A stretch of 60,000 bases of DNA from positions 7,677,394-7,737,393 of the forward strand of contig NC_087084.1 in NCBI RefSeq assembly GCF_026151205.1, read 5' to 3'. The notes beneath the pieces were generated by a model. That model was not told where the DNA came from, ran no database searches, and saw nothing but the letters and a program-made list of their open reading frames with translations. Below are positions 1 through 60,000 of the stretch, piece after piece (position 1 is the first letter of the stretch; each line of letters begins with the position of its first letter). This DNA is from Bolinopsis microptera (taxonomy: Eukaryota > Ctenophora > Tentaculata > Lobata > Bolinopsidae). The position numbers and the translations under genes were made by a program.

Positions 1-1030
1 TTTGCATGGCTGAAATGTAACGCTTGATTTATATATATAATAATTAATTGAATTTTCAAAAAAAAATAGTGACCACAGATTTAATGACAGCTGAAACCGT
101 CCTCAATGGCCGGTGCTTGATTCTTTGACTGAAGATATTTCGACCTACGATTGGCATTTGGATTTCTCTCTGATGAACAAAAGCAAACGAACTGGTCCAT
201 TAAGTGAGCCAGGGAAGATAGTAGGAGTGTGGAATGGGAGAGCCTTGCTCACGAGATTTGTCTAATTGCTATTGTTCTATTTCACTCCAATTCCTTGTAG
301 CCCCTCTTTACCCATTGTTTTATAAACGATTAAGTGATTAAAGGGGAAGAATCTTTGCGTGTACCCCGAGCAAGGTGTGTGGCATTGCAACTAGGTAACT
401 TACTTGAGACGGCACTCTGCAGTATGTAACTTAATGTTGAACTCAAAGCCATGAAAGGTTACTATTGTTATGTGATGCAGATTGCAGGGTGTAAGCAATG
501 GCGGAACGACCGCCCCCAATAAAATGCCTTTTAAAGATTTTACAAACGTATTCTCTAAAAATCAGGATATTAGAACAATTTAAGAGGAGAGGGGCGGCAG
601 AATTTAGCGACATGGGCGGCCCACAGATACGTTTCGTCACTGAGTATAAGGATTATAATGTTTATCCACTAAGAGCAATCTAGAAAGTTTGAAGGTAATG
701 TACTATGAAAATGCTATCCTGACGATGATCACCTTTTATTTGGAAATAGTTTTATACCTTACAAGCGTTGCCAAGCACTGCATATTGCACTTCATATAAT
801 ACTAATAGTCGAATAACACGAATCAGTTAATTTTTAGCAAACAATACACTGGTTGGTATGTTGTGCAAGCATTGCTGTAGTATCTTCTGCTGGACAGAAT
901 CCCGTTGAAAATATTTATATTGACTTTAAAATGGCTCTTCCTGATCCAGTTTCAACCTTAAATTAGGCACAACTTACTTACTTTTGGAAACTGTCATCAA
1001 ACTTGGATGGTTGACCTCCAGCTGGACGTT
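1..1030 (+). repeat. Dispersed repeat L, copy 1
   Basis: This stretch matches 35414-36480 and 57890-59340 over most of its length, and its first part (about 80-230) also matches 18769-18916. In the copies at 18.8 and 57.9 kb it directly follows Penelope-like coding relics, so its first ~150 bp are probably the 3' untranslated tail of that PLE. The rest could be PLE tail or a separate repeat. No gene is supported: the short ORFs at 443-683 are shadows. Confidence 0.75.
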
Positions 1031-1045
1031 TTTGAAATGACAAAT

Positions 1046-1109
1046 AATTAAGGATATCCATAATTAAGGATATCCATAATTAAGGATATCCATAATTAAG
1101 GATATCCAT
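1046..1109. repeat. 16-bp tandem repeat, 4 copies
   Basis: Four perfect head-to-tail copies of AATTAAGGATATCCAT. The unit contains the palindrome GGATATCC. It sits where other L-repeat copies hold one degenerate unit, for example near 59295. Confidence 0.9.
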
Positions 1110-1113
1110 GCAG

Positions 1114-1239
1114 GAACTTCAAAATCTTCTGCAGGAACCTCAGAATCTTCTGCAGGAACTTCAGAATCTTCTGCTCGAACTTCAGAATCTTCTGCTCGAA
1201 CTTCAAAATCTTCTGCTCGAACTTCAGAATCTTCTGCTC
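1114..1239. repeat. 21-bp tandem repeat, 6 copies
   Basis: Six units of a 21-bp motif of the form GAACTTCAGAATCTTCTGCTC, with minor variants (AAAATC for AGAATC, CAG for CTC at the end). The ORFs on both strands here (Leu/Gln-rich and Glu/Val-rich) are by-products of a period divisible by three. Other L-repeat copies hold a single related unit (near 3724 and 59338), so the expansion is local. Confidence 0.9.
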
Positions 1240-1435
1240 GATGCTGTTGAAAATATTGAAATTCGCCCTGAAATGGCTCTTCCAGATCTTGTCTTAACCT
1301 TAAATTGGGCACAATTACAACTTACTAGCGCCTTTTGAAATTAAACTGTCATTATTATACCTGTATGGTTGATTTCAAGCTGGCTGTTTTTGAAATTATA
1401 AATAATTGAGGGTAGTATTCAGATAGGCCGACCCC

Positions 1436-1475
1436 TGTTCGTGAACAGGTGTCCGTGAACAGGTGTTCGCGAACA
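1436..1475. repeat. Short tandem palindromes (GTTCGYGAAC)
   Basis: Nearly three copies of a 14-bp motif, containing GTTCGTGAAC, GTCCGTGAAC and GTTCGCGAAC, the last a perfect 10-bp palindrome. It lies about 70 bp upstream of the first visible Ig exon, inside an intron or the intergenic region. Confidence 0.7.
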
Positions 1476-1544
1476 ACTTATGGCATGATGGCTACCAGAT
1501 CATATGACTGCATAATAATCACCATTTAAACTCTCATCACGCAG

Positions 1545-2928
1545 GAAGTTTGATGCCGAAGATGCGGGTATTTATGTAGCTTCCATCTACATTGAGAAGG
1601 ATGGAGAAAGCTTCAAATGTGAGGTCGAGGTCAAGCTTGTCCTTCTAGGTAAGATCAGGCTGTTTTCAAACACAAGGATTTATTTCTTGTCGCAGATTTG
1701 CGGATATTTGAATACCGAGGCTTCTCGACTATTTTCAGATTTTTTTCTTTTCTTTAATGATCATTACTTTCGATTGATGTCGTTCAATACTATCAACATT
1801 TTAATAGTTCTCGCTAATATTTGCTATTGGTGGTCCAACACTATATAATCAACTAAACTTGCTTTTCCTGATTCTGATACAAAACTACTTGTTCCTGATT
1901 CTATAAAGAACATTGATTACCAAAAGTACGTTTCCTCTCTGTAATCCAGGACGGAAAAGATTAAAAAGCTTACTTTTTAACATACTTTTTCTTTTTCAGA
2001 GGGATCGGTGAAACTGAACATTGCCAATGCTGAACAACTGTCTAAAAAGCAGAAGTCTGGACAACCTCTGGCTATCAAGTGTGACGTTGATATTGACAAT
2101 GTAAGTTTACTGTTTAACGATGTAAAATTGTCAAATGTCTCGACTACTTTGTTATGGTACATTTTGATATCGACTAGGCCCAATGACAAAACTAATTTTG
2201 GAGTCTTAGTTTTTGGATAGCACGAGTGAGTATAGTAGGTCAATTGTGAGCCGGCGGCGCTTCGCAAATATGTGAGTAGAGTGAGACTCCCAGGATCCTC
2301 GTAGTTTTGTCATTGGTCGAGGACAAGGAATAAACGTCGACAGGTTTCATGCAGAGTGCAGACCAGCGTTTAGTTGAATCGCGTATTTAAAATTCGGGTA
2401 TTGATCATTATACCACGAAAGCTAACATTTTATATATTCTCAGCTGAAACTGAAAGACCCTAAGAGTCCAAATAACATTAACTGGTACAGAGTAACTGAT
2501 GACGGTGATGAACTTCTTGATGATAGTGATACTATCAGTATCGAACGAGGGAAAGGTCATTTTTTTGGATACTTTATCCTTTAATCATATTATCTTGAAT
2601 AATAATATTTTGTAAAATATTGTAATGTTAGTCTAAAAATCGATTGCCAAAAGTTAATTTTTTATATATTATACTGTTTTTATTCTGGGTTTATTCTGAC
2701 ATACCACTCATAATTCAATGCAATAAGTAACTGGAATATCAATCTTTACCTAAATAATTAGTACAATTAATGTAATTATTAGTGTATAAATCTTAACCTG
2801 TGTTTATTTCAGGAACCTACCAAATGATCCTCAAGAACCCGAGCCCCGAAGACAGCGGCACCTACAGATGTGAGTTTGATCAACAAGGAGTGGACACATC
2901 TACAGACGTCACTATTGAGTTCAAGTAG
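1545..2928 (+). CDS. Immunoglobulin-superfamily protein, last four exons (5' part outside or unseen)
   Basis: Four exons join in frame: 1545-1648 (phase 1 in, 1 out), 2000-2100, 2444-2555 and 2813-2928, ending in TAG. Each intron has GT and AG (donors gtaaga, gtaagt, gtcatt; acceptors gcag, ttcag, tcag, ttcag). The first exon gives the end of one Ig domain with the D-x-G-x-Y signature (DAEDAGIYVA). The other three encode one complete I-set-like domain: first Cys in LAIKCDVD, core Trp in INWYRV, second Cys in SPEDSGTYRCEF. The protein ends at the last strand of this domain (TIEFK). Muscle (titin/twitchin) or adhesion-type Ig proteins are possible families; nothing separates them. The Cys expected in the first domain is Ala (YVA). 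No convincing upstream exon lies in 1-1500, so the gene probably starts left of the window. Confidence 0.8.
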
Positions 2929-3149
2929 ATTACTCGCAAGATTGCAGGGCACATGTATAAGGACATGTACAGGTTTTTTTTATTATGGAAATAGATTTTT
3001 ATGGAAATGGACTGAACTGATTTTTAAATTTTTAGTAAGTTGATATTTGATTTGCGACTTGACTACGATCTGAAGTGATATTTTTGTTGTACAATTTTTA
3101 TCACACATGCATTCAAAACATATTGTTTTATTTTTTGTTATGTATAAAA

Positions 3150-3155
3150 AATAAA
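3150..3155 (+). other. Polyadenylation signal of the Ig gene
   Basis: AATAAA, 222 bp after the TAG stop, in an AT-rich region free of ORFs. It fits a normal 3' UTR. Confidence 0.6.
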
Positions 3156-3426
3156 AACAAGAAATAACTTAAATTATAAGAGATTTATCCAATTCATCTG
3201 GAAAGCAGAAATATTTGGCCGCCCCAACAAAGAGGGACATTGTTTATACTTCAAAGTGTAAGCCCGGGAAGGAACACTACCAGAAAAGCAGGAAGGAACA
3301 CTATTTACTATAATAATAGTATATTATCGAGATGTTGTGTGTTGTATTTGTCCACAAAAATACCATTACTACTACCAAATCAAATGATGGAATAGTTCGC
3401 TGTTTATTAGTCTCATGATTTGAATA
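3156..3426. other. Spacer after the Ig gene, nothing recognised
   Basis: AT-rich spacer without a supported ORF or repeat. Confidence 0.4.
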
Positions 3427-3535
3427 CTGATAGTATCCGGTTGGAAGAGACAAGGACAAATGAAGCAGCCTACATTCCTAACTTCCTGTTTCATTTGTCC
3501 TTGTCTTTTCCAACCGGATATTATCCAACTATCAG
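3427..3535. repeat. Imperfect inverted repeat (hairpin)
   Basis: Two arms of about 40 bp, starting CTGATAGTATCCGGTTGG and ending CCAACTATCAG, around a ~25-bp loop. A 5-bp stretch (ATCCA or similar) is unmatched near the right end. It looks like a foldback MITE. The ORF through it (3420-3653) has no support. Confidence 0.75.
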
Positions 3536-4460
3536 AACTACCAAATCGTTAAGACTCCGAGCTAGACTTACCTCTCCAGTCGCCGTGTTACTAGGGGACC
3601 CCAGGCTAATAGCGTTATTATACCTGTACATGGTTGTAGAATCTTTTGCTTGACAGGATCCTATGGTTGACCTCCAGCTAACCGTTTTTGAAATTACAGA
3701 TAATTGAGGATCTCCAAGGGCTGTAGGATCTTCTGCTTGACAGAATCCCGTTGAAAATATTTGAATTCACTTTAAAATGGCTCTTCCTGATCCAGTTTCA
3801 ACCATAAATTAGACACAAAGCTCATTTGCAGAAATAAAATGTTATACGACAAAGCATTAAAAAGTGTGGGGTTAGCACTTATCCAAGCTAATATTGGAGC
3901 CCAATTACTCAATGATAATCTGAACTGTTCTCACCAGTCACCACTGCACAATTGTAATTTTTAATTTTTAACCAATCTAACGCGTTTGTCAATACGTCAC
4001 ATAATTATTTTAAACAACAGTTAAAAGTCGTGCTTTTATTAATGTTCTAGATACTAAAATATCAGCATAATTCAATAATCCAATAAATGTTCCAATTAAT
4101 CTAGCATTAAATATAGCATTATAATCAATATTTTGATTCAGATGCATAAATTTTCCGTTATGTAGACGATATGTTTTTATTGTCTTCTTTTTTTTTGTTT
4201 TCATTTTTTGTTTTATATTCATAATAGATTATTATATTACATAATAACGATACTAGTGTCTAGTAATATCTTATTCAAAATCAACCTTGCGATCTATGGT
4301 CTTCCAATTAGTTATACAACAAAGTTTGTGGAATTTGTATGATAGTATGAATAAGTTATTACGTAAACCACTCATAATTTAACATTACTATCATCACTTT
4401 ACTAATTACAGATGAGTTGGTAAAGATAAGTGATAGAAGCTATATTATATCAATATCAGC
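3536..4460. repeat. L-repeat tail and AT-rich 3' flank of the receptor duplication
   Basis: 3650-3800 is the tail of an L-type repeat (matches 36410-36500 and 59160-59220). From about 3770 the sequence is alignable to 36461 onward, the start of the receptor duplication. No coding sequence seen. Confidence 0.6.
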
Positions 4461-5590
4461 GTATAATGTACTTAGTATACTTAATGTTAGTAATGTACTT
4501 AGTATACTTAATATACTTAATGTACTTAATGTACTTAATATACTTAATGTAATTCATGTACTTAATGTACTTAATGTACTTAATGTACTTAATGTACTTA
4601 ATGTATTCAATGTAATTAATGTACTTAATGTACTTAATGTACTTAATGTACTTAATGTACTTAATGTACTTAATGTACTTAATGTACTTAATGTACTTAA
4701 TGTACTTAATGTACTTAATGTACTTAATGTACTTAATGTGCTTAATGTACTAAATGTGCTTAACGTACTTAATGTACTTAATGTACTTAATGTGCTTAAT
4801 GTACTTAATGTGCTTAATGTACTTAATGTACTTAATGTACTTAATATACTTAATGTACTTAATGTACTTAATGTACTTAATGTACTTAATGTACTTAATG
4901 TACTTACTGTACTTAATGTACACAATGTACTTAATGTACTTAATGTACTTAATGTACATAATGTACTTAATGTAATTAATGTACTTAATGTACTTAATGT
5001 ACTTAATGTACTTAATGTACTTAATGTACTTAATGTACTTAATGTACTTAATGTACTTAATGTACTTAATGTACTTAATGTACTTAATGTACTTAATGTA
5101 CTTAATGTACTTAATGTACTTAATGTACTTAATGTACTTAATGTGATTAATGTACTTAATATACTTAATGTACTAAATGTACTTAATGTACTTAATGTGA
5201 TTAATGTACTAAATGTACTTAATGTACCTAATGTACTAAATGTACTAAATGTACCTAATGTACTTAATGTACTTAATGTACTTAATGTACCTAATGTACT
5301 TAATGTACTTAATGTACTTAATGTACTTAATGTACTAAATGTACTTAATGTACTTAATGTACTTAATGTACTTAATGTACTTAATGTACTTAATGTACTT
5401 AATGTACTTAATGTACTTAATGTACTTAATGTACTTAATGTACTTAATGTACTTAATGTACTTAATGTACTTAATGTACTTAATGTACTTAATGTACTTA
5501 ATGTACTTAATGTACTTAATGTACTTAATGTACTTAATGTACTTAATGTACTTAATGTACTTAATGTACTTAATGTACTTAATGTACTTA
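4461..5590. repeat. 9-bp minisatellite (TTAATGTAC)n, about 120 copies
   Basis: Almost pure head-to-tail array of a 9-bp unit, with scattered single-base variants (GTGC, GTGA, ATAC, CTAA) most frequent between 4740 and 5330. The last ~250 bp are nearly perfect. Because 9 is divisible by three, several frames stay open (Leu-Asn-Val, Tyr-Met-Leu, Ile-Lys-Tyr, Leu-Ser-Thr repeats); these are not genes. The paralogous position at 37190-37250 holds only a few degenerate units. Confidence 0.97.
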
Positions 5591-5800
5591 CAAATATTAA
5601 TTATCACGTTGACAACGTAGTCCTGTTAAACTGACTCCCCTTCATAATTGTATCCCATGTTTTATTTACCTCTTCTTTCATTGCTCATCTACTTTTGCTG
5701 AATATTATTTAAGTCGTTCATTTCTGGCGTTATCATCTAACTTGATCGTTTTTATACTGCTTTATCTCTCAAAATGCCGTCATAAGCTCTATTCTTTGTC

Positions 5801-8800
5801 TCAGCTAATCATTTCTTTATTATCTCGTACTTCAGTCATCTCTGCTGTTCCTGGAACTTCTCCGTCTTGTACTGCCACACAATCCATCTCAATGGTCTCA
5901 ACTGGTGATGATCGGTAAATTCTTGAACCAGTGATTAGGGTTCCGAGTCTTTGGATAGGTAAGCTTATAAGGTTTGTTACAGTTTTATCATAGATTAGTG
6001 GGTTTATGACGGAGTTGATCGGTAAAACAATCATGGAAAACAGGCCATACCATGGTGTTGCATCTAGAACCTCAAGGGAATGTAGAACACATATCATTAT
6101 GAAAGGTACCCAGCAAAGGAAATCTGTAGTGATAATGATGGCGATTCTTAAGTTCATTTTCCTATTGCGTTGTGAAATCTGTTGGTTCCCTCCTGACTGT
6201 GTCAAACTTTTAGAAGATTTGCGAGATATGATGCCAATGATCAAGTATGAGGCTGTAATGAAAAAGAAGCACACAAAGTTCAGGGCAAGAATTGCCCATA
6301 CCAAGTGCCTCTGTGGATCATTGACCATTGTCTTTGACAAAATATTTGAAGAGGCAAACACCATCGTTTCCATAGAAATCCACCTTTTGGATGTTTTTCG
6401 TGTAGTTTTCATAACCATTATCGTGAGAATACATCTCGGACATCATTTTGTTGATCATACGCCAGCTTAGTGTTGTTTCCTTCATTCTACCAAAGTATCC
6501 TTGAAAGGCAGCAAATAGTGTCTGCTTGTTCATTGTTCCAATAAATACCTTTATCTCTTCTGCATACTTCACTCCATTGACAAAGAAGTCCTCGAATTTG
6601 GAAATAATTGGGATTACAGCAATGACAATGGACGCCAACGTCATCATTAAAACACCTCCTGCAACTTGGAGTGATTTTACCAATGTAACTTCTCCCGGAA
6701 TTCTCATGGATTTGTGTATTCCGTAAATTCGGGTGAGGCTCAATGCACACATAGCAAAAAGCGAGACTTGACATCCTATGGTGCTAAGAACTCCAATAGT
6801 TGAACATTGGATGCTGGTAATCCATCCGATCTGTTGGGTACAATAATCTATCTTGAAGATTACACCATCATAAATTGATATGACCAATAAGTAGATACCA
6901 ACTAAAAGGTCTCCAAACGATATCATCATGATGAGGGACTTATTAAACAGAGCTACAGTAGTTCTACAGTTCTTTAAGGTTCCAGTATTTTTGGATATGA
7001 TGATAAAATTAGCCAAGACGGCTAGAAATCCTATAATCCATGATGAAAATTTGAGAGCATTCCCTTCTAGAATTTCTCTAGAACACTGATTATTGCATTC
7101 GTCTGTTAAATCCAGGCAGTCAAATGATCCGTCACATTTCTTTGTCACCGGTATGTAACTACCGTTACATTTGAAATTATTTGTGCAGCTGTCTTCATCC
7201 GAACCATCCCCGCAATCATCGATGAGATTGCATACTTGGGAATAATCAATGCAAGTGATATTATTGTCACAGACGAAATATCTATTCGTATAAATATTTC
7301 CATATGATTTTGTGACAAATGTTAGGAATTCGTTATTGGCTATCGTCCCTATTCTTTTATGATATTGTCCTGGACACGCCTCATACCTAGGAATATTTCT
7401 CAGTGGACAGGAAGAGTTGATACACTTTTCTGCACAACTAGTGTACAAATATTGTTCTCCAAACATGTGGTCACAATTTTGAGTAACATTTGGCATTATA
7501 ACCGTTGTATTGGTTCCTCCGTAAACGTTTTCATTTGAAAATATAAACGTGCTAATCGTGAAGCAATGATTTTTGAAGTTTTTAGTGTTTTTTATCCCCT
7601 TTATGCAGTATGATAAATGCTTTATTAGGCTTTTGTCAGTTGTTAAAACAGTTGTGGACAGTTTCGGTTGTTTGCGGGAGTCAGAGCAGATCTTATTTTC
7701 ATTTCCACATGTTTCAACTCAATCACATAGTTTACTGAATTCCACATATCCAGGATCACCCCATGGACAAAGGTACACATTTTCACACGACGTGTCTTTG
7801 CTGATAACATATCTTAATGATTTGGTGCTCCCACAAGTAGGCCAACTGTCATCTTCGTCGATTTCACTCAAACAGTCCTTAAACCCATCTCTTAACCAAG
7901 CTAGAGGTATTGGGAGTTCCCCTTTCTGGCAGCCACGTCTTTCACACTTTACCAGTGTCATGGTGATGCAGATACGATCAGTTTCATCACTTTTATCATT
8001 GCAGTCTGGTTGACCATCACACATTAAGTGCCTGTGAACAGTACACTGACTAGAGGTTTGTATGCACTGGTTCTCAAAGTTATCGTCACATATTGCCTTT
8101 TTACCAAAGCAGATCATATATTTTGATACAGAGGACAAGTATCCGTTAACAAGACATCTTACCCCTACTTTGGCGGGATCTGTACTGTTTGTGTGAAATG
8201 AAGCATAATCACTGCTCCTGCAGTAATCGCCACGAAAATGACCCATTAACTGGTAATTTAACACTGCACATCTTGTAAAGTTGTGTACTGGTACTGTACG
8301 TCCAGTATTCCAATGTTCACAAGTATACTGTGTTTCATTAGTAACGGTACACTTAGCTTCGTCCTCTCCGTTAACACAGTCTTTATTTCCATCACATATT
8401 ATGTATGGTGGTATGTACTTTACTATTCCTGGTGTATACTTATCGTCACAATACATACCATATCTATATCCGTTACAGGTAGCCTCGTCCTCACAGTAGT
8501 AATAATCACAAACATCATTACAGATTTTGCTGGACGCTACCTTTTCCCCACTCGGCATAGTTATCAGTTCGCTGCATCCCTCCTCATCTAATTCTGTATT
8601 AGCACAGTCATGTTCACCGTTACAAATAAATTCATTATATTGTACTGAGTTCACGATGTCCCACGATTGTTTACATAGAAATCCTCCACAAAGCATGTTG
8701 CCATTTTTCACGTCAATATCATTTACAGTGACACTGGCATCACCACAAGCCTGATAATAGTGCGGATCATCTGAACATAAAGCTGTCACTTCATTCCAGT

Positions 8801-9186
8801 AGTTCGTCGAATAATACTCCTCTGTGTTGTGGCACTTATTATAGGGCGTGTATTGATCGTTCCCCTGGTTCGTACATACCTGTTTCAAGAATCCTCTGTC
8901 TTCTTGAAAACTGCACAATTCTGCAAAGTATTTTCATGAGCAATGTGCAATAAGCTAAGCTTTTTATTCATTTACTTAAAACAAAAATTACTATCTTTAA
9001 ACTGATATAGGTCGATTTTAATTTTTACACGTAATGATATAACTACTCAACTATATATAAGTAATAATTACCTTCAGACCATGACCAAGGATCTGTCATT
9101 CCTAATGAGCTTGTGGTAGTATAAATCGATGTCGCTGTATCTGATTTACCAAGTTTCAACAGGATCAGTAATATTGCAAGTTTCAT
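5801..9186 (-). pseudogene. LDLa-containing 7TM receptor, disabled paralogue
   Basis: Same two-exon structure as the intact gene at 37557-40917. Exon 1 is 9072-9186 (signal peptide start MKLAILLILLKLGKSD; donor G|GTAATT) and exon 2 runs from 8920. The reading frame is very similar to the intact copy but has two breaks: a TGA at 7719-7721 where the paralogue has a Gly codon (after FSKLCD, in an LDLa-like repeat), and a 7-bp net insertion near 6321-6331 before TM5 that shifts the frame. Between the breaks the LDLa repeats and TM1 to TM4 stay readable (6318-7496), and after the shift TM5 to TM7 and the tail are open (5801-6418). A poly(A) signal (TTTATT on +) is at 5661-5666. It is best called a recent pseudogene; a truncated soluble ectodomain from the part before the TGA is a less likely alternative. 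Confidence 0.88.
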
Positions 9187-9372
9187 AGCTGCATAGATAA
9201 TATGTTAATTAAGATGGGATATTTTAAAGGTTTTTGTAAATTTGTTCAAACACCGTTTATGGCCACAACCGTTTATGGCCACTACCGCCTCAAGTACGCA
9301 CAAAGTAAGAGAATATACAACCTCAGACAGATAGAATCACACATCACCCCCCAGTATTTCCAAACACCTTAA

Positions 9373-9860
9373 GGGGGGGGGTGGGGGGGGGCCAATGGGT
9401 ATTTTTTGGGAAACTTGATTTCGAGATAGCATGGTTGACCAACAAACTAGGACCAGTGACCGAACTTTTGAGGGGGTCCCGGACCCCAACCGCCAAACGG
9501 TGCGCGCAGGGCAGCCACGCCCATATTTGGTCCAAATTAGGCCCAATTTAGCCAAATACCCTGAACATGCCCAAAACCCAGCTTTATGGTGCTCTACTTG
9601 TAGCTAGTGGTCTCCTGAACTTGTATATGAAATTTCATCAAGATTGGACAAAAAATGACTGACTCTGAGCTATGAGCCAAAAACCATATTCCCATATTTG
9701 GGCATTCGCACCAAATTTGGTAGATTTAGTTCCATAAATTATTCAAATATCAACTTTTTGAATGATACTTACTTTTTATGAAAGGTAAGCCTAAACTACA
9801 TATTCTCTGTAAGTTATAGCTTTATATCTTTTTAAATGTGGATACTAAGGCGAAAAAATA
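9373..9860 (+). mobile_element. TTAA foldback element (family A), truncated half
   Basis: Starts right after TTAA (9369-9372) with a G-rich run and matches the left arm of the complete foldback element at 41138-42510 as far as the GGCGAAAAA motif near 9856. It then stops abruptly at the precise end of repeat family B. No right arm is present. ORFs 9337-9555 are shadows. Confidence 0.8.
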
Positions 9861-10530
9861 GGGACTACGGGTGGAAGATGAATAATTAAAATTCCAACAG
9901 CATCTTTTGCCCTTAATTATGCTGATTCCGGGAAGCATTCTCTTTACGCCCTCATCATATTGTAGAATGAGATATCGTTCATTTAAAATCGGGTAATTAT
10001 AGGCCTATCAAGGATTGCAGCCCAATTAAGAGCTGATCAATAACAGCTACTTGTGCCTGTAACAGCTACTACTGTGCCATATAGGGGATAACTGACATTC
10101 GGTCCTATCACGTGACCGCTAATCCTATCACGTTACCTTGATTCGTAAACCCTCGGGCACGCGATCACATTCTTAAGGTGTCGTATACCGACTAGGATAT
10201 TTTGTGACGTCACCAGAGCTCAAGCTATTTGATCAGGCCTTATATGTAATAATATAGTGTATCACGTGTAATTGGATCCAATTAGAGGAGCTGCGCAATT
10301 ATTGCAGCATTGATGACGCCACCAGCAGCAGCTGCAGCCAGCATCTCGATCTGGTATCACCTTCTGAAACCCAGCAGGCAGCTGGGCCAGAGATTTTGAA
10401 ATAGAAGGATTTTTTGTTAATGAAAATCAAAGCGAAAATCATGTAACCAGAGGACGCCGAACACGATAAAACTGGTTATAATGATCATACTCAAGGTCAA
10501 ATTGCTTTAAAATGCACTTGAATGAATTAT
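9861..10530 (+). repeat. Dispersed repeat family B, longest uninterrupted copy
   Basis: Begins with TAGGGACTACGGG, the same precise end seen at 18917 and (inverted) at 35413. It contains TCACGTGA-type E-box motifs around 10108-10135. Related segments occur at 16830-17265 (inverted), 18917-19440 plus 23606-23850 (interrupted by the satellite) and 35084-35413 (inverted). This copy supplies the unoccupied site for the satellite array, near 10250-10265. No coding sequence seen. Confidence 0.75.
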
Positions 10531-10532
10531 AA

Positions 10533-10557
10533 GGGGGGGGGGGGGGGGGGGGGGGGG
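10533..10557 (+). repeat. Poly(G) tract, 25 bp
   Basis: An uninterrupted run of about 25 G. Other long G or C runs in the window are at the ends of the family A elements (9373, 41138, 42498). Tract length in the assembly may be unreliable. Confidence 0.85.
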
Positions 10558-11640
10558 AATCCAAAAAGGGCAGGACATTGGCGAACATTAGCGGACAAAA
10601 GTGGACAGCAAAATTTTGCTAATGTGGCGGGTGATGAATTTTTTCATTAAAAGTCACATTTTATTTGGTTCATCCTGTAGATCCTGTTTTAAAGTTATAT
10701 TGGGGCACGAAGTGAGTTACGAGGACTGTTGTACTTGGATACAATTACAAGATCTAGACCTATCAGAAATGCAATTGTGGCATTTTTTATAGAAATGACT
10801 ATGGGCTTCGAGACAATACCAGCTGAAATTAAAACAGGCAGGCAAAAATTCTTTGATTCTTTGATCCTCATCAAAATTGTTATGGTTTAAAAAGACGAGA
10901 GGAAAAGAACGGAATACGAGGTCAGAAGAAATGACTTTCACTACTGGGTAACAATATAAGACCAGACTAAGAAGTCACTTACTGGTCTGTGTGTGGGTAT
11001 TTATAGACATGCCGCCCTGGAGCGAATCAGAATGCAGGATCGATATCACGTGACCATGGGCAAGCCAATACTTGTAGTACGAACAATGTTGGCTTTGTTT
11101 AGGGTTAGGGTTAGGTACTACATAGGTTATTTTGAACAAAAGGTGTTAAATTTCCTAAAAGGAATAAGAACGATCATGCCCAACCTGTCCGTGAGATTTA
11201 AACGTGATTATATAACAGATGCTGATAATAATAGATACAGAAATTAGTTGACCATCGAAATCATAATGATTGGAAAAAACTCGTCGATTTGAATTTTATT
11301 GTTCTGGAAAGCCAATCAAATTCAAAAGTCATAATGTGTTCAAAGCTATCTATTATTGTAAAATTTGTTGACCATCAATAATTTTGACCCTGGACTCCGT
11401 GTCTAGCTTGTCTGGCTTGTTGATTAAATTACTGTATCAGACATTAAATCTTTAGATAGTATTTTAACTGAGCATTGTTTTTAGCATCGCGAAGAGCAGG
11501 CTGCAGCAAAAGTAAAAGCAAACCCGAAGTACTTTTATAGTTATAATGCCAAGAAGTTTTCAAAGAAGAAAAGCCATACTTCGTTCACACATTGAACTTA
11601 GCGATCTTACTTACTTTGTTACTTTGTAGGGCTTCATAGA
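10558..11640. other. Spacer, no recognisable gene
   Basis: No supported gene. Short ORFs (10601-10792, 10993-11247) lack family signals. A short telomere-like stretch with two TTAGGG units lies at about 11098-11114. The last ~50 bp hold TTAC/TTTG repeats that are probably the tail of the adjacent minus-strand LINE. Confidence 0.4.
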
Positions 11641-11645
11641 ATCCT

Positions 11646-12905
11646 CTATCGGGCCATCGAAAAAGTCGACCCCCCGGACAGTGTAGAAACTGTTTTATCA
11701 CCACTCCAATCAAGCAAGGAGTTTCCATTCCGACGGCTGTATCCTGGAGCTGGAGGCTCGTCCGGAAATGACTTCACAAAGTTCGTTAAAGCTACTTTGA
11801 ATTGCAAAGGATCCTCGATGGTGTGCATATGTGTTGGGATTACATTCCATAATCGAGGTCCAGTGACTGCAAATGAGTTGTCATGTAGTGCTTGATTACG
11901 TTGACTGCTGGACTTAGCTATACTGGGCACAACTGCTTTTTGACCATGTCTGAGAGTCACCGAGAACTGGATACCAATATCATTAGGGCACTTGCAATGC
12001 AGAACTTTCCACATGTTGATGATTAAATACCGTTCTCTTCTTCTTTGCAATGACATCAGATCTAGGGCCTTTAATCTCTGCCAGTAGTTGAGGTGCTGGG
12101 TGCCATCTATTTTCGATGTAAACGTACGCTGAATCCCTTCTAGCTGTTGGATGTCCTTGTTCTTAGCGCAATTCCACAGAGGACAGCAATACTCCAGATG
12201 ACTTCTAACGAGAGACTTGTACAGAGTCATCATGGTGGCTTTGTCTCTCGTTTTGAACGCACTTAGCACCCAAGAAGCAACTTTTCCTGCGCGTTCAGCT
12301 ATCCTGTTGACGTGTGGGGTCCAGGACAAATCAGCGGAAACTGTCACTCCTAGATCTTTCACCGTTTGAGTGGGGTACAGCATGTTTCCGTTAGACACTT
12401 CATATGTTTGAGCTTGGATGGCGAATGGATGATCAAACAAGGAGTTCTTTGGACAATGCTTGTGAACAAGAAGCTCGAACTTATCCTCATGAAGGGCCAT
12501 GTTGTTGCACTTAGCCCAATTAACAACAGAGTTGAGATCATCCTGCAGGACATCTTTGTCGGCCAAACTGTAGATATGCGTAAGAATCCTAGTGTCATCA
12601 GCAAAGAATCTGATGACAGACCCTTTAACACATAGCTTCATATCATTTATGAACAGAATGAATAACAGTGGCCCAAGAACGGTGCCTTGTGGAACTCCAC
12701 TGAGGATTGCGGCAGCAAACGATGATACACCATTTAACACAACACATTGCTTTCTTTCAGTCAGGAAGGATCGGATCCAGTTTACCACTTTCTCATGAAA
12801 CCCCAATCTCTTCATTTTCAGAAGCAGTAACCGATGATCGACCTTATCAAAGGCTTTGGCAAAATCCAAATATATAGCGTCAGTGTCTGCATTTCTAGTA
12901 AGACC
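11646..12905 (-). pseudogene. 5'-truncated non-LTR retrotransposon, RT domain and C-terminus (CR1/Jockey-like)
   Basis: Encodes the second half of a LINE reverse transcriptase: a DFAKAFDKVDH motif, the SGVPQGTVLGPLLF motif, the catalytic FADD (near 12605), then the thumb and a C-terminal region ending SFPDEPPAPGY and beyond. The frame stays open upstream of the first Met to about 12905, where homology stops, so the copy is 5' truncated (typical of target-primed reverse transcription). The endonuclease and N-terminal RT are missing, so it cannot be autonomous. The same family recurs at 59505-60000. The clade call rests on motif style only. Confidence 0.85.
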
Positions 12906-13159
12906 TTGAACTCTTGATTATAAATACCTAACAATGCAATATCTAATATGTATATATAGATTTTAATTCCAAGTGGTGGTAGAATAATTGAAAACGTAGC
13001 ACTGTAAATGCGTCAGCTATTCAACTTAAAACAACTTAATCAAATTGATGAAATTCAAGTGTATTTTGAAGCAATTTACCCCGATACTATGAGATTTTTT
13101 GTTGTAATAACACGACTTGTTCAATTCAAGCCCGTTCAATACCTGAGGGGGCGGACCAC

Positions 13160-16100
13160 TTACTTACTTGTACTTGATTAGGTCTCCTCAATCATTCGAG
13201 TGGCCTGCACCAATGAACTCCCGTTTGTGACGTATCATCTCCCTCCAAAGTTTGCGGTCACTAGCCATCTCGCTCGCTCCTTCTAGGTCTATGTCAGTGT
13301 TTCCTGTAAACGATGCAGCATCTTCCAGCAAACAATTCCTCCAGTTCTTTCTTGGACGGCCCCTAGATCTTCTCCCATGGGCAGGGGTCCAGTTAAGCAG
13401 GTACTTAGGAAGCCTAGTGTCTGGCATTCTGGTGACATGGTCAAACCAACGCAGGCGGTTTGCTCCTATGTACGTCTCTACTGGATTTATCTTTGCACGC
13501 TCCAGCACTTCAGTGTTTCTAACCCGATCGAGCCATCTTATCCTAAGTATTCTCCTCAAGCAACGCTGATGGAACACCTCAAAGCGATGTAGCTGCTTTT
13601 TGGTTGTGTTCCAAACCTCACTACCATATAACAATATTGTCAAAACCGCTGCCTTATAAATCCTGATCTTTGTATAAGACTGGATGTTGCGGTTTTTCCA
13701 TATATTACTCAGTTGATTGAAGGCTCCGGAAGCTTTCTGAATCCTAGCTGACAGCTCACGGTCGATAGTACCGTCGCTGGAAATAATTGTACCTAAGTAC
13801 GTAAAGTCACTAACTTGCTGCACTGGCGTGTCTTCAACAGTGATGTTCACTGTGGCTTCTTTCGTGTATGGCCGTTGAGAGGTTGCTTTACCAATGACCA
13901 TAGCCTCAGTCTTTTTACCATTGATTCTAAGACCTCCCTGGGCACCATACATACACAAAAGGTCAGTTGTTTCTTGAAGACCTTCCTCGCTGTTATCCAG
14001 TACAGCCATGTCATCTGCATAATCGGTATCTAACACAGTGATATCATCAACAAGCGGACTGATAGATCTTTGAAGAACCGCTCCGTGGGACACCACTTTG
14101 TTGCTTTCTGTTCTCTCAGCAGCCACATTGAGGCAGACATTAAAAAGTGGGGGACCCTGAATGTCTCCTTGGCCACTGCCTGAACTTACTTCAAACCATT
14201 CTGATAGTTCACCATTGTGTCTAACAGCACTAACAGTTCCATTAAAAAATGCCTGTATTATTCGAATGTATTTACATGGCAGGCCATAATGACTGAAAGC
14301 TTTCCAAATATAATTCCTGTCGATGGAATCAAAAGCTGCCTTGAAGTCCACAAAATTTACATACAGGGGGAGATTATATTCAATGCAGTTATGTATAAGT
14401 GCGGAGTGAATAAATCTGATCAATGCATGATCTGTTCTTTCTAAACCCACACTGATTGTCTCGTAGCAAACTTTCTAAACCGTCACTCATGCGTTGTAAT
14501 ATGATGATTTGATACAGTTTAGATGCTGTAGATCTTAGAGTGATCCCCCTATTATTGGAGCAATGAGAGGTATCACCCTTCTTTGGTACAATTATCACGA
14601 TGCCTTTCAACCAGTCGTCAGGCACTGCTTCTGAATTCCAAACTTTAGAGAACAATTTCTCCATCCTATCCACAAGACCACTTGCCCCATACTTTAACTG
14701 CTCATTAGAGATTTCGTCAATCCCAGCACTTTTGTGGTTCTTCAATTTTTTGAGACAGTTTAAAATCTCAAGTCTTGTGGGAGGACCATCACCATCACCA
14801 AGATAAGGAAAGCATGGAACCACTTCAAGATGGTCCAGGTCAGACATATCCGCATTCGTGGGAGGAGGGTTTAATAGCTCAGAAAAATGTTCTCCCCATC
14901 TCTCTCTCTGAGCAGAGGGATCAGCAATCAACTTCCCGGATTTGTCTCTTACAGCAGTTGATTTTCGATTCTTCTTACCGGACAATGTTTTTATCCGTTG
15001 CCAGACTTCCCTTTGACGGCCATGGACAGCAGCTGTTTCCAGATCTGCTGCAACTCTAAGAGCCCAATTCTCGTCGTCTTTCCTGCAGCTCTTTTTGACA
15101 AGTTTGTTGGCCCGAGAATACTCGCTCCTATTGTTGTTGTCACTAGGCGCCATCTGTTTAATCTTACTGCGTTCTGCAATAAGGGTTTTTGTCTCCTGAG
15201 ACAAATGCTGCTGCTTTCTGCGCCGGGGGCGCTCACCCAGTACCTCCATAGACACTTCTTTAATAGTATCCTTAACTAATGTCCATTCTCCATCAAGATT
15301 CTCCTCCATTGGTAGGCAGCTAAAACGATTTTGAAGAGCAATGCAGTACTCTTCAACCTTGGACTGATCTCTAAGATTCTCAATTGCTGGAGATATCCTA
15401 CGAGAGGCGTTCATTTTTTGAACTGCCATAAGTTTGACTCTAAATTGACCCCGAACCAAATAATGATCGGAGCCAATGTCTGCACCCCTGCATGATCTTA
15501 CGTCAAGTAGAGAGTGACTCCACTTGGTAGAAATACAGACATGGTCAATCTGATTTACTGTGCGGCCATCTGGAGACTTCCAACTTCCTTTATGAATATC
15601 ACGATGCTGGAAAAGCGTCCCACCGATTGTCAACTGATGTAATGCACAGAAATCTAATAGTCGAAGGCCGTTGTCATTTGATGCAACGTGAAGGGAATGC
15701 TTACCAATCACACCGGACCAAGCTGAGTTATCTTGGCCAATGCGAGCATTTAGATCTCCAAGTAAAAACTTCACGTCATGAGCTGGTAGTTCATCAAATG
15801 CCCCAGATAGCTGCTGATAAAAGTCATCCTTTACCCCGACTGCTGCATCCTCAGTTGGAGCATAAGCTATCACAATCGAAATGTTGATATGTCGACTGTG
15901 CAGCCTCGCTGCAAGAATACGTTCTGATATCGGACTGTATGAAATCAATGAATTTTTAGTCTTCTTCGAGAGGACTAAACCTACCCCTTGTCTTCTGTAC
16001 CCATCACTTCTTCCTGAGTTAATAAAGAGGGACCCATCATCCAAGGTAACCTCACCAGTTCCGGGTCTGTGCGTCTCTGTCAGCCCCAAGACATCCATTT

Positions 16101-16645
16101 TATATGCTGACATATTCTGTGACAATTCATACAGCTTTGAGGAACTGCTCTCCAATGATAACACATTCCACGTTCCCACATTAATGCTGTGTTTGATAAA
16201 GTTGCACGGGAGTGCTCTCCCCTTCTCCGGGTCCACATGAGTGATATGCTGTGAACTAATAACACTGTTGAAATAAGGCGACTTCTTTGTTCTCATCTGC
16301 ACACTGGGGTCCTTGCGGCTTTGCCCAGAGCACTTCATCCTGGCTACACCCCTCCTTGAACTCCGAGAGTCACTCCACTTTTGGTTATTCATTGATGTTT
16401 CAGTAGCTATTTTAAGGTTGAAGGGTAGCTGGCCCCTCGAACCTGGTAGTTTTTTGTCGACCTTTACTGGTCTAGATCCATAGTTTTTTGTTGCACCTCA
16501 TCTGTTTAGACTGGAATCACCCAGAACAGATTACTGTACTTAATAGTGGCACCTCGTAAAGGGTGTACTATGGTCATTGAAATAGGAGAGGTTATAAGTT
16601 ACACGATCACTATTTCCTGAGATTATAAAAATCTCTTGCCACCAT
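13160..16645 (-). mobile_element. Full-length non-LTR retrotransposon (RTE-like), frameshifted
   Basis: Bounded by a 13-bp direct repeat, GGGGGCGGACCAC, at 13147-13159 and 16646-16658, which I read as the target-site duplication. The minus-strand 3' end carries a short AAGT-type tandem tail rather than poly(A), as in RTE-type elements. Length about 3.49 kb. It is a diverged relative of the intact element at 48185-51945. Confidence 0.85.
13188..16392 (-). pseudogene. LINE ORF (AP endonuclease + reverse transcriptase), one frameshift
   Basis: The first part (14389-16392, 667 aa) has an EEP/AP-type endonuclease with TWNVLSL, TETH, YAPTED, GDLNAR, IDHV and the SDH triad motif, then the start of the RT (PKKGD, NNRGITLRS, QCGFRKNRSCIDQ). 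The second part (13188-14450, 420 aa) continues with FVDFKAAFDS, GSGQGDIQGPP, the YADD catalytic motif and a C-terminal segment with GRPRKNWR. The two parts join near 14405 only with a one-base frameshift, so the polyprotein is broken. All catalytic motifs are otherwise present, which suggests a fairly young inactive copy. Confidence 0.9.
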
Positions 16646-16658
16646 GGGGGCGGACCAC

Positions 16659-17276
16659 AGGCTTCGTTATTTATAATAACGGAGATTTATAGGCAGAGAT
16701 AGCGGTGGCAGCCGTTACCTGGGGACCCCAGGCTATAATATTCACAAACATTAAAGCTGCGGCGGAATGACAAGCTGGGATGAGCGCGGCCCAGGAATGC
16801 CAGCCGTTAAGCCGCTCAGCTTATCGTATTACAATTGATAGCATCATTTAAATTTTAATTACGTTTTAAAGCAATTTACACGAGAGAATGATAATTATAA
16901 CCAGTTTAATTTTGTTCAGCGTCCTCGAAAACATAGGATTATAAGGTTTTCGCTTCATCAATAAAAAATCCTTCTATTTTCGATTCTCTGGGCCAGCTGT
17001 CTGCTGGGTTTCAAAAGGTGGTACCAGATGCTGTCATAATTGAGCGCTGAGAGTCAGCTCTTTTAATTGGGTCCAATCACACATGATACACTATACACTA
17101 TAGCTCTGGTGAGTTGGCATACGACACGTTACGAATAGAATGTGATCACGTGCCCGAGTATTAACGAATCAAGGTCACGTGATAGGATTAGCGGTCACGT
17201 GACAGGACCGACTGTCACGTGACCTCAGTTATCCCTTATATGGCACAAGTTACAAGTAGCTTAGTAACACCAAAAA
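16659..17276 (-). repeat. Spacer and inverted partial copy of repeat family B
   Basis: 16659-16830 holds nothing recognised. 16830-17265 is family B in reverse orientation, with three TCACGTGA-type E-boxes at about 17175-17222. It lacks the precise TAGGGACTACGGG end and abuts the PLE relic that starts at 17277. Confidence 0.65.
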
Positions 17277-18916
17277 CAGACTCTTTCCACCGAAGAAAGC
17301 TTCGTACTCACTACTCACGTATACTCCCCAGAAAACCTTACCGCCTGCTGGGCTCGCTAGAGGTGTAGTGATAGATTTTCAACAGCACGTTTGTCGTCGC
17401 ACGTCACGTCAAGTTTACCTTTCGCATTTAGCCTAGTAGTCATGACAACGACATTACTTTGCAAAGTTTAAAAGCTGTGATCTTTTATTTAGCCCTAAAT
17501 CAAACTTTTCGGTTTAATTCAGAATCTAAGTTGTCCCAAATTTGGCTCCTGGGGAGCTAACTTTAAATTTACGAGACGGAAATTTTGTTGAAAACCGGAA
17601 GGTTCTATTTATTTTACTTTTGGAGATATACACCAGTCGGTAGGGTTTGCTGGGTCTCTTTTGGCCTTAAATTCGTCCTGACACCCACATCAGATCCCAC
17701 CCTTGAACTAACTCCCCTTATTCAAAATGTCACCAAACAGCTTGGTGAAGGGACGGAAGCTCCCGCCACTTATCAGGTTACCTCTGTGTTATCCAAATTT
17801 TACAAACGACGTGACATGACCCATGAGAAATTGACTCCCCAACAGCGTACAGCTCTCAAATCATTCAAATTTAATAATTATCTGAATTGAAATTTCTTCC
17901 TGCTGATAAGGGAAACCCCATTGAGGTGTTAACCCACTAACAATACATAAAAAAAGTTAACGGTCACTTGACCTCAGGTAGTTATACCCTTTCGAACAAA
18001 CACCCCACACAATCTGTTACCTCCAAACTGTATAAACTTATAAAGTACTCAAGAAACTCCACAACGACAAGAAGATCACGACAGACCACCTCAAAAAGAT
18101 GCGGAACCTCCACCCTAGATGGCTGGACAACCTAAGATCCATAAACCTGGCGCACCTATCCGTCCCGTAGTTAGCTTTTTCAAAATTCCCCTGCAAGCGC
18201 TCCACAAAGTCCTTGCTACATTCCTCAAACCCCTATGCCTCAAAGACTCCTCAGACTTCAAACACCGTCTCGACTCATTTCTTAATCCCCCTTACTCATA
18301 TCACACCTCCCTAGATGTCCAATCCCCTTACACCTCCTGTGACATGCGCCTGGCCCTTAAAACAATCATCTAGTCTTACGAACAGAATCCTACTCTCCTT
18401 CCCTCTTACCTCACCACCACCACCATAAGTTCCTCATCAACTTTTGCCTCGATGCAACTCCTACCTCCAATTTAATGGCTCCCAATACGAAGGTGGCACC
18501 ATGGGTTCCCCTTTATCGTTGAAATACGCCTTGCCGAGATAGAGTCCTTAGCCCTCTCCTCGTGTCCTGACCCCCTAATTATATCTACTCCCACTTCGTT
18601 GACGAAGGCCTCGGATCCTTCAGAGACAGACAACACGCAGAATCCTTCCTCACCTTCCTCAACTTCCTCACCGAAGACCTCAAATTCACCCAAGAACACG
18701 AAAAAGAAGAATCTCTGGGCTGCCAAGTTTCAACAGAATAATTAATATTGCAAGTTTTATATTGTGACCCCAGATTTAATGACAGCTGAAACCGTCCTCA
18801 ATGGCCTGTGCTTGATTCTTTGCTGAAGATATTTCGACCTACGAGTGGCACTTGGATTTATCTCTGATAAACAAAAGCAAACGAACTAGTACATTAAGTG
18901 AGACAGGGAAGATAGT
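17277..18916 (+). pseudogene. Penelope-like element relic (RT N-terminal and core region)
   Basis: Degenerate PLE coding region followed by its 3' tail. Recognisable pieces: FGLKFVLTPTSDPTLE near 17665-17710, a KFLPADKGNPIEVL motif near 17890, and the KIHKPGAPIRPVVS motif at about 18125-18170, which is typical of PLE reverse transcriptases. Several stops and frameshifts separate them. A ~340-bp insertion (17311-17653) splits the N-terminal part. The later YVDD-type region appears as HFVDEG near 18595. 18769-18916 matches the start of repeat L. The same relic recurs at 56490-57900. Confidence 0.8.
17311..17653. mobile_element. Small insertion with imperfect terminal inverted repeats
   Basis: Absent from the parallel PLE copy, where the sequence runs straight from CAGACTCTTTCC to CTTTTGGCCT (about 56659-56705). 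The ends resemble each other in inverted orientation (CCCAGAAAACC... on the left, ...GGGTTTGCTGGG on the right). No coding capacity. Exact ends uncertain by about 10 bp. Confidence 0.55.
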
Positions 18917-19440
18917 AGTAGGGACTACGGGTGGAAGATGAATAATTAAAATTCCAACAACATCTTGTTCCCTTCATTGTGCTGATTCCGGGAAGCATTC
19001 TCTTTACGCTCTCATCATACTGTAGAATGAGATATCGTTCATTTACAATTGGGTAATTATAGGCCTGTCAAGGATTGTATCCCAATTAAGAGCTGATCAA
19101 ATTGCAGCTATATTTGTGCCATATGAGTAAAGATACAGTTAAACTGCGAAGGCACAACACCAAACCAACCCTACTCTATCTCCCAAAAACAACCTTCTCC
19201 TGGTCGGCCATGTCCCACATCCTGCACTTGACCCCCGCAGAGGTCGCAAGCCCATCGGAGCACAAATGAGCGAGAAACGGGGAAGCCTTAGCTACCGGGC
19301 CAAGGACTGCATCACTAGCAGCGAAATACGGATATACCCTCCCTTTTACATGTGTTCAACCGGCACCCGAACCACACGCGGCATACGACTACGTCACCAG
19401 AGCTCAAGCTACTTGATCAAGCCTTACATGGAATAGTATA
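18917..19440 (+). repeat. Repeat family B, left part, with a foreign block
   Basis: Starts with the precise TAGGGACTACGGG end. From about 19129 to 19390 the usual E-box block of family B is replaced by a ~260-bp GC-richer segment with an open frame containing WSAMSHILHLTPAEVASP; I do not recognise it. Family B resumes at CGTCACCAGAGC (19394) and is then interrupted at 19440 by the satellite array. Confidence 0.65.
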
Positions 19441-22400
19441 ATATATCCACCAGCGTGCGCTTTTTCGCATAGCGGGCTCTCACCAGCCCGCTGTCAAAGG
19501 GCCCGATATCTCTACAGCCCGCTCATGATATAGCCCGCTAACAAGTGACATTTAATTTGACCAGTAGCAATATAGCCTGGAGTTCTCTAAAATATTTTCA
19601 GTTTCTGTATCGTCTCCATGTGAAATTCCTTATTACACTGACTATATATACATTTTATTTTTGTGTCCGGTAGGGCTGCTCATGCAGCTCGTGAGCAGAT
19701 GACATGATACTTTGATTTATATCAAAGTTATTATAACACACTACATAATACACATCAGCACTATAATCCCCCTATATTATTGATATTCATCGTCATTGAC
19801 ATTACATTCATTATTCCCACGGCCCAGGAATGCAGTGCATCTCCAGCCCCTATATACGACACAGCCCTTTATGATTGGCTTACATTGAACACGTGACGTG
19901 TTACCATGGTTACAACAATTAGTGGCGACCTTTTCTAGAGTTGGCTTTTATACAAGCTCCATTGTTTATTTATAAAATTATATATTAACTGTAATACGCC
20001 CGCTGGTGGATATAATCCACATCACCTCGACCCGCGGGCGGAAAAATCGTATAGCACTCGGGCCCGATGGGCCCTCCGTGCTATACGAAAATATGTCCTC
20101 CTCGGGCTAGCGCCCTCGGGGACATATGAAATATTGCACGCGCGTGCGCGTGCAATATTTTGTTCCGCCCGCGAGTCTCCGGTGATATGTATATATATCC
20201 ACCAGCGTGCGCTTTTTCGCATAGCGGGCTCTCACCAGCCCGCTGTCAAAGGGCCCGATATCTCTACAGCCCGCTCATGATATAGCCCGCTAACAAGTGA
20301 CATTTAATTTGACCAGTAGCAATATAGCCTGGAGTTCTCTAAAATATTTTCAGTTTCTGTATCGTCTCCATGTGAAATTCCTTATTACACTGACTATATA
20401 TACATTTTATTTTTGTGTCCGGTAGGGCTGCTCATGCAGCTCGTGAGCAGATGACATGATACTTTGATTTATATCAAAGTTATTATAACACACTACATAA
20501 TACACATCAGCACTATAATCCCCCTATATTATTGATATTCATCGTCATTGACATTACATTCATTATTCCCACGGCCCAGGAATGCAGTGCATCTCCAGCC
20601 CCTATATACGACACAGCCCTTTATGATTGGCTTACATTGAACACGTGACGTGTTACCATGGTTACAACAATTAGTGGCGACCTTTTCTAGAGTTGGCTTT
20701 TATACAAGCTCCATTGTTTATTTATAAAATTATATATTAACTGTAATACGCCCGCTGGTGGATATAATCCACATCACCTCGACCCGCGGGCGGAAAAATC
20801 GTATAGCACTCGGGCCCGATGGGCCCTCCGTGCTATACGAAAATATGTCCTCCTCGGGCTAGCGCCCTCGGGGACATATGAAATATTGCACGCGCGTGCG
20901 CGTGCAATATTTTGTTCCGCCCGCGAGTCTCCGGTGATATGTATATATATCCACCAGCGTGCGCTTTTTCGCATAGCGGGCTCTCACCAGCCCGCTGTCA
21001 AAGGGCCCGATATCTCTACAGCCCGCTCATGATATAGCCCGCTAACAAGTGACATTTAATTTGACCAGTAGCAATATAGCCCGGAGTTCTCTAAAATATT
21101 TTCAGTTTCTGTATCGTCTCCATGTGAAATTCCTTATATTACACTGACTATATATATAATATTATACATTTCATTTTTGTGTCCGGTAGGGCTGCTCATG
21201 CAGCTCGTGAGCAGATGACATGATACTTTGATTTATATCAATGTTATTGTAACACACTACATAATACACATCAGCACTATAATCCCCCTATATTATTGAT
21301 ATTCATCGTCACTGACATTACATTCATTATTCCCACGTAACGGCCCGGGAATGCAGTGCATCTCCAGCCCCTATATACGACAAAGCCCTTTATGATTGGC
21401 TTACATTGAACACGTGACGTGTTACCATGGTTACAACAATTAGTGGCGACCATTTCTAGAGTTGACTTATATACAAGCTCCATTGTTTATTTATAAAATT
21501 ATATATTAAATGTAATACGCCCGCTGGTGGATATAATCCACATCACCTCGACCCGCGGGCGGAAAAATCGTATAGCACTCGGGCCCGATGGGCCCTCCGT
21601 GCTATACGAAAATATGTCCTCCTCGGGCTAGCGCCCTCGGGGACATATGAAATATTGCACGCGCGTGCGCGTGCAATATTTTGTTCCGCCCGCGAGTCTC
21701 CGGTGATATGTATATATATCCACCAGCGTGCGCTTTTTCGCATAGCGGGCTCTCACCAGCCCGCTGTCAAAGGGCCCGATATCTCTACAGCCCGCTCATG
21801 ATATAGCCCGCTAACAAGTGACATTTAATTTGACCAGTAGCAATATAGCCTGGAGTTCTCTAAAATATTTTCAGTTTCTGTATCGTCTCCATGTGAAATT
21901 CCTTATTACACTGACTATATATACATTTTATTTTTGTGTCCGGTAGGGCTGCTCATGCAGCTCGTGAGCAGATGACATGATACTTTGATTTATATCAAAG
22001 TTATTATAACACACTACATAATACACATCAGCACTATAATCCCCCTATATTATTGATATTCATCGTCATTGACATTACATTCATTATTCCCACGGCCCAG
22101 GAATGCAGTGCATCTCCAGCCCCTATATACGACACAGCCCTTTATGATTGGCTTACATTGAACACGTGACGTGTTACCATGGTTACAACAATTAGTGGCG
22201 ACCTTTTCTAGAGTTGGCTTTTATACAAGCTCCATTGTTTATTTATAAAATTATATATTAACTGTAATACGCCCGCTGGTGGATATAATCCACATCACCT
22301 CGACCCGCGGGCGGAAAAATCGTATAGCACTCGGGCCCGATGGGCCCTCCGTGCTATACGAAAATATGTCCTCCTCGGGCTAGCGCCCTCGGGGACATAT

Positions 22401-23605
22401 GAAATATTGCACGCGCGTGCGCGTGCAATATTTTGTTCCGCCCGCGAGTCTCCGGTGATATGTATATATATCAAAGTTATTATAACACACTACATATAAT
22501 ACACATCAGCACTATTATAATCCCCCTATATTATTGATATTCATCGTCACTGACATGACATTCATTATTCCCACGGCCCAGGAATGCAGTGCATCTCCAG
22601 CCCCTATATACGACATTACAGCCCTTTATGATTGGCTTACATTGAACACGTGACGTGTTACCATGGTTACAACAATTAGTGGCGACCTTTTCTAGAGTTG
22701 ACTTTTATACAAGCTCCATTGTTTATTTATAAAATTATATATTAACTGTAATACGCCCGCGCGCTGGTGGATATAATCCACATCACCTCGACCCGCGGGC
22801 GGAAAAATCGTATAGCACTCGGGCCCGATGGGCCCTCCGTGCTATACGAAAATATGTCCTCCTCGGGCTAGCGCCCTCGGGGACATATGAAATATTGCAC
22901 GCGCGTGCGCGTGCAATATTTTGTTCCGCCCGCGAGTCTCCGGTGATATGTATATATATCCACCAGCGTGCGCTTTTTCGCATAGCGGGCTCTCACCAGC
23001 CCGCAGTCAAAGGGCCCGATATCTCTACAGCCCGCTCACGATATAGCCCGCTAACAAGTGACATTTAATTTGACCAGTAGCAATATAGCCCGGAGTTCTC
23101 TAAAATTTTTTCAGTTTCTGTATCGTCTCCATGTGAAATTCCTTATTACACTGCAACTATATAATACATTTTATTTTTGTGTCCGGTAGGGCTGCTCATG
23201 CAGCTCGTGAGCAGATGACATGATACTTTGATTTATATCAAAGTTATTATAACACACTACATAATACACATCAGCACTATAATCCCCCTATATTATTGAT
23301 ATTCATCGTCACTGACATTACATTCATTATTCCCACGGCCCAGGAATGCAGTGCATCTCCAGCCCCTATATATACGACACATCCCTTTATGATTGGCTTA
23401 CATTGAACACGTGACGTGTTACCATGGTTACAACAATTAGTGTCGACCTTTTCTAGAGTTGACTTTTATACAAGCTCCATTGTTTATTTATAAAATTATA
23501 TATTAACTGTAATACGCCCGCTGGTGGATATAATCCACATCACCTCGCGCGTGCGCGTGCAATATTTTGTTCCGCCCGCGAGTCTCCGGTGATATGTATA
23601 TGTAT
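19441..23605. repeat. 752-bp satellite, six head-to-tail units
   Basis: Unit boundaries by the CCACCAGCGTGCGC motif: 19447, 20199, 20951, 21720, then a unit lacking its first ~260 bp starting near 22472, then 22960. Periods are 752, 752, 769, 752, 488 and about 645 bp. The first, second and fourth units are virtually identical; the third differs by small indels; the last lacks part of the hairpin block. Each unit has a GC-rich hairpin block at its right end and smaller hairpins at its left end. A 66-aa minus-strand ORF repeated in four units crosses the hairpins and is not credible as a gene. Family B continues on both sides, so the array is an insertion into it. Confidence 0.95.
20001..20207. 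other. Multi-branched hairpin block of the satellite (representative)
   Basis: Nested inverted repeats: outer stem CGCTGGTGGATATA (20001-20014) with its complement at 20194-20207, then ATCACC (20021-20026) with GGTGAT (20181-20186), then CGCGGGCGGAA (20033-20043) with its complement at 20163-20173. Inside are three terminal hairpins: arms 20047-20057/20078-20088, arms 20091-20098/20120-20127, and a GC/AT palindrome 20129-20160. The layout is a cloverleaf-like fold of about 207 nt. Equivalent blocks lie near 20753-20959, 21522-21728, 22274-22480 and 22766-22968. Confidence 0.85.
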
Positions 23606-23850
23606 CGCGTGTAATTGGATCCATATATAGGAGCTGCGCAATTATTGCAGCATCTTGATCTGGTATCACCTTCTGAAACCTAGCAGGCAGCTGGGCCAGA
23701 AATTTGAAGATAGAAGGATTTTTGTTAATGAATATCGAAGCGAAAATCATGTAACCCTATGTTTTCGAGGACGCTGAACACGATAAAACTGGTTATAATT
23801 ATCATAGGTACTCAAGGGCAAATTACTTTAAAATGCACTTGGCTGTCATA
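23606..23850 (+). repeat. Repeat family B, right part
   Basis: Continues family B after the satellite (GTGTAATTGGATCC onward) and matches 10262-10525. It lacks the GACGCCACCAGCAGC block of the copy at 10 kb. The ORF at 23496-23750 is a shadow. Confidence 0.7.
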
Positions 23851-23880
23851 GATGTTATTATAAGCTAAGTAAACTGCATA

Positions 23881-24048
23881 GTTGGTTCGTGCGTCAATTT
23901 TTCGGGAAAAGTACTTAAAGTGCGTTTGAATTATTTCGTGCGTTAAAAGTGCGTTTAAGTACATTTACCGTTGAATTCACCGTTTTACGTTTTTTCGTAC
24001 GTTAAGTGCGTAATGTTTTAAAAGTACGTTAAGTGCGCACGAACCAAC
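23881..24048. mobile_element. 168-bp MITE with TA target duplication
   Basis: Terminal inverted repeats GTTGGTTCGTGCG and CGCACGAACCAAC, flanked by TA at 23879-23880 and 24049-24050. The interior has several GTGCGTT/AAGTGCG repeats. Non-coding; a Tc1/mariner-type parent is plausible because of the TA. Confidence 0.75.
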
Positions 24049-24369
24049 TATACTTAGCTAGTAAAGCGCCCGACTCCCGAGCGGCTTATCGGATTGCAGC
24101 GGTCTCTCTGCCGAATCTCAGTAATTGTAAACAATGACTATAGTTCCCAGCTAATGATAGGGCTTATGAAGGAAAGATCTCGAGTTCAGAAGACGAAAAA
24201 AATTTTTCCAAATATTCGCTTAAGATCAACGAATGAATACCGATATCAACCAATATCGAAAAGGACTACCAAGGATTTTATCGGGACTTCTATAAGCAGT
24301 ATTTAAAGTCTTCATAGCGGTTTCAGGATGAACTAACAGTATTTTAGGGTTGTGTTAGGGCTGCTTACG

Positions 24370-24680
24370 GGTAGGTTGACGCTCCTGTTATATGAACTAG
24401 CAGGAACCCGTATAATATAACCCTAAACGGTGTCAAGACTCAAAATACTAAAATAATTATTACCTATTTAATTGGCGTTTTTGACACCACTTGGGGGTCC
24501 AAATTTTCGGCTCTAAAATCATTATTCCTTGGCCAATTTTTTATTTTTTCATGCTGATTTGAAGGCCATTAAAGCATTTGACCCAGCCAAAAAAGTTCCA
24601 GTTGTATATCTTTTACGGGTTATGCGGAAAGTCGCGTTAAAGTTGATGCCGTGGTGTCAGTAAAATGGCACAGATATATA
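24370..24680 (+). repeat. Dispersed repeat D, copy 1
   Basis: Matches 32020-32310 in the same orientation (shared landmarks: GGTGTCAAGACTC, TTTTTGACACCACTTGGG, GACCCAGYCAAAAAAGTT, CCGTGGTGTCAGTAAAATGG). No ORF. 24060-24370 before it holds nothing recognised. Confidence 0.75.
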
Positions 24681-25448
24681 CAGGGTGGGCCAAAAGTCAG
24701 TACCCATACGTTGGCCTTAATAGCTCCGCCGTCTTTTATATTTGAGAGCTGTTGCTTTGCAGATGGCATACTGTACTTACTGGTTCGAGGATTCCGTCGT
24801 CAAAATTTGAAAATTCGAATATTTTAGACCACGCCCATTCAATATTAAAACACCTATATTGTTTTCTCTGAACATGCTGAACGCCTAATTTTTTCAGAGA
24901 CGGTAGATTATCAAATGTTGCATATGATCTGAAAACATGAGGCAAAACGAATTAGAAATGACGAAGTTATCAAGCATTTTCTGTATCTCGTTAACAATAT
25001 TGACTGGGTGATTATGTGACACCGTGACACAACACCTTAATTGGGCACCCTTACCAATTCCCATAATGTTTAACGGGGTAGTTAACGGGGGCACCTTATC
25101 ACGTGATTAGGTAAACCAATCACCTGATCACACGTAATGAATAAACTCGTTATGCTTCATATCTCGGTCATCTGAGAAGCTACAGTTCTAATTCTTTCAG
25201 GACAAACGTAATTCGAATGGCCAAACACAATTCAATAACATTTAGCTTGATCCGACTATCCAAACTATCAAATAAATGTGAAAATGAACCTCCATTTGAA
25301 AAAAAATGAACGCGAATATTTTTCGAGTTGACAAATTCCTCGAACCAGTGGTGGTACTAAGTCATACCAGAAAGAAGTATTTAAATTGGGCACTCAGTGA
25401 CTGAGCTATAAAGGCCAACGTATGGGTACTGACTTTTGGCCCACCCTG
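24681..25448. mobile_element. 768-bp mariner-like MITE
   Basis: Terminal inverted repeats start CAGGGTGGGCCAAAAGTCAG and extend about 37 bp. They are flanked by TA at 24679-24680 and 25449-25450. This terminus style is that of Tc1/mariner elements. I see no transposase remnant: the ORFs at 24736-24945 and 24894-25094 do not resemble one. It was inserted just after repeat D. Confidence 0.8.
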
Positions 25449-25735
25449 TATATATATATATATATATGATGTTTCTTTTGGAGAAATCCAGTTTCAAGAG
25501 TGCTCTACCCGGGAGGGGAGCATTGTACAATGAAAACAACGATTCTACAAACTCAGAGTTTCATGCAAATGCAATCGTCAGTGTTAGAATAACTTACTAA
25601 ATTAATAAATCCATGTTTTCCTTACAAGCTCCTTCATAAAATTAACTTAACTAAACTAAATCAAAAAACAAAATCAAACGAAACGAAACGAAAATGAAAT
25701 ACAAGAACAAAAACTAAAATTGAAATAAAATATTC

Positions 25736-26541
25736 CTAAAAGCATTTCTTCAGCATAAACTTGTTGGTGTGCCTACATTTACTTATGAGTTCCCTCCCCC
25801 TATTTAATAGATTGCCATCTTTATTTAAAATAATGTAAAGTTTTTCAGTAAGGCAGAGATGACAATCTTTCGTACCCCCCTTGTACGGATGAGCATGTTT
25901 GATTATTTTCCAAGATATTTTATATGGTGTTTGTTTATCTTTCAACTCCCATATTTTCTTAGATAGCTCCGTCTGATTTCGTAGCTTCTCGAGTTTGAAA
26001 GAGCTTGTGTGTGAACTGAAACGGGTCTTAAAAGTGTTTTCAGTAAGCCCAATATATTTGTGCTCTTTCTTTTCCTTTTCCACTGCAATAGTTGCTTCAT
26101 ATATCACTGCTGCTTCCAGGCATTGTCCGTTCAGTGGGCACATTTCAGGCTTTCTGCAATTGCACGTTTTCGATTTAATTGTGGGTTCTTTCTGAGCTTG
26201 GTGTCTGGTGCTCGCTAAGATGGATCCTACGTTGGGTAGGCAACTGTATGATAGCTTAATTGTGTTTCTGTTGAACATTTTGTGAAATTGGTGTCCTCTG
26301 GGGAAGTGCTTGTCTAGTAATCGGAGGAAGCTTTTGCCTATGTTTGTTGTTACATTTGAGCTGTATGGGGGGTTGAACCATATGATCTTCCTGGATCTCT
26401 TCCTGTTGGCTCGTGGCATGGCGGTGCTAGTATCTGTAAACTCTAGTTGGTGGTCGTGACCGCTTTCTTTAAGTGCTGTTCCGTAAATCCCTTTCGCTTT
26501 GTCAAACTCTTCTTTATTGCAGGAGATGTCCGATAGACGCC
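25736..26541 (-). pseudogene. Penelope-like element, 3' half with GIY-YIG endonuclease
   Basis: Open frame of at least 227 aa (26419-25736), readable upstream to about 26541. It has the linker motif IIWFNPPYSSNV...NIGKSFLRLLDKHFP typical of PLE C-termini, a Cys/His cluster (CNCRKPEMCPLNGQC) and the GIY-YIG-type nuclease start (HKYIGLTENTFKTRFSSH) with a later KISWKI segment. The RT domain is missing: the copy is cut at 26541, where an inverted second copy begins. The 3' flank (25530-25735) is shared with 31380-31510. Confidence 0.85.
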
Positions 26542-26593
26542 GAAGATCATATGGTTCAACCCCCCATACAGCTCAAATGTAACAACAAACATA
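26542..26593 (+). pseudogene. Left piece of the second, inverted PLE copy
   Basis: Plus-strand copy of the same PLE region, beginning at GAAGATCATATGG, head-to-head with the minus copy. It is cut by the TIR transposon after ACAAACATA (26593) and resumes at 30774. Confidence 0.8.
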
Positions 26594-27242
26594 TAGTTAG
26601 GGACAATTAACATTAATATAGAACCATCTGGGAAAAAATTTGCGACAAGCTGATTTTTACAGGAATGTGTTGTCCATAGTGTCAGGAACCACCCCAAAGA
26701 GTTTTGAATCTGGATCTGTTAAGCAAAAAAAGTTACAGCCAATTTTCTTCAGGTGCGTATGTCAGCCTGAGGACTGCACTTGAAAAACTCGTAACTATCG
26801 TAATAAAGACCCCCAGGAGCACCATAGGGGGTGCAAAATGACCGCAATAGTGACATTATGTGGGGCGAATCAGTGTTTTAGGGTCGTCAGATCTTTACTT
26901 ATTGAGATAATTTCATTTTTATAGGCTAACCTCTCAAAAATTTACTAAAATTTTGAAATTTTACTTAAATTTGGAAATTTAGCAAAATTGTTGTACAATT
27001 AAAACATTGTCTAGTTATCAGTATTCAAATTCTAAAATTTAATTTCAATTGTCAATTGATCCTTATATTAGTATAGTAAATAATATACATATCACATCAA
27101 ATTCTGTAAAAAAAGGTCCTGAATTATTAGCATGGTGTCTTTGATTGGCAACTATTAGGTCACTTCTGGCTATTCCATTTCCTCAGAGTTGTTTGATTCT
27201 CCTGAATCGTCCTGTCTTTCGGGTGCATTAGTGCAACTTAAT
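26594..27242 (+). repeat. Left terminal inverted repeat (649 bp)
   Basis: Pairs with 30137-30773. Its inner part overlaps the last codons (about 27170-27242) of the nuclease gene. A hypothetical ORF at 26443-26697 spans the insertion edge and is a shadow. Confidence 0.9.
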
Positions 27243-30119
27243 CCATGACATTGGCCACATGCAGGTAGACATTTAAAGCCATACTTCCGGCAGGAACACC
27301 TTAAGTACTTACAAGGGTTCTCAACCTCCACCGAGCAATTGCAGCAAATGAGGTTGAGCATCCCTGCCGGGGCAATCGCAGCTTTAGTCGGGATTGGCCG
27401 GTATTATCTTTCAGAACTCATCTCCCATCCATAATGTAGTGGATTTAGACTTGCAGTGTCGAGTGTCACCCAGTTATGGTACTGAAGATATGATCTTAAT
27501 ATATGCTCAGTTGCAGAGGATGTAGACGGTGGTAGCCTTGATGGGTTGAGTTTTTCTTTGCTATCATTCTACTGTAGCTGAGAAATCTGAGAGTTTCAAG
27601 TGCCTTGGTTTTATTTCCATAGATATGTTGAAACAGGGAGAGGCCAGCTTCAATTACTTCATTTGTTGAAACTCTCACAGAGAGTAATGATGCTAAATGA
27701 CCCTCCTCGTGAAAAGAAACTGCCTTTTTCAATATCTTCACCTTACCAAAGCCATGTATACTGCTGACCGTGTCACATCCTGAGAAACTGTGAACAAACA
27801 GTAATATGCGTTTTATGTTGGCATCAAGAGCATTTACTATTTTACTGATCGAGTGTGAGCCGTTTCTGGTCGTCATCACAATTTCATTGTGATTCTCAGT
27901 AAAATGATGAATAAGGAGGCAAAGTATATCAGTATCCTCTGCTTTTACCTCAACATCTTCGTAGAAGGACAAGTTTAAAGCTTTACTAGCTACCATGGTA
28001 TCAGCATCATCAGTAGCTACATGTACTTCAATTCCATGTTCTGTAAAAACGTTCGACAGAAGCTTTATAAGCTCATGCTTGTTCTTTGAGTTGCTGAACA
28101 GTTTTTTCATCGGAACTGTGCATACAGTAGTACTTTTAATAGCTATATCAGAGCAGTATGCCTTGATTCTTCGCTGATGCTCATGATCTTTTGTTGATCG
28201 GGCATAGCCATCAAACACAACAATCACTTTCCGCTGTTCGGATTTCGGAACTAGCTTAAGGTATTCATTAGCTATGTCGCCGTATGTTTCAAAGCCTGTG
28301 AACGAGGTAACTTGATAGAGTAGCCATCCACCATCAATTATTAATGGGGAGGATGGGTTGCTAAATGTCACAGTACAATCAACAACATTCTTGAGGTATT
28401 GCCCAAGGGCTGCCTTGTTTGCCTTTCTCATCATCTGCTCATTGTTAAAAAGACTCATCGGCATTGCTGTGAGCTCATATTGCAAGCTTTCCTCCAGTGT
28501 AGACTCTCGTTCAGATGCGAAGACAAGCCGATTAAAAATTGTCAATGAGTCTATAACAATATCTTTTTCGTTCACCCTCACTGTCCTCTTTAGAAGGGTC
28601 AAGTTTCCGACTTTGCCTTTAACTCGAAACTTATCGATAAAGCTTTTGCCATCCAGCTCTTTCTGGAGGGCAGTACCAACTGAAATGCAATCTTCTGGGT
28701 TGACATTATCCTTCTCTTTCTGTGATATGAGACCCGTTGAGTACGATAGCATTTTAGTCTTGTCTTCAGATTCGTCGAAATCAGCTGTATCTTTAAACCA
28801 ACACAACAGCTTGGTAAACACTGCAATATTTTTCTGTACAGAAGATTTGCTAAGATCTGAGTGATTAGTACTAGAGGCTTTTGTTGTTGTTCTTTTATTG
28901 GATAAGTCTGCAATAGCTTCATCGACACTCTCGTTTATCAACGCCATTTGATTGAGGGTTGCAGTCCATAACTTATGGGCAGATTCATGAGTTCGCATTC
29001 TCCCTCCAGACAAACCCCCTGATGACTATGCAGCCTTCATTAGTCGCTGTTCGATCGACAGGTCTGTCCACACACCAGACCACTCGTGTTCATTATATCG
29101 AACTGTGTGCAGACCTACGACCTTGAACGTTTTGACTAGTGCCCCATACTGAATCTCAAACTTACGGTAATCTGCTCAAGATACAGCCGTAGAGCCTTGG
29201 AGTACTGACCTCGACCTGCTGCTGCAAAGATAGGCAACATCTTAGCCAAAATTGCAAGATGTAGATCGAAGTCATGTAACTGTTCTGCTCTTATAAAATC
29301 TTTTATTAAGCAAATGAAACCATGATAAGTTGTCCAAAGAGCAGCTGTGCGGCTGTTCGACGATAACATCTCGAACTTCTTTTTTATACGCTCTGATAAC
29401 TCTTGTACGGCTCTGGTCTTGTGGTTTACACCGAGTTTTTCATTGCTACACTTGGCAATGTAGCTAACCATATCTTCAAGATCCTCCTCTGCTATTTTGT
29501 CCTCGAATAAATAGCAGCAGAGAGCACAATATATTAAAAAGTGGGCCCTCAGTGCTTTGTAATAGGATCCATCGTCCATTATGTGAGTTACATCCCCAGG
29601 GTAGACTAATCTCATAAGGTCTTCCAGTCTGGAGTCTGCCATGATATAACCCACACACCCCAAAAAGCTTTTCAGGGTGTGGAAGCCTCCCAGCCTAACA
29701 ATAACTGGCATTCCTTTCTCGAGAACTATCCGACTAGCCTTCAACCAAAGTGGTAAATCGAATGTGATTACCGTCGGTTTGATTGAGGCTGTCTTCAAGT
29801 ACTCAATAAGTGTTGTATAGACTGTTGAGTAGCTGTCTGGGGGTTGATCGATTATCTGCAGGAACTTAATTTGTGATCTTGCCTTCACATTGGGCTTATG
29901 CAGCGATTTCATGAAACCTTTCCAATTGACGGGAGGATTGGCATGGGTAAGTTTCATGAAAATGAGCCACGCTGCATAAAAAGCGGTGTCTCCAAAGCAA
30001 GAGGTATCATAAACAAACTTTCGCTGTTGTTTATCAAATGGCCTGAATGTGACTGTGCTTAGACCATTTTCTTTGAGGGGGTGATAGGGGTAAACCTTTA
30101 TTGTTAGATCATTAAGCAA
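27170..30119 (-). pseudogene. Transposon protein: conserved N-terminal region, XPG/FEN1-like nuclease, Cys-rich C-terminus (broken)
   Basis: Three ORFs are pieces of one protein: 29136-30119 (327 aa), 27496-29013 (505 aa) and 27170-27361 (63 aa). The sequence between them continues coding in shifted frames (for example LHTVRYNEHEWSGVW near 29090 and ILRSYLQYHNWVTLD near 27465). Breaks: a frameshift near 29155, a TAG just before 29013, a frameshift near 27535 and a TAA near 27400. The middle part has a flap-nuclease pattern: VVFDGYA...HQRR, ATDDADTMVASKAL, KAEDTDILCLLIHH, then FSGCDTVSSIHGFGKVKILKK as a GCD plus helix-hairpin-helix-like segment. The C-terminus is a Cys cluster (CKYLRCSCRKYGFKCLPACG). 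I know related long proteins as multicopy 'uncharacterized' genes in invertebrates. The N-terminus is lost at the right TIR. Confidence 0.8.
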
Positions 30120-30136
30120 AGTTGCTTTTTCGTCAA

Positions 30137-30773
30137 TTAAGTTGCACTAATGCACCCGAAAGACAGGACGATTCAGGAGAATCAAACAACTCTGAGGAAA
30201 TGGGATAGCCAGAAGTGACCTAATAGTTGCCAATCAAAGACACCATGCTAATAATTCAGGACCTTTTTTTACAGAATTTGATGTGATATGTATATTATTT
30301 ACTATACTAATATAAGGATCAATTGACAATTGAAATTAAATTTTAGAATTTGAATACTGATAACTAGACAATGTTTTAATTGTACAACAATTTTGCTAAA
30401 TTTCCAAATTTAAGTAAAATTTCAAAATTTTAGTAAATTTTTGAGAGGTTAGCCTATAAAAATGAAATTATCTCAATAAGTAAAGATCTGACGACCCTAA
30501 AACACTGATTCGCCCCACATAATGTCACTATTGCGGTCATTTTGCACCCCCTATGGTGCTCCTGGGGGTCTTTATTACGATAGTTACGAGTTTTTCAAGT
30601 GCAGTCCTCAGGCTGACATACGCGCCTGAAGAAAATTGGCTGTAACTTTTTTTGCTCAACAGATCCAGATTCAAAACTCTTTGGGTGGTTCCTGATACTA
30701 TGGACAACACATTCCTGTCAAAATCAGCTTGTCGCAAATTTTTTCCCAGACATTTTGCATTATTCCCTAACTA
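30137..30773 (-). repeat. Right terminal inverted repeat (637 bp)
   Basis: Inverted copy of 26594-27242, near identical, with small differences concentrated at the outer ~60 bp. It contains an inverted copy of the codons for the protein's last ~22 residues (30141-30208 on the plus strand). Confidence 0.9.
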
Positions 30774-31379
30774 ATAGGCAAAAGCTTCCTCCGATTACTA
30801 GACAAGCACTTCCCCAGAGGACACCAATTTCACAAAATGTTCAACAGAAACACAATTAAGCTATCATACAGTTGCCTACCCAACGTAGGATCCATCTTAG
30901 CGAGCACCAGACACCAAGCTCAGAAAGAACCCACAATTAAATCGAAAACGTGCAATTGCAGAAAGCCTGAAATGTGCCCACTGAACGGACAATGCCTGGA
31001 AGCAGCAGTGATATATGAAGCAACTATTGCAGTGGAAAAGGAAAAGAAAGAGCACAAATATATTGGGCTTACTGAAAACACTTTTAAGACCCGTTTCAGT
31101 TCACACACAAGCTCTTTCAAACTCGAGAAGCTACGAAATCAGACGGAGCTATCTAAGAAAATATGGGAGTTGAAAGATAAACAAACACCATATAAAATAT
31201 CTTGGAAAATAATCAAACATGCTCATCCGTACAAGGGGGGTACGAAAGATTGTCATCTCTGCCTTACTGAAAAACTTTACATTATTTTAAATAAAGATGG
31301 CAATCTATTAAATAGGAGGAGGGAACTCATAAGTAAATGTAGGCACACCAACAAGTTTATGCTGAAGAAATGCTTTTAG
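30774..31379 (+). pseudogene. Second PLE copy, GIY-YIG endonuclease part
   Basis: The 180-aa frame 30837-31379 is essentially identical to the minus copy at 25736-26279 (one visible Gly-to-Arg change near the end). It carries the same HKYIGLTENTFK nuclease start and CNCRKPEMC cluster. The coding sequence upstream is separated by the TIR transposon, which was inserted between ACAAACATA and GGCAAAAGC. Confidence 0.85.
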
Positions 31380-31985
31380 GAATATTTTATTTTAATTTTA
31401 GTTTTTGTTCTTGTATTTCATTTTCGTTTCGTTTCGTTTGATTTTGTTTTTTGATTTAGTTTAGTTAAGTTAATTTTATGAAGGAGCTTGTAAGGAAAAC
31501 ATGGATTTATTAATTTAGTAATCTCATTAAACTATATAAAAAATAAGTATAAAGAATAAGGAAAAGGAACGGGAATGAAGCCAATACCAGAAGTGAAACC
31601 CCACCAAAGAATAATTGATCCTTAGGTAGACCTGGTGAAATAAAGTAACTGAACTGTAAGTTTAAGAAAAGACGGAAGGAATAAAGGAGAGATGAAATAA
31701 TGTTATGTGAACATCATCAGCAGATGACTTGGCACACCGGTTTCGGGGGTTTAATACCTGTACCGGTTTAATGTGCCAAGACCCCCTAGCAATCACTCGT
31801 CAGTGATCACCTGTTCACGTTAAATGTGATGTCAAGGATGTCGCTGACATCAAGTATACTGTATTTGTACAGAATACTAAGTTATTCTAACACTGACGAT
31901 TGCATTTGCATGAAACTCTGAGTTTGTAGAATCGTTGTTTTCATTGTATATATATATATATATCGTCTCGCTTTATATATAGTAA
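31380..31985 (+). repeat. PLE 3' flank with a hairpin
   Basis: 31380-31520 and 31880-31955 mirror the flank of the minus copy (25525-25735). About 350 bp between them (31525-31880) is absent from that copy. It contains a long hairpin, with arms CTTGGCACA (31729-31737) and TGTGCCAAG (31772-31780), plus inner CCGGT/ACCGG pairs. No ORF. Confidence 0.65.
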
Positions 31986-32019
31986 GATGACTTTATGTAA
32001 GGTAAGATACGGTATCTTA

Positions 32020-32310
32020 GAACTTTAGAAACCACTAGTAGGAACTCGTCTAACCCTAAAGTGGTGTCAAGACTCGAGCGACTAAAATAATTATTACCTA
32101 TTTAAATCGCGTTTTTGACACCACTTGGGAGTCCAAATTTTGGGCACTAAAATTCTTATTTCTTGGCCAATTTTTCCATGCTGATTTGAACTTGAAGGCC
32201 ATTAAAGCATTTGACCCAGTCAAAAAAGTTTCAGTTGTATATCTTTTACGGTTTTTGCGGAAAGCCGCGTTAAAGTCGATACCGTGGTGTCAGTAAAATG
32301 GTACGGATCC
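32020..32310 (+). repeat. Dispersed repeat D, copy 2
   Basis: Matches 24370-24680 in the same orientation. Confidence 0.75.
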
Positions 32311-32314
32311 ATCC

Positions 32315-32480
32315 ATATATTTAAGTCACTATTGTGACGGTACATAGTCATAAGAACTAGACGGAAACAAAGTGTGAAGGGCCTGAACGGAACCCCTCGG
32401 TTTCGGTTCCTTGTTTAACACTGCCGCACAGCAAGGACATCCACCGGGTTCTCCAAGGATGGGCACATAGCTCACTCCAC
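32315..32480 (+). repeat. Dispersed repeat S, copy 1 (about 150 bp)
   Basis: Matches 45332-45480 (shared GTCACTATTGTGACGGTACAT, GAAGGGCCTGAACGG and GGTTCTCCAAGGATGGGCAC). The other copy is a clean insertion, so this is probably a short mobile repeat. No pol III promoter boxes are convincing. Confidence 0.65.
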
Positions 32481-33234
32481 ACTATGCTTTGTCAAATGTT
32501 GCTTATATACCAAGGTTCTACAGGAAATATTTCCTTGTAAGTTTAGAGGGCGATCTATGAACAGACAACTACCTCATTCCCTATATCGTCTCGCTTTATA
32601 TATAGTAAGATATTGAATATTGATATTGGTGAGCTTGGGCCCAAACTCGCCTATATCATGGGGATTGATATAGATAGCAAATACATATTAAATCGGTAAC
32701 GGATTATAACTGCGAATTGATTAAACAACACGTGCACTTGAGTGGAAAATTCGAACATCAGGCGCAGTCCGCAGAGAAAATTATCTCCTGCAGAGCACAA
32801 TTCTAGGAGTGAAGTGAGAAACTAAACGAGTAAATTTTCCGAGCCTCCACTTGAAAAATTGTAATCGACAATTTGCTCTCCTTTTTGCCGTAAATATTGT
32901 CTTTGAAAATCATGTCTTTAGCCACAAAAGTACCATTGCCGAAGCATAGAGCTGGGGATAATTTTCCAAGAAACGTTCATGCAGATGAAAATTGTTCCCA
33001 ATTTTCGACTAATGATTACTTTTAGATTTTTTGAAAAATAGATTATCATGATCGTAAGTTTTATGAAGAAGCCACTACTATGAAAATTACTAAGACATTA
33101 CTGTACAAGTCTAGCTGTTTGTGGGTGACAAATAGTAACGTTCGCGTTACCCTACAAGCACTTGTACATAACAACGTGTTGGTTTATGCGGCTAGTGACC
33201 ATTATTCAACATTCTAACATTTGCTAGATGTGAC
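32481..33234. other. Spacer, nothing recognised
   Basis: AT-rich sequence without supported ORF. A ~32-bp direct repeat (TATATCGTCTCGC...) at 31962 and 32583 brackets repeats D and S. Confidence 0.35.
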
Positions 33235-33710
33235 CAGGGGTGTGCGCCGCCGCCGAACGCCGCCGCCGCCGAGTTTTTAGCCCATGCCGCTGCGCCGAAC
33301 AATTTATCGGCGGCGCAAACGGAGTGAACGTGGTATTTTTAACATTTGAATTTTCAAAAAATTACTCAAAAATCACTCAATGATCAAGGCATAATTGCTG
33401 AATATAATTATAAAATCCCTCTAGCATGTCTGACGTCAGTAGTTCGATGTACCATATGCAATGTTTCATGAAATTGTGAATTCCTGTCATACGATCAACG
33501 ATGAATTGAAGTGAAATTTGCAACTGTCTAATGTCTAAACCTTATTAATATTAAGTCAATCCTTTACCTAAGCAATGAATTTCCATTTTGACAGTCACAA
33601 CTGAAACTGCCAATTGTCCACAGGCCACGCCGCCGAACGCCGCCACCGCCGCTAATTTTGGCCACGCCGCCGCCGATTTTGGAAGAACACGGCGGCGCAC
33701 ACCACTGGGC
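33235..33710. mobile_element. hAT-like MITE with GCC-rich ends
   Basis: Inverted termini AGGGGTGTGCGCCGCCGCC and GGCGGCGCACACCACT..., flanked by ATGTGAC(C) at 33228-33235 and 33711-33718. The CAGGGGTGTG-type end and 8-bp duplication fit hAT elements. Subterminal GCC repeats occur on both sides (33248-33325 and 33630-33698). ORF 33551-33751 is a shadow. Confidence 0.7.
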
Positions 33711-34056
33711 ATGTGACCACTGACCACGTGCCATACCTTCGTCCCAGACAATTAATAGAACAATTATTTTAAATGAAAGGTTATTTTAATCGATAAAGCA
33801 GACCTATGAATGCAATTATACTCAAATCATGAAGTTTAACACTTTAATAGTTTCCACTTTGGTTTTATTTCATTACTAGTGTAACCCGGCCTTCGGCTAG
33901 GATTTCACTGCCGCAGTTAAAAAGGGTAAGAGCATTTACCCGTTGAGTCAGAACCCGCATTAGGTGAGCAATTCTATTCGGAGTGCCCTCACGTATCCAA
34001 TGGTATCTTAAACAATAGTAATAGTATCTTAAACAATAATCAATAGAAATTAACCC
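33711..34056. other. Spacer, nothing recognised
   Basis: Non-coding sequence. It contains a CCCGGCCTTCGGCTAGG motif near 33886 that looks like the edge of some repeat, but no partner was found in the window. Confidence 0.3.
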
Positions 34057-34064
34057 TTAACACC

Positions 34065-34548
34065 CTAAGATGAGAAGTACGGACTCGTTTAGGGGGAAAA
34101 GTACGTACTTGTACGCAACTTTGAAATGTCCGACTCATACGACGTACGATTCAGATAGAATTTTTTTGTTTTTGAATTATTATCATCGGGGCCATTATAA
34201 AATGTAATTGTTTGCCGACGGTAGATAAAATATACCGTTCGCGAACAAATTAAACACACAATTCTTAGGTCAGGCAAGCATTTAAAAGTAAAACAAAAAT
34301 TCCACAAAATTACTAGACAATTTACTTATTTAAAGAGCTTGTTTTATTTCTCTTAAAGTTAAACTTTAAGTTAATCGACGATTGGAATATAGAAACACAA
34401 GTTGTTGAAAACGCTCAATATTAGTCCGTACCATGCGATTTAGAATTCTTCCATCGATTTCTAGAAGGTTAACTTTTCAGTAGAATTGAAAAGTACGTAC
34501 GATACGAGTAAATTGAAAAGTCCGACTCATTCGTACTTCTCATCTTAG
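34065..34548. mobile_element. 484-bp TIR element with 8-bp target duplication
   Basis: Starts CTAAGATGAGAAGTACG and ends with its reverse complement. It is flanked by perfect 8-bp TTAACACC at 34057-34064 and 34549-34556. Non-coding (ORF 34089-34307 is a shadow). 8-bp duplications occur in hAT and some other superfamilies; the terminus does not identify which. Confidence 0.85.
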
Positions 34549-34914
34549 TTAACACCACACCCGCCTATCATATTTGTGAACACGCATAACATTATCGTAT
34601 GAAAGATTGAAAGTATGAACTCTCTCTCTGCAGTCCAAACAGTGCCCCCTCCCCTAATAAGATTATAGTATAGACAGCGAATCTTACCCGGGTAAATCAA
34701 TTACACTAATTATGCAGCTACATATATATATGCGAGCCCCGTAACTCTTACCGTTCTGCTCAAGCCATTTTATGTAACATTTGCTCATTTGTGGTACAAA
34801 ACCATCAATTAAACCACCTACCAACGACCGATTTAAAAAACCTTTATCATTTAACTTCGTCAGTGTTTTGTCGGCACTTTACCGAAAAAATCAGTCCCGC
34901 AACTTTTACCGTAA

Positions 34915-35083
34915 CCCTGACCCTGACCCTGACCCTGACCCTGACCCTGACCCTGACCCTGACCCTGACCCTGACCCTGACCCTGACCCTGACCCTGACC
35001 CTGACCCTGACCCTGACCCTGACCCTGACCCTGACCCTGACCCTGACCCTGACCCTGACCCTGACCCTGACCCTGACCCTGAC
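34915..35083. repeat. (CCCTGA)n array, about 28 copies
   Basis: Perfect array of the hexamer CCCTGA (TCAGGG on the other strand), a one-base variant of the animal telomere unit TTAGGG. The Asp-Pro, Leu-Thr and Arg-Val ORFs are frame artefacts. Confidence 0.95.
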
Positions 35084-35413
35084 TATCCTAGTCGGCATAC
35101 GACACGTTACGAATGTGAACGCGTGTCCGAGGATTAACGAATCAAGGTCACGTGATAGGATCAGTGGTCACGTGATAGGACCGACTGTCACGTGACCTCA
35201 GTTATCCCTTATATGGCACAAGTAGCTGCAATTGATCAGCTCTTAATTGGGCTGCAATCCTTGACAGGCCTATAATTACCCAATTTTAAATGAACGATAT
35301 CTCATTCTACAGTATGATGAGAGCGTAAAGAGAATGCTTCCCGGAATCAGCACAATGAAGGGAACAAGATGCTGTTGGAATTTTAATTATTCATCTTCCA
35401 CCCGTAGTCCCTA
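35084..35413 (-). repeat. Repeat family B, inverted copy
   Basis: Reverse orientation, ending at its precise terminus (complement of TAGGGACTACGGG) at 35401-35413, where repeat L begins. Three TCACGTGA-type boxes at about 35149-35203. Confidence 0.75.
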
Positions 35414-36460
35414 GATAGTAGGAGTGTGGAATGGGAGAGCCTTGCTCACAAGATTTGCCTAATCGCTATTGTTCTATTTCACTCCAATTCTGTGTAGCCC
35501 CTCTTTACCCATTGTTTTATGAACGATTAAGTGATTAAAGGGGAAGCAGAGAATCTTTGCGTGTGTCCCGAACAAGGTGTGTGCCATAGGTAACTTACTT
35601 GAGTCGGCACTCGACAGCATGTACCTTAATGTTGGACTCAAAGCCATGAAAGGTTATTATTGTTATGTGATGCAGATTGCAGGGTGTAAGCAATGGTGAA
35701 ACGACCGCCCCCACTAAAATACTTTTAAAAAAAATTTACAAGCGTATTCTCTAAAAATCAGGATATTAGAACAATTTAAGGGGAGAAGGGCGGAAAAATT
35801 TAGCGAGTGGGTAGCCCACAGGTACGTTTCGTCACTGAGTATAAGGATTACACTGTTTATCCACTAAGAGCAACCTAAAAAGCTTGAAGGCAATGTACTA
35901 TGAAAATTATATCCTGACGATGGTCACCTTTTATTTGGAGATGGTTTTATACCCTACAAGTGTTGCCAAGCACCGCATATATTGCACCTCAAATAATAGT
36001 CGAATAACACGAATCGGTTAATTTTTAGGGAAAACAATACCGTAATACTGATAGTACTTTTTAAATCAGCGTTATCACAAAAGAATCATTTCAAGCGTAA
36101 AGATTTAAATATTAGAATACTGTTCTCCAAGACCCAAACAGTCAGGATCTGAACTAGTAGACCTGAGGTATATAATAGCCCCTATATATGCCAGGTGCCA
36201 AGGATGTATTTAAACCTTAAATACATATTACCATACTTATCTCACTGCCGGAAACTACCGAGTATCAATCTATTTTCCGGCGTGGACACAATAAGAAAGT
36301 GCTTACAGTCCGACTATAAACTGCTTAACTGTGTTCATTCCCTATCTCAAGTTTCAACCAATTTTCCGCTCTGCGAGCAGCAGTCACTGGTTAGTATGTT
36401 GTGCGAACATTGCTGTAGAATCTTCTGCTGGACAGAGTTCCGTTGAAAATATTTATATTG
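35414..36460 (+). repeat. Dispersed repeat L, copy 2
   Basis: Starts at the AGATAGTAGGAGTG point and matches 205-1000 and 58043-59230. The first ~150 bp of L (the PLE tail) are missing, replaced by family B. ORF 36195-36446 unsupported. Confidence 0.75.
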
Positions 36461-37412
36461 AATTTAAAATGGCTCTTCCTGATCCAGTCGTAAACACAAA
36501 TTAGACACAACTCATTTGCTGAAATTAAATTTTATACGAAGGCTTGACAAAACATCACAAAGTGTCAAGTATGGGGTTCCGGTTAGCACTTATCCATGCT
36601 AATATTGGAGCCTAATTACTCAATGATAATCTGAACTGTTCTCACCAGTCACCACTGCACAATTGTAATTTTTATTGTTTAACCAATCTGACGCGTTTGT
36701 CAAAACGTCACATAATTATTTTAAACAACAGTTAAAAGACGTCTTTTTAGATACTAAAATATCAGCATTATTCAATAATTCAATAAATTTTCCAATTATT
36801 CTAAAATAACATAGCATTATAATCAATATTTTAATTCAGATGCAGAAATTTTCCGTTATGTAGAGTGTAGACGATATGTTTTTATTGGTTTTTGTTGTTG
36901 TTTTCCTTTTTTCTTTTAAATACATAATATATTTATTATTTATTCTTTTTTTGGATTTATTAAATAATAACGATACTAGTGTCTAGTAATATCTTACTCA
37001 AAATAAACCTTGCGACTTATGATTTTCCAATTAGTTAAAAAAAAAATTTTGTGGAATTTGTATGATAGTAATAGTATAGATAAGTTATTACCTAAACCAC
37101 TCATAATTTAACATTGTTATCATCACTTTACTTATTATAAATAAGTTTGTAAATATATGTGATAGAAGCTATATCATATCAATATCAGCGCATAATGTAC
37201 TTAAATATACTTAATATTCTTAATGTACATGATGTACTTAGTATAATACTTAAATGTCGAAAAGGAATTCGATTCCTTGAACGTATTGTCAGTATAAGTG
37301 TATAATGATTTGATATAACAATCCACAGTTCTATCCAAATTTACAAATGCTAATTTTCACGTTGACAACGTAGTCCTGTTAAACTGACTCCCTTAATAAT
37401 TGTATCCCATGT

Positions 37413-37418
37413 TTTATT
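37413..37418 (-). other. Candidate polyadenylation signal of the receptor gene
   Basis: AATAAA on the minus strand, about 140 bp after the stop. The paralogue has the same signal at 5661-5666. Confidence 0.5.
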
Positions 37419-37556
37419 TGCCTTTTCTTTCATCGCTCATCTGCTTTTGCTGCATATTATTTAAGTCGTTCATTTCTGGCGTTATCATCTAACTTGATCG
37501 ATTTTAGTCTGCTTTGTCTCTCAAAATGCCGTCATAAGCTCCCTTGTTTGTCTCAG

Positions 37557-40500
37557 CTAATCATTTTTTTGTTTGTCTCGTACTTCAGTCATCTCTGCTG
37601 TGCCTGGAACTTCTCCGTCTTGTACTGCCACACAATCCATCTCAATGGTCTCAACTGGTGATGATCGGTAAATTCTTGAACCAGTGATTAGGGTTCCGAG
37701 TCTTTGGATAGGTAAGCTTATAAGGTTTGTTACAGTTTTATCATAGATTAGTGGGTTTATGACGGAGTTGATCGGTAAAACAATCATGGAAAACAGGCCA
37801 TACCAGGGTGTTGCATCTAGAACCTCAAGGGAATGTAGAACACATATCACTATGAAGGGTACCCAGCAAATGAAATCTGTAGTGATAATGATGGCGATTC
37901 TTAAGTTCATTTTCCTATTGCGTTGTGAAATCTGTTGGTTCCCTCCTGACTGTGTCAAACTTTTAGAGGATTTGCGAGATATGATGCCAATGATCAAGTA
38001 TGAGGCTGTAATGAAAAAGAAGCACACAAAGTTCAGGGCAAGAATTGCCCATACCAAGTGCCTCTGTGGATCATTTTCTTTGACAAAATATTTGAAGAGG
38101 CAAACACCATCGTTTCCATAGAAATCTACCTTTTTGATGTTTTTCGTGTAGTCTTCATAACCATTATCGTGAGAATACATCTCGGACATCATTTTGTTGA
38201 TCATACGCCAGCTTAGTGTTGTTTCCTTCATTCTACCAAAGTATCCTTGAAAGACGGCAAATAGTGTCTGCTTGTTCATTGTTCCAATAAATACCTTTAT
38301 TTCTTCTGCATACTTCACTCCGTTGACAAAGAAATCCTCAAATTTGGAAATAATTGGGATTACAGCAATGACAATGGACGCCAACGTCATCATTAAAACA
38401 CCTCCTGCAACTTGGAGTGATTTTACCAATGTCACTTCTCCCGGAATTCTCATGGAGTTGTGTATTCCGTAAAGTCGGGTGAGGCTCAATGCACACATAG
38501 CAAAAAGAGAGACTTGCGATCCTATGGTGCTTAGAACTCCAATAGTTGAACATTGGATGCTGGTAATCCATCCGATCTGTTGGGTACAATATTCTTCCTT
38601 GAAGATTACACCATCATAAATTGATATGACCAATAAGTAGATACCAACTAAAAGGTCTCCAAAAGATATCATCATGATAAGGGACTTATTAAACAGAGCT
38701 ACAGTAGTTCTACAGTTTTTCAAAGTTCCAGCATTTTTGGACATGATGATAAGATTTGCCATGACGGCTAAAAATCCTATAACCCACGATGACCATTTGA
38801 TAGCATTCCCTTCTAGTAGTTGTCTTGAGCACTGGTCATTGCATTCGTCTGTCAAATCCAGGCAGTCAAATGATCCGTCACATTTCTTTGTCACTGGTAT
38901 GTAGCTACCGTTACATTTGAAGTTATTTGTGCAGCTGTCCTCATCCGAACCATCCCCGCAATCATTTATGAGATTGCATACTTGGGAATAATCAATGCAA
39001 GTGATATTATTGTCACAGACGAAATATCTATTCGTATAAATATTTTCATAGGATTTTGTGACAAATGTTAGGAATTCGTTATTGGCTATCGTCCCTATTC
39101 TTTTATGATATTGTCCTGGACACGCCTCATATCTAGGAATATTTTTCAGTGGACAGGAAGAGTTGATACACTTTCCTGCACAACTAGTGTACAAATATTG
39201 TTCTCCAAACATGTGGTCACAATTTTGAGTAACATTTGGCATTATAACCGTTGTATTGGTTCCTCCGTAAACGTTTTCATTTGAAAATATAAACGTACTG
39301 ATGGTGAAGCAATGATTTTTCAAGTTTTTTGTGTTTTTTATCCCCTTTATGCAGTAAGATAAATGCTTTACCAGGCTTTTGTCAGTTGATAAAACAGTTG
39401 TGGACAGTTTCGGTTGTTTGCGGGACTCAGAGCAGATCTTATTTTCATTTCCACATGTTTCAACTCCATCGCATAGTTCACTAAATTCCACGTATCCAGG
39501 ATCACCCCATGGACAAAGGTACACATTTTCACACGACGTGTCTTTGCTGATAACATATCTTAATGATTTGGTGCTCCCACAAGTAGGCCAACTGTCATCT
39601 TCGTCGATTTCACTCAAACAGTCCTTAACCCCGTCTCTTACCCAAGCTAGAGGTATTGGGAGTTCCCTTTTCTGGCCGCCACGTCTTTCACACTTTACCG
39701 GTGTCATGGTGATGCAGATACGATCAGTTTCATCACTTTTATCTGTGCAGTATGGTTGACCATCACACATTAAGTGTCTATGAACAGTACACTGACTAGA
39801 GGTTTTGATGCAATGGTTCTCAAAGTTATCGTCACATATTGCCTTTTGACCAAAGCAGATCATATATTTTGATACAGAGGACAAGTATCCGTTAACAAGA
39901 CACCTTACCCCTACTCTGGCGGGATCTGAACAGTTTGTGTGATATGAAGCAAAATCACTGCAGTACTTGTTGTAATAGTCTAACCCTGCACATCTTGTAA
40001 ACTTGTGTACTGGTACTGTAAGTTTAGTATGGTAATGTTTACAAGTGTACTGTGTTTCATTAGTAACGGTACAGATAGCTTCGTCTTCTCCGTTAATACA
40101 GTCTTTTCGTCCATCACATATGATGTTTGGTGGCATGTAGTTTACTATTCCTGTTGTATACTTATCGTCACAATACATACCGTATCTGTATCCGTTACAG
40201 GTAGCCTCGTCCTCACAGAAGTACCCATCACATTCATCATTACATATTAGATCGGACGCTATCTTAGTCCCACTTGGCAAAGTTATCAGTTCGCTGCATC
40301 CCTCCTCATCTAATTCTGTATTAACACAGTCATGTTCACCGTTACAAATTATTTCACTATCATGTACTGAGTTCACGATGTCCCACGAAAGGTTACAGAT
40401 AAATCCTCCACAAAGCATGTTGCCATTTCTTATGTCAATATTATTTACAGTGACACTGGCATCACCACAAGCCTGATAATAGTGCGGATCATCTGAACAT

Positions 40501-40917
40501 AAAGCTGTCACTTCTTTCCCGTTGTTCGTCGAATAATACTCCTCTGTGTTGTGGCACTTATTATAGGGCGTGTATTGATCGTTCCTCTGGTTTGTACATA
40601 CCTGTTTCAAGAATCCTCTGTCTTCTTGAAAACTGCATAATTCTGCAAAGTATTTTCAAGAGTGATGTGAAATAAGATAATTTTGTCATTCATTTACTTA
40701 AAACAAAAATGACTGTCTTTAAACTGATATAAGTCGATTATAATTATAACACGTAATGATATAACTACTCAACTATATATAAGTAATAATTACCTTCGGA
40801 CCAAGGATCTATCATTCTGAATGAGCTCGATATCGTGTGGTGACTTTGTGATGGCGAAGCTCTATCTGATTTACCAAGTTTCACCACTAACAGGATCAGT
40901 AATTTCGCAAGCTTCAT
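37557..40917 (-). CDS. LDLa-repeat seven-transmembrane receptor (GRL101/relaxin-receptor-like class A GPCR)
   Basis: Two coding exons: 40794-40917 (signal peptide; starts MKLAKLLILLVV; donor G|GTAATT) and 37557-40642 (acceptor CTTTGCAG), giving 1069 aa with codon Glu42 split by the intron. Residues ~43-655 are an extracellular Cys-rich region with about six LDLa-type repeats (signatures such as CNGEHDC...DEEGC, CDGRKDCINGEDEAIC, CGDGSDEDSC, CDGSFDCLDLTDEC) and many N-x-S/T sites. Seven hydrophobic helices follow from ~660 to ~1008, with LTRLYGI after TM3 in place of DRY and NPLIY (1004-1008) ending TM7, then a ~60-aa tail. LDLa plus 7TM is the architecture of relaxin-type and molluscan GRL101 receptors, though I see no leucine-rich repeats. 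It probably binds an extracellular ligand and signals through G proteins; both are unknown. Intact, unlike its paralogue at 5801-9186. Confidence 0.9.
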
Positions 40918-41133
40918 AGCTGCATAGATAATAATATGTTAATTAAGATGGGATTTAAAGGTGATTGTAAATTTGTTCAAACACCGTTTATGGCCACAAC
41001 CGTTTATAAGGCTACTACCGCCTCAAGTACGCACAAAGCAAGAGAATATACGAGCACATGACCTTAGACAGATAGAATCACTCTTCACCCCCCAGTAGTC
41101 CGAGACGAAACGGAATCTCGTTAGCTTTTCGTG
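40918..41133. promoter_or_regulatory. Upstream region of the receptor gene
   Basis: About 200 bp alignable with 9187-9368 of the other copy (landmarks GTTCAAACACCGTTTATGGCC and CCTCAAGTACGCACAAAG). This makes it the best candidate for a shared promoter. I see no certain TATA box. Confidence 0.35.
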
Positions 41134-41137
41134 TTAA

Positions 41138-42510
41138 GGGGGGGGGGGGGGGGGGGGGCCAATGGGTATATTTTTGTGAAACTTGATTTCGAGATAGCAA
41201 TTGACCGACAAACTAAGACCAGTGACCGAACTTTTGAGGGGGTCCCGGACCCCAACCGCCAAACGGTGCGCGCATGGCAGCCACGCCCATATTTGGTCCA
41301 AATTAGGCCCAATTTAGCCAAATACCCTGAAGATGCCCAAAACCAAGTTTTATGGTGCTCTACTTGTAGCTAGTGGTCTCCTGAACTCGTATATGAAATT
41401 TCATCAAGATTGGACAAAAAATGACTGAGTTATGAGCCAAAAACCATATGCCCATATTTGGGCATACGCACCAAATTTGGTAGATTTCGTCCCATAAATT
41501 GGTTAAATATCAATATTTTTGAATGAAACTTACTTTATATGAAAGGTACGCCTAAACTACATATTATCTGTAAGTTATAGCTTTATATCTGTTTAAATGT
41601 GGATACTAAGGCGAAAAAACCACAAAAAATGAACTAAATTGCCCATATCTCGGTTCGCGATATTTGCGGAATTGATCTCATTAAAATTGTAACAACTCAA
41701 TCAGTTTTCAAAATTTTTGCATAAAATTTTCGGAATCGACTCGAAATTGCATTTCCACCTTATTTTAAATACGGATTTTTGATTTAGGCCTCCAAAAAAA
41801 TTTGGCGGCCAAATTCTGAATTTTTGTGAGATAATTTTGGAATTTGGCCGCCAAATTTTTTTGGAGGCCTAAATCAAAAATCGGTATTTAAAATAAGGTG
41901 GAAATGCAATTTCAAGTCGATTCCGAAAATTTCATGCAAAAATTTTGAAAACTAATTGAGTTGTTACAATTTTAATGAGATCAATTCCGCAAATATCGCG
42001 AACCGAGATATGGGCAATTTAGTTCATTTTTTGTGGTTTTTTCGCCTTAGTATCCACATTTAAACAGATATAAAGCAATAACTTACAGAGAATATGTAGT
42101 TTAGGCTTACCTTTCATATAAAGTAAGTCTCATTCAAAAATATTGATATTTGACCAATTTATGGGCCGAAATCTACCAAATTTGGTGCGTATGCCCAAAT
42201 ATGGGCATATGGTTTTTGGCTCATAACTCAGTCATTTTTTGTCCAATCTTGATGAAATTTCATATACGAGTTCAGGAGACCACTAGCTACAAGTAGAGCA
42301 CCATAAAACTTGGTTTTGGGCATCTTCAGGGTATTTGGCTAAATTGGGCCTAATTTGGACCAAATATGGGCGTGGCTGCCCTGCGCGCACCGTTTGGCGG
42401 TTGGGGTCCGGGACCCCCTCAAAAGTTTGGTCACTGGTCTTAGTTTGTTGGTCAACTACTATCTCGAAATCAAGTTTCACAAAAAAATATCCATTGGCCC
42501 CCCCCCCCCC
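41138..42510. mobile_element. Complete TTAA foldback element (family A), 1373 bp
   Basis: Arms 41138-41815 and 41841-42510 are near-perfect inverted repeats around a 25-bp loop, with outer ends of 21 G and 13 C. It is flanked by TTAA (41134-41137 and 42511-42514). The homologous locus at 46370-46425 keeps one TTAA without the insert. TTAA duplications are typical of piggyBac-type transposition, but the poly(G) end is not the usual terminus and there is no coding capacity. Confidence 0.9.
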
Positions 42511-43835
42511 TTAAAAGCGATTTCTCGACGGTTATCACCTCTCTAGATGATTCTTAAAACATTTGGACTTCATGGCAAGGTTGAAATACATGCAATGAGG
42601 GCGTTTTCGGCCACACCCTTTTTCAGGGTTTCGCGGTCACTCGAATTATTGTATTTCAGCCCAGGAAGGTCTTAAAGACTATTCCGATACACCAAAATGT
42701 GCCTAATAGCCTCATTTATATACAACTTATGAAGCAACATATACCTTAAAATGCTTTGTTTCGGAAATATGGCCGAAAAACGGTTTTTGGCTTGACGCAG
42801 TTCATAATTTCCGTGATTTTTGGCATTTCCGCCTAGGAAGGTCGTAGAGACTATTCTGATACACCAAAATGTGCCTAATAGCCAATTTATATACAACTTA
42901 TGAAGCAACATATACCCTAGAAGGCTTATTTTCGGAAATGTGGCTGAAAAACGGATTTTTGTCGAGCAAACAATGACAATATTCACAAATGGGCTATTGG
43001 ACTGTTAACTAGAGCAACATGAGCAACACAGCATTTGTCACAAGATGTAAGATGACTCACTTTGTGTCCAGAAACACCTACAAAACTTGGAGAATGATCT
43101 ACTTTATTGGGCATCTCTTTTAATGGGCCAGGCCAGCAGCATATTTGTGTCTTACGAAATGGCAATTTTTCAAAATTACGGTTTCTTTAGTAAAGGTCAA
43201 TGGGTCAGTTGCAAACAGCAAATTGTTCGCAATTGCCGACTTATGCACATCATATACTCAAAAACGCTCACATTAGGAGTCATTAGTAAATAACTAATAC
43301 ATGATTTGTGAAAACTCCAACAATTTTTCCTTGGTACCAATTTAAATAAAATGTGTGACGTGCCAGACCAAAATTCAACTTCAAACTTTTTATTTATTCA
43401 TGCCATGAAACCATGATATATGTTCCATGAATACCGGACCTAAAATAAATCGGCACTGGATCCGGGCCAGATTGACGCTTGACCACTGACCACTATAAGT
43501 ACCCCACTTTATAATCATAATTGACTTCACTGCCTCGACCAATATTGGTCTGTAATCCCTGGATTGAGATCTGTTGGCTGCAGTTTAATTTAGCTCATTT
43601 ACCATAATAGTAATACCGCAGTGGTTTGGTTCGCATAGATTTTCCCATCGTATGATAATGTGTGTCATTCCCTCGTTTTTTAATCAAGTGGTTACTAGCT
43701 ATACTAGCTCTTTTTTATTACAGCTGCCTCGAGATCTTATCTAGGGCACTAATACATTAGTACTAGAACATTAGAACTGTAATTCTAGAACTTCAGATTA
43801 AGATTACTTGGCCGAATGGCAGGGTTCGAGATTCG
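42511..43835 (+). repeat. Left arm of a large inverted duplication
   Basis: Inverted match to 44862-46396. The homology also continues to the left of the foldback insert (41115-41133 matches 46397-46420 inverted). It includes an internal ~172-bp tandem duplication (42660 and 42832). The ORFs here are shadows that recur in the other arm. Confidence 0.85.
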
Positions 43836-44861
43836 ACTCTAAAACGCTCAGTTTAGGAGTGATTAGTAGATAACTACTGCATGATATGCGAAAACTCCAA
43901 CTAGACAAGGATCATGCTTAATCAAAGTGTTCCTCGAATTGAACTTAAGTCTTGTAACCTACTGGAGTTTGGGCCACTGAATTGATCTAGGTAACTGGTA
44001 AACTATAGGTAAAAATATAATATTAATCATAAGCTAAAATGTACTAATCTTTGTATTCTAAATGGGGAAAAGAAGAAACATTGTCAGTCAGTCGAGAAAA
44101 TTGTCAGTCAGGCTATATATATATATATGAATACGAACTGATATTAATTTTAGAATGTCGGGAAATTCATTAAGATTTTTATTCTTTGGTTTTTTAATTG
44201 TGCTACGAATCCGAGTTTGAGTTGATAACCCCGAATTTCCTGTTTGACTCTCAAAGAAAGGAACCAAGGCTTACGTTCCTCTTTTTGGCTCTGAGATCCA
44301 ACTTTAAGATCGGACTTCGGAGATCCTCGCGTCGGAGATCATGTAAGTGTAACATCAGTACATGACATCAGACTTTTTTGCTTGATATTGGACCTATAAA
44401 TCTAATTATATATTCGAAACAGCACGAGATGTAACCAAGGTTAATATAGATAAGATATACCAGCTTTAGGGGTTACAAGACCCCACGAAAGGCAGGCAGA
44501 GCATCCTAAATCCTCATGCTATCCTCACGTTGACCATCTAGGTCAAAACTCCAGCCTCTCATTAAAAAACAGCTATTAGGCCCGAGATCCGTCCATTGTC
44601 CCGTAGTGTCCCGTAAGTAAGAGATCGTTCAGATTTTGGTCATTTAGACCCCCTCCCCGCTCTAAAATCCACTTTACCCAAAGCTGGAAAAATGTCACAT
44701 GTGAAACCTAAATAGCTAAATCAGCATCTCGAGACCTTCTATTATAAAACCCCGTGATCCTACTATAAGATTATAACTTATAAGGCATAAAGGCATTGCA
44801 TGCCGAAATTAAGATTCACTTCAACTGGTGATGTGAACCTGGTATGTTACCTGAATGCCCT
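43836..44861. other. Spacer between the inverted arms
   Basis: About 1 kb without supported ORF or RNA gene, containing short AT repeats near 44115. 43840-43910 resembles 43258-43320 (AAAACGCTCA...AACTCCAAC), suggesting an internal duplication. Confidence 0.4.
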
Positions 44862-46396
44862 CAGTCAAATCTCGAACCCTGCTAATGCTATTCTGCCAAG
44901 TAACCTTAATCTGAAGTTCTAGAATTACAGTTCTAATCTTCTAATGTTCTAGTATTTGTGCCCATGCCCCAGATAAGATCTCGAGGCAGCTCACAGCTGT
45001 AATAACAGAAGAAATAGCCAGTCACCACTTGATTAAAAACGAGGGAATGACAGTTGGCACACATTATCAAACGATGGGAAAATCTATGCGACTGAAAAAG
45101 AAGAATATGGGGTCATTCTGAAGTGGGAACCAGACCACTGCGGTATTATAAGAAATTAGCTAAATTAAATTGCGGCCAACAAATCTCAATCCAGGGATTA
45201 CAGACCAACATTGGTCGAAGCAGCGAAATCAATCATAATTAAAAAGTGGGGTACTGGTCAGCGGTCAAGCAACAATCTGATCCGGATCCAGTGCCGATTT
45301 ATTTTAGGTCTGGTATTCTTGGTACATATATTAAAGTCACTATTGTGACGGTACATTAGAACTAGACAGAAACAAAGTGTGAAGGGCCTGAACGGAACCC
45401 CTCGGTTTCAATTCCTTGTTTAACACTGCCGTACAGCAAGGACATTCGCCGGGTTCTCCAAGGATGGGCACATAACTCATTATGGTTTCATGGCATGAAT
45501 AAATAAAAAGTTTGAAGTTGAATTTTGGTCTGGCACGTCACACATTTTATTTAAATTTGTACCAAGGAAAAATTGTTGGAGTTTTCACAAATCATGTATT
45601 AGTTATTTACTAATGACTCCTAATGTGAGCGTTTTTGAGTATATGATGTGCATGAGTCGGCAATTGCGAACAATTTGCTGTTTGTAACTGACCCATTGAC
45701 CTTTACTAAAGAAACCGTAATTTTGAAAAATTGCCATTTCGTAAGACACAAATATGCTGCTGGCCTGGCCCATTAAAAGAGATGCCCAATAAAGTAAATC
45801 ATTCTCCAATTTTTGTAGGTGTTTCTGGACACAAAGTGAGTCATCTTACATCTTGTGACAAATGCTGTGTTGATCATGAGTCTTTAAGACCTTTCTAGTT
45901 AACAGTCCAATAGCCCATTTGTGAATATTGTCATTGTTTGCTCGACAAAAATCCGTTTTCAGCCACATTTCCGAAAATAAGCCTTCTAGGGTATATGTTG
46001 CTTCATAAGTTGTATATAAATTGGGCTATTAGGCACATTTTGGTGTATCAGAATAGTCTCTACGACCTTCCTAGGCGGAAATGCCAAAAATCACGGAAAT
46101 TATGAACTGCGTCAAGCCAAAAACCGTTTTTCGGCCATATTTCCGAAACAAAGCATTTTAAGGTATATGTTGCTTCATAAGTTGTATATAAATGAGGCTA
46201 TTAGGCACATTTTGGTGTATCGGAATAGTCTTTAAGACCTTCCTGGGCTGAAAAACAATAATTCGAGTGACTGCGAAACCCTGAAAAAGGGTGTGGCCGA
46301 AAACGCCCTCATTGCATGTATTTCAACCTTGCCATGAAGTCCAAATGTTTTAAGAATCATCTAGAGAGGTGATAACCGTTGAGAAATCGCTTTTAA
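44862..46396 (-). repeat. Right arm of the large inverted duplication
   Basis: Inverted copy of the left arm. It differs by a ~150-bp insertion of repeat S (45332-45480), a ~45-bp block near 45100, and by lacking the foldback element: TTAA occurs once at 46393-46396. Confidence 0.85.
45332..45480 (+). repeat. Repeat S, copy 2 (insertion)
   Basis: Absent from the left arm at the matching point (near 43418-43425), so it inserted after the duplication arose. It matches 32315-32480. Confidence 0.7.
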
Positions 46397-46970
46397 CACG
46401 AAAAGCTAACGAGATAGCCTTTTAGAACGGTTGGGATCCGACTACAGTATTTCCAAAAACTCACACACCTCAACATAAAAAAGTCTTCATACACCCACAG
46501 ACGACACCTCCTCAGTCCTCACTCACCAAAAGAATTTATCTGCCCTCCGATCAGAATACGACACCCCCTTCTTCTCACCAGAGACGTGCTCCACCGCGAA
46601 ATTTTGACCCAGACCGCGGTCTTTGAGGTATTGGCCATCAGATCAACAAATACAGCTGTTATAAATTAGTTCTTCAATGTAGAGTGATATTAAGAAATCA
46701 ATTCATATACATCAATTACACAACCAAATTACCATCATGCACACAGTTTTATTATTTAACTGAAAACTTTGGTATTATTTCTTGTTCCACAATGCAGCTA
46801 AAATATAGTCATAGCGTAATACTAAGTAATATCTTATATATCGGACCTTATTTGGACGGACATTAAATGAACGGACACAATAACAGGGTGAGTTGAAAAT
46901 AGTGTGTTGAATGTAAAAATCGATAATTTTTTCATGAAGGAGCAAATTTTGAAAGGTGAATTGAGGTGGG
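46397..46970. other. Spacer, no recognisable gene
   Basis: Non-coding. At 46842-46877 is a GGACCTTATTTGGACGGACATT motif shared with the hairpins at 55515 and 56386. Confidence 0.35.
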
Positions 46971-47060
46971 CGACAATTGACCCCCCGACAATTGACCCCC
47001 CGACAATTGACCCCCCGACAATTAACCCCCGACAATTTACCCCCCGACAATTGACCCCCC
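46971..47060. repeat. 15-bp minisatellite, about 6 copies
   Basis: Tandem CGACAATTGACCCCC units with small variants, directly before the hexamer array. Confidence 0.85.
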
Positions 47061-47118
47061 GGCTGACCTTGACCCTGACCCAGGACCCAGGACCCAGGAC
47101 CCTGACCAAGGACCCAGG

Positions 47119-48075
47119 ACCCTGACCCTGACCCTGACCCTGACCCTGACCCTGACCCTGACCCTGACCCTGACCCTGACCCTGACCCTGACCCTGACCC
47201 TGACCCTGACCCTGACCCTGACCCTGACCCTGACCCTGACCCTGACCCTGACCCTGACCCTGACCCTGACCCTGACCCTGACCCTGACCCTGACCCTGAC
47301 CCTGACCCTGACCCTGACCCTGACCCTGACCCTGACCCTGACCCTGACCCTGACCCTGACCCTGACCCTGACCCTGACCCTGACCCTGACCCTGACCCTG
47401 ACCCTGACCCTGACCCTGACCCTGACCCTGACCCTGACCCTGACCCTGACCCTGACCCTGACCCTGACCCTGACCCTGACCCTGACCCTGACCCTGACCC
47501 TGACCCTGACCCTGACCCTGACCCTGACCCTGACCCTGACCCTGACCCTGACCCTGACCCTGACCCTGACCCTGACCCTGACCCTGACCCTGACCCTGAC
47601 CCTGACCCTGACCCTGACCCTGACCCTGACCCTGACCCTGACCCTGACCCTGACCCTGACCCTGACCCTGACCCTGACCCTGACCCTGACCCTGACCCTG
47701 ACCCTGACCCTGACCCTGACCCTGACCCTGACCCTGACCCTGACCCTGACCCTGACCCTGACCCTGACCCTGACCCTGACCCTGACCCTGACCCTGACCC
47801 TGACCCTGACCCTGACCCTGACCCTGACCCTGACCCTGACCCTGACCCTGACCCTGACCCTGACCCTGACCCTGACCTTGACCCTGACCCTGACCCTGAC
47901 CCTGACCCTGACCCTGACCCTGACCCTGACCCTGACCCTGACCCTGACCCTGACTCTGACCCTGACCCTGACCCTGACCCTGACCCTGACCCTGACCCTG
48001 ACCCTGACCCTGACCCTGACCCTGACCCTGACCCTGACCGGGTCAGGGTCAGGGTCAGGGTTAGAGTCAGGGTCC
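47119..48075. repeat. (CCCTGA)n array with an orientation switch
   Basis: About 153 uninterrupted hexamers CCCTGA (few variants, for example near 47878 and 47955) to 48039, then about six units in the opposite orientation (GGGTCA) to 48075, including one TTAGAG variant. All ORFs here are artefacts. Confidence 0.95.
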
Positions 48076-48184
48076 TGGACTTTTGAGGGGGTTCCCGGAC
48101 CCTGCAACTGCCAAACGGTGCCCGCGCAGGGCAGCCACGCCCATATTTGGTCCAAATTAGGCCCAATTTAGCCAAATACCCTGA
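48076..48184 (+). mobile_element. Family A half-element, left piece
   Basis: CCTGGACTTTTGAGGGGG onward, matching the foldback arm. Split at AAATACCCTGA by the LINE and continued at 51946. Confidence 0.8.
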
Positions 48185-51100
48185 CATACATGTTACATGT
48201 TACATGGCGAGATCTCCATCCAAAAGGATTAGTCTGCGTCGACTGCGTCATTACTTTGTATTATACAACTTCGGCGGGTAACATTTCTCCATCCCTTTCG
48301 GTCTGCAGCTAATCTTCTCATACAATCAATCGTGAGTCCATTACGATCCAATCTCTGCTCAGCATCCTCAATGAATACATCATTTAAGCTCTTCCTAGGC
48401 CTGCCTCTTGATCTCTTCCCATGCTTGGGTTTCCATTCAAGTAAATAGTTGGGCAACCGATCTTCAGGCATTCTACTGACATGTCCAAACCAACGCAGCC
48501 GTTTTGTTGTTATTATGTCAGCAAGGGCAGTTATCGATGCCCTTCTTAAAACATCCTCATTACTTACTCGATGGAACCACCTCACTCTCAGGATTCTTCT
48601 TAAGCAGTACTGATGGAAAGACTCCAATCTTCTTGTCTGCACTTGAGTCGTGTTCCATATCTCACATCCATAGGTCAGAATGGTAAGAACAGCTGCGATG
48701 TAGATTCGCACTTTGTTGTTAATGCTTATGTTCTTATTCTTCCAAATGTTGTTGAGTTGGTTAAAAGCTCCGGTTGCTTTTCCAATCCTGACACTTATTT
48801 CTTTATCAATCTTGCCATCTGATGTAATTTTGGCACCCAAATAAGTGAATTGAGTGACCTGCTTTGCAGAGTTTCCATCGACAGTTATATCTATGGTCCT
48901 ATTCTCTGGGAGTGGGTGCTGCGATGTATCTTTCCCAATGACCATGATCTCTGTTTTCTTTGCGTTCATCTTTAAACCCCCAAGTCCACAGTATTTCGCA
49001 ATATTGTCCGTAGTTTCTTGCAGTCCTTCAACAGTGTCATCCATTCCTGCGATGTCATCAGCATAGTCAAGATCAATGACACATTTTTCCGGTTGTCTGG
49101 AACTTTGTCTGTACTGAAGTGTAAAACCACGGGATATATTCTTAAACTTCTCTGCAAGTTCTAATCCCCAGTTAAGTACAAGATTAAAAATAGGGGGCCC
49201 TTGCACATCACCTTGTCCAGTCCCCGAATCGACATCAAACCATCTTGTCAATTCTCCATTGACACGAACTGCACTTTCAGTTGCTCTAAAGAACGCTTTG
49301 AAAACATTGATATATTTTGTCGGAAGACCATAATGTTCAAAAGCTTTCCAAATAAAGTCACGATTGATTGAATCAAAAGCAGCTTTAAAATCAATAAAGT
49401 TTATGTACAAAGGGACGTTGAATTCTATACAATTGTGTATTATACAATGAAGTGAGTACAGCTGATCTATACAAGAACGGTTTCTCCTGAAACCACACTG
49501 ATTCTCTCTGAGTAATTTTTCAAGCCCATTACTCAGTCTTTTTAACAACACAATTTGGAATAACTTTGATATAGTTGAGCGTAAAGTTATACCTCTGTTA
49601 TTGTTGCAATATGTGAGGTCCCCTTTCTTTGGGATGATGGTGATTATTCCTTTTCTCCAATCATTAGGAATATCCTCACTTTTCCACACAGTTTCAAAAA
49701 GATCCTTTAACCAAGGCAGAAGTCCAGGAGAACCGTACTTTAACTGCTCATTTGAAATTTCATCAATTCCAGCACTCTTGTAGTTCTTCAACTTCTTGAT
49801 AGCTTCCTCAATTTCAAACAAGGACGGTGGTTCATCATCATTACTAAGGTATTCAAAAGAAAGTAACTTTTCATCCTGATCCAATATAGAGAAATCCACC
49901 GCATTTGCTGCTGGCGTCAAGAGTTCTTCAAAATATTCGGCCCAGCGATGTGATTGAGCTTCGGGATCTGATATAAGCGTCCCATTCTTATCCCGCACTG
50001 CCGCAGATCTGTTTACTCTCTTGTTTGTTAGGGATTTTATTTTCTGCCAAACATCTCTTTGTTGACCCTGCTTGGCAGCATCTTCTAATTCCTCAGCTAT
50101 TCTAACAGCCCAAGCATTATCATCTCTTTTACAGTTCTGCCTAACAAGACCGTTAATCCGCGAGTACTTAGCACGGTTCTCAGCAGTACTGGGTTTCTTT
50201 TTAATCTCCCCTCGTTCTTTTAGGAGATTCTTAGTATCCCTTGAGAGATGTTCTGTTCTCTTTTTCCGGCCCCTTTCACCCAGAACTTCAAATGAAACAT
50301 CAGTTATTATATCTCTTAAATTTTGCCACTGTTCTTCTAAAGGAGAGTTTCCATGCTCCTGATCGTTGTTATAGTACTCTTCAGCTATTCTGTTACTATA
50401 TTCCTGGCTCTTAGATCTATCACGCAGGTGCTCTAAAGCAGGCTGTCTTACACGCTTCTTTCTTTTCTGAGGACACTTAAGTTTAATAGATACATATCCT
50501 CTAACCAGATAGTGAGTAGTATTTATATCTGCTCCTCTCATGCTCCTGACATCAAGCAAAGAATGGCTCCATCTCGTCGAAATACACATATGGTCAATTT
50601 GAGTGACGGTGTTACCATTTGGGGATCTCCATGTTGTCTTGTGGATATCCTTGTGTTCAAAGAGTGTGCCTCCAATCGTCAGCTGGTGCATAGTACAGAA
50701 ATCTAGCATCCGTTTTCCGTTATCATTTGATTCTGTGTGATATGAGTGTTTTCCTATAACACCAGGGTGAGCATCAGTATCCCTTCCAACACGAGCATTA
50801 AAATCTCCTAAAACTATTTTTATATCATGAGCAGGTAGTCCCGATTGAACATCATTCAATTCCTTGTAGAATGAGTCTTTTAAACTGACTTCTGCATCCT
50901 CAGTTGGAGCATACACAACTGTAACACTAATGTTGATGTGTTTGCTATGTAAACGGGCAGTCATAACCCGTCCTGATACAGGGGTGTATGATATGAGAGT
51001 ATTCTTCATCTTTTTGGAAAGAACAACACCAACTCCTTCTCTCCGTACTCCATCGCTCCTGCCAGAATAAACCAAAACAGCCCCATTGCTCAAAGTCTGA

Positions 51101-51945
51101 GTTCCTGATCCAGCCATATGTGTTTCAGTTACCCCAAGGAGCTCTAGTCCATAATCATCAACACCTTTTCCTAATTGATACATCTTACTGGAATTACTGA
51201 CAAGAGAAGTAACATTCCATGTACTGATACAGAGAGGATTCTTTACAATATTTACAGGATTAGACATACTTGACTGTCTGTTTACAAATGACAAATCTGA
51301 TGAAGGAATTCTGTATTTACAGTGTTTACGTCGGCTCTTACGGGAGTTGCAAACAGACATCAAGCTACTAGGGTCCTTTCGGCTTTGCCTAGTCGCCGTC
51401 ATCACTCCACCTGCGCCTCCACGTATAATACTATTGAATGACACTGTAGACGTTTCTGTAGCGGTTTGATTTAAGGTGGATGGTTTGCCGGACCTTCGCA
51501 CCCGATCCAGAGGCAGCACCGACATCAAGAAGTTAGCGCTCCGTCCAGACACCAGCAAGCTGGTGGTTAGGTTCGATACGTTAAATTAAAGCATGAAGAG
51601 CTTCTGAAGCCCATAGGGAATCAAAATTAAACCGTAAGTGATCATGTCAGAGACAAGATCACCAAGCAAATGCTCGATTACACAGGGCAACCAAGACTTG
51701 GACAAAATGGTGAACCGTGAGTGACACACAGATGACCCTGCCACAAGACAGCATCACCGAGCACCACCCAGCAATTGCATCCTCTCGCCACCACAGCAAC
51801 CGACCCCCCAGTGATATAGCACTGACAGGCAATTAACGGTTTTATGGTGTTACCACTCCCAGGTGATCTGTGCTAACAGACTCGGACCAGATGCAATGGG
51901 GAGCATACCAGATGCAATGGGGAGCAACCAGATGCAATGGGGAGC
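48185..51945 (-). mobile_element. Full-length intact non-LTR retrotransposon (RTE-like)
   Basis: Flanked by a perfect 11-bp target duplication AAATACCCTGA (48174-48184 and 51946-51956) within a family A element. The 3' end (left) has tandem ATGTAAC units instead of poly(A). The 5' end (right) has three tandem copies of a ~20-bp unit containing CAGATGCAATGGGGAGCA, which may be promoter monomers. One uninterrupted ORF. All this points to a recent insertion. Confidence 0.92.
48229..51558 (-). CDS. LINE polyprotein: AP-type endonuclease + reverse transcriptase (1109 aa)
   Basis: Residues ~110-355 form the EEP endonuclease (STWNVTSL 112-119, TETH, YAPTED 216-221, GDFNAR 251-256, IDHM 321-324). 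The final motif, normally SDH, reads TTH at 347-349, so an aspartate of the metal site is replaced while the histidine is kept. Residues ~600-900 form the RT: IPKKGD, NNRGITLRSTISK, QCGFRRNRS, FIDFKAAFD (721-729), GQGDVQGPP and catalytic YADD (832-835). The C-terminus has a RWFGHVSRMPEDRLP segment and a basic GRPRKS motif. It would nick target DNA and copy its own RNA by target-primed reverse transcription in the nucleus. No stop or frameshift. The first Met is the longest choice; a start at Met53 or Met67 is possible. Confidence 0.92.
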   Translation of the reverse strand: MLVSGRSANFLMSVLPLDRVRRSGKPSTLNQTATETSTVSFNSIIRGGAGGVMTATRQSRKDPSSLMSVCNSRKSRRKHCKYRIPSSDLSFVNRQSSMSNPVNIVKNPLCISTWNVTSLVSNSSKMYQLGKGVDDYGLELLGVTETHMAGSGTQTLSNGAVLVYSGRSDGVRREGVGVVLSKKMKNTLISYTPVSGRVMTARLHSKHINISVTVVYAPTEDAEVSLKDSFYKELNDVQSGLPAHDIKIVLGDFNARVGRDTDAHPGVIGKHSYHTESNDNGKRMLDFCTMHQLTIGGTLFEHKDIHKTTWRSPNGNTVTQIDHMCISTRWSHSLLDVRSMRGADINTTHYLVRGYVSIKLKCPQKRKKRVRQPALEHLRDRSKSQEYSNRIAEEYYNNDQEHGNSPLEEQWQNLRDIITDVSFEVLGERGRKKRTEHLSRDTKNLLKERGEIKKKPSTAENRAKYSRINGLVRQNCKRDDNAWAVRIAEELEDAAKQGQQRDVWQKIKSLTNKRVNRSAAVRDKNGTLISDPEAQSHRWAEYFEELLTPAANAVDFSILDQDEKLLSFEYLSNDDEPPSLFEIEEAIKKLKNYKSAGIDEISNEQLKYGSPGLLPWLKDLFETVWKSEDIPNDWRKGIITIIPKKGDLTYCNNNRGITLRSTISKLFQIVLLKRLSNGLEKLLRENQCGFRRNRSCIDQLYSLHCIIHNCIEFNVPLYINFIDFKAAFDSINRDFIWKAFEHYGLPTKYINVFKAFFRATESAVRVNGELTRWFDVDSGTGQGDVQGPPIFNLVLNWGLELAEKFKNISRGFTLQYRQSSRQPEKCVIDLDYADDIAGMDDTVEGLQETTDNIAKYCGLGGLKMNAKKTEIMVIGKDTSQHPLPENRTIDITVDGNSAKQVTQFTYLGAKITSDGKIDKEISVRIGKATGAFNQLNNIWKNKNISINNKVRIYIAAVLTILTYGCEIWNTTQVQTRRLESFHQYCLRRILRVRWFHRVSNEDVLRRASITALADIITTKRLRWFGHVSRMPEDRLPNYLLEWKPKHGKRSRGRPRKSLNDVFIEDAEQRLDRNGLTIDCMRRLAADRKGWRNVTRRSCIIQSNDAVDAD

Positions 51946-52270
51946 AAATACCCTGAACATGCCCAAAACCCAGGTTTAAGGTGCTCTACTTGTAGCTAGT
52001 GGTCCCCTAAACTCGTATATGAAATTGGACAAATTTTTGGCACAAAAAATGACTGAGTTATGAGCCAAAAACCATATGCCCATATTTGGGTATACGCATC
52101 AAATTTTGTAGATTTCGTCCCATAAATTGGTCAAATATCAATATTTTTGAATGAGACTTACTTTATATGAAAGGTAAGCCTAAACTACATATTCTCTGTA
52201 AGTTATTGCTTTACATCTGTTTAAATGTTGCCGGGCAAATTTTGGAATTTGGCCGCCAAATTTTTTGGAG
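51946..52270 (+). mobile_element. Family A half-element, right piece
   Basis: Continues the half begun at 48076 after the LINE, to TTTTTTGGAGG, where the second hexamer array starts. Confidence 0.8.
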
Positions 52271-53317
52271 GTCAGGGTCAGGGTCAGGGTCAGGGTCAGG
52301 GTCAGGGTCAGGGTCAGGGTCAGGGTCAGGGTCAGGGTCAGGGTCAGGGTCAGGGTCAGGGTCAGGGTCAGGGTCAGGGTCAGGGTCAGGGTCAGGGTCA
52401 GGGTCAGGGTCAGGGTCAGGGTCAGGGTCAGGGTCAGGGTCAGGGTCAGGGTCAGGGTCAGGGTCAGGGTCAGGGTCAGGGTCAGGGTCAGGGTCAGGGT
52501 CAGGGTCAGGGTCAGGGTCAGGGTCAGGGTCAGGGTCAGGGTCAGGGTCAGGGTCAGGGTCAGGGTCAGGGTCAGGGTCAGGGTCAGGGTCAGGGTCAGG
52601 GTCAGGGTCAGGGTCAGGGTCAGGGTCAGGGTCAGGGTCAGGGTCAGGGTCAGGGTCAGGGTCAGGGTCAGGGTCAGGGTCAGGGTCAGGGTCAGGGTCA
52701 GGGTCAGGGTCAGGGTCAGGGTCAGGGTCAGGGTCAGGGTCAGGGTCAGGGTCAGGGTCAGGGTCAGGGTCAGGGTCAGGGTCAGGGTCAGGGTCAGGGT
52801 CAGGGTCAGGGTCAGGGTCAGGGTCAGGGTCAGGGTCAGGGTCAGGGTCAGGGTCAGGGTCAGGGTCAGGGTCAGGGTCAGGGTCAGGGTCAGGGTCAGG
52901 GTCAGGGTCAGGGTCAGGGTCAGGGTCAGGGTCAGGGTCAGGGTCAGGGTCAGGGTCAGGGTCAGGGTCAGGGTCAGGGTCAGGGTCAGGGTCAGGGTCA
53001 GGGTCAGGGTCAGGGTCAGGGTCAGGGTCAGGGTCAGGGTCAGGGTCAGGGTCAGGGTCAGGGTCAGGGTCAGGGTCAGGGTCAGGGTCAGGGTCAGGGT
53101 CAGGGTCAGGGTCAGGGTCAGGGTCAGGGTCAGGGTCAGGGTCAGGGTCAGGGTCAGGGTCAGGGTCAGGGTCAGGGTCAGGGTCAGGGTCAGGGTCAGG
53201 GTCAGGGTCAGGGTCAGGGTCAGGGTCAGGGTCAGGGTCAGGGTCAGGGTCAGGGTCAGGGTCAGGGTCAGGGTCAGGGTCAGGGTCAGGGTCAGGGTCA
53301 GGGTCAGGGTCAGGGTC
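52271..53317. repeat. (GGGTCA)n array, about 174 copies
   Basis: Apparently perfect hexamer array, opposite in orientation to most of the array at 47.1 kb. Open frames in five of six phases (Gly-Ser, Gly-Gln, Val-Arg, Asp-Pro, Thr-Leu) are artefacts. Confidence 0.97.
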
Positions 53318-53930
53318 CTGGACTTTTGAGGGGGTTCCCGGACCCTGCAACCGCCAAACGGTGCCCGCGCGGGGCAGCCACGCCCATATTTGGTCCAAAT
53401 TAGGCCCAATTTAGCCAAATACCCTGAACATGCCCAAAACCCAGGTTTAAGGTGCTCTACTTGTAGCTAGTGGTCCCCTAAAGTTAAACTCGTATATGAA
53501 ATTGGACAAATTTTTGGCTCAAAAAATGACTGAGTTATGAGCCAAAAACCATATGCCCATATTTGGGTATTATACGCATCAAATTTTGTAGATTTCGTCC
53601 CATAAATTGGTCAAATATCAATATTTTTGAATGAGACTTACTTTATATGAAAGGTAAGCCTAAACTACATATTCTCTGTAAGTTATTGCTTTACATCTGT
53701 TTAAATGTTGCCAGGCAAATTTTGGAATTTGGCCGCCAAATTTTTTGGAGGCCTAAATCAAAAATCGGGTTCCTAGAATAAAGAGGAAATGCGATTTAAG
53801 ACGATTCCGAAAATTTCATGCAAAAATTTTGAAAACTGATTTAGTTATTTTCAAATTATAAATGAAATCAATTCCGCGAATATCGCGAACGAAGATACGG
53901 GCATCAGTGATTTCTAGCTTTATGGAAACC
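53318..53930 (+). mobile_element. Family A half-element, second tandem copy
   Basis: Same order as 48076-48184 plus 51946-52270: CCTGGACTTTTGAGG, CCCATATTTGG, then to GGAGGCCTAAATC and GATATCGCGAAC-like ends near 53890. With the arrays it forms an array-A-array-A tandem. Confidence 0.8.
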
Positions 53931-54059
53931 TTTTTTATCAAACTACCCCGGTGCTGCATTTCAGTGTTAACTTTTACAAGCTATTCGGCGTAAAGTGGTT
54001 TCATCTAAGAAAACTTTAGGTTAACCTTAACATCACGTGGCAACACGATTTACCGTAAT

Positions 54060-54318
54060 ATCTAGAGGCTGGAACAAGTTTGTTATGTTGGCGGGGACTA
54101 GTTCATGAACCATGTTGTTGAGTGCCATAATTTCGTTGACTTTTTTCCGCCAAGTGACCCTTGAAAACATCATATACTAGTAAAGTTTTCTGTGCCTCCG
54201 GCAGACCAAGGAGAACCTTTCCGTCGTTAACTTACGGCACAATAAAGTTCTCAAAGTTGTCATATTCTGGACAAAAAGTTCGAAATGGAAAAATTTTTGA
54301 AAAAATTTCAACGGACTT
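54060..54318 (+). repeat. Dispersed repeat E, copy 1
   Basis: Matches 56115-56385 (landmarks GGAACAAGTTTGT, GGCGGGGACTAG, CGGCACAATAAAGTT). Interrupted by the LINE at 54319. Confidence 0.75.
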
Positions 54319-55510
54319 TAACTTGACTTACTTTGACTTGATTTAAGGCGGTTTCAGCGTCCGAGTATTGATGCGCTGTCTCCATAAAACTCTATCCGCC
54401 ATAAGTCCGCCCATTTCTCCAGTGTCGTTGAGACCCGTGTCAGCTCGTAGGCTATCAACATAGGTCATGGCTGGTCTCCCCCTTCTCCGCACCCCATGAG
54501 TTGGTTCCCAGAGTAGCAAGCGGTTTGCGACTAGTTCTGGGTGCCGGTGGATATGGCCTGCTAGTCGCATCCTGCGCTCTTGGATCTTCATGGTTGCTCT
54601 CGGTAGGTTGCCATAGAATTCTTTGTTGGTTTTTCGCTGCTTCCAATCCACATTAAGTGCCATCCTTAGCATTCTAGTGTAGCAGCCATCAATGCGTTTC
54701 TTCAATTGCTCTGTCAACGTCCACGTCTCAGAACCATAAAGAAGTATTGACTCCACAGTAGCAACAAATAGACGGATCTTTAGTCCTCTTCTAAGGTCAG
54801 ACTTCCATATCTTCTTTAGCTTGTGGCAGGCTGCCCAAGCCTTAGCTTTTCTGACCCGCAGGTCCCTCTCTGTTGTTGCTATCCAAGCTCCAAGGTAAAC
54901 AAAGTCTGTCACCTTTTCCAGCTGGTTTCCAGAACAGCTATTAAGACTGCTCGCCTCCTCTGTCATGTTCAGAGTCATGAACTTAGTTTTAGTGTCGTTC
55001 ATGGCTAGCCCATACTCAGTGCTGCTTTCTCAAGCCTGTCCAGGAGTAGTTTTGCCCCTTCAATTGTATCAGTGATAAGGGCAACATCATCTGCAAACTC
55101 GACGTCTGCGATCTTCTCGGCACCAATCCTTCTACTCCGTGCAGGCCTGAGAGTGAACCCAGAGTCCGAGTCATCATTGTCTATAGTCACTGTCATGATA
55201 TAGTCAATCACGATAATGAACAAGTACGGGGCAAGAGTGTCTCCTTGCAGTACTCCAGCCAGGATATCAAAAATTTCTGTTATACCATCGGCTGTAACTA
55301 CTTTAGCCTTTGTGCTCGTATAGATACCCTCAATGAGCCGCACTATGGCTTTTGGTATGCCATATGCTTTCAATATCTTCATGAGCAAACCTCTATGCAC
55401 ACTATCGAACGCCTTTTTGAAATCAATGAAAACCATGGTGGCCTTAAGATTTTTGGCTCTAGCACCCTCCATAATTCTTCGTAGAGCAAGGATGTGCGAT
55501 GTTGTACATT
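54319..55510 (-). pseudogene. 5'-truncated non-LTR retrotransposon, RT C-terminal half, frameshifted
   Basis: Two ORFs, 55005-55472 (155 aa) and 54343-55002 (219 aa), make one RT separated by a one-base frameshift near 55015. Motifs: MVFIDFKKAFDSVHRG, AGVLQGDTLAPYLF and catalytic FADD (VEFADDVAL) in the first; YLGAWI, LYGSETWTL and RRRGRPAMTY in the second. The frame is readable upstream to about 55505 (LRRIMEGARAKN). Endonuclease missing. It is a different family from the elements at 13 and 48 kb. Confidence 0.87.
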
Positions 55511-55514
55511 AATT

Positions 55515-55596
55515 GACCGGACTTTATTTGAACGGACATTAAGATGAACGCTAGGGCCTCCAGCGTTCAAGTAATGTCCGTCCAAATAAGGTCCGA
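55515..55596. repeat. Short foldback hairpin
   Basis: Arms CGGACTTTATTTGAACGGAC and its complement ending AAATAAGGTCCG around a 5-10-bp centre (GGGCCTCC). A second copy is at 56386-56470. Confidence 0.7.
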
Positions 55597-56114
55597 TGAG
55601 GTACCTACAATTCTACGTGCTTATCGTCACAAAATCTTAATTTCTCTTTAATTAAAGTAAAAGAAAATAATCTGAACATTAAGATTCTATAAACGAGCCA
55701 GTTAGTAAAGACAGGAAAGGTGTGCAATGGGAGAGCCAAGCTCGCAAGATTCGTCGAATTATTATATGTTATACTTATATACTTATAGGTACTCATTTTT
55801 TGTCATTTCCTTGTAGGTACTTGTAGCCCAATGCGATTGTTTAACTTTAACTTTAAGTTTATGAAGAATTATGTGATTACAAATAGTGTCATTTCCTTGT
55901 AGCCCAATGCTAATGTTTAACTTTAAGATTTTTGAAGACTTATGTAATTACAGAGAGTAGCAGAGAAATTTTGCGTGTGGCTCGAAAACACAATTATTAT
56001 ACCAAAAATAAGTTTTTAGCAATTTTAAACGGGAAAAACGTCCGCGGTAAATCTAGATTTGCAGAAATCAGGAGTTAGAGCCAAAGCTGAGTAATATGAA
56101 CTATGAACTTATAG
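55597..56114. other. Spacer, nothing recognised
   Basis: AT-rich. It has a ~60-bp imperfect duplication around CCTTGTAG...CCCAATGC (55810 and 55895). No supported ORF. Confidence 0.35.
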
Positions 56115-56385
56115 GCTAGAACAAGTTTGTCATGTTGGCGGGGACTAGCTCATGAACTATGTTGTTGAATCCCATAATTTCGTTGACTTTTTCCGCCAAG
56201 TGACCCTTGAAAACACCATATACTAGTAAGCTAATAGTAGTAGAATTTTCTGTGCCTCAGGCAGACCAAGGAGAACCTTTGTTAACTTACGGCACAATAA
56301 AGTTTTCATAGTTGTCATATTCTAGACAAAAAAGTGGACAGAATTAAAAAAAAAATTCAACAGACTTTAACTTGGACGGACCTTA
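56115..56385 (+). repeat. Dispersed repeat E, copy 2
   Basis: Uninterrupted version of the repeat at 54060-54318. It runs directly into the foldback hairpin. Confidence 0.75.
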
Positions 56386-56470
56386 AATGAACTGACTTTA
56401 TTTGAACGGACATTAAGATGAACGTTAGGGTCTCCAGCGTTTAATTAATGTCCGTCAAAATAAGGTCCGC
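56386..56470. repeat. Short foldback hairpin, second copy
   Basis: Diverged copy of 55515-55596 (CTTTATTTGAACGGACATTA ... AATGTCCGTCAAAATAAGG). Confidence 0.65.
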
Positions 56471-56489
56471 CGCCGCAGTCTGACCAATT

Positions 56490-57900
56490 TTGGCGTCCAG
56501 ACCGCCGCTGCCTAAAAGTAACACTGTGCACATCTCTGCCTCTCACCCTACGACACCCTCACAACGTTTGACATACCAGCTCCCACATTCCATTTACCTC
56601 TCCTCATCATCCACCCCAAAGAAAGACACCACAGCTAAGACAGTCATCAACCTCTCCGGACAGACTCTTTCCACAGCAGAAAGCGACGTACTCTCTTTTG
56701 GCCTGAAATTCGTCCCGACACCCACATCAGATCCCACCCTTGAACTAACTCCCCTTATTCAAAATGTCATCAAACAGCTTGGTGAAGGGACGGAAGCTCC
56801 CGCCACCTATCAGGTTACCTCTGCGTTATAATCCAAATTTTACAAACGACGTGACATGACCCATGACAAATTGACTCCCCAACAACGTACAGCTCTCAAA
56901 CCATGAAAATCTAAGAAATCTGAATTGAACAAAACATAAATAAAGTTAATTATCACTTGACCTCAGGTAGTTACACCCTTTTTACACCCCACACAATCGG
57001 TCACCTCCAAACTGTATAAACTTATAAAGTACTCGAGAAACTCCACAAGGACAAGAAGATCACGACAGACCACCTCAAAAAGATGCGGAACCTCCATCCT
57101 AAATGGCCTCAACTCTACGGACAACGTAAGATCCATAAACCTGGCGCACCTATCCGTCCTGTAGTTAGCTTTTACAAAATTCCCCTGCAAGCGCTCCACA
57201 AAGTCCTTGCTACATTCCTCAAACACCTATGCCTCAAAGACTCCTCAGACTTCAAACACCGTCTCGACTCATTTCTTAATCCTGCTTTTCCATATCACGC
57301 CTCCCTAGATGTACAATCCCTCTACACTTCCTGTGACATGCGCCTGGCCCTTAAAACAGTCATCTCGTCTTACGAACAAAATCCTACTCTCCTTCCCTCC
57401 AACCTCACCAGTCACCACCACCACCATAACAGTGGAGTTCCCACCTACGAGTGGTGGCTGAGAGGTGGCGTCCTGCGGCAAGGCTGACATTATCATACTC
57501 TGCATACACCGCGCCACCTCTCAGGCACGCCACCTCTCAGCCACCACTCGTAGGTGGTGTTAGATCCCTCATCAACTTTTGCCTCGATGCAACTCCTACC
57601 TCCAATTTAATGGCTCCCAATACGAAGTCGGCACCATGGGTTCCCCTTTATCGTTGAAATACGCCTTGCCGAGATAGAGTCCTTAGCCCTCTTCTCGTGT
57701 CCTGACCCTCTAATATCTACTCCCACTTCGTTGACGAAGGCCTCGCATCCTTCAGAGACAGACAACACGCAGAATCCTTCCTCACCTTCCTAAACTTCCT
57801 CACCGAAGACCTCAAATTCACCCAAGAACACGAAAAAGAAGAATCTCTGGGCTGCCAAGTTTCAACAGAATAATTAATATTGTAAGTTTTATATAGTGAC
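56490..57900 (+). pseudogene. Penelope-like element relic, N-terminal and RT region
   Basis: Less decayed parallel of 17277-18916. Pieces in order: NLSGQTLSTAESDVLSFGL and KFVPTPTSDPTLE (56646-56740, the PLE N-terminal signature), QRKIHKPGAPIRPVVS (57121-57170, RT), SLDVQSLYTSCD (57303-57338), then GTMGSPLS (about 57630-57650), FVDEG (about 57727) and EDLKFTQEHE (57806-57835). The catalytic YVDD-type motif appears as FVDE. Several frameshifts and stops. A hairpin insertion (57442-57557) splits it. No GIY-YIG part follows; repeat L begins at about 57890. Confidence 0.82.
57442..57557. mobile_element. Small hairpin insertion in the PLE
   Basis: Left arm CACCTACGAGTGGTGGCTGA continuing to 57471; right arm is the complement at 57529-57557; the loop carries a partial repeat of the arm (GCCACCTCTCAG at 57512). 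The parallel PLE at 18420-18440 runs straight through without it. Confidence 0.75.
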
Positions 57901-59340
57901 CCCAGATTTGATGACAGCTGAAACCGTCCTCAATGGCCGGTGCTTGATTCTTTGCTGAAGATATTTCGACCTACGAGTGAGCATTTGGATTTCTCTCTTA
58001 TAAACAAAAGCAAACGAACTAGTACATTAAGTGAGACAGGGAAGATAGTAGGAGTGTGGAATGGGAGAGCCTTGCTCACAAGATTTGCCTAATTGCTATT
58101 GTTCTATTTCGCTCCAAATCCTTGTAGCCCCTCTTTACCCATTGTTTTATAAACGATTAAGTGATTAAATGGGAAGCAGAGGATCTTTGCGTGTACCCCG
58201 AGCAAGGTGTGTGGCATTGCAACTAGGTAACTTACTTGAGACGGCACTCGGCAACATGTAACTTAATGTTGAACTCAAAGCCATGAAAGGTTACTATTGT
58301 TGGCTGACGGACAACTAGGAACCTTCCAATTTTACCTAGTTAACTAATTAACATGCAAGCTTGGGAAATCCAATCAGCTCCGACAACTAGGAACCAATCA
58401 TTACATATCCCCGACAACTAGGAACCTCTGGAGATACTTTAAACATTCAGGTGTCCACTGATTTCACAGCTGTGCTGTATATATTATGTAATGCAGATTG
58501 CAGGGTGTAAGCAATGGTGAAACGACCGCCCCCACTAAAATACTTTTTAAGATTTTACAAGCGTATTCTCTAAAAGTTAGGATATTAGAACAATTTAAGG
58601 GGAGAGGGGCGGCAAATTTAGCGAGTGGGCGGCCCACAGATACGTTTCGTCACTGAGTATAAGGATTACACTGTTTATCCACTAAGAGCAACCCAAAAAG
58701 CTTGAAGGTAATGTATTATGAAAATGCTATCCTGACAATGGTCACCTTTTATTTGGAGATGGTTTTATACCCTACAAGTGTTGCCAAGCACCGCATATAT
58801 TGCACTTCAAATAATAGTCGAATATCACGAATCGGTTAATTTTTAGGAAAAACAATACAGTAAATTTAGTACTTTTTAAATCAGCCTCATCACAAAAGAA
58901 TCATTTCAAGCGTAAAGATCTAAATATTAGAATACTGTTCTCAAAGACCCAAACAGTCAGGATCTGAACTAGTAGACCTGAGGTATATATAATAGCCCCT
59001 ATATATGCCAGATGCCAAGGATGTATTTAAACCTGGCGTGGACACAATAAGAAAGTGCTTACAGTCCGACTATAAACTGCTTACCTGTGTTCATTCCCTA
59101 TAGCAGCAGTCACTGGTTGGTATGTTGTGCGAACATTGCTGTAGAATCTTTTGCTGGACAGAGTTCCGTTGAAAATATTTATATTGAATTTAAAATGGCT
59201 CTTCCTGATCCAGTCTTAACCTTAAATTAGGCACAACTTACTTACTTTTGAAACTTTCATTTTACTTGTATGGTTGACCTCCGGCTGGCCGTTTTTGAAA
59301 CTACGGATAGTAAAGGATATACAGTGGCTGTAAATTAATC
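57890..59340 (+). repeat. Dispersed repeat L, copy 3 (longest)
   Basis: Follows the PLE relic directly and matches 80-1040 and 35414-36480. It contains an insertion at 58302-58484. No gene seen. Confidence 0.75.
58302..58484. mobile_element. Insertion of about 183 bp inside repeat L
   Basis: Absent from the two other L copies, where TTACTATTGTTATGTGATGC is continuous. It contains three copies of a GACAACTAGGAACC motif spaced about 60-90 and 30 bp. No terminal inverted repeats found. Confidence 0.6.
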
Positions 59341-59402
59341 TTCTGCTCAACAGAATGCCGCGGTTGGAAATGTTAAAATTGGCCCTAAAACTCAAAAATA
59401 GC

Positions 59403-59504
59403 TCTTCCAGATCCAGTCTTAACCTTAAAGTTAAACTTGATAGTGTTCAACTTGTCGTGAACACTATCAAGTTTAACTTTAAGGTTAAGACTGGATCTGG
59501 AAGA
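59403..59504. repeat. Perfect 47-bp inverted repeat
   Basis: Arms 59403-59449 and 59458-59504 are exact complements with an 8-nt loop (ACTTGTCG). The left arm belongs to repeat L; the right arm is its inverted copy, joined to the 3' end of the LINE that follows. Confidence 0.9.
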
Positions 59505-60000
59505 CCACCCGTGCAGCGAAGTTGCTGTCTTTTCTCCGCTCCAGTTCAATAACGAATTCCTGTTCTGGCAACAATATCCAGTAACAGGAGGTTCGTCCGG
59601 AATAGATGTAACAAACTCCGTCAACAATGACTTGAAGCGGAGGGGGTCCTCGATAAGGTGCAGGTTTGCGGGAATGATGTTCCACAATCGAGGCCCCATC
59701 ACTACAAATGAGCTGTCAAAGATCGATTGATTCCTTTGGCTACTGGACGTTGACAAGCTAGGGACTATTGCTTTCTGGCCATAACGGAGTGTATCTGTAA
59801 ACTGAACGTTGACATCATTAGGACACGTCTTGTGTAGGATCTTCCACATATGAATGATAGTGTAACGTTCTCTCCTCCGTTGAAGTGACATCAATTTTAA
59901 GGCCTTCAGTCTCTGCCAATAGTTCAGATGTTGCACACCATGTATTTTGGACGTAAATGTACGTTGTACTCCCTCTAGCTCAGCGATATCAGCTTGCTTA
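59505..60000 (-). pseudogene. CR1/Jockey-like LINE, C-terminal part (continues beyond the window)
   Basis: The minus-strand frame matches the C-terminal region of the LINE at 11646-12905: LNYWQRLKALKLMSLQRRRERY, SSQRNQSIFD, GPRLWNIIP, SIPDEPPVTGY. It reads in from the right edge, and the homologous frame ends near 59510. Whether the upstream RT is intact cannot be seen. Confidence 0.85.

Follow-up and report, generated by a model that had tools for sequence, protein, structure and literature searches.

We regard it as likely that an AcademX-type transposon is present, as a recent copy that is not autonomous, at positions 26594-30773 of the window, by which we mean the whole stretch of 60,000 nucleotides analysed, and that the master gene of the family encodes a putative transposase and an XPG/FEN1-like nuclease in a single protein. 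This segment fits AcademX in the length of the target duplication and in the pair of enzymes, both as given in the published description of the group, which served for the comparison in place of Academ sequences. The features on which this reading is based are located in the window as follows.

25594..26390, minus strand: empty site, an inverted copy of the target without the insertion
26591..26593: left ATA target duplication
26594..27242: left TIR, 649 bp, with an outer end of the l type (TAGTTAGGGACAATTAAC)
27170..27361, minus strand: ORF piece, Cys-rich C-terminal tail
27496..29025, minus strand: ORF piece, linker and probable XPG/FEN1-like nuclease domain
29026-29028, minus strand: TAG stop, just upstream of the nuclease ORF piece
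29050..29052, minus strand: Glu codon, putative third catalytic residue (E716 in full-frame numbering)
29136..30119, minus strand: ORF piece, 327 aa, most of the putative DDE transposase domain
29757-29759, within the 29136..30119 ORF (minus strand): codon of the second Asp of the putative DDE domain
30136..30773: right TIR, 638 bp, with an outer end of the r type
30774..30776: right ATA target duplication

The element spans 4,180 bp, and its outer ends, TAGTTAGGGA at 26594 and TCCCTAACTA at 30773, are those proposed in a first-pass annotation of the same DNA, which had also placed the TIRs correctly at about 640 bp. The two TIRs agree fully over their outer 10 bp and are unalignable over the following 23 bp (left) or 13 bp (right); beyond this stretch 610 of 616 aligned positions match (99%). 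The terminal letters of the element family are TAGTTAGGG. The insertion and the accompanying 3-bp duplication, ATA, are shown directly, because the flanks joined with a single ATA match the neighbouring uninterrupted copy of the target at 795 of 797 positions, in agreement with the earlier reading of this site. A 748-nt inverted repeat (25594-26341 and 30774-31521) flanks the element and contains an ORF whose motif, judged by eye, resembles GIY-YIG/Penelope; Pfam models did not match this ORF with E values up to 0.01.

Searches covered 264.65 Mb in 232 contigs, the only genome examined. Protein searches returned at least 100 matches to the nuclease ORF and at least 122 to the N-terminal ORF; with a 351-bp TIR piece as query, at least 40 scored matches came out of 224 candidates. 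All these counts refer to fragments and are lower bounds, not copy numbers. The left TIR of the window copy matches the TIR piece at 100%, and since the other 39 matches stand at 97-99% identity the family looks young; it also looks partly degraded. Each of the 14 copies for which both ends were read shows a 3-bp duplication. Ten belong to the window family and 4 to a sister family, which shares about 60% protein identity with the former and has ends TAGTTAGGGC. The triplets are ATA, AAC, TTA, TAT, TAC, AAA, CAA, TGT, GCA and TCT in the window family, and CTA, TCT, TAC and CTA in the sister family, where the flanks of L025, L032 and L035 were read by eye. Two calls are weaker: in L017 the triplet AAA is set in A-rich flanking sequence, and in L012 one side offers only four flanking bases. 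The count excludes single-ended copies, among them L036 and L030, which have altered outer ends; four further ends that were read had been picked for their position within about 60 bp of DNA in hand. Agreement in 14 of 14 copies, along with the 40 scored TIR matches, argues against a chance observation. Kolobok elements duplicate TTAA, which was not seen in the 14 copies.

Each of the 10 window-family copies with both ends available carries one l-type (TAGTTAGGGACAATTAAC) and one r-type (TAGTTAGGGAATAATGC) end, the two types differing over about 13-23 bp. Relative to the gene, the ends lie in one order in five copies (L010, L012, L013, L014 and L027), and in the opposite order in the other five (the window copy, L011, L015, L017 and L028). 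One end of each type in every copy, with the interior flipped in half of them, suggests either that the long TIRs recombine with each other or that both types of end are required.

The full-length copy L010 (C7:12447076-12454769, 7,694 bp, duplication AAC) carries a single open frame of 1,342 codons that runs from the N-terminal part through the nuclease into the Cys-rich tail. Its TIRs measure about 400 bp, made up of 370 bp that align and of the outer ends, which differ. Transposase half and nuclease lie in one open frame in L039 as well; further upstream in L039 and in L047, stretches resembling more exons were noticed by eye. More distant relatives have open frames of 1,438-1,568 aa with the domain order of L010, save that in L129 an insertion is followed by loss of the Cys-rich tail from the frame. 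Over the matched stretch, their identity to the N-terminal part of the window copy is 29% (L129), 26% (L130), 28% (L131) and 24% (L132). Since L129 and L131 are 92% identical in DNA, the five long rows made up by L010 and these relatives represent four lineages at most. No TIR was found in 5.8-kb stretches from the distant families, and the two copies that were compared have a sharp 3' limit of homology.

Set against the full frame, the window copy begins at residue 128 of P0001, corresponding to residue 356 of the full frame, and contains two frame changes; the 5' part of the gene, first putative catalytic Asp included, is lost, and the TAG stop comes eight codons after the start of the E716 codon. 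The left TIR carries the last codons of the gene (minus strand), while the right TIR contains the last 23 codons again in inverted orientation, and lies where one would expect the 5' exons together with the first putative catalytic Asp. Late start, frame changes, stop and inverted 3' repeat together identify the window copy as a deletion derivative devoid of the first catalytic Asp. An inverted copy of the 3' end of the gene has taken the place of the lost 5' exons, bringing the TIRs from about 400 bp, as in the full-length copy, to about 640 bp. Because of the two frame changes and the stop, the window copy would most likely have been mobilised in trans.

The first-pass annotation had seen no DDE transposase in the element, overlooking the 327-aa ORF. 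DDE transposases carry D, D and E in this order, and an insertion may separate the second Asp from the Glu. In the alignment of the five long rows, numbered from the 1,342-codon frame, 93 columns are invariant; D312, N313 and D315 (D312-N-x-D315), D481, H507 and E716 are conserved in all five, and the order D312...D481...E716 fits a putative DDE triad whose second Asp and Glu are set apart by inserted sequence. D312, D481 and H507 are found also in the fragment L134a, 31% identical to the N-terminal part of the window copy; in the sister copy L049 a Gly stands in place of the Glu at the E716 position. No DDE model of Pfam matched any of the proteins scanned (window pieces, P0001, sister copies, L129-L132 and two L134 pieces), P0001 had no Pfam match of any kind at E up to 10, and sequence searches of PDB gave nothing below E 0.3. 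A scan of viral contigs with P0001 yielded 51 pattern matches, with no relative among them. Baculo_p33 and DUF1719 in the window pieces, and DUF3598_N and Sigma70_r1_1 in sister copies, were weak and senseless Pfam matches at E up to 10, and were discarded. In the transposase half of L130, residues 649-927 give a weak match (E 3.3e-4, 19.9 bits versus a cut-off of 27) to DUF6589, a functionally uncharacterised Pfam family; DUF6589 may be an Academ-type transposase domain, and no mention of it was found in the literature searched. H507 (GGFH), conserved 26 residues past D481 and thus between the second D and the E, is reminiscent of the C/DxxH motif reported in PMC10045372, from which the window family differs in having Gly in place of C/D.

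The flap-nuclease-like motifs previously pointed out (VVFDGY, DDADTMVASKAL, KAEDTDILCLL and SGCDTVSSIHGFG) are present on the minus strand of the element, as is the Cys-rich ORF. XPG/FEN1 nucleases have six or seven metal-binding acidic residues in a fixed order. D955, D996, D1066, D1088, D1090 and D1142 are invariant in all five long rows, and profile alignments place the six in the same order as in FEN1. The FEN1 profile was made of 30 archaeal sequences (53 loci, of which 34 were entered and 30 were without stop or X), and was compared with the nuclease region in three anchorings of one eight-row alignment, which are not independent because the same eight rows were used. The L132-anchored profile scored 40.5 (E 7.9e-5, HHalign probability 61), the L010-anchored one 29.8 (E 0.0025, probability 12), and the L130-anchored one 17.6 (E 0.19, probability 0.3). 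With 30 column shuffles per anchoring, scores reached at most 24.9, 23.5 and 27.2, respectively, and the L130 score falls within its shuffles (mean 16.0). Reversed profiles scored 13.2 (L132), 11.8 (L010) and 15.4 (L130), the N-terminal domain, used as a control, 17.5, and a profile restricted to close relatives 27.3 (E 0.0074, probability 5). With two anchorings in favour and one not, the transposon protein probably includes an XPG/FEN1-like nuclease domain, as had been surmised from the motifs. The likeness to archaeal FEN1 extends over 205 and 223 columns in the two scoring anchorings; the differences from FEN1/XPG (Rad2) flap nucleases are that the relationship is very remote, that the middle region has no confident alignment, and that the domain is here embedded in a transposase protein. 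Pfam XPG_I matched none of the window pieces, P0001, sister copies, L129-L132 and the two L134 pieces, and the six matches of XPG_I in the genome all fall outside the loci of nuclease-ORF matches. The Cys-rich tail matches Pfam TCR/CXC above the cut-off in L132 (E 3.1e-5), and below it in L131 (E 0.015). The shared open frame, along with the conserved D...D...E residues and the six Asp, indicates that an uncharacterised N-terminal region, putative transposase, nuclease and Cys-rich tail are probably parts of one protein.

The nuclease of AcademX is of the XPG type, X standing for XPG, and we know of no other superfamily featuring such a duplication length and enzyme pair. According to PMC10045372, duplications are 3 or 4 bp long in AcademX and 9 or 10 bp in AcademH, and the difference is tied to the nuclease and the helicase that they respectively encode. 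Compared by description, the element shares with AcademX (Repbase) both the 3-bp duplication and the association of a (here putative) transposase with a nuclease, and no difference was found. With AcademH it has in common the superfamily name alone, as it features a nuclease and 3-bp duplications in contrast to a helicase and 9- or 10-bp ones; no helicase was matched by Pfam in P0001, L129-L132 and the two L134 pieces (E up to 10), or in the L039 part (E up to 0.01). Academ has been listed among known DNA transposon superfamilies (PMC4455052, PMC9587614), and among those with a DDD/E transposase (PMC9587614); a RecQ helicase is mentioned in Academ in PMC3627910. The word XPG does not occur in the available portions of PMC10045372, PMC9587614, PMC10799480 and PMC3627910, and no description of XPG in Academ is evident from titles in the literature searched. 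That no Pfam model reaches the cut-off over either enzyme domain, and that Academ is known here by description, would accord with a new superfamily distinct from Academ, in which transposase is fused to an XPG-like nuclease. We consider it improbable, since 3-bp duplications and a nuclease are the combination published for AcademX (PMC10045372), and the weak L130 match to DUF6589 hints at described relatives of the transposase half. The view that the locus could represent an undescribed transposon group is unsupported.

Selection has acted on both halves of the AcademX-type protein. When L010 is compared to the sister family, dN is 0.20-0.31, in the transposase half and in the nuclease half alike, while dS is saturated (NG86 undefined) save for one comparison (dS 4.7), and hence both halves have been kept by selection between families. 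Between L010 and the window copy changes are few, and constraint is not evident in the N-terminal part (dN 0.020, dS 0.019), as expected for a copy no longer working; the ratio in the nuclease part, 0.21, is based on very few changes. The XPG-like part might be regarded as a passenger, a captured host gene dispensable for transposition, and partner enzymes appear exchangeable, given that AcademH has a helicase where AcademX has a nuclease (PMC10045372). A passenger is expected to decay, whereas the six nuclease-type Asp are invariant in five of five long rows, even though in four of these rows identity to the N-terminal part of the window copy is no more than 24-29%; we give this explanation a slender chance. 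A transposase encoded by full-length relatives, with the nuclease captured, was the case that the first-pass annotation had set against its own reading: the likely transposase is there, but a nuclease that is in frame and conserved speaks against a recent capture. The notion that the nuclease is the sole enzyme and itself moves the element, inspired by its being the part most recognisable by eye and by the N-terminal part being a separate ORF in the window, is hardly tenable, since long-frame relatives have an in-frame N-terminal domain with invariant D, D and E, about as constrained as the nuclease.

In the AcademX-type model the DDE domain would act on both TIRs, excise the element, and integrate it across a 3-bp stagger in the target; the XPG-like domain would probably trim or cleave a strand left branched or flapped, either at the gap or where the element ends. 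A bolder proposal, tentative and in our opinion rather unlikely, is that the fused nuclease is obligate in transposition, either cleaving the non-transferred strand or resolving flapped ends left by the DDE domain. If true, these would be two-nuclease, single-protein transposases, and we know of no other cut-and-paste element with such a mechanism. What the nuclease does in Academ transposition is testable, as the family looks young and long open frames exist. The data, from one genome, also suggest that “XPG-like multicopy genes” of invertebrates are transposase genes rather than host nucleases, a distinction that matters for annotation.

Other features of the window are worth recording. Two receptor genes about 31.7 kb apart (37557-40655 and 5801-8933, minus strand) are 86-97% identical over the repeat pieces shown; one forms a single frame of 1,032 aa in which LDL-receptor-A and 7-transmembrane matches were obtained, and the other is broken up into three ORFs. 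A 1,118-aa frame at 48229-51585 (minus strand) encodes endonuclease and reverse transcriptase of the non-LTR retrotransposon type, and is flanked by two long blocks of short-unit satellite, one at about 47.1-48.0 kb and one at about 52.3-53.3 kb, which are oppositely oriented. At 19441-23636 a unit of about 752 bp is repeated in tandem, and several of its copies are 98-100% identical over 300-nt pieces.
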